NCBI GenBank assembly: GCA_945787805.1
Contig: CALZID010000008.1
Location: forward strand, 1-64,000
Reading direction: 5' to 3'
Length of the DNA: 64,000 bases
DNA from: an uncultured Clostridia bacterium
Lineage (GTDB): Bacteria; Bacillota; Clostridia; Oscillospirales; Acutalibacteraceae
Shown here: positions 1 through 64,000 of the stretch, piece by piece
Layout of the letters: the number at the start of each line of letters is the position of its first letter
Numbering within the stretch: the first letter of the stretch is position 1
The notes under the pieces: model-generated
What the model saw: only the letters and a program-made list of their open reading frames with translations
Database searches by the model: none
What the model was told of the DNA's origin: nothing
Program-made: the position numbers and the translations under genes

Positions 1-1772
1 TCTGCATCGGCAAGAATGAAATGGTCACGGTGCTCTTCAACATTATAACGGCGGGTATTAAGTGTTAATCCGTTTTCTCTTTCAACGCCTAAAATGTCGT
101 CAAGCTGGAAGAATTTGCCCTGCCACTGATGTGCCGCAGGCTCGCCCACACCGATAAATCCGCCGCCGTTATAGACAAACCTTTTAACTGCGGTGACAAT
201 CTCTTCGTCCTTCCAATATTCTCCGCCTGTTTGTGCGGTATCAGCGTCACCCACATTGATAATGACATCAAAGTTATCAAGGAGATTTTTATCTTTTTTC
301 ATATCGTCGAAGCTAATGAATTTAACATCAAAGGGTGCTCCGCTCAAAGCTTCGATAATGCCGAAATATGAATAGTTTTGTCTGTAATAAAGAGCGTGGT
401 GTACCATGTGGTTACCCCAACCGCGCATTTTGCCCCAGCAGTTTAAAACTGCAACTCTCTTAACACAATAAGGTGTTACACCGCAAATATTGTCATAAAG
501 TGTTCTGAATTCGTCGCAAACATCTTTAATATAGTCAACAAATTCGGGGAATTTAAGCGCAAGTTTAAGATATCCGCCATAGCCGATACGGGAAATCGGG
601 CTTCTTAAAATGGCTCTTCTTGCGGTAATCCAGTTGTTTTTGGCTTCATAGACCGGGTCGCCGCCTTCACAGAATACATCGGGGAAGAAATACGGCAAAA
701 ATCTGCCTTCTGTATATTTTACACCCTTAATGTCACTGAAAAGACGAAGTGTTGCACCGTTGCCCACGCTGCCTACAACCGCATCAAGCCCGATTGTTTC
801 AAATTCTTCCATAAACGGCTCCATACCAATCCAGTGGTCGCCCATAAACATCATTGCTTCTTTACCGTATTCATGGACAATATCAACCATTTCTTTGGCA
901 AGCTTTGCAACCTCGCGTCTTTGGAATGCTTGAAAATCTTTAAACTCTTTTGACGGAACTCTGTATGTGTTATTCATATAGCCCTGGTCGATAATGAATT
1001 CGGGACGGAATTTATATCCCACTTCTTTTTCAAACTGTTCCAAAATATACGGACTGACCGAAGCGGTGTAGCCGTACCAGTCAACAAATTTTTCTCTTGC
1101 CAGCTCGTCAAATATAAGGGTAAATTGATGGAAAAATGTTGTAAATCTGACAACATCAACATATTCGTGGGTATCTAAAAATTTGCGCAGTCTTTCCATT
1201 GAATGTGCTCTTGTTTTCGGCTGACGCACATCAAATGTGATTTGCGGCTCAATATCCCACTCATTGACAACCGCATTATACATATGTACCGGGTCCCACA
1301 TAATATAAGCCAAGAAGCTCACTGTATATTCGTGGAACGGTGTTGTGCTGATAGTAACATCGCCTGTTTCTTCGTTATATGACCACTTATCTGTGGGTAC
1401 AGGTTCACCTGTTGTGCGGTCCATAACCTCCCACCATCTTGTTATGTCGTCATAATTATTGACTTTCAGCATATCGGGATAAAGATGGTCCATCAAATGA
1501 ATGGAAAGTGAATTTTCTGTTGCGGTGTGAAACGGAGTCATAATATACATCTGCTGAACTTCGTCTAAATTCGCCTTTGCCCATTCATTATCTTTACGGG
1601 TTGTATAATAGGTTGCATATACCTTTCCGCCCGCATCCTTTAACTCTTGCGGAAATTCTGTGCCGTCACAGTCACGAATAGCGTCCGCACCCCAAACATC
1701 CATAATTTCAAGGGTTTCTCTTATTACATCCATATCTGTCGGAATTGTAACTCTGCCTTTACTGTTAGCCAT
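1..1772 (-). CDS. lnpA: 1,3-beta-galactosyl-N-acetylhexosamine phosphorylase, GH112 (partial)
   Basis: Phosphorolyses galacto-N-biose or lacto-N-biose to galactose 1-phosphate plus GalNAc/GlcNAc in the cytoplasm, an energy-saving step in mucin and milk-glycan use. About 590 codons are visible; the family is usually about 720-750, so the C-terminus lies beyond position 1. The N-terminal half holds the GH112 run MTPFHTATENSLSIHLMDHL and, further on, GDHWIG, whose Asp is residue 312. From memory, the general acid in the Bifidobacterium longum enzyme is Asp313, so the match is very close. The ATG at 1772 follows a GAGGT-type ribosome site. It is last in a minus-strand operon, 9 bases after the beta-helix gene. 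Which disaccharide it prefers cannot be read from the sequence. Confidence 0.92.
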   Translation of the reverse strand, partial: MANSKGRVTIPTDMDVIRETLEIMDVWGADAIRDCDGTEFPQELKDAGGKVYATYYTTRKDNEWAKANLDEVQQMYIMTPFHTATENSLSIHLMDHLYPDMLKVNNYDDITRWWEVMDRTTGEPVPTDKWSYNEETGDVTISTTPFHEYTVSFLAYIMWDPVHMYNAVVNEWDIEPQITFDVRQPKTRAHSMERLRKFLDTHEYVDVVRFTTFFHQFTLIFDELAREKFVDWYGYTASVSPYILEQFEKEVGYKFRPEFIIDQGYMNNTYRVPSKEFKDFQAFQRREVAKLAKEMVDIVHEYGKEAMMFMGDHWIGMEPFMEEFETIGLDAVVGSVGNGATLRLFSDIKGVKYTEGRFLPYFFPDVFCEGGDPVYEAKNNWITARRAILRSPISRIGYGGYLKLALKFPEFVDYIKDVCDEFRTLYDNICGVTPYCVKRVAVLNCWGKMRGWGNHMVHHALYYRQNYSYFGIIEALSGAPFDVKFISFDDMKKDKNLLDNFDVIINVGDADTAQTGGEYWKDEEIVTAVKRFVYNGGGFIGVGEPAAHQWQGKFFQLDDILGVERENGLTLNTRRYNVEEHRDHFILADA

Positions 1773-1781
1773 AAATTAACC

Positions 1782-3071
1782 TCACTTCTTGATAGTTATT
1801 ATCTCGTTATTTTTCAATGTAATCTTACCGCTGCGCATCTTTTTGCGTCTGAAAGGTACTCCCTTTCGCACATAGAATTTGTTGTTTGCTATGTATGCGT
1901 CGGGGTTTCCCACCGCACTGACTGTACCGCCTAAATCGTCATAACTTACATTGTCGGTAAATGTGTTATGTATTGCCTCTTGAAGACAGAACATAATGCA
2001 TCCGCCTTCATTAAGACGGGAATAGTTTTTCTCGTAAACAGTTCCGTCGCCCGAATCCGCATCATAAGCCATTCCGTCTTGATTAAGTTTAGTGTCAACC
2101 GCCTCGTTATAACGGAAAAGTGCATTTTTGCATTTCCACGGCCATATTGCCGCAGCAACCTTGCCCATTCGTTTTTCGGGTTTACTGTAAATTCTGTCAT
2201 TCATTTCAAGAGCGCAACTGTCCGCAATATTATGCTCAACCGACGGTTCCAATGCATACATGGGAGTGATTGCATCGCCGCCTGCAAATTTCACATAATT
2301 TCCGCAAATTAAAATATTTTCGTGTCCGTATTTTTTGAAAGTATCGGCAGAAAGCTCTTTTGTCGCAAATTCTTTGTGCTTATATGTATAGCCGACTGCA
2401 ATACCCCATCGGCTGACCTTTTTCACATAACAGTTTTTTACGGTTACTCCGTCATATCTTGCAACACCGGTTTTTGCTTCATCGTCGGGCTTAAAGCAGG
2501 TCATATAAATTCCGCCGTTGTTCATATGCTTATTATAAACATTACCGTTCACATGGTGAATGTATAGATTATCAAGTGTGATATTGTGAAGAGTACCCCT
2601 GTTCTGTGCCACAACCGCAACACCGGTTCTGTCCGTTTTGTTTGGAGCAGAATATTCTTCGGGAGTTTTTTCACTGTCTTTATTTGTGATTTCAATATCT
2701 TTGATTATAATATTTTCACAGTCATAAAGCAAAATTGCCGATGAAACATTACCTTTATAAATATGGCATTTGCTGTCAAGGGGTGTTCCGTAATCCTGAT
2801 ACCACACTCCTGTGCCGTCCGCTTGGATAACGGGCATATCACCGTCGCCGTAGGAAGCAATAAAAACAGGCTCACCGTTTATGTCGCCACAGTTTTTGAG
2901 ATGCAAATATTCACCGGAAAACTTTGAACCTTTTTCAAGAAGAATTTTGTCACCCGCAACTATTTCTGTTTCATTTATTTTATTAAGAGTAAGAAAAGGA
3001 GTGTTTTCACTTAATCCGTCATTATTGTCGTTTCCGTTAATCGAACTTATGTAAAATGTTCTTGATTTCAT
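1782..3071 (-). CDS. right-handed parallel beta-helix protein, candidate GH136-type lacto-N-biosidase
   Basis: A 429-residue beta-helix protein with repeated N-x-V/I turns from about residue 100 to 410. The N-terminus (FYISSINGNDNNDGLSENTP) is typical of secreted-hydrolase-like beta-helix folds, but no signal peptide is visible. Residues 332-339 read DGMAYDAD. GH136 lacto-N-biosidases are beta-helices with two catalytic Asp seven residues apart (remembered from LnbX and ErLnb136); Asp332 and Asp339 fit that spacing. It lies directly upstream of GH112 and downstream of a small partner gene, the arrangement known for GH136 systems. The ATG at 3071 follows GGAG by 10 bases; an in-frame TTG at 3077 is less likely. 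The beta-helix fold is clear; the GH136 call is inference, and other glycan-active beta-helix functions are possible. Confidence 0.6.
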   Translation of the reverse strand: MKSRTFYISSINGNDNNDGLSENTPFLTLNKINETEIVAGDKILLEKGSKFSGEYLHLKNCGDINGEPVFIASYGDGDMPVIQADGTGVWYQDYGTPLDSKCHIYKGNVSSAILLYDCENIIIKDIEITNKDSEKTPEEYSAPNKTDRTGVAVVAQNRGTLHNITLDNLYIHHVNGNVYNKHMNNGGIYMTCFKPDDEAKTGVARYDGVTVKNCYVKKVSRWGIAVGYTYKHKEFATKELSADTFKKYGHENILICGNYVKFAGGDAITPMYALEPSVEHNIADSCALEMNDRIYSKPEKRMGKVAAAIWPWKCKNALFRYNEAVDTKLNQDGMAYDADSGDGTVYEKNYSRLNEGGCIMFCLQEAIHNTFTDNVSYDDLGGTVSAVGNPDAYIANNKFYVRKGVPFRRKKMRSGKITLKNNEIITIKK

Positions 3072-3483
3072 TCTCAAACTGCTCCTCTCTTATTTTCTTT
3101 TCAACAATCATATCCACTTCTTTAAAGCGGAATTTGTCGCCGCCGTATCTTGTGAAAAGGTCTGTATTGTTTTTATAAAACACTTTCTTTTCCTTTTTTG
3201 TAATCGGCGGGAAATTATATTTGATTTCTTCTTTCTCGCTTGCAAAATCAAGCTTTATGCGTGTGAGCTCATAATCAAGATAAACCGACAAAGGAAACTC
3301 AACCAAACCGTAAACCGTTTCTCCGTTTTCTGTTTGGATTTTGCGCTTCTCGTTTTCTCTCTTGCATCTCTCTGTTACGGCCTCTAAACCGCTGTCGTCA
3401 ATAAGACCTATTCTCTTTGCAAATTCAAGACAAGCAAGGGTATATTGTTTCTCTGCTTCATCAGAAAAATGAAAATTATTCAT
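3037..3483 (-). CDS. small charged protein, possible helper/chaperone of the beta-helix hydrolase
   Basis: A 148-residue protein, rich in Lys/Glu and likely mostly alpha-helical, with no signal peptide or membrane segment. I do not recognise a named domain. It starts the minus-strand operon (GGGAGG ribosome site before ATG 3483) and its last 35 bases overlap the start of the beta-helix gene, suggesting translational coupling. GH136 enzymes need a helical partner (LnbY in Bifidobacterium, the I subunit in Eubacterium ramulus), so a chaperone or subunit role is the best guess. That rests on context and helix-rich composition only. Confidence 0.55.
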   Translation of the reverse strand: MNNFHFSDEAEKQYTLACLEFAKRIGLIDDSGLEAVTERCKRENEKRKIQTENGETVYGLVEFPLSVYLDYELTRIKLDFASEKEEIKYNFPPITKKEKKVFYKNNTDLFTRYGGDKFRFKEVDMIVEKKIREEQFENEIKNILHKFD

Positions 3484-3618
3484 AACTGCCTCCCATACTG
3501 ATAATCATCTTTAAATATAATACCTTTTTTAATGTATAATTGCAAGTGAAATTCATCTTTTATAAATAACACCTTTATATTATGGCAGAAATTTTTACAG
3601 TAATTTGAAAAAAAGTTG

Positions 3619-3647
3619 TTGACTTATTAAGAAAACAGCAGTATTAT
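3619..3647 (+). promoter_or_regulatory. sigma-A promoter of the aromatic amino-acid operon
   Basis: TTGACT at 3619-3624 and TATTAT at 3642-3647 are separated by exactly 17 bases. Transcription would begin near 3655, just upstream of the leader peptide's GGAGGAG ribosome site, so the leader and attenuator are part of the mRNA. Confidence 0.8.
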
Positions 3648-3678
3648 ATTCCTAATAAATTTAGGAGGAGCGAGCAGT

Positions 3679-3747
3679 ATGTTCAATAAATCATATTATT
3701 ATTTTTATTACTTTGCTAAGGGCTGCCCGTCTTCTGAAAGAAACTGA
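3679..3747 (+). CDS. Tyr/Phe-rich leader peptide of the pheA-tyrA-aroF operon
   Basis: A 22-codon ORF after a strong ribosome site (GGAGGAG, 3664-3670). It reads MFNKSYYYFYYFAKGCPSSE then two more residues and TGA. Residues 6-12 are seven aromatic residues in a row (five Tyr, two Phe), with another Phe at position 2. An uninterrupted Tyr/Phe run followed within about 35 bases by an intrinsic terminator, upstream of Phe/Tyr biosynthesis genes, is the hallmark of ribosome-mediated attenuation: stalling when charged tRNA-Tyr or tRNA-Phe is scarce lets RNA polymerase read on. Tyr codons outnumber Phe codons, so tyrosine is likely the main signal. Confidence 0.85.
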   Translation: MFNKSYYYFYYFAKGCPSSERN

Positions 3748-3780
3748 ATGGCATTCGGTTTTAAAGAAAAAAACGGACAG

Positions 3781-3830
3781 TCCGCAGTCGTTTGTGTTTA
3801 AAGCACAAAAGATATGCGGATTTTTTATTT
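3781..3830 (+). terminator. attenuator terminator before pheA
   Basis: TCCGCA (3781-3786) pairs with TGCGGA (3815-3820) and TTTGTG with CACAAA inside, followed by TTTTTT. The hairpin lies between leader peptide and pheA, so it can end transcription early. GGCTGC at 3721-3726, inside the leader ORF, can pair with GCAGTC at 3784-3789 (one G-U pair) and could act as an antiterminator; that alternative pairing is inference. Confidence 0.8.
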
Positions 3831-3849
3831 GCGAGTCAGGAGAATATCT

Positions 3850-4935
3850 ATGTTGGAAATTGAGAAAATTAACGGATTGATTGATGAGGCCGATGCGGGA
3901 ATTGCAAAGCATTTTGAAAAACGAATGGACGCTGTTAAAATGCTTGCGGAATATAAGAAAGCCCACGGAATTCCCGTTGAAGATTTTGACCAAGACGCAA
4001 TTATCAACCGAAAATCTCAGCTTATAAAAAACAGTGATTATCGGTCATATTATGTAAACTTTTTAAGAGAAGCGCTCAATGAGTCAAAACAAATGCAGCA
4101 CCGATTATTAGACGGTATGAGAGCTGCATTCAGCGGTGTTGAAGGGGCATTCGCCAATATTGCGGCGAAGAGAATTTTCCCCGACGCAACCTGTATTCCC
4201 TGTGCCGATTTTAAATCTGCATATAATTCTGTTGTGAACGGTGAATGTGATTGCGCTGTTCTGCCCATTGAAAACAACTACAATGGCGATGTCAGTCAGG
4301 TAATTGACCTTGCCTTCTTCGGCTCTCTTTATATTAACGGAATATATGAGATTGAAATAATACAAAATCTTCTTGCGGTTAAAGGCACAACTATGGATGA
4401 AGTAAAAACGGTTATAAGTCATCCCCAGGCCTTAGGTCAATGTGCCGACTATATTGAAGAACACAAATTCAATGTTCAGGAAGCAGTCAACACCGCTGTT
4501 GCGGTGAAAACGGTTGCAGAATCAGGTCGGCACGATATTGCGGCTATCGGCAGCAGTGAAGCCGCTGAAAAATACGGACTGAAAAAGCTTGAAAGCCATA
4601 TAAATCAAAGCAGCAGCAATGCAACGAGATTTGCGGTATTCTCCCGTGTTCCGAAAATCGAAAATGACAGGGACGAGCTTTTCATTATGCTTTTCACCGT
4701 AAACAACACCGCAGGCTCGCTGGGTAAAGCAATTTCTGTTATAGGTGAATACGGTTTCAATCTGAAGGCCCTTAAAAGCAGACCTACAAAAGATTTAGTA
4801 TGGGATTACTATTTCTATGTTGAGGGTGAAGGCAATATTAACGGCGAGCAAGGCAAAAAAATGCTTGACGAATTGAAGAAATGCTGCAGTAATCTCAAAG
4901 TAGTGGGAAGCTTTGCGAAAGAAGTCAAAATATGA
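3850..4935 (+). CDS. pheA: chorismate mutase / prephenate dehydratase (P-protein)
   Basis: Bifunctional first two steps of the phenylalanine branch: chorismate to prephenate to phenylpyruvate. The 361 residues show an AroQ-type chorismate mutase helix bundle (about 1-85), a prephenate dehydratase domain (about 95-275) with GVEGAFANIAAKRIFPD and the catalytic TRF motif in SSNATRFAVF, and a C-terminal ACT domain (about 280-355, GSLGKAISVIGEYGFN and SRP) for feedback control by Phe. The ATG at 3850 follows AGGAG; the longer frame from 3814 would start inside the terminator. First structural gene of pheA-tyrA-aroF; expression is controlled by the upstream leader. Confidence 0.95.
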   Translation: MLEIEKINGLIDEADAGIAKHFEKRMDAVKMLAEYKKAHGIPVEDFDQDAIINRKSQLIKNSDYRSYYVNFLREALNESKQMQHRLLDGMRAAFSGVEGAFANIAAKRIFPDATCIPCADFKSAYNSVVNGECDCAVLPIENNYNGDVSQVIDLAFFGSLYINGIYEIEIIQNLLAVKGTTMDEVKTVISHPQALGQCADYIEEHKFNVQEAVNTAVAVKTVAESGRHDIAAIGSSEAAEKYGLKKLESHINQSSSNATRFAVFSRVPKIENDRDELFIMLFTVNNTAGSLGKAISVIGEYGFNLKALKSRPTKDLVWDYYFYVEGEGNINGEQGKKMLDELKKCCSNLKVVGSFAKEVKI

Positions 4936-4963
4936 AATCCCTTTGGAATAGGAGTTGTTGAAA

Positions 4964-5821
4964 ATGGGATTGATAATCAAAAAGAATGTTTTAATTGTCG
5001 GCTTGGGACTTCTCGGCGGAAGTTATGCTATGGGATTAAAGCGCAAGGGCTTTTGCGTTAATGCGATTACACTTGACCGAAACGACATTGACTATGCAAT
5101 AGAAAATGACATTATAGATTACGGTACTACCGAAATTGACGAAAAGCTAATCGGCGACGCAGAGCTGGTAATTTTTGCGGTTTACCCCAATGTGTTTATA
5201 AAATGGATAAAAGAAAACGGACATCTTTTTAAAAAAGGTACAATTATCACCGATGTAACAGGTGTTAAAGGCAAAATAGTTGATGAAATACAGAATATGC
5301 TTCCCGACGGTGTTGAGTTTATTGCGGCACACCCAATGGCAGGACGAGAAGTCGGTGGGGTTCAGAACAGTGACGATTCAATATTTAAGGGTGCTAACTA
5401 TATTGTTGTACCCACAGAAAAGAACAGTCAAGGGGCTATTGAAATATGCAGTGATTTAGGCAATATATTGGGATTTGCCGATATTTCCGTCTTAACTCCG
5501 CAAAAGCATGATGAAATGATTGCTTTTCTTTCACAGTTGACCCACTGTATTGCGGTTTCTCTAATGTGTTCAAACGACGACCCCGACTTAGTTCGTTATA
5601 CGGGTGACTCGTTCCGTGATTTGACTCGAATTGCAAAGATAAACGACGAAATGTGGAGCGAACTGTTTTTAGAAAATCGCAGTGTTCTTTTAAAAGAGAT
5701 GGAAACATACCGTGAGTCTTTTAATAAATTGTATGATTACATAAATAACGGTGATGTTGACGGTATGCGTGAAATGATGCGCTTATCAACATCACGACGC
5801 AAGAATTTTGACAGAAAGTGA
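4964..5821 (+). CDS. tyrA: prephenate dehydrogenase
   Basis: Oxidises prephenate to 4-hydroxyphenylpyruvate with NAD(P)+, the tyrosine branch. The 285 residues have an N-terminal Rossmann signature (VGLGLLGGS, about residues 11-19), the AAHPMAGRE active-site segment, and a helical C-terminal dimer domain. No ACT or regulatory domain is fused, so feedback control is either absent or elsewhere; transcription attenuation may supply it. The ATG at 4964 follows GGAG by 9 bases; a TTG at 4955 is too close to that site. It starts 28 bases after pheA and stops 10 bases before aroF. Confidence 0.93.
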   Translation: MGLIIKKNVLIVGLGLLGGSYAMGLKRKGFCVNAITLDRNDIDYAIENDIIDYGTTEIDEKLIGDAELVIFAVYPNVFIKWIKENGHLFKKGTIITDVTGVKGKIVDEIQNMLPDGVEFIAAHPMAGREVGGVQNSDDSIFKGANYIVVPTEKNSQGAIEICSDLGNILGFADISVLTPQKHDEMIAFLSQLTHCIAVSLMCSNDDPDLVRYTGDSFRDLTRIAKINDEMWSELFLENRSVLLKEMETYRESFNKLYDYINNGDVDGMREMMRLSTSRRKNFDRK

Positions 5822-5831
5822 GATAAAAATT

Positions 5832-6860
5832 ATGAAAATGAATTTCAAAAGAAAGTTACCAATACCGCAAGAGGTAAAAAAGGAGTTTCCTGTAACAGAA
5901 AAAATGGCACAGGTTAAGGCAAAACGCGACGAAGAAATCCGCGCGGTATTTGAAGGAAAATCCGACAAGTTTATTCTTGTTATCGGTCCTTGCTCAGCGG
6001 ATAGTCCCGAGCCCGTTCTTGAATATATTTCAAGACTCAGAAAAGTTGAAGACCGGGTAGCGGATAAAATGATTATCATTCCCCGCATTTATACCAACAA
6101 GCCGAGAACAACAGGTCAGGGCTACAAAGGAATGCTTCATCAGCCGGACCCAAATGAAGAACCCGATATGTATAAAGGTATTGTTGCAATCCGTGATATT
6201 CATATCCGTGCTCTCCGTGACTATGATTTCTCTTGTGCCGATGAAATGTTATATCCCGAAAACTATCGTTATCTTTCCGACTTGCTCTCCTATGTTGCAA
6301 TCGGCGCCCGTTCGGTTGAAAATCAGCAGCACAGATTAGTTGCAAGCGGTATTGAAGCTCCCGTCGGTATGAAAAACCCCACAAGCGGTGATTTGAGCGT
6401 TATGATGAACTCTGTAACCGCCGCACAGGCAAGTCACACCTTCCTTTACCGCGGTTGGGAGGTTACAAGTGAAGGCAATCCTTATGCCCACGCTATTCTT
6501 CGCGGATATTTGGATTTTGCAGGTAAAAATGTATCTAACTATCACTATGAAGATTTGCTTAAAGTAAACTCGCTTTATGAAAAATCGGGTCTTGTAAATC
6601 CGGCGGTTATAGTTGACACTAACCACAATAATTCAGGTAAAAAATATCTTGAGCAAGTGAGAATTGCAAAAGATGTTGTTCACAGCCGCAGAGAAAGTGA
6701 TGAAATTCGTCGTCTTGTTAAAGGTCTTATGATTGAAAGCTATATTGAAGACGGTGCGCAAAACAGCTGCGAACACATTTTCGGAAAATCAATTACCGAC
6801 CCTTGCCTTGGCTGGGAAAAGACAGAAAAACTCATTTTCGATATTGTTGATAAATTATAA
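5832..6860 (+). CDS. aroF: 3-deoxy-7-phosphoheptulonate synthase, AroFGH type
   Basis: Condenses phosphoenolpyruvate and erythrose 4-phosphate, the entry to the shikimate pathway. At 342 residues it matches the E. coli-type class I enzymes. Recognisable segments are GPCSADSPEPVLEY, RIYTNKPRTTGQGYKGM, GARSVENQQHR, PVGMKNPTSGD and VDTNHNNSGK, carrying the PEP-binding Arg/Lys and metal ligands. The ATG at 5832 is 10 bases after tyrA; the frame continues upstream to a TTG at 5808 that overlaps tyrA and has no better ribosome site. The family has Phe-, Tyr- and Trp-sensitive members; its place with pheA/tyrA suggests Phe or Tyr sensitivity. Confidence 0.94.
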   Translation: MKMNFKRKLPIPQEVKKEFPVTEKMAQVKAKRDEEIRAVFEGKSDKFILVIGPCSADSPEPVLEYISRLRKVEDRVADKMIIIPRIYTNKPRTTGQGYKGMLHQPDPNEEPDMYKGIVAIRDIHIRALRDYDFSCADEMLYPENYRYLSDLLSYVAIGARSVENQQHRLVASGIEAPVGMKNPTSGDLSVMMNSVTAAQASHTFLYRGWEVTSEGNPYAHAILRGYLDFAGKNVSNYHYEDLLKVNSLYEKSGLVNPAVIVDTNHNNSGKKYLEQVRIAKDVVHSRRESDEIRRLVKGLMIESYIEDGAQNSCEHIFGKSITDPCLGWEKTEKLIFDIVDKL

Positions 6861-6865
6861 AAAAG

Positions 6866-6906
6866 TCCCACAGAGATGGCTTAAACCTTTCTCTGTGGGA
6901 TTTTTT
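6866..6906 (+). terminator. terminator of the pheA-tyrA-aroF operon
   Basis: An 11-bp perfect stem, TCCCACAGAGA / TCTCTGTGGGA (6866-6876 and 6890-6900), then TTTTTT. It lies between convergent genes, so it may also serve the ECF gene on the other strand (A-run at 6858-6864). Confidence 0.9.
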
Positions 6907-6916
6907 AACTTTTAAA

Positions 6917-7453
6917 TCAGTCTTTCGGTTTTAATATTTTTGTATTTTGAAGCAACACAACAACAATCGGAATTAACACGATTTGCAAGATAATTCCCGG
7001 AATTGCATTAGTTATTGCTCTTGTTACAAAAGCGGCAAATGTGAAGGAGCCACCCTTTATACCCATACAGATAAGCATTGCTATACCCCAAACGATTCTT
7101 CCCGCAATCATTGAAATAAGAAGTGAGCAATATATGTATGCCTTTTTCTTTGGAAGAACTTTATGCATTAAGCCCGAAACCAAGCCGTAAACCGCAAGCT
7201 CAACAGCCATACAGACAGCGTTGGGAAAAAGCACCGGCATTCCGAGAGTCAGTGAGCGTAAAAAGGGAGCAATAAATCCCACCGTCATACCCAAAGGTCC
7301 GCCGCAGACAAACCCGCAAATAATAACGGGAATGTGCATTGGGCAAAGCATTGAACCGATTTTGGGAATTTGACCTGTTAAAAACGGCAGGACATAAGCC
7401 AACGCCAAAAACATTGCGGCAAGTGCAATTTTATAAATCTTGTTGCTTTTCAC
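6917..7453 (-). CDS. ECF transporter S component, substrate unknown
   Basis: A 178-residue, very hydrophobic protein with five to six membrane spans, fitting the substrate-binding S subunit of energy-coupling-factor vitamin transporters (PF12822-like). Segments such as MHIPVIICGFVCGGPLGMTV and AGRIVWGIAMLI are typical. The shared EcfA/EcfT module is not in the window, as expected for group II transporters. The start is GTG at 7453 after AAAGGAG; the upstream frame to 7525 runs into the promoter. No riboswitch fits in the roughly 35-base leader, so the vitamin cannot be guessed from regulation. Confidence 0.8.
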   Translation of the reverse strand: MKSNKIYKIALAAMFLALAYVLPFLTGQIPKIGSMLCPMHIPVIICGFVCGGPLGMTVGFIAPFLRSLTLGMPVLFPNAVCMAVELAVYGLVSGLMHKVLPKKKAYIYCSLLISMIAGRIVWGIAMLICMGIKGGSFTFAAFVTRAITNAIPGIILQIVLIPIVVVLLQNTKILKPKD

Positions 7454-7496
7454 CCTTAAAACTCCTTTTAAAACTATAAGACTTAATTTTTGACAA

Positions 7497-7525
7497 ATTA
7501 TATCACGAAAAGAGACGAAACACAA
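7497..7525 (-). promoter_or_regulatory. promoter of the ECF S-component gene
   Basis: On the minus strand TTGTGT (7525-7520) and a perfect TATAAT (7502-7497) are 17 bases apart, upstream of the GTG at 7453. Confidence 0.6.
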
Positions 7526-7605
7526 CTACATTTTTTAAAAGAACAGTGCATTTTCAATGAGTTTATGATATTATATTTCTATTGTAATAAAAGGAGAAAA
7601 GCTTT

Positions 7606-9081
7606 ATGACAACTAAAGAATATTTAAATCTTATTGATAAAGTAAACGAAAACGGAAAATACCGTGCCGATTGGTCTTCTCTGGCACATCATAAGGTGCC
7701 CGATTGGTATATGCACGACAAATTGGGCATCTTTATTCACTGGGGCATTTATTCTGTGCCCGCCTTCGGCAGCGAGTGGTATTCAAGAAGTATGTATGAT
7801 AAAAATGTGCGTGAATTTGAGCATCACAGAAAAACTTACGGTGAGCACAAAGATTTTGGATATAAAGATTTTATTCCTATGTTCAAGGCCGAAAATTTTG
7901 ATGCGGAAAAATGGGTTTCGCTTTTCAAAAAAGCGGGTATAAAATATGTTATGCCCGTCGCAGAGCATCACGACGGCTTCTCTATGTATGACACAGATTT
8001 TAACCGTTGGAACGCAAAAGAAATGGGCCCCTGCCGTGATGTTGTGGGCGAATTGAAAGCAGAATGTGAAAAGCAAGGGCTTACTCTCTGTGCATCAACT
8101 CACAGAGCAGAACACTATTTCTTTATGAATTTAGGCAGAACCTTTGACAGTGATGTAAACGACGATAATTACCGTGATTTCTACGGCCCCGCGGTTTTCT
8201 GCAAAGAATGGGATTCAAAGCATCTCGGCGAAACAACCGAAGATACATATTCAATAGGGGCAAGTCAGGAATGGCTTGAAGACTGGCTTGTGCGCACTTG
8301 CGAGTTGATTGATAAATATCAACCGTCGGTTCTTTATTTCGACTGGTGGATTCACAATCACTCGTTTAAGCCGTATCTTAAAAAATTAGCGGCATATTAT
8401 TATAACCGTGCGGAAGAATGGGGCAAAGAAGTCACAATCAACTACAAGCACGAAGCATTTCCGCCGACTGTTGCCACTTTCGATGTTGAGCGAGGTGCAC
8501 TTTCGGGCATCTCCCCTCTTTATTGGCAGACCGACACTGCAATCGGCAAGCACTCCTGGGGATACAGAAAAGACAATGAATATAAAAGCTCAAGACAGGT
8601 TATCTGCGACCTTATTGATATTGTTTCTAAAAACGGTAACTTGCTGATTAACATCGGGCCTAAACCCGACGGCACAATTACAGATGAAGAAACAAAGGTA
8701 CTTTTAGATATGGGTGAATGGCTTAAAATCAACGGTGAAGGCATTTACGGCACAACATTCTGGAAAGTATTCGGTGAAGGCAAAGTCAATGCCGAAGAAG
8801 GCTTCTTTAAAGACGGCGACGAAAAGCAATTCACTAATAAGGATTTCAGATTCACTTATAAAGACGGATATCTTTATGTATTCCAGATGAGACCGTCAAA
8901 CACCGTTAAAATCAAAACTCTTCACAAACGCAATCCCCACGATTTTCTTATTGAAAGCGTCGAGCTTCTCGGCAGTGATGAAAAAATCGAATTCAGCCGA
9001 ACAGAGAAAGCACTTGAAATTAAAGTGAAAAATGGTTTTGAAAACGATTTGCCCATCTGTTTTAAAATTGCAATCGGTTAA
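7606..9081 (+). CDS. alpha-L-fucosidase, GH29
   Basis: Removes alpha-linked L-fucose from glycans. The 491-residue protein has the GH29 TIM barrel (about residues 30-350: KLGIFIHWGIYSVPAFGSEWYSR, PVAEHHDGFSMYDT, LLINIGPKPDG) and a C-terminal beta-sandwich (about 380-491). Asp246 in VLYFDWW sits where the GH29 nucleophile is expected. No signal peptide, so it acts inside the cell on imported oligosaccharides. AAAGGAG precedes ATG 7606. It stands alone as a transcription unit but fits with the GH112 phosphorylase nearby in mucin or milk-oligosaccharide use. Linkage preference cannot be decided. Confidence 0.93.
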   Translation: MTTKEYLNLIDKVNENGKYRADWSSLAHHKVPDWYMHDKLGIFIHWGIYSVPAFGSEWYSRSMYDKNVREFEHHRKTYGEHKDFGYKDFIPMFKAENFDAEKWVSLFKKAGIKYVMPVAEHHDGFSMYDTDFNRWNAKEMGPCRDVVGELKAECEKQGLTLCASTHRAEHYFFMNLGRTFDSDVNDDNYRDFYGPAVFCKEWDSKHLGETTEDTYSIGASQEWLEDWLVRTCELIDKYQPSVLYFDWWIHNHSFKPYLKKLAAYYYNRAEEWGKEVTINYKHEAFPPTVATFDVERGALSGISPLYWQTDTAIGKHSWGYRKDNEYKSSRQVICDLIDIVSKNGNLLINIGPKPDGTITDEETKVLLDMGEWLKINGEGIYGTTFWKVFGEGKVNAEEGFFKDGDEKQFTNKDFRFTYKDGYLYVFQMRPSNTVKIKTLHKRNPHDFLIESVELLGSDEKIEFSRTEKALEIKVKNGFENDLPICFKIAIG

Positions 9082-9138
9082 AACCCATAGAAATATCTCC
9101 GTTTTTGATGATATTCTCCATTAAAAGCGGTAAAACTA

Positions 9139-9166
9139 ACGGTAGTCTTATCAGCTACCGTTTTTT
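9139..9166 (+). terminator. terminator after the fucosidase gene
   Basis: ACGGTAG (9139-9145) pairs with CTACCGT (9155-9161), followed by TTTTTT. Confidence 0.8.
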
Positions 9167-9235
9167 ATGGAAAACTGTACAAAAAATGCTTTGATTTTTT
9201 ATTCATTTATTCAACGAATGAATTGCTTAAAACTA

Positions 9236-9264
9236 TTGAAAAGATATACAAAATCATTTATAAT
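9236..9264 (+). promoter_or_regulatory. sigma-A promoter for the AI-2E-type permease gene
   Basis: TTGAAA (9236-9241), 17 bases, then a perfect TATAAT (9259-9264), 38 bases before the ATG. Confidence 0.75.
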
Positions 9265-9302
9265 TATTATTTAGGTAAACTACGGGACAAGCAGGTGAAA
9301 AA

Positions 9303-10523
9303 ATGGAACTCTCGAAGAAAAACATAAAAAAAATACTTTTGATAATTACTTTTGCGGTTGTTCTTTTTGCAGCGTCTCAAAATCTCTCAACCGTTTTAAG
9401 CTTTCTGTCCGGCGTATTAAGTATTTTGGCGCCCGTTATTGTGGGTCTTTCTTTGGCATTTATGCTGAACATTCTTATGAATGTGCTTGAAAGACGGGTT
9501 TTTGCATTTATGAAAAAAAGCAAGAAAAAGCATGTGCGCAATCTATTAAGACCCGCAAGTCTTATTGCGACATTGCTTTTAACACTCGGTTTCTTTGTTC
9601 TTCTGCTGTTTATAATCATTCCGCAGCTTAAAGACACCGTAATGCTGCTTGTTACAAAGCTTCCCGATTATTATGAGAGCTTAGTGAAATGGATTGATGC
9701 GCTTGTTATCCGTTTCGGACTTGATATCAACACAGAATTTCTTCACAATCCCAAATTTGATGTAAACAACATATATTCAATGGCGCAAAACTTCTTTACC
9801 GTTGAAAGCACAAATAATATTCTCAACACAACGGTGGGTGTTACATCATCACTTATTTCAGGTATTTCAAATATCGTTTTAGGCTTTATCCTTGCCATTT
9901 ATGTGCTTGCCGAAAAAGAGAGAATAGGCAAATTCACAAACAGATTTTTTGCTGCCGCACTTCCACAAAAGGTAAATTCAAAATTAAAAGAAATATGCAG
10001 TGTTGCTTCAAATTCATTTGCAAGCTTTATTACAGGTCAGTTTACCGACGCCGTTCTTTTAGGTTCAATGTGCTTTATCGGAATGCTTATTTTCAGATTT
10101 CCGAGTGCCGCAGTGGTTTCAATCATAATAGGTATTACTGCATTAGTGCCCATTATCGGTCCCATTGTCGGTGAAATTATCGGTTGCCTGATTATTTTTA
10201 TGGAAAGTCCTGTCAAAGCGCTTTTCTTTATCATTTTTATACTCATTTTGCAAACGATTGACAACAATTTGATTTACCCGAGAATTATGGGTAAATCTGT
10301 CGGGCTTCCCGGTGTGCTTGTTTTCATTGCAGTTATAATCGGCGGTAATATCGGCGGTATTCTCGGCGTGCTTTTAGGAGTACCCACAGCGTCCGCTATT
10401 TATGCTCTTGTTATTAACTGGCTGAAAAACAAGAAACTAAGAGAAAAAGAATCGGCTTTGGCTATTGATAACAATACCGAAGAAGAAAACACAGAAGAAA
10501 TAAAAGTAGAAACGAACAGTTAA
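9303..10523 (+). CDS. AI-2E family (UPF0118) membrane protein
   Basis: A 406-residue polytopic protein with about eight membrane spans: two near the N-terminus (residues 10-55), one at about 75-100, a soluble segment at about 110-170, then a cluster of five in the C-terminal half, including the family's glycine-rich segment (VSIIIGITALVPIIGPIVGEIIG and DNNLIYPRIMGKSVGLPGVLV, the latter strongly conserved). Members exchange small molecules or ions (autoinducer-2 export, Na+/H+ or other roles); the substrate here is unknown. The last 30 residues are a charged Glu-rich tail. It is followed one base later by the DUF1846 gene, so the two form an operon. Confidence 0.88.
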   Translation: MELSKKNIKKILLIITFAVVLFAASQNLSTVLSFLSGVLSILAPVIVGLSLAFMLNILMNVLERRVFAFMKKSKKKHVRNLLRPASLIATLLLTLGFFVLLLFIIIPQLKDTVMLLVTKLPDYYESLVKWIDALVIRFGLDINTEFLHNPKFDVNNIYSMAQNFFTVESTNNILNTTVGVTSSLISGISNIVLGFILAIYVLAEKERIGKFTNRFFAAALPQKVNSKLKEICSVASNSFASFITGQFTDAVLLGSMCFIGMLIFRFPSAAVVSIIIGITALVPIIGPIVGEIIGCLIIFMESPVKALFFIIFILILQTIDNNLIYPRIMGKSVGLPGVLVFIAVIIGGNIGGILGVLLGVPTASAIYALVINWLKNKKLREKESALAIDNNTEEENTEEIKVETNS

Positions 10524-10533
10524 GGTGGATGTT

Positions 10534-12015
10534 ATGCGTAAATTAGGTTTTGACAATGAAAAATATCTTCGTATGCAATCTGAGCATATTAAGGAGAGAA
10601 TCAGTAAATTCGGCGGAAAGCTTTATCTTGAATTCGGCGGTAAAATTTTTGACGATTATCATGCCGCAAGAGTTTTGCCCGGCTTTAAGCCCGACAGTAA
10701 AATGAAGATGCTTCTTCAGCTTAAAGACGATGCAGAAATCATTATTGCCATCTGTGCAAAGGATATTGAAAAGAACAAAATCCGCAGTGATTTAGGCATT
10801 ACATACGACCTTGATGTTCTCAGACTTATCGACATTTATCACGGCTTCGGTCTCTTTGTCGGCGGCGTTGTTCTCACTCAATATTCAGACCAGCCGTCAG
10901 TTGTAGCCTTTGAACAAAAGCTTCAAAATCTCGGTATAAATGTTTACCGCCACTACCCTATAGAGAACTATCCCCTTGATGTTGAGCTTATTGTCAGCGA
11001 AGACGGATACGGTAAAAACGATTATATCGAAACAAACCACTCTCTTATTGTTATTACCGCACCGGGTCCCGGCAGCGGTAAAATGGCGGTTTGCCTTTCA
11101 CAGCTTTATCATGAGCATAAGCGCGGCATTAAGGCGGGCTATGCAAAATTTGAAACATTCCCTATTTGGAATTTACCCCTCAAGCACCCTGTAAACCTTG
11201 CCTATGAAGCTGCAACTGCCGACCTTAACGATGTTAATATGATTGACCCGTTCCACCTTGAAGCCTACGGTGAAACTACCGTCAATTACAACCGTGATGT
11301 TGAGAATTTTCCCGTGCTCAACACAATATTTGAAGAAATCTACGGTGAATCACCGTATAAATCACCTACTGATATGGGTGTTAATATGGCGGGTAATTGT
11401 ATAATTGACAACGATGTTGTTGTTACGGCATCGAAGAAAGAGATTCTTCGCCGCCATTGCAATTATCTTGTTCAGCAAAAAAACAACAAAAATGTTTCAA
11501 GCGAGCTTTACAAGATTGAGCTTATTATGAAGCAGTTGAACATTACAAACGACGACAGACCCGTTGTTTCAACTGCTCTTAATCTTTCGGAGCAGACAAA
11601 TGCACCTGTTACCGCCATTGAGCTTCACGACGGCAGAATTATTACGGGTAAAGCGTCGGGACTTCTCAGCTCTTCGTCTGCAATGCTTTTGAATGCTCTT
11701 AAAGCCCTGGGTGATATTGATGATGATATTCTTCTTATTTCACCCACTGTTTTTGAGCCTATCAAAGAGCTTAAACAAAGAATGCACGAGCACGACACAA
11801 GCTTGCACCCCGACGAAATTTTAATTGCTCTTTCAATTTGTGCTACTATGAATCCGTTGGCGCAAAAGGCACTTGAAGCAATTAAAGGGTTAAAGGGCTG
11901 TGATGTTCACGCTACTGTTGTTCTTTCGGGTACGGACAAAGAAACGCTTAGAAAGCTCGGCACAAACGCTACATACGAACCGTATAAAAAGAACGATAAT
12001 CTCTATTATAATTAA
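10534..12015 (+). CDS. DUF1846 family protein
   Basis: A 493-residue soluble protein matching the DUF1846 family along its whole length (MRKLGFDNEKYLRMQSEHI, the ITAPGPGSGKMAVCLSQLYHE segment at about 170, and PLKHPVNLAYEAATADLNDVN). Structures of this family have been solved but no reaction is firmly assigned; the glycine-rich GPGSGK stretch looks like a nucleotide or phosphate loop. AAGGTGG precedes ATG 10534; a GTG at 10525 overlaps that site. Downstream partner of the AI-2E-type permease. Confidence 0.85.
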   Translation: MRKLGFDNEKYLRMQSEHIKERISKFGGKLYLEFGGKIFDDYHAARVLPGFKPDSKMKMLLQLKDDAEIIIAICAKDIEKNKIRSDLGITYDLDVLRLIDIYHGFGLFVGGVVLTQYSDQPSVVAFEQKLQNLGINVYRHYPIENYPLDVELIVSEDGYGKNDYIETNHSLIVITAPGPGSGKMAVCLSQLYHEHKRGIKAGYAKFETFPIWNLPLKHPVNLAYEAATADLNDVNMIDPFHLEAYGETTVNYNRDVENFPVLNTIFEEIYGESPYKSPTDMGVNMAGNCIIDNDVVVTASKKEILRRHCNYLVQQKNNKNVSSELYKIELIMKQLNITNDDRPVVSTALNLSEQTNAPVTAIELHDGRIITGKASGLLSSSSAMLLNALKALGDIDDDILLISPTVFEPIKELKQRMHEHDTSLHPDEILIALSICATMNPLAQKALEAIKGLKGCDVHATVVLSGTDKETLRKLGTNATYEPYKKNDNLYYN

Positions 12016-12022
12016 ACTAAAA

Positions 12023-12060
12023 TGGGTTGTAAAAGTTTTCGCTTTTTACAACCCACTTTT
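12023..12060 (+). terminator. terminator, GGGNTGTAAAA family
   Basis: TGGGTTGTAAAA (12023-12034) pairs perfectly with TTTTACAACCCA (12044-12055), then a T-run. It lies between convergent genes and belongs to the hairpin family seen again at 17353, 18131, 24876, 37467 and 58874. Confidence 0.85.
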
Positions 12061-12563
12061 TATAAATTACAAGATAATAACAGATATTCTTTTCGGGGGA
12101 TTCGGTTACCGTTTTTATCTCGCAGCACGGCATCAAAATTGCATTTGCCTTCATCGTTTACAAATCCGATATTTCTATAAAGAGTTATTGCGGGAATGTT
12201 ATCTTCCATTACACCGATTACTATTTTTGAAAAGCCTTTCTTTTTGGCACTTTCTTTTATGGTATTCATTAAGCGAGTGCAAAGTCCCATTCTTCTGAAT
12301 TTGCTGTGTACAAAAACATTACACACATAGCAAGTGCTTTTACCGTCTGCAAGGTTTTTTTCTTCAAGGTCATAAAAAACATAAGCTTGTGCAATGCTTT
12401 TCCACAGGATTTTCACATAATACGCTTCAAATTTTTTATCATTCATCATCTGCAAAAACTGTTTTTTGGCAGACGGATTCAACTTGACTTTTTCAACATC
12501 TTTTAATGTACCTTTTTTTAATTTCAAGCGGTTTATGAATATTTTCATTATCTTTCTTAGCAT
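12060..12563 (-). CDS. GNAT family N-acetyltransferase
   Basis: A 167-residue protein whose C-terminal two thirds is a GNAT fold: YVCNVFVHSKFRRMGLCTRLMN (residues about 92-115) carries the acetyl-CoA binding R-x-x-G-x-G/C-type loop, and IVIGVMEDNIPAITLYRNIGFV follows as the usual beta4-alpha4 segment. The acceptor is unknown. Two starts are possible, ATG 12563 or 12548; neither has a strong ribosome site, so the longer is kept. It is a single gene, divergent from the GH30 gene. Confidence 0.8.
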   Translation of the reverse strand: MLRKIMKIFINRLKLKKGTLKDVEKVKLNPSAKKQFLQMMNDKKFEAYYVKILWKSIAQAYVFYDLEEKNLADGKSTCYVCNVFVHSKFRRMGLCTRLMNTIKESAKKKGFSKIVIGVMEDNIPAITLYRNIGFVNDEGKCNFDAVLRDKNGNRIPRKEYLLLSCNL

Positions 12564-12687
12564 ACAATCACCGTAATAAGAATATCATAAAAAATGTTTG
12601 CGGTAAAGATAATAATTGTTGATTTTTTGATATTCATATTATAAAATAGAATTATCATTTATTTGTAATATTATGAGGATGAAATAT

Positions 12688-14055
12688 ATGAAAATCAATC
12701 TTCTGAACCCTAAAAAATTACAGGAGTTAAAAGGGTTCGGCACATCTGCCTGCTGGTGGAGTCACTATTGCAAGGACGAAAAAACTCAGGACGAAATCTG
12801 CGAACTTTTATACGGCAATACGGGACTTAAACTGAATATTTACAGATACAATCTCGGCGGCGGTACGGATATTGACAACTGCCGTGTGGAAAACCCATGG
12901 CGCCGCACTGAGAGTATGTTCGTTTTCGACCGTGAAAAGCAAGAGGGATATTGGGATTATTCTCTTGATAAAACCGCAAAGGATGTTATGAGAAAATGCC
13001 TTGATTTAGGCAATATTGACACTCTTATTGTCTTTGCAAATTCGCCCCATTGGTCACAGACTTCAACGGGTCAGGCTTCGGGCAGTCTTCTGTATCATAC
13101 CTGCAATCTGCCAAAGGCTAATTACCGAAAATTTGCGGACTATTTCTTAACTGCTACACAAAGACTTATTGACGAAGGATTTCCCGTTAAATATATAAGC
13201 CCCATAAACGAACCCCAATGGAAATGGGGCGGTTCTTATGTTTGGCAAGAAGGCTGTCATTATGAAACGGAAGAAATGGTTGAAGTAATGCACATTTTTG
13301 CCGAAGAAATTATAAAGCGAAATATGAATGTTAAACTCTACGGCCCTGAAAGCGGACAGATGATGGGGCTCACCCCCGAATATCTTGAAGCGCTCACAAA
13401 AGACCGGCTCATTATGAGCGTTATGCCTGTTTTTGCATATCATTCATATCACGATGACAACAATCCGCAAACAAGAGTTGACTTTAAAAATCAGTTGGTA
13501 AATGCACACCCCGAGCTTCGCTTTGATATGAGCGAATGGTGTGAATTGCCTAATAAGAGTCATACAAAGGATTTTAAAGGCGCACTTATTACCGCACGAA
13601 TTATCGGTCAGGATTTAATCTATGCAGGAGCAGAAAGTTGGACCGGTTGGGTTGCAGTCAATCAATTTTCAATAAAAGAAGACGGTTTTGATTATTCTGA
13701 CGCTACCATAACCGCAACCGACAACTTTGAAGAATGGTATGTGGCAGAGCGTTATTACGGATTGGCACATTTTTCAAAATATATACCAATAGGCTCTGTT
13801 TGTCTTGATAACGGATTTTTCCCTCAAGAGAGCAATGACTTCAATGTATTTTCATTTTTAACGCCCGACAATAAAACCGTTACGGTTATCGTGAACGAAG
13901 GTGAAAGCCGAGGAATCTCACTTGACGGTAATTTTAATAAAATGAAAGTCATTGAGTCAACAAGTGACTCTAAACTTAATACTGTTTATGACGGTGAATA
14001 TAAAGAGATTTTCAATGTTAAAGAAAACAGTATTTTAACAGTAATTTGCGAATAG
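12688..14055 (+). CDS. GH30 family glycoside hydrolase (endo-beta-1,6-galactanase-like)
   Basis: A 455-residue GH30 enzyme: TIM barrel (about 20-360) with a beta-sandwich tail. Glu175 in SPINEPQW is the likely acid/base and Glu283 in DMSEWCEL the likely nucleophile, about 108 residues apart as expected. The N-terminal ELKGFGTSACWWS and YNLGGG segments match the beta-1,6-galactanase/glucanase branch rather than glucocerebrosidases. No signal peptide, so intracellular. ATG 12688 follows AGGA by 8 bases; ATG 12673 overlaps that site. First gene of a run with the NifX-like, GH2 and aldo/keto reductase genes. Confidence 0.85.
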   Translation: MKINLLNPKKLQELKGFGTSACWWSHYCKDEKTQDEICELLYGNTGLKLNIYRYNLGGGTDIDNCRVENPWRRTESMFVFDREKQEGYWDYSLDKTAKDVMRKCLDLGNIDTLIVFANSPHWSQTSTGQASGSLLYHTCNLPKANYRKFADYFLTATQRLIDEGFPVKYISPINEPQWKWGGSYVWQEGCHYETEEMVEVMHIFAEEIIKRNMNVKLYGPESGQMMGLTPEYLEALTKDRLIMSVMPVFAYHSYHDDNNPQTRVDFKNQLVNAHPELRFDMSEWCELPNKSHTKDFKGALITARIIGQDLIYAGAESWTGWVAVNQFSIKEDGFDYSDATITATDNFEEWYVAERYYGLAHFSKYIPIGSVCLDNGFFPQESNDFNVFSFLTPDNKTVTVIVNEGESRGISLDGNFNKMKVIESTSDSKLNTVYDGEYKEIFNVKENSILTVICE

Positions 14056-14066
14056 GAGTACATAAA

Positions 14067-14444
14067 ATGAAAATTGCGGTTACTTATGAAAATGAATCAG
14101 TCTTTCAGCATTTCGGACATACCGAAAAGTTTAAAATTTATGAAGTGGAAAATGACAGTATTGTCGCTATGAGCATTATAGATGTTGACTGCGGTGGTCA
14201 CGAAGCACTTGCGGTTTTTCTTAAAAATCAAGGTGTTGACACGCTTATATGCGGCGGTATCGGTGGCGGTGCGCAAAAGGCTTTAACAGAAGCGGGCATT
14301 AAATGGTATGGCGGTGTTAAGGGCGATTGTAACTCTGCCGTAATCTCTTTACTTGTGGGCAAGTTAGAATATAATCCCGACGCTAAATGCGACCATCATC
14401 ACCACGAAGACGGACATAATTGCAGCGGACATTGCAGTCACTAA
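14067..14444 (+). CDS. NifX/NifB-family iron-molybdenum-cofactor-binding domain protein
   Basis: A 125-residue protein of the dinitrogenase FeMo-cofactor family (PF02579): MKIAVTYENESVFQHFGHTEKFKIYEV at the start, then TLICGGIGGGAQKAL, which is diagnostic. The last 20 residues are very rich in His and Cys (DHHHHEDGHNCSGHCSH), a probable metal-binding tail. No nitrogenase genes are in view; in Clostridia such single-domain proteins are common and their role, probably metal or Fe-S handling, is unsettled. It follows the GH30 gene by 11 bases (AGGAG before ATG 14067) and precedes GH2 by 14. Confidence 0.88.
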   Translation: MKIAVTYENESVFQHFGHTEKFKIYEVENDSIVAMSIIDVDCGGHEALAVFLKNQGVDTLICGGIGGGAQKALTEAGIKWYGGVKGDCNSAVISLLVGKLEYNPDAKCDHHHHEDGHNCSGHCSH

Positions 14445-14458
14445 AATAGGAGAATATT

Positions 14459-16204
14459 ATGGATTTTAAGGTATCGAATCATCCCAACCCGCAGTTTGAG
14501 AGAAAAAATATTGAAATACTCAACGGTCAATGGGATTTTGGATTTCAAAAGGCAAAATTAGGCTTTAAGTTTTCGGCGGACGAAAAAAGAGCCGTTGAAA
14601 TAAGAAGCAGAAACGAATACACACATAAAATAAATGTGCCTTTCTGTGTTGAGAGCGAGCTTTCGGGCATCGGTTATAAAGATTTCATCAATATGGTATG
14701 GTACAAAAGAACTGTCAATATAAAAAAAGACAGTAATCGGGTATTTTTGTGCTTCGGCGCAGCAGACCACCTGACCACGGTGCTTGTAAACGGAAAACTT
14801 GCAGGCAGGCACAAGGGTGGTTACACATCATTTAGATTTGATATCACCGACCTTGTTACCCATGGTGAAAACGAGATTTTTGTACTTTGTGAAGACGATG
14901 TTAAAAATCCCTATGTAATTCGTGGCAAGCAAAGTGAGTGGAAAAAGAGCCACGCTTGCGACTACACTCGCACTACGGGTATTTGGCAGACGGTTTATAT
15001 TGAATATGTGCCCAAAAACTACATAGAGAATTTCAAGATTTATCCCGACAGCAAAAACTCACTTGTCACAATCAATTTCAGTCTTAAAGGCAGTGAAAAT
15101 CTCACTTGTGAGGCATTTTATGACGGAAAAAGCGTTGGCAAAACCGAATTTAAAAATGCTTCCGGCAGTGCGGTTATGCAAATAAAACTCAGTGAAACTC
15201 ACCTTTGGGAAGTTGGTAACGGCAAGCTTTATGATTTGCATATTTCATTCGGTGAAGATAAGGTTTATTCATATTTCGGACTTCGCAATGTGCGTCTGGA
15301 CGAATTCAAGTTCTTAATCAATGAAAAAAGCGTTTTTCAGCGTTTAGTTCTTGACCAAGGGTTCTATAAAAAGGGTATTTACACTGCCCCAGATGATGAT
15401 GCTTTATTGAACGATATTAAGATTTCAATGGATTTAGGCTTTAACGGTGCAAGACTTCATCAAAAGGTATTTGACCCGAGATTTTTATATTTTTGCGATA
15501 AAATGGGATATATTGTTTGGGGTGAATATGCTAACTGGGGACTTGATTATTCAAACCCAAAAAGTGTTGATGTATTCTTAAATGAATGGAGAGAGGCCAT
15601 TGGCCGTGATTTTAATCACCCGTCAATTATCGGTTGGTGCCCATTCAACGAAACTTGGGATTACAAAAAAAGGCGCCAATATGACCCCTTGCTTATAACA
15701 GTTTATGACTTTACAAAAGCTGTTGATAATACCCGTCCCTGTATTGATACAAGCGGCAACTTCCATGTCAAGACCGACATTTACGATGTGCATGATTACA
15801 GCTATGATGTGGAATTTTTTAAGAACAACTATGACCGTCTTATGACTGAGAATTATCTTTATGAGCATGTGCTAAAAGATAATCCCGGCCGTCAGAAATA
15901 CGGCGGACAACCGGTATTTATCAGCGAATACGGCGGAATTAAATGGGTTAGTGACGAGTCAATTAAATCTTGGGGTTACGGTGAAGATGTCAAAACTCCC
16001 GAAGAATTTGCAGACAGATATGTGGGGCTTACCGATGTTATTGTAAGCAACAGTAAAATGTTCGGTTTCTGCTATACCCAGCTTTATGACATTGAGCAAG
16101 AGCAAAACGGACTTTACACCTATGACCGAGAGAAAAAATTTGATGATGAAATCTATAACAAAATCATTGCGGTAAATACAAAGATTGCAGAGATAGAAAA
16201 ATAA
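14459..16204 (+). CDS. GH2 family glycoside hydrolase
   Basis: A 581-residue GH2 enzyme of the beta-galactosidase/beta-glucuronidase type: sugar-binding jelly roll (about 1-185, NGQWDFGFQ, WYKRTVNI), Ig-like domain (about 185-285), TIM barrel (about 290-581). Glu398 in GWCPFNETW is the acid/base and Glu490 in VFISEYGG the nucleophile. Size is like beta-glucuronidase rather than LacZ. No signal peptide. In an operon with GH30, suggesting the two trim beta-linked galactose-type chains. The substrate cannot be fixed from sequence. Confidence 0.9.
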   Translation: MDFKVSNHPNPQFERKNIEILNGQWDFGFQKAKLGFKFSADEKRAVEIRSRNEYTHKINVPFCVESELSGIGYKDFINMVWYKRTVNIKKDSNRVFLCFGAADHLTTVLVNGKLAGRHKGGYTSFRFDITDLVTHGENEIFVLCEDDVKNPYVIRGKQSEWKKSHACDYTRTTGIWQTVYIEYVPKNYIENFKIYPDSKNSLVTINFSLKGSENLTCEAFYDGKSVGKTEFKNASGSAVMQIKLSETHLWEVGNGKLYDLHISFGEDKVYSYFGLRNVRLDEFKFLINEKSVFQRLVLDQGFYKKGIYTAPDDDALLNDIKISMDLGFNGARLHQKVFDPRFLYFCDKMGYIVWGEYANWGLDYSNPKSVDVFLNEWREAIGRDFNHPSIIGWCPFNETWDYKKRRQYDPLLITVYDFTKAVDNTRPCIDTSGNFHVKTDIYDVHDYSYDVEFFKNNYDRLMTENYLYEHVLKDNPGRQKYGGQPVFISEYGGIKWVSDESIKSWGYGEDVKTPEEFADRYVGLTDVIVSNSKMFGFCYTQLYDIEQEQNGLYTYDREKKFDDEIYNKIIAVNTKIAEIEK

Positions 16205-16213
16205 GGTGATTTT

Positions 16214-17332
16214 ATGAATAGCTTTTTTCCCGAAGTAAAAAAGAATTTTGGTTTCGGTTGTATGCGACTTCCGAGAAAAGGTCCGCTTATTGACTATGAG
16301 CAGACTAAAAAAATGGTTGATACATTTTTAGAGGCAGGATTTAACTATTTTGACACAGCACACGGATATATGGAAATGCGGAATGAGACAACTCTTAAAA
16401 AGTGCCTTACTTCCCGTCACCCAAGAGAAAGTTTTATTCTTGCGAATAAGTTATCCGACGGATTTTTCAAAAAAGAAAGTCAGATTAGACCGCTTTTTGA
16501 AAAGCAGCTTAAAAACTGCGGCGTTGAATATTTTGATTTCTATTTAATGCACGCCCAAAATGCCGGAAATTTTGAAAAGTACAAAAAATGCAGAGCCTAT
16601 GAAACTGCCTTTGACCTTAAAAAAGAAGGTAAAATTCGTCATGTGGGGCTATCTTTTCACGACAAAGCAGATGTGCTTGACAAAATTCTCACGGAATATC
16701 CCGAAGTTGAGTTTGTGCAAATTCAATTTAACTATCTTGACTATAATGACGAGTCAGTTGAAGGCAGAAAATGCTATGAAGTTTGCCGAAAACATCAAAA
16801 ACCCATTATCGTTATGGAGCCTGTTAAAGGCGGTAGTCTTGTTAAGCTGCCCGACGATGCAAAAAAGGTGCTTGATGACTTGAACGGCGGCACACCTGCA
16901 AGCTATGCTATTCGCTTTGCCGCAAGCTTTGAAGGTATTTTTATGGTGCTTTCGGGTATGAGTGATATGGCACAAATGAATGACAATATCAGTTTTATGA
17001 AAGATTTTGAGCCTATTAACGAAAAGGAAACGGAAGCAATCAACAAGGTTTGTGCTATTATGAATTCGCAAAATCTTATTCCCTGTACCGCTTGCCGTTA
17101 TTGCGTTGACGGTTGCCCTAAAAACATTCCCATTCCCGAATTATTTGCTTGTATGAATGATAAAAAGCAGTTTAAAAATTGGAATGCGGATTATTACTAT
17201 AAAGAAGTGCACACAAACAAAAAGGGCAAGGCTTCTGATTGCATCGAATGCGGGCTTTGCGAAAAGGCTTGTCCGCAGCACTTAGAGATTAGAAAACTTC
17301 TTAAAGATGTGGCAAAGGAATTCGGTAAATAA
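16214..17332 (+). CDS. aldo/keto reductase with C-terminal 4Fe-4S clusters
   Basis: A 372-residue NAD(P)H-dependent aldo/keto reductase (residues about 1-270) with the Asp-Tyr-Lys-His active-site set visible in FDTAHGYM, ILANKLSDG and DFYLMHAQNAG. The last 90 residues add two cysteine groups, CTACRYCVDGCP and CIECGLCEKACP, ligands for two [4Fe-4S] clusters, as in a common anaerobe subgroup. It could reduce sugars or other carbonyls using ferredoxin-linked electrons; the substrate is unknown. AAGGTG precedes ATG 16214, nine bases after GH2, so it closes the glycosidase run. Confidence 0.9.
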   Translation: MNSFFPEVKKNFGFGCMRLPRKGPLIDYEQTKKMVDTFLEAGFNYFDTAHGYMEMRNETTLKKCLTSRHPRESFILANKLSDGFFKKESQIRPLFEKQLKNCGVEYFDFYLMHAQNAGNFEKYKKCRAYETAFDLKKEGKIRHVGLSFHDKADVLDKILTEYPEVEFVQIQFNYLDYNDESVEGRKCYEVCRKHQKPIIVMEPVKGGSLVKLPDDAKKVLDDLNGGTPASYAIRFAASFEGIFMVLSGMSDMAQMNDNISFMKDFEPINEKETEAINKVCAIMNSQNLIPCTACRYCVDGCPKNIPIPELFACMNDKKQFKNWNADYYYKEVHTNKKGKASDCIECGLCEKACPQHLEIRKLLKDVAKEFGK

Positions 17333-17352
17333 ATATGTTTATTTGAGAGAGA

Positions 17353-17390
17353 GGCTGTAAAAAGCGAAAGTTTTTTACAGCCCATTTTTG
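17353..17390 (+). terminator. terminator after the aldo/keto reductase gene
   Basis: GGCTGTAAAAA (17353-17363) pairs with TTTTTACAGCC, followed by CATTTTTG. Same hairpin family as 12023, 18131, 24876, 37467 and 58874. Confidence 0.85.
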
Positions 17391-17414
17391 TGGGGTTAGG
17401 AAAAAATGCGTAGA

Positions 17415-17504
17415 ATGGACAAACTGAGCGATAACAAGGCTTTTACCTTGTTATCGGTTACCCGACGGCGTACAAAGGTACGCCGAGAGGCGAAGTTTGT
17501 TCAT
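17415..17504. repeat. branched inverted-repeat element (possible structured RNA or mobile miniature element)
   Basis: An outer 11-bp stem (ATGGACAAACT 17415-17425 with AGTTTGTTCAT 17494-17504, one mismatch) encloses two perfect hairpins: CGATAACAAGG/CCTTGTTATCG (17429-17439, 17446-17456) and CGGCGTAC/GTACGCCG (17466-17473, 17478-17485). This predicts a three-way junction. Not a tRNA or known riboswitch that I recognise. Confidence 0.6.
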
Positions 17505-17570
17505 AGCATAAAACATTATTTTTATCTGTTTTTTGATTTTTATTATGTTTACTTGATTTAATGCTGTTTT

Positions 17571-17631
17571 GGGGTATTAAAAAACCTTTACTTATAGGGT
17601 TTTATGCGGTCTACACTTTTTTTACAACCCC
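17571..17631 (+). repeat. 61-nt dispersed repeat, copy 1
   Basis: Begins GGGGTATTAAAAAACC and ends TTTACAACCCC, with GGGTTTTATGCGGTCTACAC in the middle. Nearly identical to 37508-37567, where it directly follows a terminator of the GGGGCTGTAAAAAA family. Confidence 0.8.
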
Positions 17632-17656
17632 GTTTGCGTTATTCTACCCTTTTACC

Positions 17657-17685
17657 TTGACTTTTGGTTGATGAAATGTTATTAT
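17657..17685 (+). promoter_or_regulatory. sigma-A promoter, probably that of tRNA-Leu
   Basis: TTGACT (17657-17662), 17 bases, TATTAT (17680-17685). It lies 25 bases before the truncated tRNA-Leu copy and is the best promoter upstream of the intact tRNA at 17909. Confidence 0.65.
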
Positions 17686-17704
17686 AATCAAGCACTGAAA
17701 AATA

Positions 17705-17731
17705 AATATGCGGATGTGACGGAATTGGCAG
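17705..17731 (+). repeat. 27-nt direct repeat containing the first 22 nt of tRNA-Leu (truncated copy)
   Basis: Positions 17705-17731 are identical to 17904-17930, which runs from 5 nt upstream of tRNA-Leu through its D-arm. Here the sequence then diverges, so it is a tRNA remnant or the left end of an insertion. Confidence 0.8.
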
Positions 17732-17903
17732 TTTTCAGACGAGCGCCTCCTGCGGAGGGTAAAGCGAAGTCTGAAAAGGCGCAGCGGTCGAAATTGTGCG
17801 GCGCTCCAAGCCGCAGACAATTTCGGGCACCGCAAGAGTCACGCTGGAGCGTCCAAATGATTGAATTTCAATAAACGGTAAAACGAATAAACTCCTATTT
17901 AAT
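17732..17903. mobile_element. 172-bp GC-rich folded element between tRNA-Leu 5'-end repeats
   Basis: Begins right after the truncated tRNA copy. Stem 1 is TTTTCAGAC/GTCTGAAAA (17732-17740, 17769-17777) with CCTCC-TGC-GGAGG inside. Stem 2 is CGAAATTGT/ACAATTTCG (17789-17797, 17817-17825) capped by GCGGC/GCCGC. It is richer in GC than its surroundings and bounded by a 27-nt direct repeat, which suggests a small insertion into the tRNA 5' end. No ORF with a credible start is present. Confidence 0.5.
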
Positions 17904-17908
17904 AATAT

Positions 17909-17996
17909 GCGGATGTGACGGAATTGGCAGACGTGCAGGCCTCAGACACCTGTGGATATTACTTCCTTGTGGGTTCAAGTCCCATCGTCCGCACCA
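17909..17996 (+). tRNA. tRNA-Leu (anticodon CAG)
   Basis: Acceptor stem GCGGATG/CGTCCGC, D-loop with GGAATTGGCAG, anticodon loop CTCAGAC reading CUG codons, a long variable arm as in class II tRNAs, T-arm GTGGGTTCAAGTCCCAT and encoded CCA. Its first 22 nt are duplicated at 17710-17731. Confidence 0.93.
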
Positions 17997-17997
17997 A

Positions 17998-18037
17998 ATA
18001 TAGAGTTCACATTTTTGTGTGGGCTCTATATTTTTTT
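17998..18037 (+). terminator. terminator after tRNA-Leu
   Basis: ATATAGAG (17998-18005) pairs with CTCTATAT (18024-18031), followed by a T-run. Confidence 0.85.
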
Positions 18038-18130
18038 GCCTTATCAACATTTATACGGGACTTGAAGGACGAGCGGTACAGAACAACAGTCCGGTGACAT
18101 TGTAATTATTATATTTTCTAAAAGCAGAAA

Positions 18131-18168
18131 AGGGGCTGTAAAAAAACTTTCGTTTTTTTACAGCCTCT
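18131..18168. terminator. terminator, GGGGCTGTAAAAAA family, 3' of the RND exporter gene
   Basis: AGGGGCTGTAAAAAAAC and GTTTTTTTACAGCCTCT form a long stem with A- and T-runs on both sides, so it can work on either strand. It most likely ends the minus-strand exporter gene that stops at 18175. Confidence 0.8.
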
Positions 18169-18174
18169 CAAATT

Positions 18175-21100
18175 TTATTTATCTTTTTTCTTTCTTTGTT
18201 TATTTGTCAATTTATCCAATGCGGAAATTACACCCGGTAATACGAACAGTATCAATAAAGTTGCGGAAAGCGCACCAAGTGAAATTATCTGACAAACCTG
18301 TGCAATTGTCGGGTCAACAGGACTGAAACCGATTGCACCCGTAACAATAATCATAATAAGTCCCGATGTGAGAATTGTATGAATTGAGCCGTTATATGCT
18401 GCTGCGATTGACTCTTTTATATCCATTGTCTTTCGGCTTTCACGATAATAGTTGGTAAATAAAATCGCATAGTCGATTGTGGCGCCCATAAGAATACATT
18501 GAACAATCAGCAGCGCAAGATAATAGATGCTGTATCCCATAAGTCCGTTGATTGTCATTGTGAGATAAACACCGCACTGTACAAGCAACACAAGAATTGC
18601 GGGGATTGATATTGAGCGGAATGTGAGCATAACAACAATAAAAATTGCAGCTGCTGTGAGCAAGGTGATAAGCAGCAATTCTCTGTCAAAGCTTTGCTCC
18701 ATTTCATAACTCATCGGCGTATTACCGATAAAGTAATAATCCTTTTGAAGAGTGTCACCGCAGAAGGCCGAAAGCTCATTCATAAACTCTGTAGTCTCCG
18801 CCGACTCAACAGGAAGTGCGGTTTCAATCATCATAAGAGAATGATTTCCCCCGAGAAGCTGATTTATTGCACCGTCCAGCTGAGTTCTTATATCAAGCAC
18901 TCTTTGACGGGTTTCACTGTCAATCATTGTTGAGAATTTCGGGTCATTGAGCATATCATTTGAAACAAAATTAAACATTTCTTCAATTGTCAATGTCCAG
19001 TTTTGATTGCTCTCTTTTGTGCTTGAATAATAAAGGCACAACAAATCCATTGTGTTGCCGTCAATTTGGTCCGAAAGAGTACCGAAAAGACTTGCAAGCT
19101 GTGAAGCGGAATATGCCTTATCTGAAACAGCCGCATCAATCAGTGCGTTAACTCCTTTTAGCATTTCTGCCGTCTTACTGTCAAACTGTGATGAAAATGC
19201 CTTATTCGTCAAAACATCACTTTCAATAAATGATACAAAGTTTTGAATTGAAACTTTCCAGCCGCTTGTGTCACCGTGCTCGGAAATATAGAGAAGATAT
19301 AACTGTCTTAACTGAGCGGAATCCATATTCAAAATCTTTGCTAATTCTTCGGGTGAATATGAAGTACCGGCAACTGTACCGTTGACTATAGCGTGACCCA
19401 TTGTCAATTTTTCTAAATCTTCAGGTGTCATTGCAGAGCCTAACATCTCTTTATTATCAACAATGAAGTTAAGAAATTCATAAATTGATAATTCATAGTC
19501 ACTGCCGATAATTTGCATTGCAAGATATTCTGACATTACTCTCTCATAATCTACATTTTCGGGATTTTGAGAATAAACCTTATGGTAAGCATAGAATAAT
19601 TTTACTTTTTCAATGTCAACACCCATAAGCTCTGCCATTGAATCAAATTTTCTCTTTTCCGTAACGATTTCTTTATCGGTAAAGGTTGTGAGCATTTTGA
19701 TTTGCGACATTGCTTCGCTGTCAAGCATAGATGAATATGTTTTATTATTTGCCACTTCATTAACGACAAAATCGGCAAATTCAGGAAGCGTCATCGTGCC
19801 GCAATCTACTCCGCCTTTTTTACCGAAATACAGCACCATCAGTTGCTCAACCTGTTTTGCGTCCATTGAGAAATTCTCTGCTATTTCACTTGCAGACATC
19901 GGTGTTGTAAGGTTTTGAGAATTTGTAAACAGCTTTAACTTATCAACAGAAGCTTTCATATCTTCACTTATAAAAGATGAAAACATTTCGTTGGTCATTA
20001 CTTCGCTTGATATAAAGTTTATCATTTGGCTGACTGTCATAGGTACGGTTTTATCGCCGTTAAAATAATAGTAATAAACCATATCAATCAGCGTTGAATC
20101 AATTGACATTGGAATTCCCATATCATCAATCATTGAAACAATTCCGTTTGATGTGAATTTTTTACCTAAAGTGTTCGAATAACTCATAACACTTTTCACA
20201 ACTTTTCTTGTTTCAAACTCTTTAATAACTTCGTTTGCATTTTCTTCATCTTCGTTATTATAGAGAAGAATAATAGGGTTGGAGGGTGTGAAAACATCTG
20301 CAATAGGGTCTTCGGGAGAAAGAGAATAAGCTATTTTAGTTGTTGTCTGTAAAAACGCTGTGGCGATAAAAAGAAGCACAAAGAATACTGCCAAAGGTTT
20401 TCTGAGCTTGTATTGAATTTTTGATAAAAGTCCCATTGGCAAATGCAACTCTTTTTTCTCGGTATCTTCAATTTTTTCATCGAAGATAAGTAAAAGAGCG
20501 GGCAAAACGGTCAGAACGCAAATCATACTGCAAAGAACGCCCTTTGCCAATACAATGCCCAAGTCCATACCAATCTTGAAGCTCATAAATACAAGCATTG
20601 TAAGACCGATTACGGTTGTCATACCGCTGCTCATAATTGATGAGAATGCATTTTTCCATGCGCTTTTCATTGCGTCTTCAATATCGTCGTGCAAGAGCTT
20701 CTCTTGACGGTAACGGTTGGCAAGAATTATTGAATAGTCCATCGAAAGAACCAACTGCAATATAGCAGAAATCGACATTGTAATCTGTGAAATACTGCCC
20801 AGCACAATATTTGTTCCCATATTGATTGCAACGGCAATACCGATTGTCGCAATAAAGAGTATGGGCTCAAACCAAGAGCTGCTCATAATAAAGAGAATTA
20901 TAAACAGAATTGCAATGGCAACAGCCACCATAAGCCAAGGCATTTTCATAGTGTTAGTGTTGTCATTCACATAACTCATTTTATAATCTTTAAACTGTTC
21001 TTCAATGGCTTTCTCTATTGACAGTTCTTCCGGTGAGTCGTATGTATATGATGTGTTTACAACAAATTTTGTATAGTTATCTTTATTGTAATCTTCACTG

Positions 21101-21405
21101 CCTTCAATATAAGATACACTGCTGACATATTCAATATTTTCAAGCCGGTTCCTGACTGTATTTTTTTCTTCTTCGGTCAAATCTTCAAACATAACTCTTA
21201 TTGTCTGAGACATTGCCATTGATTCGAAATCTTCACTCATTACTTCAATGCCTTTTTTCATTGAAGAATCATCGGGAAGATATTTTGTCATATCGGTATT
21301 GATTTCAACTGACGGTATCAGCACCGCACAGCCGACGCAGACGACCAACATTACAGCAAGCACAATTTTATATCCGCCAACAATTAGATTTGAAAGTTTT
21401 TTCAA
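18175..21405 (-). CDS. RND/MMPL-type membrane exporter with repeated extracytoplasmic domain
   Basis: A 1076-residue RND-superfamily transporter of the MMPL type, probably proton-driven export of lipids or hydrophobic compounds. It has one N-terminal span, a first five- to six-span block (about residues 150-350: DYSIILANRYRQE carries the typical charged pair), a very large outer insert (about 375-870), and a second block (about 895-1065, with TIDYAILFTNYYRES). The insert holds five degenerate repeats of roughly 80-100 residues (D-x-x-x-x-x-LYLLY ... FxxFIxxDVxTNxxFSSxxDS). The start is TTG at 21405 with GAGGTG eight bases upstream. It is a single gene with no adaptor or regulator beside it. 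Confidence 0.88.
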   Translation of the reverse strand: MKKLSNLIVGGYKIVLAVMLVVCVGCAVLIPSVEINTDMTKYLPDDSSMKKGIEVMSEDFESMAMSQTIRVMFEDLTEEEKNTVRNRLENIEYVSSVSYIEGSEDYNKDNYTKFVVNTSYTYDSPEELSIEKAIEEQFKDYKMSYVNDNTNTMKMPWLMVAVAIAILFIILFIMSSSWFEPILFIATIGIAVAINMGTNIVLGSISQITMSISAILQLVLSMDYSIILANRYRQEKLLHDDIEDAMKSAWKNAFSSIMSSGMTTVIGLTMLVFMSFKIGMDLGIVLAKGVLCSMICVLTVLPALLLIFDEKIEDTEKKELHLPMGLLSKIQYKLRKPLAVFFVLLFIATAFLQTTTKIAYSLSPEDPIADVFTPSNPIILLYNNEDEENANEVIKEFETRKVVKSVMSYSNTLGKKFTSNGIVSMIDDMGIPMSIDSTLIDMVYYYYFNGDKTVPMTVSQMINFISSEVMTNEMFSSFISEDMKASVDKLKLFTNSQNLTTPMSASEIAENFSMDAKQVEQLMVLYFGKKGGVDCGTMTLPEFADFVVNEVANNKTYSSMLDSEAMSQIKMLTTFTDKEIVTEKRKFDSMAELMGVDIEKVKLFYAYHKVYSQNPENVDYERVMSEYLAMQIIGSDYELSIYEFLNFIVDNKEMLGSAMTPEDLEKLTMGHAIVNGTVAGTSYSPEELAKILNMDSAQLRQLYLLYISEHGDTSGWKVSIQNFVSFIESDVLTNKAFSSQFDSKTAEMLKGVNALIDAAVSDKAYSASQLASLFGTLSDQIDGNTMDLLCLYYSSTKESNQNWTLTIEEMFNFVSNDMLNDPKFSTMIDSETRQRVLDIRTQLDGAINQLLGGNHSLMMIETALPVESAETTEFMNELSAFCGDTLQKDYYFIGNTPMSYEMEQSFDRELLLITLLTAAAIFIVVMLTFRSISIPAILVLLVQCGVYLTMTINGLMGYSIYYLALLIVQCILMGATIDYAILFTNYYRESRKTMDIKESIAAAYNGSIHTILTSGLIMIIVTGAIGFSPVDPTIAQVCQIISLGALSATLLILFVLPGVISALDKLTNKQRKKKDK

Positions 21406-21498
21406 AATATAACACCTCAATTGGAAAAACTGCTTATAATTTACATATTATAGCACATATTTGTTAATAATCTGTTTCCAAATAATACTTTTTTTAAG

Positions 21499-22623
21499 TT
21501 ATTTAATTGAAATATACATATTTTTTATATCGTCATAGGATAACGGAATAATATTTCTCTCCATAAGCGGAGTCATACTCATTTCTGTAAGCTTATCTAT
21601 TTCTTCGTCGGTTTTAACACCTATATCGGAAAGAGTCATCGCCATTCCCATTCGTTTTTTAAGCGCTGTGATTTCATCTGCCATCTCATAAGCATTTGAA
21701 AATCCGCAATTCTGCGCAAATTTATTCAGTCTGCCATTTTCTGCTTCTGCATTAAATCTTGTGAAGAAATCAAGCGTCATAGCGCAGGCTTCACCGTGCG
21801 GTACACCGTAAAGATTTGTCAGTGGGAACGAACAAGCGTGACTGCCCGCAGTCCGAGGATTTGAAAATGCCACACCTGCTACAATTGACGCTTCTGCCAT
21901 TTTTTCTCTTGCTTCTAAATTATCAGGCTCCGAATAAGCCTTATATAACCACTCGAAAACCAATTTTGCGGCGTGAACCGAACAGGCTTCGCAAATAGGC
22001 TGATGCAGCACGCTCCACACACTTTCAAGGGCATGAGCCAAAACATCAAGCCCCGTTGACGCAGTAACCTTTGGCGGTACAGTTAAAGTAAGTCTCGGGT
22101 CAACAATTGCCGCTTTCGGATACATAAGCGGGTCGTTCATTGTCGATTTAACATTCTTTCTAAGGTCTGTCAACACCGAAATATTTGTTATTTCACTGCC
22201 CGTACCGCTTGTTGTTGCAACTGCAATCATAGGAATAACTTCATCCTTATTGATGGGCTTTCCGCCGGTGTGATAGCTTTCAATTGTACCATTGCCTTTT
22301 GCAATGGCACATGCCGCCTTGCAACAGTCCATCGGTGAACCGCCGCCGAGAGCAACTGCAAAATCCGCCTTGTTCTCCCGCAAAGCTTTTACACAGTCAT
22401 TTACATTATCAGTTGTGGGATTGGAGCGAATATCACTGAATACATCTACAATAATGCCATTACAGTTTTTAACAATTTCGTCTGCGACACCGTTCTTTTT
22501 AAGGGTATTCGAGCAGACAAGCACTCCCCTTTTATAACCGTATTCATTTATAATCTCGGGTAAATCATTTATCTTATCCGTACCGAAATAGATTTTCACG
22601 GGCAAAGAAAATTCCCAGTTCAT
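21499..22623 (-). CDS. iron-containing alcohol dehydrogenase
   Basis: A 374-residue group III Fe-dependent NAD(P)-linked alcohol dehydrogenase. Visible are the nucleotide-binding GGGSPMDCCKA (about 95-105), TTSGTGSEITNISVLTD, and the metal-ligand segments GLDVLAHALES and NLYGVPHGEACAM, where the conserved His residues lie. The substrate (butanol-, propanediol- or lactaldehyde-type) is not determinable. ATG 22623 overlaps the stop of the upstream radical SAM gene (ATGA), giving tight coupling; the long upstream frame to 22707 lies inside that gene. Confidence 0.92.
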   Translation of the reverse strand: MNWEFSLPVKIYFGTDKINDLPEIINEYGYKRGVLVCSNTLKKNGVADEIVKNCNGIIVDVFSDIRSNPTTDNVNDCVKALRENKADFAVALGGGSPMDCCKAACAIAKGNGTIESYHTGGKPINKDEVIPMIAVATTSGTGSEITNISVLTDLRKNVKSTMNDPLMYPKAAIVDPRLTLTVPPKVTASTGLDVLAHALESVWSVLHQPICEACSVHAAKLVFEWLYKAYSEPDNLEAREKMAEASIVAGVAFSNPRTAGSHACSFPLTNLYGVPHGEACAMTLDFFTRFNAEAENGRLNKFAQNCGFSNAYEMADEITALKKRMGMAMTLSDIGVKTDEEIDKLTEMSMTPLMERNIIPLSYDDIKNMYISIK

Positions 22624-23525
22624 AAAATACACTTCCCTTGAATAATATCTCTTTTTTCTAACTCGCTGTTGATTGTATTCAACACATTTTTCTTGTCTGC
22701 ACTCCAAAGCGGCTCCACAAGATATTTTTTAGGCGCGTCGCCTGTTATTCTGTGAATTACAATATTTTCAGGTATTCTTTCAATACAGTCAAAAAGAATA
22801 TCCATATATTCATCCATAGTCAAAGCCTGCACCAAGCCTTTTTTATAATCTTCATAAAGGTCGGTCCCTTTGAGAATGTGAAGTAACTGCAGTTTTATTC
22901 CGTCGGTTTTATTCTTAACTGCGAAATCCACAGTATTTAATACATCTTCCTTCGTTTCGTTCGGCAGACCTATTATAATGTGAGTAATAACCGTAATACC
23001 GATACTTTTCAGTGATTTAACTGCCTTTTCATAAGCAGAATTAGGATAGCAACGGCGAATGTATTCTGCGGATTTCTCATTTGAAGTCTGAAGTCCCAAT
23101 TCAATCCACACAGGTTTAATTTTGTTGAGTTTTTCTAATAAATCAAGCACATTTTTTGATATGCAATCGGGACGGGTGGCTATTGACAATGCCACAATAT
23201 CATCACGGCATATTGCGGTTGTGAAAGCTTTTTCTAAACATTTAATATCACCGTAAGTGTTGGTATAGCTTTGAAAATACGCAATAAATTTTTCGGTTTT
23301 GATTTTGTTTTTTACTCTCTCTTTTGCGGCTTCGATTTGAATGCTGATGTCCGTACCCGCTTCTGCAAAATGGGACGAACCGTCACGGCAAAAGATACAA
23401 CCTCGGGTATCCAAGGTCCCGTCACGGTTGGGGCAGGTGCAACCTATATCAAGAGAAAGCTTATAGACTTTACTGCCAAACTGCTTATTTAGATATTCAT
23501 TTAATGAAAAATATCTGCTTGCCAT
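22620..23525 (-). CDS. TIGR01212-family radical SAM protein (YhcC-like)
   Basis: A 301-residue radical SAM enzyme. The cluster-binding cysteines are in CTCPNRDGTLDTRGCIFC (about residues 30-47), an unusual spacing that is the mark of the TIGR01212/YhcC family; the rest (ALSIATRPDCISKNVLD, WIELGLQTSNEKSAEYIRR, HIIIGLPNETKEDV) is the Elp3-like radical SAM barrel. The reaction is unknown; some relatives act on tRNA or other RNA. GGTGAT precedes ATG 23525. Operon with the alcohol dehydrogenase. Confidence 0.9.
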   Translation of the reverse strand: MASRYFSLNEYLNKQFGSKVYKLSLDIGCTCPNRDGTLDTRGCIFCRDGSSHFAEAGTDISIQIEAAKERVKNKIKTEKFIAYFQSYTNTYGDIKCLEKAFTTAICRDDIVALSIATRPDCISKNVLDLLEKLNKIKPVWIELGLQTSNEKSAEYIRRCYPNSAYEKAVKSLKSIGITVITHIIIGLPNETKEDVLNTVDFAVKNKTDGIKLQLLHILKGTDLYEDYKKGLVQALTMDEYMDILFDCIERIPENIVIHRITGDAPKKYLVEPLWSADKKNVLNTINSELEKRDIIQGKCIL

Positions 23526-23622
23526 TTTATCACCGTTATTTTATTTTACATTATATCGAGAAAAATTGCAATAATTATACCCACAGAACCCATATTTTAG
23601 TTTGACAAAAATTTAATTATCC

Positions 23623-23651
23623 TTGACAAGCACTTGTATATACCTTATGCT
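23623..23651 (+). promoter_or_regulatory. sigma-A promoter of the acyltransferase gene
   Basis: A perfect TTGACA (23623-23628), 17 bases, TATGCT (23646-23651). It places the transcript start near 23658, so the upstream in-frame TTG/ATG codons at 23623 and 23647 cannot be used. Confidence 0.75.
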
Positions 23652-23688
23652 TTTATTTATAAGAGTTAGGAGAATTGGGTATTACATT

Positions 23689-24870
23689 ATGTCTTTTCAA
23701 ACAAGAAGCAACAAAACAATTATAAACGGCATCAGAATTCTTTTCGGCAGTATGATGATGGCATATTGCCACGCTAAAATAAAGAGATATGAACCGAAAC
23801 ACGACACTTTCATTTTGATTTCTAACCATTCCGACGCATTAGACCCTTTTTATATGCTGTATGCAGTTAAAAAATATGTCAGGTTTGTTATCAGCGACCA
23901 TTTAGTGGACAATCCTTTTTTGGATTTTCTTCTGAGAAAGGTTTTCGGGTTTATTGTACGCTACCGTGAAAAGCCGTCGTCGGTAATGATAGACGATATT
24001 ATTAAAAGCACCAAAGAAGGCGTCAGCGTCGGTATTTGTGTTGAAGGAACAATTACACCCAACGGCGAAACAGGCTTTTTTTCACCGAGAACGGGTCAGC
24101 TTATTAAAGACGCAGGTGTCGCTTTGATTACCTTCAAATTAACCGGCGGATATTTTCACACTCCCAAATGGGGAACGGGGCTCAGAAAAGGTCCCGTTCA
24201 CGGCAAGGTTATGAAAGAATATTCCCCTGCCCAGCTTCAGGAAATGACGGTTGAAGAAATCAATGAAACAATCAGAAATGACATTTATGTAAATGTTTTT
24301 GAAGACCAGAAAAAACTGAAAAATGAATATCGTTGTAAAAACCATGCTGAATATATTGAGAGAGTTTTATATATGTGTCCCCACTGTCTCGAAGTTGGAA
24401 ATCTTCACTCAAAGGGAAATTTCTTAACTTGCGATTGCGGATATAAGGTTGAGCTTCGTCCTGACGGATTTTTCTATCCCGTGCAAAAAGACCTTGTATT
24501 CGATAATATTCTTGACTGGGACAAATGGCAAAAGGAACAATGGAAAGAGCGTGTTTTAAAAGCCGGCAAGGGTGAATTGATATTCCAGGAAAGCGGTCAA
24601 AGAATTGCCACAATTGTTGATAAAAAGAGAAAATCAATTTCAGAAAATGCTATTTTAAGGCTTTATCAAGACAGATTTGAAATTGTGCTCAGTGATGATG
24701 AAATAATTGCAATACCTATGGAAGATATTAAACTTGTAAAAAGTATTTCAATTGAATCGCTTATCATCATAGACCAAAATACATATTACTATATTAAAAC
24801 TCACAAGCCGAGAGCACCTTCAAAATATGTTGCCGGTTGGAGATATCTTATCGGAAAAGATTATATATAA
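23689..24870 (+). CDS. PlsC-like lysophospholipid acyltransferase with C-terminal zinc-ribbon domain
   Basis: A 393-residue protein. Residues about 35-210 are an acylglycerolphosphate acyltransferase domain with the catalytic H-x4-D motif at His47-Asp52 (NHSDALDP) and the substrate motif VEGTITPNGE. Residues about 240-275 carry CPHC and CDC pairs (MCPHCLEVGNLHSKGNFLTCDCGY) like a zinc ribbon, then about 110 residues of uncertain fold. The extra C-terminal half is unusual next to a standard 240-residue PlsC. ATG 23689 is chosen because the promoter rules out earlier starts, though the AGGAG at 23668 is rather far away. Monocistronic, probably membrane-associated phospholipid synthesis. Confidence 0.82.
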   Translation: MSFQTRSNKTIINGIRILFGSMMMAYCHAKIKRYEPKHDTFILISNHSDALDPFYMLYAVKKYVRFVISDHLVDNPFLDFLLRKVFGFIVRYREKPSSVMIDDIIKSTKEGVSVGICVEGTITPNGETGFFSPRTGQLIKDAGVALITFKLTGGYFHTPKWGTGLRKGPVHGKVMKEYSPAQLQEMTVEEINETIRNDIYVNVFEDQKKLKNEYRCKNHAEYIERVLYMCPHCLEVGNLHSKGNFLTCDCGYKVELRPDGFFYPVQKDLVFDNILDWDKWQKEQWKERVLKAGKGELIFQESGQRIATIVDKKRKSISENAILRLYQDRFEIVLSDDEIIAIPMEDIKLVKSISIESLIIIDQNTYYYIKTHKPRAPSKYVAGWRYLIGKDYI

Positions 24871-24875
24871 AAGTT

Positions 24876-24916
24876 TGGGGTTGTAAAAAACAAAAGTTTT
24901 TTGCAGCCCCATTTTC
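24876..24916. terminator. bidirectional terminator, GGGGCTGTAAAAAA family
   Basis: TGGGGTTGTAAAAAA (from 24876) pairs with TTTTTTGCAGCCCCA (to 24911), with a T-run after it and A-rich sequence before it. It can end both the acyltransferase gene and the small minus-strand ORF that stops at 24917. Confidence 0.8.
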
Positions 24917-25012
24917 TTATTTATCGTTCTTTTGGTTTTTCATCTCAGGATTTTCTTTTACATTTGTCGGATTATTCTTATTTTTGTTTTTGGGTTGGTT
25001 TTTATTATCCAT
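24917..25012 (-). CDS. 31-residue Asn/Lys-rich small protein
   Basis: A short ORF with a well-placed ribosome site (GAGGTG, seven bases before ATG 25012) and a terminator immediately after its stop. The peptide begins MDNKNQPKNKNKNNPTN; Asn and Lys make up more than half of it, and it has no hydrophobic stretch. Composition recalls some minor small acid-soluble spore proteins, but no signature is recognised, so no function is given. The ribosome site plus terminator make translation plausible. Confidence 0.45.
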   Translation of the reverse strand: MDNKNQPKNKNKNNPTNVKENPEMKNQKNDK

Positions 25013-25125
25013 CTTTATCACCTCGCACAATTAGTTTTAGCAAATTTCAAAAAAATATAAATAATTCTTTTAAAAAACTTTTAATTATGATAAAATCAAA
25101 TAAAATCGGTGTGGGGAGAATTGAT

Positions 25126-25998
25126 ATGATGGAGCTTGCCCGTTCAAAAGAAATATTTTTAAAAATATATTCAAACGAAGATTTGGCAAATAAAATTGAA
25201 AGTTATATCAACAAGCACAAAATTACTGTTAAATTGTTTCTCTTATTTTGTGAAAAAAATCGTTGGGAGCCTTTACTTAAACAAAATCCTATGATGAAGC
25301 TTTCGCTTGTTTATGCTTTTTTGCCGACTGTTCTCGACAGATATAAAGAAAAAAATATCCCGCAAGAAATCTTTTGGGATACCATGAGTGACATTAAAAT
25401 CTGGATAGAGAATTACAAAGCTGAAACCAACGAAGACGGACTTTATGAGCTTCACTGGATTATGCACCATATGAATTTGAATATTTTTAAAATCGGCAGA
25501 CTGCAATTTCAAAAATTGTTTTATTTTTTCAAAACTCCGTATAATAAAGACGGTAATCAATTGAAGTTCGGCGATAAGCTTTTAAATGTGCATATTCCCC
25601 GCGGCGACAAGTTAGATTATTATGAATGTGAAAAATCCTTTCAAATGGCAAAAGAGTTTTTCAAAGAGTATTATCCCGATTTTCCCAACAATAAATTTAT
25701 GTGTCACAGTTGGCTTTTATATCGAGGCAACAAAAACTTTATGAGCGGAGACAGCAATATTTTGAAATTTCAAGCACTCTTTGATTTTGTAGAAGAAAAA
25801 GAAGTGCCCCACCCCACTTACCGCTGGCTTTTTGATGTAAAAATTGAAAACGCAGACCTTATGAAAAACAAGAAAGAGTTTGGCAGTTACGGTTTCACGG
25901 GAAGTCTTAAAAAGGATACCGAGCTTCGCAGAAAAGCCATCGAATATATTAAAAACGGCGGAGAATTCGGCGAAGGTTTAGGTGTAAAAATTCTATAA
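25126..25998 (+). CDS. acyltransferase-domain protein (NAT_N/GNAT_C type)
   Basis: A 290-residue protein. The C-terminal half (about 150-270) resembles the GNAT-like C-terminal domain family: LNVHIPRGDKLDYYECEKSF, then FMCHSWLLYRG, then SNILKFQALFDF. The N-terminal half would be the helical partner domain usually paired with it. Members are predicted acyltransferases of unknown acceptor. ATG 25126 follows GGGGAG by about eight bases; the frame open from 24901 crosses the terminator and is not used. Single gene ended by a hairpin at 26004. Confidence 0.75.
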   Translation: MMELARSKEIFLKIYSNEDLANKIESYINKHKITVKLFLLFCEKNRWEPLLKQNPMMKLSLVYAFLPTVLDRYKEKNIPQEIFWDTMSDIKIWIENYKAETNEDGLYELHWIMHHMNLNIFKIGRLQFQKLFYFFKTPYNKDGNQLKFGDKLLNVHIPRGDKLDYYECEKSFQMAKEFFKEYYPDFPNNKFMCHSWLLYRGNKNFMSGDSNILKFQALFDFVEEKEVPHPTYRWLFDVKIENADLMKNKKEFGSYGFTGSLKKDTELRRKAIEYIKNGGEFGEGLGVKIL

Positions 25999-26003
25999 AA
26001 CAA

Positions 26004-26052
26004 AAGCGTTGCAAAATGGGTAACATTCCCAAAATGCAACGCTTAATTTTTT
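26004..26052. terminator. bidirectional terminator between convergent genes
   Basis: AAGCGTTGCA (26004-26013) pairs with TGCAACGCTT (26035-26044), with further GGG/CCC pairing inside, then AATTTTTTT. It serves the acyltransferase gene and probably the hydrogenase operon arriving from the other side. Confidence 0.85.
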
Positions 26053-26054
26053 TA

Positions 26055-27482
26055 TTAAAGAATACTTATGGCATCAATAATTGTTTTTTCAAATGCTTCT
26101 TTGCCGTATTTATCTACTTCTGCCTTGTTCTTCTCGCCGTGAGTCAAACATCCGGCGCCGCCGATACATCCGCCCACGCAAGCCATACCTTCGATAAAGT
26201 TGGCATCGATTTTACCCTTACTCTTTTTCAAAAGTGCAAGCTTACACTCCTGAATTCCGTCACAGGATATAGCTTTAAGCTCGAAGTCTTCTAATCCCTG
26301 TTCATTTAAACCTTCTTGAACAGCATCGGCAAGTCCGCCGCAACGGGCAAAAATTCTGCCGAAATAAGACGCATTATCCAGAACGCCTTCTTCCATTGTG
26401 GTTATGTCTAAATCCTTACTGTCAAAAAGTGCCTGTAATTCTTCAAAGGTCAAAACTGCGTCAATATACGGTTTAACGCTTTCTCTTTGAGCTTCCGCTT
26501 TCTTTGCGGTGCAAGGTCCTATAAACACAATTTTAGCATTGGGTGTGGTATCCTTGATATATTTTGCAATTGTAGCCATGGGAGATAAATTATGAGAAAT
26601 ATGCGGGATAAGGTCGGGGAAATTCTTTTCTACATAACTTACAAATGCGGGACAGCAAGAGCTCGTTAAAAATCCTTTTTCCGCAAGCTCTTTTGACTCG
26701 GCAGCCGCAACCATATCGGCACCCAGCGCTGCTTCAACAACGGTATGGAAACCGAGTGCTTTAATACCCGAAACAACCTGACCGAGTTTCGCATAAACGA
26801 ACTGGCTTGAAATAGACGGGGCTACAACCGCATAGATTTTATAATCTTTGCCCGCCTTGCTCTTTTTGATAAGGTCAATTACATTTAAGATATAGGATTT
26901 ATCGGTAATAGCGCCGAAAGGACACTGATAAACACAGGCGCCGCAAGAGATACATTTATTGTTATCAATATGCGCCGATTTATTGTCGTTCATTGAAATC
27001 GCTTTGATTTTACATGCATTTTCACAGGGACGAACACGGTTCACAATGGCGGTATAAGGACAAACCTTTGCACAAGCACCGCATTCCTTGCACTTTGACT
27101 TATCAATATGGGCAACATGGTTTAAGTCAAATGAAAGAGCGCCGAATTTACAAACATCTTCACATCTGTGAGCCAAGCAACCGCGGCAGGCATTTGTAAC
27201 TTCATAACCGCCGACGGGACATTCATCACAGGCAATTTCTAAAACTTCAATAGGGTTTGGATTTTCTTTATCTCCGCCCATTGCCATTTTTACACGCTCA
27301 TCAAGAATTGCACGCTCTTTATAAACACAGCATCGCATTGTAGGCTCATTGCCGGGTACAATCTTTTTTGAAATATCAAGTAAATTGTCATATAAAGTAT
27401 CGTTCCAAGCCTCTTTTGCAACTTCTCTTAAAACTTTATATTTTAAATACTGTACTTTTGTATCAAATTTACGCATTTTCAT
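26055..27482 (-). CDS. group B monomeric [FeFe]-hydrogenase
   Basis: A 475-residue iron-only hydrogenase, predicted to reduce protons with ferredoxin electrons (or the reverse). The N-terminal 190 residues hold many Cys in unusual groups (CDECPVGG, CRGCLAHRCEDVC, CKECGACAKVCP, CENAC, CISCGACVYQCP), enough for several [4Fe-4S] clusters. The H-cluster signatures are TSSCCPAF (Cys276, Cys277), GPCTAKKAEA (Cys324) and EGMACVGGCIGG (Cys435, Cys439); all metal-binding Cys are present, so it should be active. The short, NuoG-less N-terminus is typical of group B. GGAG precedes ATG 27482; last gene of the adhE operon, 11 bases after the phosphatase. Confidence 0.9.
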   Translation of the reverse strand: MKMRKFDTKVQYLKYKVLREVAKEAWNDTLYDNLLDISKKIVPGNEPTMRCCVYKERAILDERVKMAMGGDKENPNPIEVLEIACDECPVGGYEVTNACRGCLAHRCEDVCKFGALSFDLNHVAHIDKSKCKECGACAKVCPYTAIVNRVRPCENACKIKAISMNDNKSAHIDNNKCISCGACVYQCPFGAITDKSYILNVIDLIKKSKAGKDYKIYAVVAPSISSQFVYAKLGQVVSGIKALGFHTVVEAALGADMVAAAESKELAEKGFLTSSCCPAFVSYVEKNFPDLIPHISHNLSPMATIAKYIKDTTPNAKIVFIGPCTAKKAEAQRESVKPYIDAVLTFEELQALFDSKDLDITTMEEGVLDNASYFGRIFARCGGLADAVQEGLNEQGLEDFELKAISCDGIQECKLALLKKSKGKIDANFIEGMACVGGCIGGAGCLTHGEKNKAEVDKYGKEAFEKTIIDAISIL

Positions 27483-27493
27483 ATTGACTTCTC

Positions 27494-28666
27494 CTAAAAA
27501 TAGCTTACCTTTATACGCTTACCCATTTTTTTAAGACAGGCTGAAAGCTCTTCAACAAGGTTCATTTTGATGCTGAAATTTATGGGCAAATCGGGGTTTT
27601 GGTGAGCCGGGTTAATGGCTCTGCCCACATAGAAATTTATATCGGTTGCTTCTTCAAACAACAATCTGCTAATAAGAGAAGCACCGTCACGCTTTATGCT
27701 CCAATGCTCATAAAACTTGTTTTCTTCAAGATAATCCTTTGCATATTCAACCACCTTGTTGACGGTGATAACACCTTCTGTTACAAGGTCAACACCTTCA
27801 AGCTCTGCAATCGGGGGAATATCGGACTGTTCAAAATTCAGCGTGGGCCTTAGCGGTTTATTAAGATATTTTGCGGCGATTGAAGATGTTGTGCCGCCGC
27901 AAATAATGTGCTTGCCCTCTTTTGAGAAGAAAAGCGACATCATTCTCGGTCCGTCGTCTCTGTTAAAGGGTGGACCGAAGAGCAAATTCATAGGCTCCCG
28001 TTTGCGAATTTTTATAACACATGCCGTTGCATCGTCACCGGGTTTTTCGCCGTAAAGCTTATTGCACTCATCAACAAGCATTGTCGAGAGAGTTTTTGCG
28101 GTATAACCTGCGGGTGCAACCGTTTCAATGAAGCTGATTATATCTTCACGCTTCCAGCCGAAATTATATAACAAACCTATTCCCGCATGGGGACAACCGT
28201 CGCTCATAGCTACAAAAATATCGTTTTCCTGAAGTTGAATAACGCTTTTGTAAATCTTTTTTCCGTCGATATTCATTTCGGTTTTTGGATAATCGTAATT
28301 TACGCCGTCACGAATAAGGATAACCTGGGGATTATCATATTGAATAATCTCTGCTGTTTGATTGTTTATAAGGTGCATTATTGTGAATGTGGAATATGCC
28401 ACGCCGCGCACCGAACAAACGGGAAGTGTTGCGGCGATTGTTGAAACACATTCTTCAATGGGAAGTCCCTTTGACATCATTGTTGAAATGATTTTTGAAG
28501 TGAGTGTTGACAAAATGCTCGCTTTAACTCCGCTGCCTAATCCGTCGGCTAAAACAACCACCGTTGAATTCTCGTTTTCTTCTACAACATCTACATGGTC
28601 ACCGCAAAGCTGCTCGCCGTAATGATTTATACTTTTGTAACCGATATCTGCACATAAATCATTCAT
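27494..28666 (-). CDS. SpoIIE/PP2C-type protein phosphatase with extra C-terminal domain
   Basis: A 390-residue protein. Residues about 1-235 are a PP2C fold with the metal-binding aspartates in VLADGLGSGVKA, VAMSDGCPHAGIG and GDDATACVI, so it should dephosphorylate Ser/Thr proteins. Residues about 236-390 form a second domain (from NLLFGPPFNRDDGPRM onward) that I cannot name. ATG 28666 overlaps the end of the hydrogenase-sensor gene by eight bases and has AGGAG ten bases upstream. PP2C genes are known companions of group C [FeFe]-hydrogenases, and a signalling output role follows. The target is unknown. Confidence 0.88.
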   Translation of the reverse strand: MNDLCADIGYKSINHYGEQLCGDHVDVVEENENSTVVVLADGLGSGVKASILSTLTSKIISTMMSKGLPIEECVSTIAATLPVCSVRGVAYSTFTIMHLINNQTAEIIQYDNPQVILIRDGVNYDYPKTEMNIDGKKIYKSVIQLQENDIFVAMSDGCPHAGIGLLYNFGWKREDIISFIETVAPAGYTAKTLSTMLVDECNKLYGEKPGDDATACVIKIRKREPMNLLFGPPFNRDDGPRMMSLFFSKEGKHIICGGTTSSIAAKYLNKPLRPTLNFEQSDIPPIAELEGVDLVTEGVITVNKVVEYAKDYLEENKFYEHWSIKRDGASLISRLLFEEATDINFYVGRAINPAHQNPDLPINFSIKMNLVEELSACLKKMGKRIKVSYF

Positions 28667-30335
28667 CAGTAATTGACTCCTTAAGTTTGGCAAGCGCAAT
28701 CTTTGTTTCGGCAGCAGTTTCACCGAGAAGTGACGCAATCTCTTGAACAATTCGCATTTGCTTATCTACAACCTTGTCAGCCACTTCAATTGTCTGTCGG
28801 CTGATATCTTCTTTCTTTTCACGCTCTTTTTCTTCGTCGGTAACATCACGCATAATGCTGATTAAAAGATGAGAATCCTTGTCGTGAACAACCGTCTGTT
28901 CAATATAGCGCTTATACTCGGCAAGATAAACTCTTTCGTCACGGACATCTCTGCCCGAAGACATAACCTGCATAAATATGCTGGGGTCAAGAATTCTTAT
29001 AACCTGGTCGCCTAAAACATCGGAAGCCGAGCGGATATTCATAATTCTTCTTGCAGAATCGTTAATCTGCTGAACTTCCAGCTGCTCGTTGAGAACAATG
29101 AGTCCGTTGGGAGAATTATTGACGATTGTGTCCGAAAAACTTTCTGCTTTATCTTTAAGATATGGCAGACACATTGAAATTTCAGCCTTTCCCTGAATAA
29201 TTGCCGCCGCTTTTTCACGGCAGGTATTATAACCGCAAGAGCCGCAATTCAATTCGTGAGCAGGCTTAAATTTGCCCATTTGACGCAGTATATTATTGAT
29301 TTCAATTTCGGAAGGCTGAGTATTTCTCTGCTCAATATAACTAAATGTCTTTCTGAGCTCGACTGCTTTCGGCTGAGCGACCTGAAAATCTTTTTCACCG
29401 GCATAATTTGCGACTTCAATATAGTCTTTAATATTTGAGGAGTGGTGATATTTTTCGATAACAGGACCGCCCACACAGCTGCCCACACAGGCTGACATTT
29501 CAATAAAGCATTTATGGATTTTTCCTTTTTCAATATCTTTCAAAACAGCGATACAGTTTTCAACACCGTCTACCGTAACATAGGTAAATCCTTCAACTTC
29601 GCTCATTGTTTTTAGAATTCCTCCCGTTGTGGGGAAAAATCTTGCACGGCTGTGCTCATCACTGTCCTGAATATTTTCCGGTTCAATTTTTTCTTCTTTG
29701 AGCCATTCGGTAAGCTCTTCAAATGTCAAAACCGCATCGACAAAGCCTTCATAGTGTTCCGCTTCGTCTTTTTTTGCGACGCAAGGACCGACAAACACGG
29801 TTTTTGCATTGGGAATTCTCTTTTTGATATCTTGACAATGAGCCTGCATTGGTGACATTACATCTGCCAGATATTCGAGAACTGCGGGATGATGCTTTTG
29901 TATTAAAAGGTTGATTGAATGACAACAAGAAGAAATAACGATATCCCGTTCTTCTTCTTTTAACATTCTTTCGTATTCTGTTTTAACAATAGTTGCTCCG
30001 ATTGCGGTTTCTTCAACATCATAAAAGCCCAACTTTTTCAATGCTGTTCGCATTGCGTTTATTCCCACACCGTCATAGTTTGCGATAAATGACGGTGCAA
30101 GGCTTACAAACACCGGGTCACCGCTTTGAAGAAGCACCTTGACTTTTTCAACCTCATTTACTATTTCTTTTGCATTCTGCGGACATACAACAAAACACTG
30201 ACCGCATAAAATACACTCGTTGCCGATTATATGCGCCTGATTTCCCGAAAAGCGAATTGCTTTTACGGGACAGTGGCGGATACATTTATAGCAGTTTTTA
30301 CAGTTTGATTTTTTCAGCGTCAAACAATCAGACAT
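28659..30335 (-). CDS. group C [FeFe]-hydrogenase-like redox sensor with PAS domain
   Basis: A 558-residue putative sensory hydrogenase (HydS type). In order: two [4Fe-4S] motifs (CKNCYKCIRHCP, CILCGQCFVVCP, residues 12-51), the H-cluster domain with SSCCH (136-139), GPCVAKKDEA (Cys185) and EMSACVGSCVGG (Cys283, Cys287), an added Fe-S domain (CGSCGYNTC ... Cys389), a PAS domain (about 405-510) and a C-terminal coiled coil (about 515-550). The L1 motif has His in place of the Pro of catalytic enzymes, fitting a sensor. Followed by an overlapping PP2C phosphatase gene, so it likely reports H2 or redox state to that phosphatase. Confidence 0.87.
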   Translation of the reverse strand: MSDCLTLKKSNCKNCYKCIRHCPVKAIRFSGNQAHIIGNECILCGQCFVVCPQNAKEIVNEVEKVKVLLQSGDPVFVSLAPSFIANYDGVGINAMRTALKKLGFYDVEETAIGATIVKTEYERMLKEEERDIVISSCCHSINLLIQKHHPAVLEYLADVMSPMQAHCQDIKKRIPNAKTVFVGPCVAKKDEAEHYEGFVDAVLTFEELTEWLKEEKIEPENIQDSDEHSRARFFPTTGGILKTMSEVEGFTYVTVDGVENCIAVLKDIEKGKIHKCFIEMSACVGSCVGGPVIEKYHHSSNIKDYIEVANYAGEKDFQVAQPKAVELRKTFSYIEQRNTQPSEIEINNILRQMGKFKPAHELNCGSCGYNTCREKAAAIIQGKAEISMCLPYLKDKAESFSDTIVNNSPNGLIVLNEQLEVQQINDSARRIMNIRSASDVLGDQVIRILDPSIFMQVMSSGRDVRDERVYLAEYKRYIEQTVVHDKDSHLLISIMRDVTDEEKEREKKEDISRQTIEVADKVVDKQMRIVQEIASLLGETAAETKIALAKLKESITDE

Positions 30336-30356
30336 ATTCCCTGCTGCTCCCTTTCA

Positions 30357-30602
30357 CTAAATTTTGCTCAAAACATTCTCTTGAAAAAATTCTTTAAAGT
30401 TTTCTTTAGTAACACCCGTATGAACATCGTCATCAACCTGAATTGTCACACCGACACGATTACACCTGCCGATGCAAAAGCTGCCGACAAGTGTAATTTC
30501 GTCTTGTAAATGATTTTGTTCAACGGCTTTTTGAATAAGCTCAACTATTTCGGGTGAGCCTTTCAAGTGGCAAGAGCTGCCCACACAAACCTGAATTATC
30601 AT
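30357..30602 (-). CDS. thioredoxin-like [2Fe-2S] ferredoxin, copy 2
   Basis: An 81-residue small protein with four Cys in the thioredoxin-like ferredoxin pattern: CVGSSC near the N-terminus and FCIGRC at about residues 43-48. This is the fold of the NuoE C-terminal domain and would carry one [2Fe-2S] cluster. It is a tandem paralogue of the gene three bases upstream, but the middle differs (GRCNRVGVT against GKCQSGVCVT). It probably passes electrons to or from the hydrogenase proteins encoded downstream. Confidence 0.88.
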   Translation of the reverse strand: MIIQVCVGSSCHLKGSPEIVELIQKAVEQNHLQDEITLVGSFCIGRCNRVGVTIQVDDDVHTGVTKENFKEFFQENVLSKI

Positions 30603-30605
30603 ATT

Positions 30606-30845
30606 TTATACCTTTGCCAATACTTCTTTTTCAAAAAATTCTCTTACGGTTTCGGGAGTTACCGAATAAAACTCTCCGTCAACCGTGACGCAAACGCCCG
30701 ATTGACATTTGCCCATACAGAAAGTACCGCCAAGCTCAATTTCATCTTTAAGATTGTTTTCGGCAATCAGATGCTGAAGCTCCGATACAACACGGCGAGA
30801 GCCTTTAATATGGCATGAACTGCCGATACAAACAGTGATTTTCAT
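30606..30845 (-). CDS. thioredoxin-like [2Fe-2S] ferredoxin, copy 1
   Basis: A 79-residue protein with CIGSSC and FCMGKCQSGVC, giving four cluster cysteines plus one extra. The fold is the same as copy 2. AAGGAG precedes ATG 30845, and the gene lies 12 bases after the APH-like kinase gene and 3 before copy 2. Such small ferredoxins accompany [FeFe]-hydrogenase and HydABC-type systems as electron carriers or subunits. Confidence 0.88.
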   Translation of the reverse strand: MKITVCIGSSCHIKGSRRVVSELQHLIAENNLKDEIELGGTFCMGKCQSGVCVTVDGEFYSVTPETVREFFEKEVLAKV

Positions 30846-30857
30846 AATAATTACTCC

Positions 30858-31607
30858 TTATTCGTAATCTACAACATCAACCCAGGAAAGCAAGAATTGA
30901 CGCTCTTTTTCATTGCCTTTAACTGATTGAGATGCCGCAACAATGGGCATCCATTTTTGAACATACTGTTTTGCAGTATTGCTCTTTTTACAGAACAAAT
31001 CCAAATAACGATTAGCACCGTCAATGTCGCCGTTGAGCCAGAATAAAAGATATGTTCTTGCCACATCGGCTGAAGCATTACCCTGTGTCGCGTGTGACCA
31101 GTCAATTATATAAGGTGTACCGTCAGCAGTTAAGATGACATTTGAAAGGTTGAAATCTCCGTGACAGAGTTTTTTGTGCTTCGGCATACCCTCAAGTCTT
31201 GTGTGCAAATCATAACGGGTTGTAGCATCAAGCTCAGAAATAGAAATTTTGCGATTCATTTTATCTTTCAGTTTAGTTAAAAGTTCACAGGTTTTAGACT
31301 GCACTTCAATTTGGATATCAACGAACAATTCTAAATATTCGTCTTTTTTATCGGGATTTTCTTCAATAAGACGGTCGAGAGTTTTACCCTCAATATATTC
31401 CGAAACAATTGCCCATTTTCCGTCAATCATAGTAACTTCTTTGATTTTTGGGATATTAAGGCCTGTTTCTTCTACACGGGACTGATTGAGAGCCTCGTTG
31501 AGAATATCTGACTTTGAATAACCTTCGTCAAATACTTTAATACAATTTTCGCCGTCACGATAAACGGTTTTTCCTGTTCTTACTGCAATCATTCTGTCAA
31601 GTTTCAT
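30858..31607 (-). CDS. APH-family phosphotransferase (aminoglycoside phosphotransferase-like kinase)
   Basis: A 249-residue small kinase fold. Residues about 145-158 read LCHGDFNLSNVIL, the catalytic loop with Asp and Asn, and IIDWSHA at about 170 gives the metal-binding Asp. The N-terminal lobe is short, and it resembles the TIGR02172 group. The substrate is unknown; resistance is unlikely given its place between adhE and ferredoxin genes, 17 bases after adhE and 12 before the ferredoxin. GGGGAGG precedes ATG 31607. Whether it acts on a small molecule or a protein opposed by the PP2C phosphatase is open. Confidence 0.82.
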   Translation of the reverse strand: MKLDRMIAVRTGKTVYRDGENCIKVFDEGYSKSDILNEALNQSRVEETGLNIPKIKEVTMIDGKWAIVSEYIEGKTLDRLIEENPDKKDEYLELFVDIQIEVQSKTCELLTKLKDKMNRKISISELDATTRYDLHTRLEGMPKHKKLCHGDFNLSNVILTADGTPYIIDWSHATQGNASADVARTYLLFWLNGDIDGANRYLDLFCKKSNTAKQYVQKWMPIVAASQSVKGNEKERQFLLSWVDVVDYE

Positions 31608-31624
31608 TACTGTTTCCTCCCCTA

Positions 31625-34321
31625 TTATGCTTTTTTGCCCTTGCGATAATTGGCTTTCACGGAATCTGTTTTTGCAGTCTTTGCGAAATCGGCAGCCTTC
31701 GGCATTTTTACTTCTTCAAAATGCTTGCCGTAATAAGCATTGAGATACATCTGTTTAATTTCGCTCATAAGAGGATAACGGGGGTTTGCGCCTGTACATT
31801 GGTCGTCAAATGCCTGTTCAACCATATCGTCAAGACGGTCAAGGAAATCTTTTTCGTCAATGCCATAGTCTTTTATTGTATCTTTAATGCCAACCCTTGC
31901 TTTAAGCTCGTTGATTTTAGCAATAAGATTTTCTACACTTTCGGCATCGTTTTTACCTGCACAGCCAAGGCACTCGGCAATTTCAGCATAGCGAGCCATT
32001 GTGTGTGGGTGGTCATATTGTGAGAATGTACCCATTTTTACAGGAGTTTCACTTGCATTGAAACGGATAACCTCTTCAATCATAAGCGCATTGGCAACAC
32101 CGTGCGGAAGATGGTGGAAAGCGCCCAACTTATGAGCCATTGAGTGACAAACACCTAAGAAAGCATTAGCGAATGCCATGCCTGCCATTGTAGCGGCATT
32201 TGCCATTTTTTCTCTTGCTTCAATATCTGTTTGACCGTTGTCATAAGCTCTCGGCAAATATTCAAAAATCACTTTCAATGCACGAAGAGCCAAGCCGTCA
32301 GTATAATCGGTAGCAAGCATTGCGGCATAAGCTTCAACTGCGTGAGTTACTGCGTCAATACCCGATGCGGCAGTTAAGCCTTTCGGTGCGGACATATGGA
32401 AATCCGTATCAACAATTGCCATATTGGGAAGAAGCTCATAATCGGCAAGCGGATATTTAACGCCGGTATTTTCGTCAGTGATAACTGCGAAAGGTGTAAC
32501 CTCTGAGCCTGTTCCTGCCGAAGTCGGAACTGCGATGAAATATGCTTTTTCGCCCATTTTCGGGAATGTATATACACGCTTACGGATATCAATAAATCTC
32601 ATTGCCATATCCATAAAGTCAGCGTCCGGATGTTCATAGAGAACCCACATAATCTTTGCGGCATCCATAGCACTGCCGCCACCGAGAGCGATGATTGTGT
32701 CCGGCTTGAAGGCTGCCATCTGTGCGGCGCCGTCTTTTGCATTTTTAAGCGTCGGGTCCGGCTGAACATCAAAGAATGTTGTGTGAGCAATACCCATTTC
32801 GTCTAATTTATCGGTAATCGGCTTTGTGTAGCCGTTTTCATAAAGGAATGTATCTGTTACGATAAATGCTTTCTTTGAACCGCGAACAGTACGAAGCTCA
32901 TCGAGAGCAACAGGCAAGCAGCCTTTCTTGATATATACCTTTTCAGGTGCACGGAACCAAAGCATATTTTCCCTTCTTTCAGCAACAGTTTTGATATTTA
33001 AAAGATGCTTAACGCCAACATTTTCCGATACGGAGTTGCCGCCCCATGAGCCGCAACCGAGTGTGAGCGACGGAGCAAGCTTGAAATTGTAAAGGTCACC
33101 GATACCGCCGTGTGAAGAGGGGGTATTAACGAGAATACGGCAAGTCTTCATACGAGCGCTGAATTCGGCAAGCTTTTCTTTTTCCGTAACTTCGTTGAGA
33201 TATACAGAAGAAGTATGACCGTAACCGCCGTCGGCAACCAATACTTCGGCTTTTTGAAGAGCATCTTCAAAACTCTTTGCTTTATACATTGCAAGAACGG
33301 GAGAAAGCTTTTCGTGAGCAAATTCTTCGCTGAGTTCAACACTTTCAACTTCACCGATAAGAATTTTTGTTCCCTCAGGTACTTTAACACCTGACAGCTC
33401 GGCAATTCTAACTGCTTTCTGTCCGACAATTTTAGCATTTAATGCGCCGTTTATAATAATTGTTTTTCTGACTTTTTCTGTTTCGTCTGCATTTAAGAAA
33501 TAGCAGCCGCGGTTTGCAAATTCTTCTTTAACCGCATCATAAATACTTTCAAGCACGATTACCGACTGCTCGGAAGCACAAATCATACCGTTATCAAATG
33601 TTTTTGAGTGAATGATTGAGTTGACCGCAAGAAGAATATCAGCAGTATCGTCAATAATTGCGGGAGTATTGCCCGCACCGACGCCCAATGCAGGTTTACC
33701 GCTTGAATATGCAGCCTTAACCATTCCGGGACCGCCGGTTGCTAAGATGATGTCGGCTTCTTTCATTACGAAGTTTGTCATATCCAAAGACGGAACATCA
33801 ATCCAGTCGATAATATCTTCGGGAGCGCCCGCTTCCACTGCTGCTTCAAGCACTAATTTTGCAGCGGCGATTGTGCTGTTCTTTGCCCGTGGGTGTGGGC
33901 TGATGATAATAGCATTACGGGTTTTAAGAGCAAGCAAACACTTAAAGATTGCGGTAGATGTAGGATTTGTTGTAGGAATAACTGCGGCAATAACACCGAT
34001 GGGCTCAGCGATTTTAGTAATACCGAAAGCCTTGTCTTCTTCAATAACGCCGCAGGTTTTTGTGTCTTTATATGCATTGTATATGTATTCGGCGGCATAG
34101 TTGTTTTTGATAACCTTGTCTTCAACAACACCCATTCCTGTTTCTTCAACCGCCATTTTTGCAAGTGGAATTCTTGCTTTATTAGCAGCTGATGCAGCAG
34201 CCAAGAAAATCTTGTCTACCTGTTCCTGTGTGTAGGTCGCAAATTTTTTCTGAGCCGCTTTGACACGCTCAAAGCCTTCTTCTAAGCTCTCTACACTGTC
34301 AATGATTTTATACTCTTTCAT
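31625..34321 (-). CDS. adhE: bifunctional acetaldehyde-CoA / alcohol dehydrogenase
   Basis: Makes ethanol from acetyl-CoA with two NADH. At 898 residues it is full length. The N-terminal aldehyde dehydrogenase half (about 1-440) has the active-site Cys in NGMICASEQSVIV; the C-terminal Fe-alcohol dehydrogenase half (about 465-870) has GGGSAMDAAKIMW, TSAGTGSEVTPFAVITD and the iron-ligand region SMAHKLGAFHHLPHG. GGGAGG precedes ATG 34321. It is the first gene of a seven-gene run ending with a hydrogenase. A Rex-like operator at 34349 fits NADH-dependent repression. Confidence 0.96.
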   Translation of the reverse strand: MKEYKIIDSVESLEEGFERVKAAQKKFATYTQEQVDKIFLAAASAANKARIPLAKMAVEETGMGVVEDKVIKNNYAAEYIYNAYKDTKTCGVIEEDKAFGITKIAEPIGVIAAVIPTTNPTSTAIFKCLLALKTRNAIIISPHPRAKNSTIAAAKLVLEAAVEAGAPEDIIDWIDVPSLDMTNFVMKEADIILATGGPGMVKAAYSSGKPALGVGAGNTPAIIDDTADILLAVNSIIHSKTFDNGMICASEQSVIVLESIYDAVKEEFANRGCYFLNADETEKVRKTIIINGALNAKIVGQKAVRIAELSGVKVPEGTKILIGEVESVELSEEFAHEKLSPVLAMYKAKSFEDALQKAEVLVADGGYGHTSSVYLNEVTEKEKLAEFSARMKTCRILVNTPSSHGGIGDLYNFKLAPSLTLGCGSWGGNSVSENVGVKHLLNIKTVAERRENMLWFRAPEKVYIKKGCLPVALDELRTVRGSKKAFIVTDTFLYENGYTKPITDKLDEMGIAHTTFFDVQPDPTLKNAKDGAAQMAAFKPDTIIALGGGSAMDAAKIMWVLYEHPDADFMDMAMRFIDIRKRVYTFPKMGEKAYFIAVPTSAGTGSEVTPFAVITDENTGVKYPLADYELLPNMAIVDTDFHMSAPKGLTAASGIDAVTHAVEAYAAMLATDYTDGLALRALKVIFEYLPRAYDNGQTDIEAREKMANAATMAGMAFANAFLGVCHSMAHKLGAFHHLPHGVANALMIEEVIRFNASETPVKMGTFSQYDHPHTMARYAEIAECLGCAGKNDAESVENLIAKINELKARVGIKDTIKDYGIDEKDFLDRLDDMVEQAFDDQCTGANPRYPLMSEIKQMYLNAYYGKHFEEVKMPKAADFAKTAKTDSVKANYRKGKKA

Positions 34322-34348
34322 TTATATGTTCCTCCCTGTCGTTTGGCT

Positions 34349-34366
34349 TTGTTAATATTTTATCAA
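34349..34366. promoter_or_regulatory. Rex-like operator before adhE
   Basis: TTGTTAATATTTTATCAA matches the Rex redox-repressor consensus TTGTTAA-N4-TTAACAA with a single mismatch (TTATCAA in the right half). It is 28 bases upstream of the adhE start. Rex control of adhE is well known in Clostridia; binding here is inference. Confidence 0.55.
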
Positions 34367-34390
34367 ACTTTTTATCCGGGGGGAATTGCT

Positions 34391-34431
34391 ATTTTGATAT
34401 AACCATATTGTAATTAAAGATATATCAAAAT
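34391..34431. promoter_or_regulatory. inverted repeat between lysR and adhE (possible LysR operator)
   Basis: ATTTTGATATA (34391-34401) and TATATCAAAAT (34421-34431) are perfect 11-bp arms 19 bases apart, with no T-run, so not a terminator. A related half site, TATATCAAA, occurs at 35414-35422 before the lysR gene. Confidence 0.45.
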
Positions 34432-34451
34432 GAAAGGCAAAACTAACTTAT

Positions 34452-35375
34452 TTACCCAATATATTTTCGCTTTGAGTCGCAAAGCTCCGTAATAAAAGCT
34501 CTGTCAAGGTCGGAGAGCTTATATGTACTTTTATATATGAGCACATCTTTATAAAGCTTTGTATTATCAGCACAGATTTTTTGAACAAGTCCGAAACGGT
34601 CAAGAGTTTCTTGCGGCATTGGGGATACCCACATAAAAGTATCGTGGTTTTCTTGCAAAATTTCATATTGACTTGCTCTTTCAAAAACAAAAATTCGTCT
34701 GTCAATATTTTCAGGAAGCTCTTCTTTTTTCACTGCCGCCATAGGAAGTGAAGGAACATAGGGGTCCGCATGAGCAATTTCAATATACGGCGGTAAATCG
34801 TCAAAGGTGATATCTGTTTTATCGGCAAGGGGATGATGCTTTGACATAATAATTCTATATGAAAACTCGGTTATCATTTCATAGTTAAGACCTTTTTCAT
34901 CAAGCATCTGCTTAAAATAGTAATCTTTATTGGCGGCATATCTGATAATGCCTAAATGATAATCGGATTCAAGAATGTTTTTAATGGCTCTCAATGCGTT
35001 GGTTTCTTTATAAAACAATTCGGCGGGGGTTTTATCTATCTGCTTTGAAAATTTTGCAAAAGCGTGGGAAATATAGCTTGTTCTCGGAACAGATATAGAG
35101 AATTCTTGCTTTTTAGCTGCCCCTGTTTTGTAAAGATTTTCAATTTCGTCAATCTGCTTTAAAACATTGTTTGCATAGTTTAAAAACTCTTGACCTTGTG
35201 CGGTTGCCACCATTCCTTTTGCCGAACGCTCGAAGACGGTTATACCCAGTGACGCCTCAAGCTCTTTAATTGCACGGCTTAAATTAGGCTGACCGACGCA
35301 CAGATTTTCTGCCGCCTTATTCAAAGAACCTACTTTTGAAATTTCAATAGCATATTTCAGATGCATTAAGTTCAT
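34452..35375 (-). CDS. LysR-family transcriptional regulator
   Basis: A 307-residue LTTR: winged helix-turn-helix at residues about 1-60 (MNLMHLKYAIEISKVGSLNKAAENLCVGQPNLSRAIKELE) and a periplasmic-binding-protein-like effector domain (about 90-300). AAGGTGG precedes ATG 35375. It is directly upstream of, and co-directional with, adhE, 130 bases apart, with an inverted repeat in that gap that could be its operator. The effector is unknown. Confidence 0.9.
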   Translation of the reverse strand: MNLMHLKYAIEISKVGSLNKAAENLCVGQPNLSRAIKELEASLGITVFERSAKGMVATAQGQEFLNYANNVLKQIDEIENLYKTGAAKKQEFSISVPRTSYISHAFAKFSKQIDKTPAELFYKETNALRAIKNILESDYHLGIIRYAANKDYYFKQMLDEKGLNYEMITEFSYRIIMSKHHPLADKTDITFDDLPPYIEIAHADPYVPSLPMAAVKKEELPENIDRRIFVFERASQYEILQENHDTFMWVSPMPQETLDRFGLVQKICADNTKLYKDVLIYKSTYKLSDLDRAFITELCDSKRKYIG

Positions 35376-35517
35376 AATTCTACCACCTTAACCGGCTGTT
35401 TATTATACAATTATATATCAAATTGCTCCATATTGCAATAAATGTGCTGTATATATTTATCGGAAAGCCAAAATATTCTTGCGAAGCGGTTTCAGTATTG
35501 ATTTGAAAATCTGTTAT

Positions 35518-35561
35518 CACTTAATGAATAATGAATGATGAAAAATGAATAGTGAATAATA
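35518..35561. repeat. short degenerate repeat
   Basis: Repeated TGAATAATGAATGATGAAAA-type units of about 7-8 bases downstream of the tRNA-fMet terminator. Simple-sequence character only. Confidence 0.5.
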
Positions 35562-35562
35562 C

Positions 35563-35600
35563 AAACAAAAATCCGTCCACTTTCGTGAACGGATTTTCGT
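35563..35600 (-). terminator. terminator of tRNA-fMet
   Basis: On the minus strand AAAATCCGT pairs with ACGGATTTTT around the CACGAAAGTGG loop region, with the T-run continuing into TTTG. Confidence 0.8.
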
Positions 35601-35601
35601 T

Positions 35602-35677
<76 letters not shown>

Positions 35678-35711
35678 ATATTTAAGTTTAGCACTCCGTG
35701 AGTGCCTTATA

Positions 35712-35740
35712 ATAATACACTTTGGAGTTCGATTTGTCAA
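35712..35740 (-). promoter_or_regulatory. strong promoter of tRNA-fMet
   Basis: On the minus strand a perfect TTGACA (35740-35735), 17 bases, TATTAT (35717-35712). A small hairpin, GCACTC-CGT-GAGTGC, sits at 35690-35704 in the leader. Confidence 0.8.
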
Positions 35741-35932
35741 GCCTTTTTGCTATATTTTTTAGTTTTTTATTAACTTATATATTTTATTATATGCTTTTTT
35801 ACTCTTTTTATTACTGAAAGACGACTTTCAGGTTATTATGACGACATTTTTCTCATTTGTAATTATAATAGATATTAGTTCATTCTCATTGTATTTACAA
35901 AATCAGTTGTCATTTTTGACATTCATTTTTCA
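35741..35932. other. AT-rich intergenic stretch, nothing recognised
   Basis: Between the tRNA-fMet promoter and the promoter of the wall-binding-repeat gene. I see no ORF with a credible start, no strong hairpin with T-run and no known RNA motif. Confidence 0.5.
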
Positions 35933-35962
35933 TTGACATGTTCAATTTTTGGGTGATATTAT
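35933..35962 (+). promoter_or_regulatory. promoter of the wall-binding-repeat protein gene
   Basis: A perfect TTGACA (35933-35938), 18 bases, TATTAT (35957-35962). An alternative TATAAT follows at 35962-35967. Confidence 0.6.
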
Positions 35963-36031
35963 ATAATTATCAAATAAAAAGAACTTCGGTATCTGTAATT
36001 TGCCGATTTTCGAAGTTTGAGGAGGAAAATT

Positions 36032-37450
36032 ATGAAAAAAGTATTATCCGTTCTTTTATGTGCAGTATTGCTTGTTGTGGGAATGGTTGGTTTCTCAATA
36101 AACGCATCAGCATACGATACCGAGATGCCTGAAATTGTGATTTCACAGGAAACCCGTAATCAAGACTTTTATGTAGGAGAAGAAGTTACGCTCGTCTTGT
36201 ATTATACACAGCCTTGGGAAAAGCAATATATCACTATTCTTATTTGTGACAGCAACGGTAACCTTGTTGCTTACATAGAAGACGATAAGGTTTATTCTGA
36301 TGAGTATGATATTTTTGAATATGACCTTGCTTGGAAGACCACAGGATGTCCGGCAGGCAATTATAAAGTTTACGCTTATATTGAATATGATGACGGCAGC
36401 ACCGTAAATTCATCAACATATATGGATTCTTGTGTAATAACATTGAAAAAAACAAGCCAAAAGCCGTCTAACGGTTGGAAATCAATCAACGGCAAATGGG
36501 TTTATTATCAAAACGGTAAAAAACTAATGAACAAATGGATGAAAGATAGCGTAGGTTGGTGCTATCTTGGTTCTGACGGATATATGGTTACCAACAGTTG
36601 GGTAAAAGACAGTGTGGGCTGGTGCTATGTCGGTTCTAACGGTTATATGGTTACTAACAAATGGATTAAAGACGATTACGGTTGGTCCTATATTGGGGCA
36701 AACGGATATTGTGTTACTAACAAATGGGTGAAGGACAGTATAGGCTGGTGTTATATCGACGCAGACGGATATATGGTTACTGACTGTTGGGTACAAGACA
36801 GCGTCGGTTGGTGCTATGTTGATTCTAACGGATATTGTGTTACAAACAAGTGGGTGCACGACGAAATAGGTTGGTGCTATCTTGATGCTAACGGCAGAAA
36901 AGTTGTAAACAAATGGGTTATGGACAGCAAAGGCTGGTGCTATTTAGATGAGAACGGTTATGCTGTTACTAATTGCTTCAAGCAAGACAGCGTCGGCTGG
37001 TGCTATCTTGATGACAACGGCAGTATGGTAAAAAATGACTGGGTTCTCTATGAAGGCGATTATTATTATCTCGACAGCAGAGGTTACAGAGTTTCAAACG
37101 CATGGAAACACGACGGTACAGGTTGGCGTTATCTCGGTTCGGACGGCAAGGCTGTAACTGAAAAATGGGTTAAAGATTCAAAGGGCTGGTGCTATTTAGG
37201 TGAAGACGGTTATGCTGTTACAAATTGCTTTATGCAAGACAGTATCGGTTGGTGCTACCTTGATGACAACGGCAGTATGGTAAAAAATGACTGGGTTACT
37301 GTTGGTGACGACAGATATTATCTTGACGCCGACGGATACAGAGTAACCGGTACAGTTATAATCGACGGCAAAGAACATTACTTTAACGAAGATGGCGTAT
37401 GCACAACAAAGCCATCAGAGGAAGTGCCTTCGGAAGTTATTTACGAATAA
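36032..37450 (+). CDS. secreted protein with Cys-rich cell-wall-binding repeats
   Basis: A 472-residue exported protein. Residues 1-26 are a signal peptide (KK, hydrophobic core, cleavage after ASA). Residues about 30-140 look like a beta-sandwich with no name I can assign. From about 150 onward there are about 15 units of 21 residues, consensus KWVKDSVGWCYLDSNGYMVTN, the choline/cell-wall-binding repeat type. Most units carry GWCY, so the domain is unusually Cys-rich. Units 8-10 and 12-14 are near copies, showing a four-unit (252-base) internal duplication. No catalytic domain is present, so it is an adhesin or wall-coat protein. GAGGAGG precedes ATG 36032. Confidence 0.85.
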   Translation: MKKVLSVLLCAVLLVVGMVGFSINASAYDTEMPEIVISQETRNQDFYVGEEVTLVLYYTQPWEKQYITILICDSNGNLVAYIEDDKVYSDEYDIFEYDLAWKTTGCPAGNYKVYAYIEYDDGSTVNSSTYMDSCVITLKKTSQKPSNGWKSINGKWVYYQNGKKLMNKWMKDSVGWCYLGSDGYMVTNSWVKDSVGWCYVGSNGYMVTNKWIKDDYGWSYIGANGYCVTNKWVKDSIGWCYIDADGYMVTDCWVQDSVGWCYVDSNGYCVTNKWVHDEIGWCYLDANGRKVVNKWVMDSKGWCYLDENGYAVTNCFKQDSVGWCYLDDNGSMVKNDWVLYEGDYYYLDSRGYRVSNAWKHDGTGWRYLGSDGKAVTEKWVKDSKGWCYLGEDGYAVTNCFMQDSIGWCYLDDNGSMVKNDWVTVGDDRYYLDADGYRVTGTVIIDGKEHYFNEDGVCTTKPSEEVPSEVIYE

Positions 37451-37466
37451 TAACAAAATCAGTGAA

Positions 37467-37507
37467 GGGGCTGTAAAAAAACGGAAGTTTTTTTACAGCC
37501 CCTTTTT
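37467..37507 (+). terminator. terminator, GGGGCTGTAAAAAA family
   Basis: GGGGCTGTAAAAAAAC and GTTTTTTTACAGCCCC-like arms form a nearly perfect long stem followed by TTTTT. It directly abuts the dispersed repeat at 37508. Confidence 0.88.
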
Positions 37508-37567
37508 GGGGTATTAAAAAACCTTTATATATTGGGTTTTATGCGGTCTACACTTTTTTACAACCCC
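37508..37567 (+). repeat. 60-nt dispersed repeat, copy 2
   Basis: GGGGTATTAAAAAACC at the start and TTACAACCCC at the end, with GGGTTTTATGCGGTCTACAC inside; near-identical to 17571-17631. AAAACC/GGTTTT and GGGG/CCCC can pair, giving a nested hairpin. Confidence 0.8.
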
Positions 37568-37638
37568 TTTTTTGTTGTGTTTTTCCCTTATTTGTGTTAT
37601 GATTGTTCCCGATAAGTTTTTTCACTGGGGAGCAAAAA

Positions 37639-38691
37639 ATGTTTGAAGAATTTTTAAAAACTAAATCAAGCTGGGAATTTTTAAAAACCGCTTCTCTACC
37701 CATTATAGTTTACGGTACGGGTAACGGCGCTGACCGGGTTTTTGCGGAATTCCGGAAACTGGGAATTACCGCTTCGGGAGTTTGTGCAAGTGACGGATTT
37801 GTCAGAGAACGCACTTTTCACGGTTTTCGTGTAAAATCCATTTCACAAGCAGAAAATGAATTGGGAGATTTTGTGGTGGCACTCTGTTTTGCAAGTTCCC
37901 TACCCGAAGTTATATACAACATAAAAGAATTATCAAAAAAGCACAGGGTGATTATGCCGTCCGTTCCCGTTTTCGGTGACAGTATTTTTAATAAAGAGTT
38001 CTTTAAAAATAATCTTGAAAGCATCGAAAAAGCGTATTCACTGCTCTGTGACGAACAATCGAAAAGGGTGTTTGAGAATATCGTTCGCTTTCAAATTACA
38101 GGAAATCTTGATTATTGTTTTAATTGTGAAACAGAGAAAAACGAAGCCTTTGAAATTTTGAATTTAGGTGAAAATGAGAGTTTTCTCGACCTTGGGGCTT
38201 ATCGGGGAGATACTGTTGAAGAATTCTTGAAATATTCTAAATTCTATGATAAAATCCTTGCAATTGAGCCTGACAAAAGAACATTCAAAAAACTGCAAAC
38301 TAACTGTGAAAATACAAAAAATTGCACTTTAATCAACAGTGCAATATGGTCCTATGATTGCAAACTTCATTTTGACGGAAACAAAGGCAGGGGTGCTTCG
38401 GCAAATACGGTCGGTGACGAAATTTCTGCAATTTGTGTTGACAGTATTTTTGAAAGATACGGAATTTTTACATATTTAAACATTGACATTGAAGGTGCCG
38501 AAAACGAAATGCTTGACGGTGCAAAACTTAGTCTTCAAAACAAGCCGAAACTTTGTATGGCGGCATATCACCGAAGTGAAGATATATTTACGCTTATAAA
38601 CAAGATTAACAGCATAAATCCCGATTATAAAATTTATCTTCGTCATCACCCGCACATATCTTTTTGGGATACAAATATTTATTGCGTTTAG
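37639..38691 (+). CDS. FkbM family methyltransferase
   Basis: A 350-residue protein with an SAM-dependent methyltransferase domain in its second half (about 185-345): FLDLGAYRGDTVEEFL is the SAM loop, LAIEPDKRTFKKL the acidic strand, and YLNIDIEGAENEMLDGAK the FkbM signature. The first 130 residues may be a Rossmann-like segment (PIIVYGTGNGADRVFAEFRKLGI) as in glycan-modifying relatives. It probably methylates a sugar or lipid-linked glycan. GGGGAG precedes ATG 37639. The next gene starts 10 bases after its stop. Confidence 0.87.
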   Translation: MFEEFLKTKSSWEFLKTASLPIIVYGTGNGADRVFAEFRKLGITASGVCASDGFVRERTFHGFRVKSISQAENELGDFVVALCFASSLPEVIYNIKELSKKHRVIMPSVPVFGDSIFNKEFFKNNLESIEKAYSLLCDEQSKRVFENIVRFQITGNLDYCFNCETEKNEAFEILNLGENESFLDLGAYRGDTVEEFLKYSKFYDKILAIEPDKRTFKKLQTNCENTKNCTLINSAIWSYDCKLHFDGNKGRGASANTVGDEISAICVDSIFERYGIFTYLNIDIEGAENEMLDGAKLSLQNKPKLCMAAYHRSEDIFTLINKINSINPDYKIYLRHHPHISFWDTNIYCV

Positions 38692-38701
38692 GAGTAGAAA
38701 A

Positions 38702-39526
38702 ATGAGCATTAAACTTATTGTTACCGACCTTGACGGTACATTTTTAAATAACGACCACTGTACAATTCCCGGTGAAAATATAGACGCTTTTAAAAGAGCT
38801 CATGAATTAGGCATTAAACTTGTTATCGGCAGCGGAAGACCAAAATCATTTACTGATTTTCTTGTTGAGCAATTACCTTTTCTTGATTATCTTATTACTT
38901 CAAACGGTGCGGTCACTTATGACATCAATAAAGGTGAAACTATTCGCTCTGCTCTAATAAGCAATTCAGAGTCCCTTGAACTTTTTAATATTGCAGAAAG
39001 TCGAAATTTGCCCTATGAAGTTCATTTTGACGGGCTTTGCTGTTGCAGTGAAGAAAGTTACAATCTATTCAAAAAATATCATATAACAGCTGAAACAGAT
39101 ATGAAAAGAGTTCCTGACCTTAAAGAACATTTAAACGGCGGAGCGTTAGAAAAACTTAACATTCTCTCTATCTCACCGAAAAAAAGAGCAGAACTTGAAA
39201 AAGTGATTGCAGAAAAATGCCAAGTTTCTTTTGCATCATCTTATATTCACCCGATAACCAAAGTCAGCAATCTTGAAATTTCAAATGTGAATGCTACAAA
39301 AGGTCTTGCAATAAAAGAGCTTGCAGACTCACTCAACATTGATAAAAGCCATATTATGTGCTTTGGCGACAGTGAAAACGACAGTTCAATGCTCTCTTTT
39401 GCGGGGTATTCATTCGCTATGGCAAACGGCAACAGTTACGCTAAAAAAGCTGCAAAATACATAACCGACACCAACGATAATGCCGGTGTTGCAAAAGCAA
39501 TAAAAAAATACATATTTGGAGAATAA
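38702..39526 (+). CDS. Cof-type HAD-IIB sugar-phosphatase-like hydrolase
   Basis: A 274-residue HAD hydrolase: motif I DLDGTFLN (catalytic Asp about residue 9), motif II SGR, cap domain between, and motif IV CFGDSENDSSML near 220. It dephosphorylates a sugar phosphate or cofactor (typical Cof family range); the substrate is open. AGGAG precedes ATG 38702. It forms an operon with the FkbM gene upstream and the next HAD gene, two bases apart. Confidence 0.9.
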   Translation: MSIKLIVTDLDGTFLNNDHCTIPGENIDAFKRAHELGIKLVIGSGRPKSFTDFLVEQLPFLDYLITSNGAVTYDINKGETIRSALISNSESLELFNIAESRNLPYEVHFDGLCCCSEESYNLFKKYHITAETDMKRVPDLKEHLNGGALEKLNILSISPKKRAELEKVIAEKCQVSFASSYIHPITKVSNLEISNVNATKGLAIKELADSLNIDKSHIMCFGDSENDSSMLSFAGYSFAMANGNSYAKKAAKYITDTNDNAGVAKAIKKYIFGE

Positions 39527-39527
39527 T

Positions 39528-40175
39528 ATGGACATTAAAGATTTTAAAGGTGCAATTTTTGACTTGGACGGTACTCTTCTTGACTCAATGCATATCTGGC
39601 ACGACGTTGATGAAGAATTTTTCAGAAGAAGGAACTTAAATGTAACCCCCGAATATATCGAAATAATTAAAAATATGCATCTTAAAGCCGCTGCGGAATA
39701 TACCAAAGAAAAATACAATATCAAAGAGAGCATAGACGAAATTGTTAATGAGTGGCTGGACCTTTGCACTCAAGGGTATTTAAACAGTGTACCGCTAAAA
39801 CCGGGTGTATATGAATATCTTAAATCCCTTTATGAAAAGGGTGTTAAGATGGCTTTTGCAACTGCAAGTGAAAGGCAGGTTTGCGAGGGTGTGCTGAAAA
39901 AACACGGCATTTTCGATTTCTTTTCAAACTTTGCCTATGTCAGCGAAATAAACATCGGCAAAACCGAACCCGATATCTATCTTCTTGCCGCCGAAAGAAT
40001 AGGAGTTCCTGCGGAAGAATGTATTGTTTTTGAGGATATTATCGAAGGAATCTGCGGTGCTAAAAAAGGAAATTTCACCGTTTGCGGTGTTTTTGACAAA
40101 AGCTCTGAAAATGATACCGCAAAAATCAAGCGGGTTGCGGATTATTACATAAATTCATTTGAAGAATTACTGTAA
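39528..40175 (+). CDS. HAD-IA family phosphatase (beta-phosphoglucomutase-like)
   Basis: A 215-residue HAD protein with motif I IFDLDGTLLDS (Asp about 13), helical cap (about 18-85), TASE for motif II and FEDIIEGICGA for motif IV. Similar proteins hydrolyse small phosphate esters or isomerise sugar phosphates. ATG 39528 follows TGGAG; a frame open upstream overlaps the previous gene. Confidence 0.88.
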   Translation: MDIKDFKGAIFDLDGTLLDSMHIWHDVDEEFFRRRNLNVTPEYIEIIKNMHLKAAAEYTKEKYNIKESIDEIVNEWLDLCTQGYLNSVPLKPGVYEYLKSLYEKGVKMAFATASERQVCEGVLKKHGIFDFFSNFAYVSEINIGKTEPDIYLLAAERIGVPAEECIVFEDIIEGICGAKKGNFTVCGVFDKSSENDTAKIKRVADYYINSFEELL

Positions 40176-40181
40176 TCGCTC

Positions 40182-40210
40182 TTTACAAAAGAATAAAAAA
40201 GTTATATTAT
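40182..40210 (+). promoter_or_regulatory. promoter of pduL
   Basis: TTTACA (40182-40187), 17 bases, TATTAT (40205-40210). Confidence 0.6.
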
Positions 40211-40255
40211 ATTGTATGGTAAAAAAATCTATTTTTTAAGAAAGAAGAATGATAT

Positions 40256-40828
40256 ATGGAAAAAACAGTTTTAGTTGAAACTAGTGCAAGACACGCTCAT
40301 GTTACACAAGAACATCTTGAAATCCTTTTCGGCGAAGGCTATGAGCTTACAAAGAAAAAGGACCTTTCACAGCCCGGTCAATTTGCTTGTGAAGAAAGAA
40401 TTGCAGTAATCGGCCCAAAGGGTCAGTTCCCCGCAGTTTCAATTCTCGGTCCTGTCAGACCGGCTACACAGGTTGAAATTTCTGCTTCTGACGCCCGTTC
40501 AATCGGCGTTCAGGCAGTTGTCAGAGAATCAGGCGACATCGCAGGCACACCCGGTTGCAAAATCGTTGGCCCCAAGGGTGAAATCCAGATTGAAAACGGC
40601 GTTATCGTTGCAAAAAGACATATCCACATGACTCCTGCCGACGCTGAAAAATACGGTCTTGCCGACAAGCAGATTGTTGAAGTTAAGGTTGAGTCAGACG
40701 ACAGAACTCTCACATTCGGTGATGTTGTTGTTCGTGTTAATCCAAACTTTGCACTTGCAATGCACATTGATACAGACGAATCAAATGCCGCACTTTGCAA
40801 GCCCGGTACAATGGGTGTAATTCTTTAA
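40256..40828 (+). CDS. pduL: phosphate propanoyltransferase / phosphotransacetylase, PduL type
   Basis: Swaps CoA and phosphate on acetyl- or propionyl-groups, feeding acetate kinase for ATP. The 190 residues contain the two PduL domains; ARHAHVTQEHLEILFG and AKRHIHMTPADAEKYG carry the zinc-binding His pairs of each. The N-terminus lacks an obvious encapsulation helix, and no microcompartment shell genes are in the window, so this is likely the free housekeeping form that replaces Pta. Own promoter and terminator. Confidence 0.92.
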   Translation: MEKTVLVETSARHAHVTQEHLEILFGEGYELTKKKDLSQPGQFACEERIAVIGPKGQFPAVSILGPVRPATQVEISASDARSIGVQAVVRESGDIAGTPGCKIVGPKGEIQIENGVIVAKRHIHMTPADAEKYGLADKQIVEVKVESDDRTLTFGDVVVRVNPNFALAMHIDTDESNAALCKPGTMGVIL

Positions 40829-40899
40829 TTACAATTCAGTTACATATTATTACAAGTCTTTAATAATTATTGCTTTTAATATTTTAAATGTTATTATGT

Positions 40900-40930
40900 G
40901 GTTGGTGATTCTCTCACCAACCGCTTTTTT
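40900..40930 (+). terminator. terminator of pduL
   Basis: GGTTGGTGA (40900-40908) pairs with TCACCAACC (40914-40922), then a T-run; the minus-strand gene to the right ends at 40929. Confidence 0.88.
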
Positions 40931-41771
40931 AATTTTGTATTTTTTTAGGAATATAGAATATTATGGGCTTTTCGGTTGATTGTTTTACCGCAGGCGACTT
41001 TGTAATCCAATTATAGCAACTGTATTTTGCCATTATCTTATATGGCAAAACATAGATTATCGGAACTATCATAATACAGGATAAAATCCAACCGAGAAAA
41101 GAGATATTAAAAATTGATTGTTTTAAGCTTTTACCCTCCATTATTTCTATGCTTTTTTCAATGATTTTTAACGAATCCTTTTCATCACTGTCGAATATTA
41201 CGGCACTGAACATTGAATACCGTTTTAAGGTTATATACAAAAAGGACGAGCCGATTATAAAAAGAATAAAAGTTGAAATTAAAAGCGTTAGTCCGATATT
41301 AAATGTGAAATCTGCGCTGTTAAAATAAAAATACAGTGTCCCGAAAACTGCTATGCAGGGCATATAATAAAGACTTGCCCAAGCGATTGATATAAAGATT
41401 TTCAGCATTTCTGCCGTGAGAAAACATAAAAACTTTCTTAATTTAAAGCTTCTCACAGATGCAAAATATGTTGTATTTTTATTTCGGCTTTTTTGATAAA
41501 AATAGTGATTAGTCAAAAAGCTTGACATTCGCCAAAGAAAATATGACAGGCATATACTGATTGTCAAAAGTGTCGCTCGAATATATACGGCATAATATGA
41601 TTTAAGACCTAAAAAATCAAAAGTAGTGTTTTTTAACAAAATATACAAATAATAATTCAGAATACTGAATAAAACAATAGTTACATAAGGCAAGGCGGAA
41701 ACTAAAAAACATTTAAAATGGCATTTCACAAGATGTTTTTTTGCATTGAGTTTAATGTAAGATGAATTCAT
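40929..41771 (-). CDS. polytopic membrane protein of unknown function
   Basis: A 280-residue protein with about six hydrophobic spans: near residues 20-45, 55-90, 120-150, 155-190, 225-250, and a basic N-terminus (IKLNAKKHLVKCHFK). The layout recalls DUF975-type membrane proteins but the match is not certain. No transporter or enzyme motif is visible. AAGGAG precedes ATG 41771; the frame upstream to 41804 starts inside the intergenic promoter region. Divergent from glmS. Confidence 0.7.
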   Translation of the reverse strand: MNSSYIKLNAKKHLVKCHFKCFLVSALPYVTIVLFSILNYYLYILLKNTTFDFLGLKSYYAVYIRATLLTISICLSYFLWRMSSFLTNHYFYQKSRNKNTTYFASVRSFKLRKFLCFLTAEMLKIFISIAWASLYYMPCIAVFGTLYFYFNSADFTFNIGLTLLISTFILFIIGSSFLYITLKRYSMFSAVIFDSDEKDSLKIIEKSIEIMEGKSLKQSIFNISFLGWILSCIMIVPIIYVLPYKIMAKYSCYNWITKSPAVKQSTEKPIIFYIPKKIQN

Positions 41772-41839
41772 AAATCTTGCTCCTTTCTGAATTATTATTG
41801 ACATAAAAATATTAAAATAGACTATTAAGGAGGCATTTT

Positions 41840-43657
41840 ATGTGCGGAATAGTTGGTTTTGTCGGAGAAAACGAAGCAGCTCCGATTCTTATTGAAGGGT
41901 TACGCAGACTTGAATACAGAGGTTATGACTCGGCAGGTATTGCAGTCAAGGGGGAGAGCGTTACCGTTGTAAAAGAAAAAGGCAGAATTGATAATCTTAA
42001 ATCTTGTGTTGATGATGTAAATCCAAAGGGTACTGTCGGAATAGGTCACACCCGTTGGGCGACTCACGGTGCACCCGACCGGATAAATGCACACCCGCAC
42101 AAATCAATGAACGACATTGTAACACTTGTACACAACGGAATTATTGAAAATTATATTGAACTTAAAAATGACCTTATAAAAAAGGGTTATGAATTTAAGT
42201 CACAGACAGACACCGAAGTTATAGCGCAGCTTTTTGACAGTCTTTTCGACGGTGATGCTATTTCAACACTTATTAAAGTTGCCCAAAAATTAGAGGGCTC
42301 TTATGCGGTTGCAATGCTTGTGAAAGGTTATGACGACAAGGTTTTTGCAATGAAAAAAGACAGTCCTATGATTGTGGGCAAAGGTGACGGGCAGAATTAT
42401 CTGGCATCTGATATTCCCGCTATTCTCCCCTACACAAGAGATTGCTATATTGTAAATGACGGAGAATTTATTGAAATTTCAAAAGACGAAATAAAGGTGT
42501 TCGATAAAAACGGAAACCCCAAAAATGCTGAAATCAAGACAATTGATTTAAGTATTGAGTCCGCTGAAAAATGCGGATATGATTTCTTTATGGCAAAAGA
42601 GATTTTTGAGCAGCCGAAAGCCGTAAAAGACACTGTTTCTCCGCTAATTAAAGACGGAAAAATTGTTCTTCCCTTCGAGTTCCCCGAAAACTTTATAAAG
42701 GAACTAAAAAGAATTTATATTGTTGCTTGCGGCAGTGCTTATCATGTTGGAATGACCGCAAAATATATCATTGAAGATATGGTTCGTGTGCCTGTAACGG
42801 TTGACATTGCAAGTGAGTTTAGATACAGAAACCCCATTATCGGCAAGGGTGACCTTTGCATTTTTGTCAGTCAATCAGGTGAAACTGCCGACACACTTGC
42901 TTCTCTTCGTGAAGCAAAGGCTCGGGGTGCATTCACAATGTCCATTGTCAATGTATTGTTCAGCACAATCGCAAGGGACAGTGACGGTGTAATTTACACC
43001 AATGCGGGCGCTGAAATCGCCGTTGCCACAACCAAGGCTTTTTCTGCTCAATTAGGCGTGGCTTATGTGCTCTCTGCCTATATGGCTCACGAAAAAGAAC
43101 TTATGAGCGACGCTGAATTAAAATCATTTACCGATGAAATTCTCGCTCTTCCCGAAAAGATTAAAACGGCACTTGATACTGACGCTATTACAGAAAGACT
43201 TTCAAAGCATATAGCCACAAAAGAGCATATGTTCTTTATCGGCCGAGGAATTGATTATCCCCTTTGTCTTGAAGGCTCATTAAAGCTTAAAGAGATTTCA
43301 TATATTCATTGTGAGGGTTACGGTGCCGGTGAATTAAAACACGGCACAATTTCACTTATCGAACCCGGCACGGTTGTTGCCGCCGTTGCGACGGACGACG
43401 AGCTCTACGGCAAAATGGTTTCAAACATAAAAGAGGTACACGCCCGAGGCGCTTTTGTTATCGCCGTTGTTAAAGAAGGTACAAAGGGCATTGAAGAAAT
43501 TGCAGACGAAGTGATTTATATTCCGAAGGCACCTAAAAACTTAATGCCGTCACTTACGGTTATTCCTTTGCAGTTGCTTGCATATCACACTACAGTTGCA
43601 AAGGGACTTGATGTTGACAAGCCGAGAAATCTTGCAAAATCTGTTACGGTTGAATAA
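41840..43657 (+). CDS. glmS: glutamine--fructose-6-phosphate aminotransferase
   Basis: Makes glucosamine 6-phosphate, the entry to cell-wall amino sugars. The 605 residues are full length: N-terminal glutaminase with nucleophile Cys2 (MCGIVGFVG), RRLEYRGYDSAGIA and HNGIIENY; two SIS domains (about 285-415 and 455-590) with SQSGETADT and the C-terminal KSVTVE. AAGGAGG precedes ATG 41840. Only 68 bases separate it from the divergent gene, too short for a glmS ribozyme, so that usual Firmicutes control is absent here. Confidence 0.97.
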   Translation: MCGIVGFVGENEAAPILIEGLRRLEYRGYDSAGIAVKGESVTVVKEKGRIDNLKSCVDDVNPKGTVGIGHTRWATHGAPDRINAHPHKSMNDIVTLVHNGIIENYIELKNDLIKKGYEFKSQTDTEVIAQLFDSLFDGDAISTLIKVAQKLEGSYAVAMLVKGYDDKVFAMKKDSPMIVGKGDGQNYLASDIPAILPYTRDCYIVNDGEFIEISKDEIKVFDKNGNPKNAEIKTIDLSIESAEKCGYDFFMAKEIFEQPKAVKDTVSPLIKDGKIVLPFEFPENFIKELKRIYIVACGSAYHVGMTAKYIIEDMVRVPVTVDIASEFRYRNPIIGKGDLCIFVSQSGETADTLASLREAKARGAFTMSIVNVLFSTIARDSDGVIYTNAGAEIAVATTKAFSAQLGVAYVLSAYMAHEKELMSDAELKSFTDEILALPEKIKTALDTDAITERLSKHIATKEHMFFIGRGIDYPLCLEGSLKLKEISYIHCEGYGAGELKHGTISLIEPGTVVAAVATDDELYGKMVSNIKEVHARGAFVIAVVKEGTKGIEEIADEVIYIPKAPKNLMPSLTVIPLQLLAYHTTVAKGLDVDKPRNLAKSVTVE

Positions 43658-43676
43658 TTTTATTTATAAAAAACAA

Positions 43677-43707
43677 AACTCCTGCTCATAATATGAGTGG
43701 GAGTTTT
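43677..43707 (+). terminator. terminator of glmS
   Basis: ACTCCTGCTCAT (43678-43689) pairs with ATGAGTGGGAGT (43693-43704; one G-U pair), then TTTT. Confidence 0.85.
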
Positions 43708-43742
43708 CCTCGTTGTACATAAAAAAGTAAAGGAAGATTTAT

Positions 43743-44513
43743 GTGCAGTTTACGAGAGTTGAAATTTGCGGTGTAAACACGGCTAAGCTTAAAGTTTTAA
43801 AAGAAGCGGAAAAGATGGCGCTTCTTAAAAAAATAAAAGAAAATGATGATAAAAATGCCCGTCAGGAATTAGTTGAAGGCAATTTGCGGCTTGTGCTTTC
43901 TGTTATTCAAAGATTTTCAAACCGCGGCGAAAATCCCGACGATTTGTTTCAGGTTGGATGCATTGGACTTATCAAGGCTATTGACAATTTTGACATTACA
44001 CAGAATGTGCGTTTTTCCACCTATGCTGTACCGATGATAATCGGTGAAATAAGAAGATATCTTCGTGATTACAACTCAATAAGAGTGAGTCGCTCGCTTC
44101 GTGACACGGCATATCACGCTATGCAGATTAAAGAGAGAATACAAAACGATTTGGGGCGTGACGCCACCATTGAAGAAATTGCGGAAGAAATGAAAATCGA
44201 GCCCGTTGATGTTGTTTTAGCCCTTGAAGCAATTGTTGAGCCTATTTCACTTTATGAGCCGGTTTATTCCGACGGGGGTGACACTATCTATGTTATGGAC
44301 CAAGTGGGAAGCCCCGAAAGTGACGACGATTGGCTCAATGAAATCTCAATTAAAGAAGCAATTAAAAATCTCGGTGACCGTGAAAAACAAATTTTAAATC
44401 TTCGCTTTATGCAAGGCAAAACTCAAATGGAAGTTGCAGAAGAAGTGGGAATCAGTCAGGCACAGGTCAGCAGGCTTGAGAAAGGCGCTATCAAAAAAAT
44501 TAAAGAATCGTAA
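43743..44513 (+). CDS. sigG: sporulation sigma factor G
   Basis: Late forespore-specific sigma factor. The 256 residues align throughout with Bacillus SigG: VEICGVNTAKL at the start (the SigG-specific N-terminus), NLRLVLSVIQRFSNRGENPDDLFQVGCIGLIKAIDNFD (region 2), and QGKTQMEVAEEVGISQAQVSRLEKGAI (region 4 helix-turn-helix). The start is GTG 43743 after AAGGA; an ATG two bases earlier is out of frame. A hairpin at its end overlaps the next gene's ribosome site. Confidence 0.96.
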   Translation: MQFTRVEICGVNTAKLKVLKEAEKMALLKKIKENDDKNARQELVEGNLRLVLSVIQRFSNRGENPDDLFQVGCIGLIKAIDNFDITQNVRFSTYAVPMIIGEIRRYLRDYNSIRVSRSLRDTAYHAMQIKERIQNDLGRDATIEEIAEEMKIEPVDVVLALEAIVEPISLYEPVYSDGGDTIYVMDQVGSPESDDDWLNEISIKEAIKNLGDREKQILNLRFMQGKTQMEVAEEVGISQAQVSRLEKGAIKKIKES

Positions 44514-44521
44514 TATTAAAG

Positions 44522-44555
44522 CACCCCGTAAAATATGATAGTATGGGGTGTTTTT
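44522..44555 (+). terminator. sigG terminator overlapping the ribosome site of the next gene
   Basis: CACCCC (44522-44527) pairs with GGGGTG (44545-44550), then TTTTT. GGGGTG is also the only plausible Shine-Dalgarno for ATG 44556, so the hairpin may end transcription or hide that site. Confidence 0.65.
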
Positions 44556-44855
44556 ATGAATTGTTTTGTTACTGATATGAGAGAAAAGGAAGTTATAAAT
44601 TTATCGGACGGTTGCAGGCTCGGTCATGTTTGCGATGTTGAGGTTGATACTTGCACGGGCTGTCTTGTTTCAATTGTAATTTGGGGCAAGTCAAAGTTCT
44701 TCGGACTTATGGGAAAATATGAAGATATTAAAATCTGTTGGAAAGATATTAAGGTTATCGGCGACGACACTATTCTTGTGGATTTTGAGTGCCCTTGCGA
44801 ATGTAAGAAAAGAAAAAATCCCGGACTGTTTGAAGCTCTTTTCGGTGCAAAATAA
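44556..44855 (+). CDS. YlmC/YmxH family sporulation protein (PRC-barrel)
   Basis: A 99-residue PRC-barrel protein of the YlmC/YmxH family: REKEVINLSDGCRLGHVCDVEVD, then IVIWGKSKFFGLMGKYEDIKICW, the conserved pattern. Members are linked to sporulation, fitting its place right after sigG. The C-terminus has CPCECKK, possibly metal-binding. ATG 44556 is preferred over 44535 because of the GGGGTG site. Confidence 0.85.
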   Translation: MNCFVTDMREKEVINLSDGCRLGHVCDVEVDTCTGCLVSIVIWGKSKFFGLMGKYEDIKICWKDIKVIGDDTILVDFECPCECKKRKNPGLFEALFGAK

Positions 44856-44861
44856 TGTTGC

Positions 44862-44890
44862 TTGAAAATCATATACTTATGTGGTACAAT
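44862..44890 (+). promoter_or_regulatory. promoter of the zapA operon
   Basis: TTGAAA (44862-44867), 17 bases, TACAAT (44885-44890). Confidence 0.65.
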
Positions 44891-44936
44891 AAATTTGTAA
44901 ACGAACAATAAGAATTGTATCGGAGTGTTGAAAGTT

Positions 44937-45326
44937 ATGGATAAAAACAGAGTCAGACTTGACATTTGCGGTGTAAAATATTTTATTTGCACCGACGAAA
45001 GTGTTGAACACACAGAAGAATTAGGTCAGTTGATTGATAAAAAGATGTCTGAAATCTTAAAGGCTACATCTTTTATTTCTGCTAATCAGGCGGCCGTGCT
45101 TGTTTCTCTTGACCTTGCGAATGAACTTTCAAAGGCTAAGGCAGAAACCGAGAGCTTCCGCAATCAAATCAAGGAATATCTTGAAGACGCCGCAAAGGCA
45201 AAGCAAGAAAGAGATTATTATAAGCGTGAGCTTGAAAGAATTAAAACAGAAGCCAAATTCAAGAATGACCAAATAAATCTTTTTGCAAAGTCAGAAAAGA
45301 CGGATGACGGAGAAATTGATGAATAA
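44937..45326 (+). CDS. zapA: cell division protein ZapA
   Basis: A 129-residue FtsZ-ring stabiliser: the N-terminal domain (VRLDICGVKYFICTDESVEHTEELGQLIDKKM) is typical ZapA, followed by a long coiled coil (about 70-120). CGGAG precedes ATG 44937. Its stop overlaps the U32 gene start by eight bases (ATGAATAA), so the two are translationally linked, as in many Clostridia. Confidence 0.9.
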   Translation: MDKNRVRLDICGVKYFICTDESVEHTEELGQLIDKKMSEILKATSFISANQAAVLVSLDLANELSKAKAETESFRNQIKEYLEDAAKAKQERDYYKRELERIKTEAKFKNDQINLFAKSEKTDDGEIDE

Positions 45327-47346
45327 AGTTGAAATCTTGGCTCCCGTCGGCAGTGAAGAAACCTTAAAAGCCGCCGTGCTCAGCGGTGCGGATGCGGTGT
45401 ATTTCGGCTTGGGAAATTTCAATGCACGGAGAAACGCCGAGAATTTTACTGACGGACAAATTGAAAATGCAATTAAATATTGTCACAGCAGGGGTGTTAA
45501 GGTACATATTACTCTTAACACCCTTATTAAAGACTGTGAGCTTTCAAGTGTTGTTGACACAATAGAAAAAATCTGCACCTACGGTGCTGACGCTGTTATT
45601 ATTCAGGATTTAGGAGTGGCTCGGTTGGTTCGTGAGATTTGTCCGCAAATCGAAATGCACGCATCAACTCAGATGAGTACGGGTACGCTTGACGGACTTA
45701 AAATGCTTCACGAATTAGGCTTTTCCCGTGCGGTGCTGCCGAGAGAATTGAGTCTTGACGAGATAAAATATCTCGCAAAGTACTCACCTATCGACCTTGA
45801 AGTTTTTATTCACGGTGCGCTCTGTATGTGTGTATCGGGTCAATGCCTGATGAGTGCGGTTTTAGGTTCTCGAAGCGGAAACCGCGGGCTTTGCGCTCAG
45901 CCTTGCCGTTTGCCCTTTAAGGCAGAGAACGGAACGGGGCATGATTTAAGTTTAAAAGATTTGTCCCTTATTGAGCATATCCCCGAACTTTCAAAAATAG
46001 GAATTTGTTCCTTTAAAATCGAAGGCAGAATGAAGCGCCCCGAATATGTGAGCGCTTCTGTCAAGGCTTGCAAAAAATCACTTCTCGGCGAATATAATTT
46101 TGATGTCCAAAAAGATTTAAGCGACCTTTTTTCCCGTTCGGGTTTTACTGACGGATATTATCAAAACAAGTTGGGCAGAAATATGTTCGGCTTTCGTGAA
46201 AAAGAGAATGTGCAGTCTGCCACAAAGAATTTACTTAATAAATATGCAATAAATTATGAAAAAGAACTGCCGCGATATGATATCGACCTTGTATTCAGCG
46301 GCAAAATCGGTGAAAAGGCAACACTTGTTGCAAAATATGAAAATTATATTGTAAAAGCGGAGAGTGAAATGCTTTGCGAATCCCCTATTAACAGACCGAT
46401 TGCCAAAGACAGAGTTATTGATTCACTCAAAAAATGCGGCGGCACACAGTTTAATGCGCAGTCTGTTGAAATTCAAGGTGAAATTGATTATTCACTGCCT
46501 GTTTCCGCACTTAATCAAATGAGAAGAAATGTGTTGTCAAAACTAACACTTGCAATTCTCGGTGAGAGTGAACGAACAATACACTCTGCGCCAATACCGT
46601 CAAGCATTGTTTCCGATAATGAAAAAAACATCTGTTGCAGATTTGATAATGTGGGGCAAATTCCCGAAAGTGCAAAGGATTATATCTGTTTTGTACCCCT
46701 TGGCACAGATGATGAAATTATAAAAGAAAATTCTTTCGGCGTTGAGTTGCCTCACGGAATGTTCGGCAATGCGGAAAAGGTAGAGAAAATGCTTTCTTCT
46801 TCGTCTGCATATTTCACCCTTTGCCACACTCTTGATGCGGTTGCCCTTGCTAAAAAATGCGGAAAAAAAGTTATAGCGTCACCGTCGCTTAATATTCTCA
46901 ACTCACATTCCATGGATATGGCAAAAAATCTCGGTATTGATGAAGTTATTATTTCAAATGAATGTACACTTGATAATTTTAAAAATATTTCTGCGCCGAT
47001 TCCAAAGGGTATTACTGTTTATGGCAGAATCCCCCTAATGCTTACGAGAAATTGTCCTGTAAAAAACGGCAAAAGCTGTGCAGAATGTAAAAGGCAAAGC
47101 GGTATTACTGACAGAATGGGAATATTTTTCCCTGTCAGGTGCAATATGGGATTTTCTGAAATTCTTAATTCCCGTCCCGTTTATATGGCGGACAGAATGA
47201 AAGAAATCCCCCCTGCCGATATTTTATTCTTTAACTTTACAACCGAATCAGCAAAAGAGGTTGAAGAAATTTTATATGCTTATGAAAATGAAAAAAAGCC
47301 CCGGATTGAATTTACCCGCGGACTTTTATACAGAGGTGTTGAATAA
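45319..47346 (+). CDS. U32 family peptidase-like protein (RlhA type)
   Basis: A 675-residue U32 protein: EILAPVGSEETLKAAVLSGADAVYFGL at the start and the signature IHGALCMCVSGQCLMSAVLGSRSGNRGLCAQPCRLPF near residue 170-205, with its Cys cluster. The long C-terminal half has a further domain with CPVKNGKSCAEC. U32 proteins were named collagenases, but well-studied ones act in RNA hydroxylation (RlhA, 23S rRNA) or ubiquinone synthesis; RlhA-like activity is more likely. Operon with zapA and dut. Confidence 0.9.
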   Translation: MNKVEILAPVGSEETLKAAVLSGADAVYFGLGNFNARRNAENFTDGQIENAIKYCHSRGVKVHITLNTLIKDCELSSVVDTIEKICTYGADAVIIQDLGVARLVREICPQIEMHASTQMSTGTLDGLKMLHELGFSRAVLPRELSLDEIKYLAKYSPIDLEVFIHGALCMCVSGQCLMSAVLGSRSGNRGLCAQPCRLPFKAENGTGHDLSLKDLSLIEHIPELSKIGICSFKIEGRMKRPEYVSASVKACKKSLLGEYNFDVQKDLSDLFSRSGFTDGYYQNKLGRNMFGFREKENVQSATKNLLNKYAINYEKELPRYDIDLVFSGKIGEKATLVAKYENYIVKAESEMLCESPINRPIAKDRVIDSLKKCGGTQFNAQSVEIQGEIDYSLPVSALNQMRRNVLSKLTLAILGESERTIHSAPIPSSIVSDNEKNICCRFDNVGQIPESAKDYICFVPLGTDDEIIKENSFGVELPHGMFGNAEKVEKMLSSSSAYFTLCHTLDAVALAKKCGKKVIASPSLNILNSHSMDMAKNLGIDEVIISNECTLDNFKNISAPIPKGITVYGRIPLMLTRNCPVKNGKSCAECKRQSGITDRMGIFFPVRCNMGFSEILNSRPVYMADRMKEIPPADILFFNFTTESAKEVEEILYAYENEKKPRIEFTRGLLYRGVE

Positions 47347-47789
47347 TGGAATATTTGAAAATTAAAAAGGTCAGAGAAAACGCAAAAATACCCACCAGGG
47401 GCACTGTGGGCAGTGCGGGGCTTGATTTATACGCTTGTATTGATGAGCCGATAACACTTAACAAGGGTGACACTTATGTTATCCCCACCGGTATTGCAAT
47501 CGGACTTGGGGACCCGTCACTTTGTGCCTTTGTTTACGCACGAAGCGGACTTGCCATTAAACACGGTATCGGGCTATTAAATTCTGTGGGTGTTATTGAC
47601 AGTGATTATCGCGGTGAAATCTGTGTGGGTGTTATTAAGCAGACAGAAGAACCGTATACAATTCAACCCTTTGAAAGAATTGCGCAATTGGTAATTAAGA
47701 GAGTTGAAATGCCGACTCCCGTTGAAGTGGCAGAGCTTGACGAAACAGACCGTGGTGCCGGCGGATTTGGGTCAACGGGGACAAAGTAA
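47346..47789 (+). CDS. dut: dUTP diphosphatase
   Basis: Hydrolyses dUTP to dUMP and pyrophosphate, keeping uracil out of DNA. The 147 residues hold the trimeric dUTPase motifs: GSAGLDLYA, YARSGLAIKHGI, NSVGVIDSDYRGEI, and the C-terminal RGAGGFGSTG that closes over the substrate. Start ATG 47346 overlaps the stop of the U32 gene (TAATG). Confidence 0.95.
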   Translation: MEYLKIKKVRENAKIPTRGTVGSAGLDLYACIDEPITLNKGDTYVIPTGIAIGLGDPSLCAFVYARSGLAIKHGIGLLNSVGVIDSDYRGEICVGVIKQTEEPYTIQPFERIAQLVIKRVEMPTPVEVAELDETDRGAGGFGSTGTK

Positions 47790-47794
47790 AGTAA

Positions 47795-47829
47795 AAAATG
47801 AAGCAATTCGCAGTGAATTGCTTCATTTT
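47795..47829. terminator. bidirectional terminator between dut and rqcP
   Basis: AAAATGAAGCAATTC (47795-47809) pairs perfectly with GAATTGCTTCATTTT (47815-47829), with A- and T-runs outside. The rqcP stop codon lies within the right arm. Confidence 0.88.
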
Positions 47830-48065
47830 ATTTCTTCATACATATCGCTTGCAGTTTGCTTTGTGGCATATTCGGTAACTGTGAGAACTTTATATTTTGT
47901 CGTTTTTTCACCGAATGTGATTTCAAGGATATCCCCTTCTTTTACATCGTAAGATGCTTTGACAACTCTGCCCCCTACACTTACCTTGCCTGCGTCACAA
48001 ACTTCGTTTGCAACAGTTCTTCTTTTAATTATTCTTGATACTTTTAAGAATTTATCTAATCTCAT
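47823..48065 (-). CDS. rqcP: S4-domain RNA-binding protein, RqcP type
   Basis: An 80-residue S4-domain protein (MRLDKFLKVSRIIKRRTVANEVCDAGKVSVGGR). It resembles Hsp15/RqcP, which binds stalled 50S subunits in ribosome quality control. GGAG precedes ATG 48065 by six bases; a TTG at 48077 is in frame but overlaps that site. Downstream of hup with a hairpin between them. Confidence 0.87.
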   Translation of the reverse strand: MRLDKFLKVSRIIKRRTVANEVCDAGKVSVGGRVVKASYDVKEGDILEITFGEKTTKYKVLTVTEYATKQTASDMYEEIK

Positions 48066-48082
48066 TACATTCTCCAAAAAAA

Positions 48083-48112
48083 TCAGGGAGCCGAAAACGA
48101 CTCCCTTTTTTT
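48083..48112. terminator. terminator between hup and rqcP
   Basis: GGGAG (48086-48090) pairs with CTCCC (48101-48105), with extra C-G pairs near the loop. The T-run is on both sides; for hup on the minus strand it reads TGATTTTTTT. Confidence 0.75.
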
Positions 48113-48123
48113 ACAAAAGTTAA

Positions 48124-48396
48124 TTATTTAACAGCTGCTTTAAGTGCTGCGCCTGCTTTGAATGCAGGAACTTTTGTTGCAGGAACAGTCATTGTTTCGC
48201 CTGTTCTTGGGTTGCGAGCTGTCTTAGCTGAACGAGCTCTAACTTCGAATGTACCGAAGCCGATAAGTTGAACCTTATCACCCTTTGCCATTGCATCTGT
48301 AACTGATGCGAAAACTGCTGCTACTGCTGCGTCTGCGTCTTTCTTTGAAAGTCCTGTCTTAGCTGCTACTGCTGCTACGAGTTCTGTCTTATTCAT
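48124..48396 (-). CDS. hup: HU family DNA-binding protein
   Basis: A 90-residue histone-like protein: MNKTELVAAVAAKTGLSKKDADAAV, GFGTFEVRARSAKTARNPRTGE (the DNA-binding arm) and a C-terminal VPAFKAGAALK. It bends and compacts DNA. GGAGG precedes ATG 48396; Ala/Lys-rich codon use is marked, as for highly expressed genes. Confidence 0.95.
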   Translation of the reverse strand: MNKTELVAAVAAKTGLSKKDADAAVAAVFASVTDAMAKGDKVQLIGFGTFEVRARSAKTARNPRTGETMTVPATKVPAFKAGAALKAAVK

Positions 48397-48445
48397 TTGT
48401 AATTCCTCCAAATAATAATTTTCTCTTTTTTTATCCTAAAAAGGA

Positions 48446-49255
48446 TTACTCCTTTTTCGATACACTTTTTGCCAAATCCCAAAGCTTGTCTAATTCTTCA
48501 AGACTTGTTTCTTTCATAATAATTCCACGCTCTTTTGCCATTTGCTCAACACGGGAAAATCTGTCGATGAATTTATCGGTTGCTCCCGTCAGCGCTTCTT
48601 CACTGTCAACACCTATAAATCTTGAAACATTGACAACCGAGAAAAGCAAATCGCCGAATTCTTCGTGAATATTATCTTTATCGCCCTTAAGGACTGCTTC
48701 TTTAAGTTCATCTAACTCTTCATAAACCTTATCGAATGCACCGTCGGCAGAGTCCCAATCAAAACCGACCTTTGCCGCTTTTTTCTGAACCTTATCGGCT
48801 CTCATAAGTGCGGGGAACTCACGGGGAATTGAAAGCATTGAATCTGTTTGGCTGTCTTGCTTTTTGGTACGCTTTTTAATAACATCCCAATTTTCTAAAA
48901 CCTGTTCGCTTGTTTCGGCATTTACATTGCCGAACACATGTGGATGACGCTCAATCATCTTTTTGCAAATTCCGTCGGCAACATTCTGAAGCTCAAATGT
49001 GCCTTTTTCACGCTCAATTTGAGTGTGGAAAACAACCTGCAACAAAACATCGCCAAGCTCTTCTAACAACAAATCTTTATCGTCTTTATTTATTGCCTCG
49101 ATTACTTCATAGGTTTCTTCGAGAAAATCACGACGGATTGATTTGTGGTCTTGCTCTCTATCCCAAGGGCAACCTTCAGGTGAACGGAGAATTTCAACAA
49201 TATCAACTAAATCGTCAATACCGTAATGTTCTTTGAACTTGAAATTCTCAACCAT
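48446..49255 (-). CDS. mazG: nucleoside triphosphate pyrophosphohydrolase MazG
   Basis: A 269-residue NTP-pyrophosphatase that clears noncanonical NTPs or lowers ppGpp. Two MazG halves are visible: SPEGCPWDREQDHKSIRRDFLEETYEVIEAI with EELGD (about 25-75), then YEELDELKEAVLKGDKDNIHEEFGDLLFSVVN (about 175-210), supplying the metal-binding acidic residues. GGTGAG precedes ATG 49255. Confidence 0.93.
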   Translation of the reverse strand: MVENFKFKEHYGIDDLVDIVEILRSPEGCPWDREQDHKSIRRDFLEETYEVIEAINKDDKDLLLEELGDVLLQVVFHTQIEREKGTFELQNVADGICKKMIERHPHVFGNVNAETSEQVLENWDVIKKRTKKQDSQTDSMLSIPREFPALMRADKVQKKAAKVGFDWDSADGAFDKVYEELDELKEAVLKGDKDNIHEEFGDLLFSVVNVSRFIGVDSEEALTGATDKFIDRFSRVEQMAKERGIIMKETSLEELDKLWDLAKSVSKKE

Positions 49256-49281
49256 TCTCTCACCTTCTACAATTTAATATT

Positions 49282-51060
49282 TTACTCTATAAATCCGTAT
49301 TTTGCAAGTATTTTTGCGATTTTTTCTCCCTTTGGAAGCATAATTATATCATCTTTTGCTATTCCTTTGATTAAAAGCATGGAAATTAAGTAAATTAAAC
49401 CGCCAAAACCTATTCCGACACCTAAGCAGAGAATTGTTTTAAGTGAATGTCCCGCAAGTGAAAATTCGGGGATAAATCGATTACAAAGTCCGAATGATGT
49501 ATATGCCGAGAGTCCGCAAAGGACACCGCAGAAAGCGGGTTTTATGAATACCGATATAAAATTAAGTCTGACTTTTGCGGTAAGTATTAGTGCGCCGAGA
49601 TTGATAATTACTATGATTGCATAGCAGATAATTGTACCGATTACTGCGCCGTTTACATTGATACTCGGTATTGCAACCAGAATATAGTTTGCGATAAGCT
49701 TTGCAACTGCACCCAGAGACAGTGAAATAAGGGGAATTTTTGCTCTGTCAAGGGCTTGAAGCATATTTGTCATAGGCTGTGACAAAGACATCAAGAAAAT
49801 CGAATATCCGTAAACCGCCATAACCGGTGCAGCAATTGAAATGCCCGCCGCTGAATTACCGCTGCCGTAAAATGCGGCTAAAATCGGTTGTGCCAACACG
49901 CCCATACCTATTCCGCAAGGCATTGCGATAATCATTGTTACACGAAGCACCGATTCAATTGAAACTTTAACCTGTCTTTTATTCTTTGTTGCCCATGCCG
50001 CTGAAAGCGCGGGAATGGCGCTGATACCCAACGGCATTGTAATTGACGGAATTAAATTCTTAAAGTCAAGAGACAATGAATATGCGCCGTATAAGAAGTT
50101 TTTCACATCGGCGTCTAACACATTAGCGAGTTCCACTGAGTAGAGATTGCGAATATAATCCATATTATTCACAATCATATGTTCAAGCCTGTTTTGAATT
50201 GTGATTGCGTCAATTAAGTTTGTTATACTGAACACAAGCGAGCTTGCAACAACGGGGATTGCAAACACAACAAGCTTCTTTGCGATTATATTTGATTTTT
50301 GCGGTTTCGGTGCAGACGCCAATTCGGCTTTTGTGATATTATCCCCTTTAATTTTATAAAGAATTAAAAGATAAATCATACCCACAACCGTGCCGAGAGT
50401 AACACCCGCCGCTGCGGCTGCTGCGGCATAAGGATAAATTGCGCTGAGTGCTTCTGTTTCGTTTGCAGCTGTTCTGCCGAATACGGAAAGTCCCGATTCA
50501 AATCGAGAGTAACCGTAATTGATTACCGTCTTTGCGCAAATAAGACCGAATGCTAACTTGCCAACCGCTTCAAACACCTGTGAAACGGCAGTTGGAGTCA
50601 TATTGCGAAGACCGTTGTAATATCCGCGGTAGCTTGACATTACGCAACAGAAGAAAATGGACGGTGTTATTACGAAAATCGCAGGAAGAACATTCATATT
50701 CTTTGCGGATAAAGCATAGGGATATGCCAAAATAAGCATTGCCAATGTGCCGAGAATACCCATTATTAAAAACAGTCTTTTTGCTACTTTGTGAATGAGT
50801 TTTACATCTCTGAAATTACCCATTGCAAGCTGTTGTGAAACCATTTTCGAAATGGCTACGGGGAGTCCTGCCATTGAAATTGTATAAATCGGAATATAAA
50901 GATTATAGGCTGAATCAAAATATCCTCTGCCGACTGTTCCAATCATATTGGAAAGCGGAATTTTATAAATCACGCCGATAACCTTAACTATCAGTGTTGC
51001 AAGACTTAACACAAGCGCGCCGTTTAGAAGGCTTTGACTTTTTCTTTTCTTTTGTGCCAA
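49282..51060 (-). CDS. SpoVB-like polysaccharide/lipid flippase (MATE-like)
   Basis: A 592-residue, 14-span membrane protein of the MOP/MVF flippase group, close to stage V sporulation protein B and MurJ-like exporters. GALVLSLATLIVKVIGVIYKIPLSNMIGTVGRGYFDSAYNLYI at the N-terminus is typical. It probably flips a lipid-linked cell-wall or cortex precursor. The start is TTG 51060, six bases after GGGGGT; no ATG lies near. It follows the kinase gene by 12 bases. Confidence 0.87.
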   Translation of the reverse strand: MAQKKRKSQSLLNGALVLSLATLIVKVIGVIYKIPLSNMIGTVGRGYFDSAYNLYIPIYTISMAGLPVAISKMVSQQLAMGNFRDVKLIHKVAKRLFLIMGILGTLAMLILAYPYALSAKNMNVLPAIFVITPSIFFCCVMSSYRGYYNGLRNMTPTAVSQVFEAVGKLAFGLICAKTVINYGYSRFESGLSVFGRTAANETEALSAIYPYAAAAAAAGVTLGTVVGMIYLLILYKIKGDNITKAELASAPKPQKSNIIAKKLVVFAIPVVASSLVFSITNLIDAITIQNRLEHMIVNNMDYIRNLYSVELANVLDADVKNFLYGAYSLSLDFKNLIPSITMPLGISAIPALSAAWATKNKRQVKVSIESVLRVTMIIAMPCGIGMGVLAQPILAAFYGSGNSAAGISIAAPVMAVYGYSIFLMSLSQPMTNMLQALDRAKIPLISLSLGAVAKLIANYILVAIPSINVNGAVIGTIICYAIIVIINLGALILTAKVRLNFISVFIKPAFCGVLCGLSAYTSFGLCNRFIPEFSLAGHSLKTILCLGVGIGFGGLIYLISMLLIKGIAKDDIIMLPKGEKIAKILAKYGFIE

Positions 51061-51072
51061 GCGGATACCCCC

Positions 51073-51999
51073 TTACTGTCCTAAAAACTCACGAAGAAGA
51101 GAATCTTCGGGTACTAATGAAATATCAATATCTTCAAACTTTTCTAATGCCTTACAAAGCTTTTTTACATCTTCTCTGTATTCTTTTGAAATTTCGCTTT
51201 CTGAAAGCAAGGGCAATGCCTGACTTTTAAGCACACAGGGTTCATAAAGATGAATTGTATTAACTTTAATATCTGCATTGTCACGGTACGGAAAAAGATA
51301 TTTATCTTCACCCGCCGTTACATTTTTCCATAACTGATATGTTCTTTCAACCGAGCTGGCACGGAATTTATAATCCCTTGTCATTCGACGGACAAACCGC
51401 ATATTTCTCTTGTTTAAAATTATATTGCCCTTGTTATCATAAATTCGGGAAGAAACATTGATATATATTTTCAAAAGTTTTCCTTGAATTTTTTCTGTGA
51501 TTACGGGATTTAGTGCGTGAAGCCCTTCAATTATTACAATATCTTCTTGCCCCAGTGTAATTTCATTGAATTCCGTTTCACTTCGCTTACCCGTTACGAA
51601 ATCATAAATGGGATTGTTAACCGTTTCGCCCTTTAAAAGTCTATTTACACATTCTGTAAAGCAGTCAAGGTCAAGAGCATCTACGGTTTCATAATCCTGT
51701 GTGCCGTCGGGAAGATAGGGAATGTCAGAACGGTTAAGATAAAAATCGTCAAGACTTAAAACATAGGTTTTTATACCTTTTTTGTTCAGTGCTTCACAGA
51801 GTTTCTTTGCGGTTGTTGTTTTGCCCGCCGAGCTCGGTCCTGCAAGCATTACAATTTCCCGTCCTTTTTCATTTTCTATACGCTCTGCAATATCACCGAT
51901 TATGTTTTCAAATCTTTTTTCGCATTTTAAAATGAAGTCCGACGGATTTTTCTTCGCTTCTTCGTTGATATATTCTAAATTATTGTTGATATTAGCCAT
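51073..51999 (-). CDS. uridine kinase-like nucleoside kinase
   Basis: A 308-residue P-loop kinase of the phosphoribulokinase/uridine kinase family. The Walker A motif GPSSAGKTT is near residue 54; SLDDFYLNRSDIP and VIIEGLHALNP match the uridine-kinase core. The N-terminal 45 residues and C-terminal helical region are family extensions. The nucleoside substrate is not proven. Spacing to hemZ is 15 bases, consistent with the long operon. Confidence 0.82.
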   Translation of the reverse strand: MANINNNLEYINEEAKKNPSDFILKCEKRFENIIGDIAERIENEKGREIVMLAGPSSAGKTTTAKKLCEALNKKGIKTYVLSLDDFYLNRSDIPYLPDGTQDYETVDALDLDCFTECVNRLLKGETVNNPIYDFVTGKRSETEFNEITLGQEDIVIIEGLHALNPVITEKIQGKLLKIYINVSSRIYDNKGNIILNKRNMRFVRRMTRDYKFRASSVERTYQLWKNVTAGEDKYLFPYRDNADIKVNTIHLYEPCVLKSQALPLLSESEISKEYREDVKKLCKALEKFEDIDISLVPEDSLLREFLGQ

Positions 52000-52014
52000 T
52001 CTACTTTCCCCCTT

Positions 52015-53457
52015 TCAATAAGGATATGTAGTGTAAAATTCGCTTATTCTGTTCTTACGGTTTATTAGCTCTTGAAATCCGGATATATATTCAAAAGGAT
52101 ATTTAAAATTGAATATTCTCTCAATTTCATCTCCCTTGGGTGCTTTAAGCCTTGTGACTGCACCGCCGCCGCAAGAAAGAATTGTATGACATTCTTCCAT
52201 CATAAATATATTGTAGGCACATTCATAGGTTTCTTTGCTCCAACCCACATTTTCCAATGCGCCTGCCGATTTTGACTGACGGTACATATAATACGGGTGA
52301 TAAACACCGTTCAACTTCTCATAAGTATAGTCAAGCATTTTAGACGCTCTGTTTGCGTTTTCTGTTGCGATTTGCGGATTGTCGGCGCCGATTCCCGATG
52401 CCCGTTTAACCGCTAATGTATGCACGGTTATATTCTCGGGATTAAGGCTCAAAGCGGTATCTATTGAATGGCGAAAGCCTTCAACCGTATCACTAGGCAG
52501 CCCTGCGATTAAATCTGTATTTATATTATCAAGACCTAATTTTCTTGCTAATTCGAAAATTTTTATTGTATCTTCTGCGGTGTGCCGTCTGCCAACAACC
52601 CCCAACACACTGTTATTAAAGGTTTGCGGATTGATGCTTATTCTGTCAACGGGATTATTTTTAATAACTCGCAGTTTTTCTTCTGTAATAGTGTCGGGGC
52701 GCCCCGCTTCAACAGTAAATTCACGGCAATTTTTTAAATCGAAATTACCGGTTATTGTGCCGATTACTCTATCTAATTGCTCTGCGCTCAATGTTGTGGG
52801 TGTTCCCCCGCCCATATAAACGCTTTCAAGATTAAGCCCTAAATCTTTTGCTATTTTTCCTGTGATTTCTAATTCTTTTACAAGATATTCCACATATTGC
52901 GGAAGCAAATTCTTCGCTTTTTCATTCTCTATCGAATGAGAAACAAAAGAGCAATAGCTACATCTTGACGGACAAAAAGGAATTGACACATATAAACTGA
53001 ATGAATTTTCTTTTGATGCAGAAATAATTCTTTCTTCATAATCTGCAACAACACGGGCTAACCGGTATTTTTCTTTTGTAACCAATAAATCGTTGTAGAA
53101 ATATTCTTCTGTTTTTTCTCTGCCCAGTTTCTTCTCGGTATTTATAAGAAGCTTTGACGGACGCACCCCCGTGAGCACTCCCCATTTCGGATAAAAATTT
53201 GTGTATTCGCTGAAAAGAGCATACACCATTCTGCCCATTTGCATTTCGTTATCTTGACAAAGGGGTGCTTTCAAGGTTTTTGAAAAATTATCTAATTTTG
53301 CCGTGACAATTATTTCATCGCCTATTTCGGTGAGTAATTCAAAATCGTCTGTTTTTTCGTCACGAATTACCTGAATTTTTACATCGGGCAAAAATATTCG
53401 GACAAGTTTTTCCATTTCATAATGAAAATTGTGATTTATAACTAAAAGTCTCATCAT
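52015..53457 (-). CDS. hemZ: coproporphyrinogen dehydrogenase HemZ
   Basis: A 480-residue oxygen-independent coproporphyrinogen III oxidase-like protein of the radical SAM class. The cluster Cys are in IPFCPSRCSYCSF (about residues 160-172), followed by MGGGTPTTLSAEQLDRVI and RISINPQTFNNSVLGVVGRRHT, the HemN/HemZ pattern; the extra N-terminal domain (about 1-150) marks HemZ. True heme synthesis is unproven in many Clostridia. Its ATG overlaps the MBL gene stop. Confidence 0.9.
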   Translation of the reverse strand: MMRLLVINHNFHYEMEKLVRIFLPDVKIQVIRDEKTDDFELLTEIGDEIIVTAKLDNFSKTLKAPLCQDNEMQMGRMVYALFSEYTNFYPKWGVLTGVRPSKLLINTEKKLGREKTEEYFYNDLLVTKEKYRLARVVADYEERIISASKENSFSLYVSIPFCPSRCSYCSFVSHSIENEKAKNLLPQYVEYLVKELEITGKIAKDLGLNLESVYMGGGTPTTLSAEQLDRVIGTITGNFDLKNCREFTVEAGRPDTITEEKLRVIKNNPVDRISINPQTFNNSVLGVVGRRHTAEDTIKIFELARKLGLDNINTDLIAGLPSDTVEGFRHSIDTALSLNPENITVHTLAVKRASGIGADNPQIATENANRASKMLDYTYEKLNGVYHPYYMYRQSKSAGALENVGWSKETYECAYNIFMMEECHTILSCGGGAVTRLKAPKGDEIERIFNFKYPFEYISGFQELINRKNRISEFYTTYPY

Positions 53458-54089
53458 TTTCTTCTGAGCCGTATTCTCATATATCGGTTATACTGTCTTT
53501 CAAAATCAAGAGTTGTTGAGTCGTCGTGACCGGGATACACCTTATAGTCACCGTCTAATCCACCGATTTTTTCAAGGGACATAAGCTCGGTTCTCGGGTT
53601 TCCGCCGTAAAGGTCAGTTCGGCCTGCGGTGAGTTTAAACAAAGTATCCCCCGAAAAAAGCACTCGGTCTTGCGGGAAAATATAGCACACTCCGCCCTTG
53701 GTATGCCCCGGTGTGTGCATAACGGTTATTTCGCTGTTGCCGAGCATAAGTTTTGAACCGTCTTCAACTAATATATCCGAAATAATGGGTTCTGCAATTT
53801 CACCGCAGTTTTTCTCACTGTCATTGAGCATTTCTTCGTCTTCTCTATGCACAACAACTTTTGCGCCGGTTCTTTCTTTTACGAAATTCACTCCGCCTAT
53901 ATGGTCAAAATGTCCGTGAGTTATGAGAATGAATTTGACAGGCTTTTCTTCAAGTTTTTCAATGAGCTTTTCGTCACCAACACCCGGGTCAACAACCGCT
54001 GTTTCTCCCGATTCTTCATCTGTTACAATATAAGTGTTAGTTACAAAGCCATCATCAAAAACGGATAAATGTGTTTTTACTGAAATCAT
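53454..54089 (-). CDS. MBL-fold metallohydrolase (glyoxalase II-like)
   Basis: A 211-residue metallo-beta-lactamase fold. THGHFDHIGG (about residues 55-65) supplies the HxHxDH metal site, HTPGHTKGGVCY and VYPGHDDST the further His ligands. It resembles hydroxyacylglutathione hydrolase-type thioesterases; the substrate is unknown. ATG 54089 is chosen; the frame upstream to 54122 overlaps dtd. Conserved position between dtd and hemZ. Confidence 0.88.
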   Translation of the reverse strand: MISVKTHLSVFDDGFVTNTYIVTDEESGETAVVDPGVGDEKLIEKLEEKPVKFILITHGHFDHIGGVNFVKERTGAKVVVHREDEEMLNDSEKNCGEIAEPIISDILVEDGSKLMLGNSEITVMHTPGHTKGGVCYIFPQDRVLFSGDTLFKLTAGRTDLYGGNPRTELMSLEKIGGLDGDYKVYPGHDDSTTLDFERQYNRYMRIRLRRK

Positions 54090-54093
54090 TTTT

Positions 54094-54552
54094 CTACTTC
54101 TTTCTCCAAATTTCCGAATCATAAAGGATTGTGACGGGTCCGTCGTTTAACAAATCGACTTTCATATCTGCGCCGAAAATGCCCTTACGGACATTTTTCA
54201 CTCCGTTTTCTAAAAGCTGTTCGCAGAAATATTCATAAAGTCTGTTTGCTTCTTCCGGCTGTGCCGAGCGGATAAACGACGGTCTGTTACCCTTTTTAAC
54301 ATCGGCACAAAGGGTAAATTGAGAAATCGCAAGAATTTCACCGTCAACGCTATTTATGTCTAAATTCATTTTGCCTTCGTCATCTTCAAAAACCCGAAGA
54401 CTTGCGGTTTTTCTTGCAAGAATTTCGGCATCTTCGTTTGTGTCATCGTCCATTACACCCAACAAAATCATATATCCTTTTTTGATTTCGGATACAAGTG
54501 TGTTATCAACAGTTACACTTGCTCTTGCTACTCTTTGAATTACTGCTTTCAT
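54094..54552 (-). CDS. dtd: D-aminoacyl-tRNA deacylase
   Basis: A 152-residue proofreading enzyme that hydrolyses D-amino acids from tRNA. ILAISQFTLCAD and KKGNRPSFIRSA are the conserved active-site segments, and GPVTILYDS closes the C-terminus. It lies two bases after relA, the usual Firmicutes order. Confidence 0.94.
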   Translation of the reverse strand: MKAVIQRVARASVTVDNTLVSEIKKGYMILLGVMDDDTNEDAEILARKTASLRVFEDDEGKMNLDINSVDGEILAISQFTLCADVKKGNRPSFIRSAQPEEANRLYEYFCEQLLENGVKNVRKGIFGADMKVDLLNDGPVTILYDSEIWRKK

Positions 54553-54554
54553 TT

Positions 54555-56744
54555 TTAACGCTCCACCGACAAAATTCCGTCGATTTTATCTATTTTTGCA
54601 ATAAGATTTTTAAGGTGCTCAATACCGCTGACATTAACGGTGAGTTCAATCAATGCTCTTCCGTCTTTCGTCTCGTGAGTGCTGATATTTGTAATATTCA
54701 CCCGCATATTTGCAACCTGCATTGCGACTTCTGCCATAAGTCCGATTCTTGAAAGACAAGTAAGCTGAAGCGTTGCCTTGTAGTCTTCTTTGACATTTTT
54801 ATTCCAATAAGCATTTACCCAACGGGCAGGCTCGGCACAATTTGCTATGTCTTTCGGCACATTTGTACAGTCACGCTTATGAATTGAAACGCCGTGTCCG
54901 CGAGTGATAAAGCCGATAATATTATCCCCAGGCAAGGGATTGCAGCACTGCGAGAATTTAATCAGGCAGTTATCAATGCCCTCAACGGTGACGCCTTCAC
55001 TGTTTTTCTTAGAATTGTCTTTTATCGGTATAACCTTGACTTCGTGACGGCTCTTATCATAGTTTTTCTGATACTCTTCTTTGATATACGGCATCATTCT
55101 GATAATTGAAATTCCGCCGTAACCGAGAGCTGCATAGAAGTCGTCAACACTCTCCAGCTTTTGACGCTCCGCAAGTTTTTTAATAAACTTGTTATAGTCT
55201 TCTTCGTCAAGACGGATATAGTTGCGTTTAAATTCACGCTCGACTTCCGCTTTACCTTCTATGATATTTTCTTCACGCTTTTCTTTCTTAAACCAAGCAC
55301 GGATTTTGCTTCTTGCCTGACTGGATTTTGCAATATTGAGCCAGTCACGGCTCGGTCCTTTACCCGCCTGTGATGTGGTTAAAATTTCTACGATTTCACC
55401 TGTTTTGACTTCATAGTCCAAGGGTACAATTCTGCCGTCAACCTTTGCGCCGGTCATTCTGTGGCCAACGGCAGAGTGAATTGCATAGGCAAAGTCGATT
55501 ACGGTTGAGCCTTGCGGAATATTTATAACATCGCCTTTCGGTGTATAGACAAATACTTCGTCGGGAATAAGGTCGGTTTTGATTGATGACACAATTTCTC
55601 TGGCGTCCCCCGATTCCTGCTGCGCTTCAAGGACTTCACGAATCCATTGAAGTCTTTCGTCAAAGCTCTTTTTACCGCCTGTAACGCCCAATTTATATTT
55701 CCAGTGAGCCGCAATACCGAATTCAGCGGTTTTGTGCATATCCCAAGTTCTGATTTGAACTTCAAAAGGCACGCCCTTTCTGCCGATAACGGTGGTATGA
55801 AGCGACTGATACATATTTGGCTTCGGGGTAGAAATATAATCTTTAAATCTGCCCGGCAAGGGTTTATACATATCGTGGATTATACCAAGACAGTTATAGC
55901 AGTCTATAACACTATCCACAATAATTCTTACGGCATAGATATCGTAAATCTCGTCGAAATTTTTGCCCTGCATATACATCTTTCGGTAAATTCCGTGAAC
56001 GGATTTAATTCTGCCGCTGATGCTGGCATTGGGTACAACTTGAGTAATTCTCTCTAATATTTGTTCTTTGGTTTCGTTAAGAAAGTTTTCGCCGGTTTTA
56101 TTGGGGTCATTTATTCTATCTTCAATAGATTTATATGCCACCGGGTCAAGAAAACGGATTGCCCTGTCTTCAAGCTCTTCTTTCACGGAACGGATACCGA
56201 GTCTGTGAGAAATAGGTGCAAAAATTTCAAGAGTTTCAAGCGCTATATCCCTTTGCTTTTGCGCACCTAAATATTCCAAGGTTCTCATATTGTGAAGACG
56301 GTCGGCAAGCTTGACGATAATAACCCGAATGTCCTTCGACATTGCAAGAAGCATTTTTCTGACATTTTCTGCCTGTTGCTCTTCTTTTGATTCATAAGAG
56401 TTGATATGCACCTTGCCAAGCTTTGTTACTCCGTCAACCAAAACCGCAACTTCTTCACCGAAGTCTTCAGTTAGCTGTTCAATTGTATAATCTGTATCTT
56501 CAACCACATCGTGCAAAAGGGCTGCCACAAGGGACTGCCAATCCATGCCCAAGTCGACGAGAATATCACAAACTGCAATAGGATGAATAATATACGGCTC
56601 ACCTGAGCGACGAAGCTGCTCGCCGTGATATTCATAAGCCACTTTGAATGCTTTATCAATGATAGCAATTTCATCCTGATTATTATGAACTGCCGTAATT
56701 TTTTCCCGCAAGTCAGCATACAGCTTGTTTACATCGGTTGCCAT
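54555..56744 (-). CDS. relA: bifunctional (p)ppGpp synthetase/hydrolase, RelA/SpoT
   Basis: The stringent-response enzyme at full length, 729 residues. Domains in order: HD hydrolase (HD at 78-79 in LLHDVVEDTD), synthetase (about 205-350, with RIKSVHGIYRKM and KPNMYQSLHTTV), TGS (about 395-455, VFVYTPKGDVINIPQGSTVIDFAYAIH), zinc-finger-like ILKFSQCC region, and C-terminal ACT (about 655-729). Both active sites look intact, so it both makes and degrades (p)ppGpp. GGGGGTG precedes ATG 56744, three bases after recJ. Confidence 0.96.
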   Translation of the reverse strand: MATDVNKLYADLREKITAVHNNQDEIAIIDKAFKVAYEYHGEQLRRSGEPYIIHPIAVCDILVDLGMDWQSLVAALLHDVVEDTDYTIEQLTEDFGEEVAVLVDGVTKLGKVHINSYESKEEQQAENVRKMLLAMSKDIRVIIVKLADRLHNMRTLEYLGAQKQRDIALETLEIFAPISHRLGIRSVKEELEDRAIRFLDPVAYKSIEDRINDPNKTGENFLNETKEQILERITQVVPNASISGRIKSVHGIYRKMYMQGKNFDEIYDIYAVRIIVDSVIDCYNCLGIIHDMYKPLPGRFKDYISTPKPNMYQSLHTTVIGRKGVPFEVQIRTWDMHKTAEFGIAAHWKYKLGVTGGKKSFDERLQWIREVLEAQQESGDAREIVSSIKTDLIPDEVFVYTPKGDVINIPQGSTVIDFAYAIHSAVGHRMTGAKVDGRIVPLDYEVKTGEIVEILTTSQAGKGPSRDWLNIAKSSQARSKIRAWFKKEKREENIIEGKAEVEREFKRNYIRLDEEDYNKFIKKLAERQKLESVDDFYAALGYGGISIIRMMPYIKEEYQKNYDKSRHEVKVIPIKDNSKKNSEGVTVEGIDNCLIKFSQCCNPLPGDNIIGFITRGHGVSIHKRDCTNVPKDIANCAEPARWVNAYWNKNVKEDYKATLQLTCLSRIGLMAEVAMQVANMRVNITNISTHETKDGRALIELTVNVSGIEHLKNLIAKIDKIDGILSVER

Positions 56745-56747
56745 TAT

Positions 56748-58784
56748 TCACACCCCCTGCATTTCGTTTAGTTTTTTTAATATTTGAGATTCCGACAAGT
56801 CGGCTTTTTTACCGTTTCCGTCAAAAATCAATTTTTCACTTTCTCTGCGAATTAACCCCAACTCACAAAGCACATCAACGGACACTTGCATAGTGCAATA
56901 TTTTTCAACGGGACATTTTGCACGCACAAGCATTGTTTCAATGTCAAAGCTCCACACATTATATGATTTCAAAAAGTTAAATACGCCTAATAAAAATTCT
57001 CTTGACGGTGTTAAAAATCTCGCTTCGTGAGAGTTAAGGGGTTCGCATCTCTTGTATTTTTCATAAAGTCCCATTGACTTAAAAAGTTTGTCTTCTTCTA
57101 CACCTGAAAAACGGATGTCACGAATTTGCACACCGGCTTTGACTTCGCCGCGGAATTCATTTCTTTCAATTCTCACCGCAAGATCAACAATATCGCCTTC
57201 ACGGTATGGAAAATCATTAAGGGTTGAGCCGAATTTCATTGCGGTAAACTGTGTATTTGCCTTAGAAAAGTTAAGTCTTAAATGCTTGCCCTCACCGACG
57301 GGATGAATAGCTGAAATTCTCACACCGAAAATGCCGAAAAGGGGCTGGGGATTACCCGCGCCGAAAGGTTCAAGTGTTTCCAACGACTCCACAAGCGCCG
57401 CATTTATATATGCGGGATTTAACTTGCAATCCAATGTTAAGGTCGGAACAATATTCTCAACAGTTTCTGCATATTCATTGATTTTTACAAAAAATTCTTC
57501 AACATTTTCTCGCTTTATGCCAAGCCCCGCCGCCATTGTATGCCCACCGAAATGAGTGAGTAATTTTTCTTGGGACTTAATGGCGTCATAAACCGAAAAT
57601 CCGTCAATACTGCGGGCAGAACCCGTGCCTTCATCACCTTCAAAGGTGATTACTATTGACGGTCTCCCGTATTTTTCGGTAATTCTTGCAGCTACAATTC
57701 CGATAACGCCGTGATGCCAATTTTCGCCGCACACAACGATTACTTTTGAATATTTCAGTTGTTCGTTTGATTCAATGTGAGCGACTGCGGCTTTCATAAT
57801 TTCATCTTCAAAATCGTGGCGCTTGCGGTTGCATATATCCACCTGTTCCGCAAGTGAGAGTGCGTCTTTTAAGTCGTCGCAAATTAAGAGCTTAAGCGCT
57901 GTTTCGGCAGATTCTATTCTGCCTGCCGCATTTATTCTCGGCGCTAATGAATAAGTAACACCAACTGCCCCCAAAGGCTTGTCGCTCACCCCCGCAATTT
58001 GACGAAGCGCATTCACTCCGTTGCAAGGGTTTGAGTTTATTTTCGCCACACCGTATTTCACTATTGCTCTGTTTTCGTCTTTCAAGTCAACAACATCGGC
58101 AACTGTGCCTATTGCTATTATATCTGCATAATCGTTTAATATTTCAGAATAATCGCCTTTTTCCAATGCGCAAACCACTTTAAAGGCAACGCCGACCCCT
58201 GCCCAGTCTTTAAAATGAAGATTGCAGTCTTCTCTGTGAGGGTCAACAACTGCGACTGCATCGGGCAAAGCGTCGCCAACCTTATGATGGTCTGTTACAA
58301 TACAATCTATTCCGAGAGTTTTTGCATAAGATATTTCTTCAATAGCGGAAATTCCGTTATCAACGGTAACAATGAGCTTTACTCCCCATTCACGAAGCTT
58401 ATCAACAGCGGAGCAATTCATTCCGTAGCCCTCTGTTATTCTGTCGGGGATATAATACATTACATCTGCGCCATGAGAAGAAAGATATGAATACATAAGC
58501 GCCGTTGATGTTACACCGTCGGCATCATAGTCGCCATAGACACAAATTCTCTCGTTTTCATTGATTGCTTTTTCTATTCTTTCAACTGCCTTATCCATAT
58601 CCGTAATGAGATATGGGTCACAAAAGCAAAAATCAGGCTCGAAAAATTCTTCAACATCTTCATAATCTGTAATCGCTCTTGACACAAGAATCAAAGAAAC
58701 AAACGGGTCAAGACTGTGACTCTCGGCAACTTGGGCTGCCAAGTCTTTATCTATATGCGCTGTCAGCCATTTTTTACGGCTCAT
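56748..58784 (-). CDS. recJ: single-stranded-DNA-specific exonuclease RecJ
   Basis: A 678-residue 5'-3' ssDNA exonuclease for repair. The DHH motifs are visible: VYGDYDADGVTST (about 80-92), VTVDNG, VTDHH and RINAAGRIESAE, giving the two-metal site; DHHA1 and OB-fold regions follow (about 350-560). The C-terminal 100 residues are a lineage-specific extension. It starts the long minus-strand operon; AAGGGGC precedes ATG 58784. Confidence 0.94.
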   Translation of the reverse strand: MSRKKWLTAHIDKDLAAQVAESHSLDPFVSLILVSRAITDYEDVEEFFEPDFCFCDPYLITDMDKAVERIEKAINENERICVYGDYDADGVTSTALMYSYLSSHGADVMYYIPDRITEGYGMNCSAVDKLREWGVKLIVTVDNGISAIEEISYAKTLGIDCIVTDHHKVGDALPDAVAVVDPHREDCNLHFKDWAGVGVAFKVVCALEKGDYSEILNDYADIIAIGTVADVVDLKDENRAIVKYGVAKINSNPCNGVNALRQIAGVSDKPLGAVGVTYSLAPRINAAGRIESAETALKLLICDDLKDALSLAEQVDICNRKRHDFEDEIMKAAVAHIESNEQLKYSKVIVVCGENWHHGVIGIVAARITEKYGRPSIVITFEGDEGTGSARSIDGFSVYDAIKSQEKLLTHFGGHTMAAGLGIKRENVEEFFVKINEYAETVENIVPTLTLDCKLNPAYINAALVESLETLEPFGAGNPQPLFGIFGVRISAIHPVGEGKHLRLNFSKANTQFTAMKFGSTLNDFPYREGDIVDLAVRIERNEFRGEVKAGVQIRDIRFSGVEEDKLFKSMGLYEKYKRCEPLNSHEARFLTPSREFLLGVFNFLKSYNVWSFDIETMLVRAKCPVEKYCTMQVSVDVLCELGLIRRESEKLIFDGNGKKADLSESQILKKLNEMQGV

Positions 58785-58873
58785 AAATCTTGCCCCTTTC
58801 TTTAAAAATTCCGGATTTCTCTAAATTAAAATTATATCATTAAATTGTCTGTATTTCAAGGTATATCAAAGAA

Positions 58874-58909
58874 AAAAGGCTGTAAAAAGCATAGTTTTTA
58901 CAACCTTTT
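58874..58909. terminator. terminator, GGGGCTGTAAAAAA family
   Basis: AAAAGGCTGTAAAAA (from 58874) pairs with TTTTTACAACCTTTT (to 58909; one G-U pair). It lies just beyond the stop of the glycosyltransferase gene. Confidence 0.82.
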
Positions 58910-58917
58910 ACGATTAT

Positions 58918-59844
58918 TTATTTGTCTTTTTCATCGTCCGTCTTTTTTGAGATAATATATCTCGGTCTGCCCTTGACTTCTTCATATATTCTTGCGATAT
59001 AATAACCGATTATTCCAAGCGCCATCATAAGACTTCCGCCGATTAAAAGCAAGAGCAAAATTACCGTTGTAAAGCCTTCGGCAGATTGCCCCAAAAAGAA
59101 TCTCACAAGAGTTTGCACCGACATTCCGCCTAAAAACAAAAGAAGAATACTGCCAAAAACCGTTATAAGCTGCAAGGGTGCGGTGGTAAATGAAGTTATG
59201 TTTGAAACTGCATATTTTGTGAGCTTTTTAAAGCTCCATTTACTTTTTCCGTTTTTTCTGTCACGGACCTGAAATTCCACCTGAGCTGATTTAAAGCCCG
59301 ACCAGAATGACAATGCTCTGAAAAAGGTGTTTCTTTCGGGCAAAGACAGTAAAGCATCAATAACTTTTCGGTCAACAAGTTTGAAGTCGGAGGTCGACTG
59401 CATATCAACACCCACAAAATAGCTCATTATATTATAAAAGCTCTTTGCGAAAAGTCTATAAAAAATGCCTTCGTTTCCCCTGTCGGTTTTTATGCCTTCA
59501 ACCACTTCAAAGCCGTCTTGCCAGAGAGAATACATTTCAATTATTTTTTCGGGAGGAAATTGCAAATCACAGTCCAAAATAACGGCACAATCGCCCTTTG
59601 ACTCTTCAAGCCCCGCATAAATAGCCGCCTCTTTGCCGAAATTACGGCTGAAATTCAAGCCTTTGACTTCACGGTACTTTTCAGAGCATTCTGTGATTTT
59701 TTCAAAAGTTTTGTCTTTTGAGCCATCGTCAATAAAAATCAATTCGCAATCTATCTGCTCTTTTTTCATAAGCTCAAGAACTGTTTCGGCTGCAAGTTCA
59801 ATATTTAATTCTTCATTATAAGACGGAATTATTACTGAAAGCAC
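58918..59844 (-). CDS. family 2 glycosyltransferase, membrane-bound (GtrB-like)
   Basis: A 308-residue GT2: cytosolic catalytic domain (about 1-215) with IPSYNEE, IFIDDGSKDKTFE, DCDLQFPPE (the DXD-type motif) and RNTFFRALSFWSGF; then two membrane spans (about 225-250 and 260-290). Such proteins move glucose or another sugar onto undecaprenyl phosphate. The start is GTG 59844, six to seven bases after GGAGG; the upstream frame to 59886 has no site. Single gene. Confidence 0.87.
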   Translation of the reverse strand: MLSVIIPSYNEELNIELAAETVLELMKKEQIDCELIFIDDGSKDKTFEKITECSEKYREVKGLNFSRNFGKEAAIYAGLEESKGDCAVILDCDLQFPPEKIIEMYSLWQDGFEVVEGIKTDRGNEGIFYRLFAKSFYNIMSYFVGVDMQSTSDFKLVDRKVIDALLSLPERNTFFRALSFWSGFKSAQVEFQVRDRKNGKSKWSFKKLTKYAVSNITSFTTAPLQLITVFGSILLLFLGGMSVQTLVRFFLGQSAEGFTTVILLLLLIGGSLMMALGIIGYYIARIYEEVKGRPRYIISKKTDDEKDK

Positions 59845-59939
59845 TTTTATTCCTCCAAAATATTGATAACTCTTTAAATATAGCATTTTAACACATATTT
59901 GTCAATGAAGCGAAAAGGTAAAAAACTTCAATAAAATCA

Positions 59940-59968
59940 TTGAAAATATTATGCTTCTGTGATAAAAT
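59940..59968 (+). promoter_or_regulatory. promoter of glmU
   Basis: TTGAAA (59940-59945), 17 bases, TAAAAT (59963-59968). Confidence 0.6.
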
Positions 59969-60007
59969 ATAATAGATTATATATACTTTATGTTGGGGGT
60001 ATATTTT

Positions 60008-61411
60008 ATGGAAACAAACACATTAGCAGTTATTATGGCTGCCGGCACCGCAACTATGCTCAAATCGGGTATGCCGTCGGTTATGGCAGAGGTTATGAGC
60101 AGGCCGCTCATCGGGTGTGTTGCATCAGCTGTTGTAAACTCCGGAATTGAACAGACGGTTACGGTTGTGCCCGCAAATGACAACTGTATCAAGAACTATC
60201 TTGCAAAGGAATTTCCGAAAAAATGCATTGAAACGGTTGAGCAGGAAAATCCCCTCGGTACTGCTCATGCTGTTATGCAAGCGCTCCCATATATAAAAAA
60301 GATTGCCGAAAGTGACGGTAATGTGCTGATTTTAAACGGTGACACGCCTTTTCTTGACGCTAACACAATTTACGGCGCTTATAACAGCCATTTAGCGTCG
60401 GACAATGACATTACGGTTATCACCGCAAATCTTGACAAGCCCTTCGGATACGGCAGAATTATTCGCAACTCAGAAAGAGAATTTGTCGGTATTATTGAAG
60501 AACAGGACGCTGACAGAGACGTTAAGAAAATTACCGAAATTTCTTCCGGCACATATTGGTTTAAAGCGTCTAAATTAACAGAAATTCTATCTCAGCTTCC
60601 GCCGAGAGCAAACGGGCACTATAACCTTGTTGACGCCGTATCAATTCTCATTGAATTGGGCGCCAAGGCAGACACATATTTTGCTCCGCGCTCCGACATT
60701 ATTCTCGGTGTAAATAACAGAATACAGCTTATGGAGCTTAATACCTATGCAAAAATGCAGGAGATAAATTTTCATCTTTCAGCAGGTGTGAATATTCCTT
60801 TCAGCGACGGCGTTATTATCGAGCCGGGCGTTGAAATCGGCATTGACACTTGCATTATGCCCAACACAATTATCAAGGGCAACACGAAAATCGGCAAAAA
60901 CTGCGTGATTGGGCCAAACTCCGTTATAAGCGACAGCATTATTGAAGATAATGCCAAACTTAACAATGTTCAGTGCTATCAGTCAACTGTTAAAAGCGGT
61001 GCCGATATCGGTCCTTTTGTTCATATCAGACCGAATTCGGTCATAGGTGACAATGTGCATCTCGGTAATTTCGTTGAAGTTAAAAACTCAACCATTGATG
61101 AAGGTACAAAGGTTTCGCATCTTACTTATGTGGGCGATTCCGATGTGGGCAAAAGAGTAAACTTCGGTTGCGGTACCGTTACGGTTAACTATGACGGTAA
61201 AAACAAGCACCGCACAACAATCGGTGACGATTGCTTTATCGGTTGTAACACAAATCTTATTGCTCCCGTTACTGTCGGTGACGGCGCATACACTGCCGCC
61301 GGCTCAACCATTACGGACAATGTGCCCGAAGATTCTCTGGGCATTGCAAGAGCAAGACAGGTAAACAAGGTTAATTGGCGCATTAAAAATAAAGATAAAT
61401 ACTCAAAATAA
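60008..61411 (+). CDS. glmU: GlmU: UDP-GlcNAc pyrophosphorylase / GlcN-1-P acetyltransferase, with degenerate N-terminal signature
   Basis: A 467-residue GlmU homologue. The C-terminal acetyltransferase (about 250-467) is a left-handed beta-helix and keeps the active-site His in VSHLTYVGDSDVG and the NYDGKNKH loop. The N-terminal uridylyltransferase keeps LNGDTPFL, GYGRI and GVNNRIQL, but its nucleotide-binding loop reads AAGTATMLKSGMPSVMAEV where others have AAGxGTRMKSxxPKVLH. By alignment E. coli Gly16, Arg18 and Lys25 become Ala15, Met17 and Ser24; Arg18 and Lys25 matter for catalysis. So the acetyltransferase should work and the uridylyl step is doubtful. ATG 60008 follows GGGGG; it is followed by pth and mfd, the usual glmU locus. 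Confidence 0.9.
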   Translation: METNTLAVIMAAGTATMLKSGMPSVMAEVMSRPLIGCVASAVVNSGIEQTVTVVPANDNCIKNYLAKEFPKKCIETVEQENPLGTAHAVMQALPYIKKIAESDGNVLILNGDTPFLDANTIYGAYNSHLASDNDITVITANLDKPFGYGRIIRNSEREFVGIIEEQDADRDVKKITEISSGTYWFKASKLTEILSQLPPRANGHYNLVDAVSILIELGAKADTYFAPRSDIILGVNNRIQLMELNTYAKMQEINFHLSAGVNIPFSDGVIIEPGVEIGIDTCIMPNTIIKGNTKIGKNCVIGPNSVISDSIIEDNAKLNNVQCYQSTVKSGADIGPFVHIRPNSVIGDNVHLGNFVEVKNSTIDEGTKVSHLTYVGDSDVGKRVNFGCGTVTVNYDGKNKHRTTIGDDCFIGCNTNLIAPVTVGDGAYTAAGSTITDNVPEDSLGIARARQVNKVNWRIKNKDKYSK

Positions 61412-61422
61412 AGGATAAAACT

Positions 61423-62037
61423 ATGTTCAACAGATTCAGAAAGCAGTCAGGCACTGCACCTGTGGGCACACCTGAATTTCTTGTTGTGGGACTTGGTAAT
61501 CCGGGTAATAAATATACCCTTACAAGACACAATGCAGGATTTTTGTGCTTGGATATGCTTTCACAAAAGCAAAATTTCAAAATTGACAGGCTCAAATTCA
61601 AATCTCTCATAAGTGACACCGCTATAAACGGTCATCGCTGTATTGTTATGAAGCCGCAAACCTTTATGAATAACAGCGGCGAAGCAGTCAGAGAATGTGC
61701 CGCATTTTATAAGATTCCCCCTGAGAATATTATTGTTATTTATGATGATATTTCTCTTGATGTGGGCAAGCTTCGCATTAGAAGAAAAGGCACTGACGGA
61801 GGTCACAACGGAATAAAGAGCATTATTTATCATCTCAATTCGGATCAATTCCCGAGAATTAAGCTTGGTGTCGGCAAAAAGCCCCACCCCGACTATGACC
61901 TGGCGGATTGGGTGCTTTCGGAATTTAAAAAAGACGAGCAAAAGGCATTGGAGCCCGCACTTGAAAACGCTTGCAGTGCCCTTTTGCTTTTACTTGATAA
62001 CCAAATTGACAAGGCTATGAATCAGTTTAATAGCTGA
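61423..62037 (+). CDS. pth: peptidyl-tRNA hydrolase
   Basis: Releases peptides from peptidyl-tRNA to recycle tRNAs. The 204 residues contain VVGLGNPGNKY, TRHNAGF with the catalytic His36, KPQTFMNNSG, YDDISLDVGKLRIRRKGTDGGHNGIKSII; all conserved sites are intact. An N-terminal extension of about 18 residues precedes the core. It starts 11 bases after glmU, so probably co-transcribed, and is followed by mfd 13 bases later. Confidence 0.95.
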   Translation: MFNRFRKQSGTAPVGTPEFLVVGLGNPGNKYTLTRHNAGFLCLDMLSQKQNFKIDRLKFKSLISDTAINGHRCIVMKPQTFMNNSGEAVRECAAFYKIPPENIIVIYDDISLDVGKLRIRRKGTDGGHNGIKSIIYHLNSDQFPRIKLGVGKKPHPDYDLADWVLSEFKKDEQKALEPALENACSALLLLLDNQIDKAMNQFNS

Positions 62038-62050
62038 TAAGGAGTTTTAT

Positions 62051-64000
62051 ATGTCAGCGTTCGCACAGACAATTAAACATTCGGCAGAATTTCAGGGTGT
62101 TGAAAACAGTATTAAAAAAGGGTTTTTACCGCAAGGAATATTGGGGTTAACACCTGTGCAAAAGGCACATATTGTTTCTGCGTTAGTGGGGGGTCTTGAA
62201 AAAAAGGCCCTTATTGTCGTGCCCGACGAAGCAACTGCCGTCAGGCTTTGTGAAGATTTAACCGCTTTCGGTATTTCTGCTTTACAATATCCCGCACGCA
62301 GTTTTTCTTTTTATTCAACGGACTCACAAAGCTATGAATATGAGCAAAAGAGAATAAAGGTTCTTCGCAGAATGCTTGATAACCGTCTTGATGTTGTTGT
62401 GGCAAGCGCAGAAGCGGCAGTTTCATACACCGTTCCGCCTGAAATATTAAGACAGAAATCCGTTCTTTTAAAAAAGAATGAAGAAACAACCTTAGAAAAC
62501 ATTGTTATGTCTTTAAACTGTGCGGGATATACCCGTGCCGACGCAGTTGAGGGTGTCGGGCAATTCTCTGTCCGTGGCGGAATCGTTGACTTTTTCTCAC
62601 CCGATGACGAAGAACCCGTCAGGATTGAGCTTTGGGGCGACACTGTAGACACTATGTGCCGATTTGACATAGTATCGCAAAGAAGAACCGTTAATATCGA
62701 CGAAATTTTAATTGCTCCGTCAAAAGAGATAATCATTGATAACCGCACGGAATTGACAGAAAAAATCGAAAAACTTGCTTCTTCGATTCGAGGCAAGAAA
62801 ACCGATATAATCCGTGAAAAGCTCTACGACGACATTGACCGTCTTAAAAACGGTTTATCCGTTGGCTCAGCCGACAAATATTTGCCTTTAATCTATTCCC
62901 CCGCCACAGTTTTCGACTATGCGAAAGATTACATGCTTTTCGCATTTGAAACAGGCGGAATTAAAGAAAAAGTATCATCATCGCAGAAGCTTTTATATGA
63001 AGATATTAAAGCCTGTGTTGAAGACGGTACTCTTTGCAAGGGACTTGAAAAATTCACTCTCACCTTTAATGAACTGGTTGAAAAATATCAGGATTTCGGT
63101 GCAACTTATATTGATAATTTTGCCCGTGGCAGTTTTGACACACCCATTAAAAGTCTGACCACATTCAGCGGAAGCACCTTACCGATTTGGAATGGCAAGC
63201 TTGATGTTTTAATTGAAGATTTAAAACCGGTTGTATCAAGGGACAGTACCGTTATCGTTTTTGCAGGTACAGAAAAGAGTGCAAGAAATCTTGCCGAAGC
63301 CTTAAACGACGAGAATTTTACATCGGTTTATTTTCCCGATATTCCCGCAAATTTTCCAAAGGGAGCAGTTTGCGTGCTCTCAGGCTCACTGACATCGGGA
63401 TTTTCATTTTCACGGGAAAAGCTATATGTTTTCACATATTCAAGAGTTTATCAAAGCAAGGCAAAAAGAAAAAATACCGGCTTTAAGGCAAAGGACACTA
63501 TTCACTCTCTCGACGAGTTGAAAAAAGGCGACTATATTGTTCATTCAATTCACGGTATCGGAATTTTTGACGGTGTTACTCAGCTTGAAGCGAATAAGAT
63601 TGTAAAAGACTATATCAAAATCAAATATGCAAAAAGTGATGTGCTTTATGTACCCGTCACTCAACTTGATTTGGTATCAAAATATATCGGCCCCCACGAA
63701 GACGACGGCAAGGCGTTAAAGCTCAACCGTCTCGGCGGCGGCGAATGGGAAAAGACCAGAAGCAAGGTTCGTTCTGCCGTCAAGGATATGGCGGACCAAC
63801 TTATAAAGCTCTATTCACAGCGCTTGCATAGTGAGGGCTATGCTTTTTCGCCCGATATTGATATGCAGGCAGATTTTGAGCGTCGTTTTCCTTATGAAGA
63901 AACAGGCGACCAGCTTAGAAGTATTGACGAGATAAAAAGCGATATGGAAAAGCCCTATCCTATGGACAGACTTCTCTGCGGTGATGTGGGTTTTGGCAAA
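62051..64000 (+). CDS. mfd: transcription-repair coupling factor Mfd (partial)
   Basis: The first 650 codons of a protein usually about 1150 long; the frame is open to the window end. It couples stalled RNA polymerase to nucleotide-excision repair. The N-terminal UvrB-homology region (LGLTPVQKAHIVSALVGG; VEGVGQFSVRGGIVDFFSP), the RNA-polymerase-interacting segment (about 500-560, DELKKGDYIVHSIHGIGIFDG and YVPVTQLDLVSKYIG) and the start of the helicase domain are seen; the last residues, LLCGDVGFGK, are Walker A. AAGGAG precedes ATG 62051. Confidence 0.95.
   Translation, partial: MSAFAQTIKHSAEFQGVENSIKKGFLPQGILGLTPVQKAHIVSALVGGLEKKALIVVPDEATAVRLCEDLTAFGISALQYPARSFSFYSTDSQSYEYEQKRIKVLRRMLDNRLDVVVASAEAAVSYTVPPEILRQKSVLLKKNEETTLENIVMSLNCAGYTRADAVEGVGQFSVRGGIVDFFSPDDEEPVRIELWGDTVDTMCRFDIVSQRRTVNIDEILIAPSKEIIIDNRTELTEKIEKLASSIRGKKTDIIREKLYDDIDRLKNGLSVGSADKYLPLIYSPATVFDYAKDYMLFAFETGGIKEKVSSSQKLLYEDIKACVEDGTLCKGLEKFTLTFNELVEKYQDFGATYIDNFARGSFDTPIKSLTTFSGSTLPIWNGKLDVLIEDLKPVVSRDSTVIVFAGTEKSARNLAEALNDENFTSVYFPDIPANFPKGAVCVLSGSLTSGFSFSREKLYVFTYSRVYQSKAKRKNTGFKAKDTIHSLDELKKGDYIVHSIHGIGIFDGVTQLEANKIVKDYIKIKYAKSDVLYVPVTQLDLVSKYIGPHEDDGKALKLNRLGGGEWEKTRSKVRSAVKDMADQLIKLYSQRLHSEGYAFSPDIDMQADFERRFPYEETGDQLRSIDEIKSDMEKPYPMDRLLCGDVGFGK

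Follow-up and report, generated by a model that had tools for sequence, protein, structure and literature searches.

The closest described system is that of Ruminococcus albus 7, for which the available text of Greening 2019 (PMC6776011) describes a putative eight-gene cluster encoding a ferredoxin-only hydrogenase, a bifunctional alcohol/aldehyde dehydrogenase and a group C sensory hydrogenase with a phosphatase. According to the same text, this cluster was down 111-fold in an H2-consuming, low-H2 co-culture in which ethanol fell from 8.7 to 0.3 mM, and H2 sensing with a feedback loop was proposed. In the portions available of the papers on thermophiles, deletion of hfsB raised ethanol in Thermoanaerobacterium saccharolyticum and four further thermophiles, adhE and rex expression climbing along with ethanol, and deletion of the whole hfs operon gave no ethanol rise (PMC5707799). 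The effect of hfsB loss in T. thermosaccharolyticum was attributed there to hydrogen cycling and not to signalling (PMC11837493), and the sensory role of such hydrogenases was termed putative (PMC8924675). Zheng et al. proposed that HydS signals to an adjacent kinase, as reported in the accessible part of PMC5707799.

The window (the whole 64,000-nucleotide stretch of DNA that was analysed) contains a comparable run of genes, with the following features:

31625-34321, minus strand: adhE, bifunctional acetaldehyde/alcohol dehydrogenase, 898 aa (NCBIfam PRK13805, 1401 bits, cut-off 951)
30858-31607, minus strand: APH/RIO-like kinase, 249 aa (PF01636 (APH), 44.8 bits; RIO1, 33.3 bits)
30606-30845, minus strand: fd1, thioredoxin-like 2Fe-2S ferredoxin, 79 aa (PF01257 (2Fe-2S_thioredx), 34.2 bits)
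30357-30602, minus strand: fd2, thioredoxin-like 2Fe-2S ferredoxin, 81 aa (PF01257 (2Fe-2S_thioredx), 38.4 bits)
28659-30335, minus strand: hydS, hydrogenase-like putative sensor, 558 aa (two Fer4, H-cluster domain, FeS (PF04060), PAS)
27494-28666, minus strand: SpoIIE/PP2C phosphatase, 390 aa (PF07228, 52 bits), with a C-terminal domain of about 165 aa
26055-27482, minus strand: hydB, monomeric [FeFe]-hydrogenase of group-B type, 475 aa (TIGR04105 (FeFe_hydrog_B1), 571.6 bits, cut-off 450)
26004-26044, minus strand: terminator-like hairpin with a T-rich tail, 3' of hydB (-22.7 kcal/mol, z -5.6)

The junctions from adhE to hydB measured, in order, 17, 12, 3, 21, -8 (an overlap) and 11 nt, so that the seven minus-strand genes separated by 3-21 bases or overlapping, as the initial annotation had described them, were borne out by the ORFs and their translations; the start of the phosphatase gene was taken at an ATG, the ORF as listed beginning further upstream at a TTG. 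The junctions were also free of terminators, as claimed, with terminator-like matches in none of the six, and the scanned 13 kb held no excess of such matches (14 against 12.4 +/- 3.2 in shuffled sequences). The hairpin after hydB was detected by its folding energy and was absent from the list given by the terminator pattern scan. Promoter-like matches, 48 in the 13 kb on both strands against 35.6 +/- 5.7 in shuffles, were somewhat commoner than in shuffled sequence, and internal promoters may for that reason be present.

A contig scan for hydS yielded 577 loci, of which the best 80, mostly from metagenome-assembled genomes of herbivore guts, are the named loci. Among these best 80, adhE and the kinase gene precede hydS in 29 of the 48 whose upstream sequence reaches 4.1 kb or more, all 29 adhE-bearing loci also carrying the kinase, and adhE is missing upstream of hydS in the other 19 of the 48. 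The pairing of adhE with hydrogenase genes in related genomes, whose absence the initial annotation had regarded as fatal to a single redox operon, is therefore found in 29/48. Downstream genes of the run recurred even more regularly in the same best 80 of 577: one or both of the ferredoxins in 71/71 scorable loci, the phosphatase in 68/69 and hydB in 56/58. The adhE-kinase gap was 60 nt or less in 39/39 loci scored, the kinase-fd1 gap in 43/55 and the PP2C-hydB gap in 67/75, and the overlap between hydS and the phosphatase gene was exactly 8 nt in 87/94 loci, a conservation which indicates that the two may be translationally coupled. The gene run is beyond chance, as shown by the adhE-kinase gap (39/39) and the 8-nt overlap (87/94), and sequence and synteny together give good support to a predicted single operon of seven genes.

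As in the hydA2-hydS-adhE cluster of R. albus 7, so far as the available description of it goes, adhE, a PAS-bearing group C hydrogenase, a phosphatase and a monomeric hydrogenase lie in one run on the same strand. Unlike the eight genes of R. albus 7 in the accessible text of PMC6776011, there are seven here and rex lies elsewhere; the R. albus 7 enzyme is called group A1 in that text, whereas the enzyme of the window passes the NCBIfam B1 model. The locus also resembles the hfsABCD genes of Thermoanaerobacterium, with the PAS hydrogenase HfsB, the serine-phosphatase-like HfsC and the ferredoxin-linked HfsD; in that genus, however, adhE adjoins Tsac_0415 outside the hfs operon, and the available sections of PMC5707799 and PMC11837493 mention no adjacent kinase. 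A sensor acting through a phosphatase beside adhE had been put forward as a clear hypothesis; it is no new lead, being already published, in the parts of PMC6776011 and PMC5707799 available, for R. albus 7. Because both the cluster and the idea of H2 sensing are in print for R. albus 7, the unit of the window is best regarded as another example of a system already described. The arrangement is conserved, functionally coherent and described in essence before; new here are the division into modules, the LysR/Rex promoter and the puzzle of the maturases. We found no paper on an operon of adhE, Rex, LysR and hydrogenase in Ruminococcus in the openly accessible literature.

The family assignments made earlier for adhE, the kinase, the two ferredoxins and the phosphatase agreed with the Pfam and NCBIfam matches, and those of a PAS-linked hydrogenase-like sensor (Fe_hyd_lg_C, FeS and PAS domain matches) and of a group B hydrogenase (TIGR04105, 571.6 bits, above the cut-off of 450) stood as well. 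HydS joins an H-cluster domain (PF02906) to a C-terminal PAS domain (PF00989), the combination that defines group C sensory [FeFe]-hydrogenases, and in both HydS and HydB the cysteine motifs looked intact by eye. The second-sphere residues of HydS were read at what we take to be the L2 and L3 motif positions. By eye, HydS has, like TmHydS of Thermotoga maritima, a Gly before the L2 Cys and a Ser at the position of the L3 Met, and its proton-transfer residue is still a Cys, as in only 17% of sensory sequences according to the available text of PMC10055695.

In the phosphatase, D23, D41, D156, D211 and D212, which we take to be acidic metal ligands, were invariant in 25 sequences. An alignment of its tail, about 165 residues long, from the window and 14 other loci with 36-89% identity to it (15 sequences in all) had 30 invariant columns, and in five distant loci the tail was not better conserved than the phosphatase domain (35-42% against 40-49% identity). 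No Pfam family matched this C-terminal domain (best E 0.12), and a PDB match to phosphoheptose isomerase (E 0.009) is a weak hint. The kinase residues H149, G150, D151, N156, D169 and W170, which make up the catalytic motifs HGD....N and DW, were invariant in 25 sequences; there was no Pfam match to a Hanks-type Pkinase domain, the matches being limited to APH, RIO1 and a single model below threshold, and the PDB matches were weak (choline kinase, E 0.0016; StkP, E 0.046).

Distribution of the kinase gene was followed in 147 genomes, our own and its relatives, of which 56 had hydS, 59 the kinase, 40 both and 19 the kinase without hydS. The kinase loci examined (n=36) came from 17 of these 19 genomes (all but G117 and G133) together with the loci in which the kinase stands apart from hydS. 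No hydS was present within 1.6 kb downstream in 27 of them, and adhE adjoined the kinase in 20/27, or in 18/23 when four loci ending before 1.6 kb were left aside; adhE comes after the kinase in three of the 18 (L172, L173, L175), and five of the 23 have no adhE (L152, L169, L174, L180, L181). Four of the named loci (best 80 of 577), namely L072, L080, L091 and L112, have the kinase beside hydS and no adhE. As the kinase tracks adhE and the gaps differ from junction to junction, the unit looks like the union of (rex)-adhE-kinase with fd-fd-hydS-phosphatase-hydrogenase, a separation which the initial annotation had left unmade. This pattern suggests that the kinase belongs with AdhE rather than with HydS, unlike the HydS-kinase proposal of Zheng et al. 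as reported in the available part of PMC5707799. A kinase acting as dedicated antagonist of the phosphatase was considered and rejected, since the kinase tracks adhE.

Upstream of adhE, three further features were localised:

34349-34366, minus strand: putative Rex operator TTGATAAAATATTAACAA, 27 nt upstream of the adhE ATG, 1 mismatch to consensus
34367-34428, minus strand: conserved 62-nt segment of the promoter (TATATC...TTATATC...AATTCCC), immediately upstream of the Rex box at constant spacing
34452-35375, minus strand: LysR-type transcriptional regulator gene, ending 130 nt upstream of adhE (HTH_1, 57.7 bits)

The Rex-like operator reported ahead of adhE found good support, being one mismatch away from TTGTTAA-N4-TTAACAA, which we assumed as the Rex consensus for scoring, and recurring in the leaders of relatives. 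Only two places in the 1.84-Mb genome lie within one mismatch of this consensus, one of them the box before adhE; the other lies 57 nt ahead of an ORF which by eye resembles a proton-pumping pyrophosphatase. At up to two mismatches there was no enrichment, either genome-wide (40 places, the reversed control giving 55) or in the window (2 against 1.58 expected). Of the leaders of units that start with rex or adhE (n=60), 43 had a box within two mismatches (single-base shuffles, 0.67%) and 28 had one within a single mismatch (shuffles, 0.01%), duplicates being counted (L149 and L180 are one place, and L051 and L052 are near-identical). The box was missing at up to two mismatches from 17/60, eight of these leaders being rex-led (L035, L036, L044, L088, L104, L142, L144, L151). 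Our genome encodes one Rex protein (295.2 bits, cut-off 233), whose gene is not inside the unit; it lies apart from it, on contig C1, beside ORFs resembling aconitase and isocitrate dehydrogenase. In relatives, rex stands directly ahead of adhE in 11 of the 29 named leaders scored from the best 80 of 577 loci (10/27 by a cruder rule). Zheng and colleagues, in 2014, reportedly had rex as the eighth gene of the R. albus 7 cluster, which agrees with these rex-led relatives.

The initial annotation had overlooked the LysR gene as well as the conserved stretch of the promoter. A LysR with 55% identity or more was found upstream of adhE in 18 of the 21 named adhE loci (best 80 of 577) with at least 6.5 kb upstream of hydS. 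In the 147 genomes, LysR and kinase occurred together in 26, LysR alone in 4, the kinase alone in 33 and neither in 84, these being raw counts with related genomes counted separately. The segment was scored by a leave-one-out profile in those leaders whose box had three mismatches or fewer and whose upstream sequence was long enough (40/60, or 32 after removal of near-duplicates); L035, L044, L104 and other LysR-bearing leaders that offered no Rex box for scoring fell outside this test. It reached z>=3.4 in 13 of 14 leaders with an adjacent LysR (4.1 in the window; the exception, L162, had 2.5). Four of the 18 leaders with no adjacent LysR had z>5 (L049, L051, L097, L113) and the other 14 had 3.3 or less. 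By eye, four leaders with no LysR (L149, L172, L173, L175) had an ordinary TTGACA/TATAAT promoter. The segment at 34367-34428 is thus a candidate site for the adjacent LysR, which could act as an activator at the same promoter where Rex would act as a repressor.

The reading that we prefer, with a probability of about 0.75, is that the whole constitutes an R. albus-type (rex)-adhE-kinase-fd-fd-hydS-PP2C-hydrogenase unit under a Rex/LysR promoter, working as an H2-responsive ethanol switch. The H2 response of such a unit is known from the low-H2 co-culture of R. albus, in the available text of PMC6776011, and would apply here by analogy; we infer co-transcription, the role of LysR as an activator, the target of the phosphatase and the substrate of the kinase. 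In a single promoter ahead of adhE, the Rex box would lie close to where transcription presumably starts, with the putative LysR site just upstream. When H2 builds up, HydABC would stop oxidising NADH, the NADH level would rise, and Rex would be released and the operon expressed, probably with the assistance of LysR. AdhE would then drain NADH by forming ethanol, and ferredoxin would pass electrons to the monomeric hydrogenase; when H2 is scavenged, the operon would be switched off and HydABC would take the flux to acetate. HydS may read H2 or the redox state through its H-cluster and PAS domain and set the activity of the coupled PP2C phosphatase, the kinase being the presumed partner of AdhE and not of HydS.

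The modular structure leaves room for a tentative alternative, credible although we hold it to be less probable than not, in which two modules merely share one promoter, HydS and the phosphatase regulating the hydrogenase only and ethanol being coupled through Rex alone. This would fit the kinase loci with no nearby hydS, where adhE adjoins the kinase (18/23), the named loci with hydS and no adhE (19/48, best 80 of 577) and the looser kinase-fd1 junction (60 nt or less in 43/55, against 39/39 for adhE-kinase). However, the kinase stays with hydS when adhE is missing in L072, L080, L091 and L112, and in T. saccharolyticum, where adhE lies beside Tsac_0415, hfs deletions alter adhE expression and NADH-linked ADH activity (accessible part of PMC5707799). 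As for the promoter, co-regulation by Rex only, the LysR gene being an unrelated neighbour and the segment a mark of shared ancestry, seems unlikely to us. The LysR-bearing leaders are mutually related, the identity of the segment is partly due to descent, and the LysR signal is inflated because the compared genomes share descent; but the segment is absent (z<=1.7) from same-genus leaders with no LysR (six of L131-L137 scored), and where it occurs with no adjacent LysR, a LysR lies elsewhere on the locus (L049, L051, L113) or the contig stops about 1 kb upstream of adhE (L097).

A response to redox state only, in which HydS and HydB would have no complete H-cluster because HydEFG is absent and HydS would be an Fe-S/PAS redox sensor, we consider improbable, and it is the maturases that bring it in. 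Our genome (98.4% complete, 23 contigs) encodes four hydrogenase-domain proteins, among them the HydA of a HydABC-type operon. This HydA passes the NCBIfam A6 model, and its nearest PDB entry is 7q4v HydA1, which we take to be that of A. woodii; with this operon the genome has the same set of hydrogenases as is reported for R. albus, strain 7 likewise encoding a bifurcating-type hydrogenase elsewhere in its genome (available text of PMC6776011). The TSCSPGW motif of this separate HydA was discarded as a sign of a dead enzyme, 7q4v HydA1 having the same letters. HydG was not found in our genome at E 0.001, and neither HydE nor HydF gave a match above cut-off; a weak HydE match was rejected, the ORF resembling by eye a HemW-type radical SAM protein. 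With HydG not found and HydE and HydF below cut-off, HydS, HydB and HydABC may fail to acquire their H-cluster in the assumed way. Of 39 hydS-bearing genomes at least 95% complete, ours included, HydG was present in 19 (E<=1e-80), HydF in 22 (E<=1e-60) and neither in 17, and HydG showed no association with hydS over the 147 genomes (Fisher p 0.39). On the other side, both HydS and HydB have cysteine motifs that look intact by eye, a HydABC-type operon with a HydA close to a solved structure would be an odd thing to keep with no H-cluster synthesis, and the bin may simply miss the genes, HydG being above cut-off in 31 of 49 other hydS-bearing genomes (of any completeness and perhaps partly overlapping the set of relatives) traced through 50 named loci out of the best 80 of 577. 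In three relatives the hydEFG neighbourhoods look different by eye, and the ORFs flanking hydEFG there had no match in the parts of our genome searched. The gap may reflect either genes that are often lost in binning, or an alternative maturation, or hydrogenases free of an H-cluster; that a group of gut Clostridia, to which this species would belong, keeps HydABC, HydS and HydB intact under Rex/LysR with no HydE/F/G, by another route to the H-cluster or with the sensor as an Fe-S/PAS redox switch, we regard as a very long shot.

Should the maturase gap be real, it would cast doubt on how these hydrogenases function. The comparison shows that the H2-responsive ethanol cluster known from R. albus recurs in gut Clostridia as a modular unit, and draws attention to three of its parts: the LysR regulator, the kinase tied to AdhE and the phosphatase with a C-terminal domain outside Pfam.

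The genome to which the window belongs (G000) encodes four hydrogenase-domain proteins, the fourth of which lies on contig C10, in a run of its own:

L183:2666-5780 (G000:C10), second hydrogenase cluster, the run containing the fourth hydrogenase-like protein

This protein is 429 aa long and has an FeS domain, with no PAS match along it, and its partners in the run are a protein with a PHP domain, two with a DRTGG domain and a small histidine-kinase-like ATPase. The run is a second signalling-type hydrogenase cluster of this genome, distinct from the first. When the contigs of this 98.4% complete genome were searched for the H-cluster maturases, HydG was not found and neither HydE nor HydF gave a match over the cut-off; HydF and HydG were both missing in 17 of the 39 hydS-bearing genomes (completeness at least 95%).

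Only one Rex match was detected in the genome (L184:2647-3288), directly 3' of ORFs resembling aconitase and isocitrate dehydrogenase. In this genome rex is placed apart from adhE, whereas in many relatives the two are found together. Besides the adhE box, a single further one-mismatch Rex box was present (L116:1501-1518), 57 nt upstream of an ORF resembling a membrane proton-pumping pyrophosphatase.

Upstream of the LysR gene the window contains one further feature, followed by a strong terminator-like hairpin:

35562-35677, minus strand, tRNA-Met(cat) gene

Variant gene orders were observed in relatives. One locus (L169, G041:C10) has the order rex - kinase - hydB, and neither adhE nor hydS was found in the 12 kb of sequence covered there. 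Two others (L164 in G135 and L165 in G094) have the order adhE - kinase - fd1 without hydS, and therefore adhE and the kinase can also have one small ferredoxin as companion.
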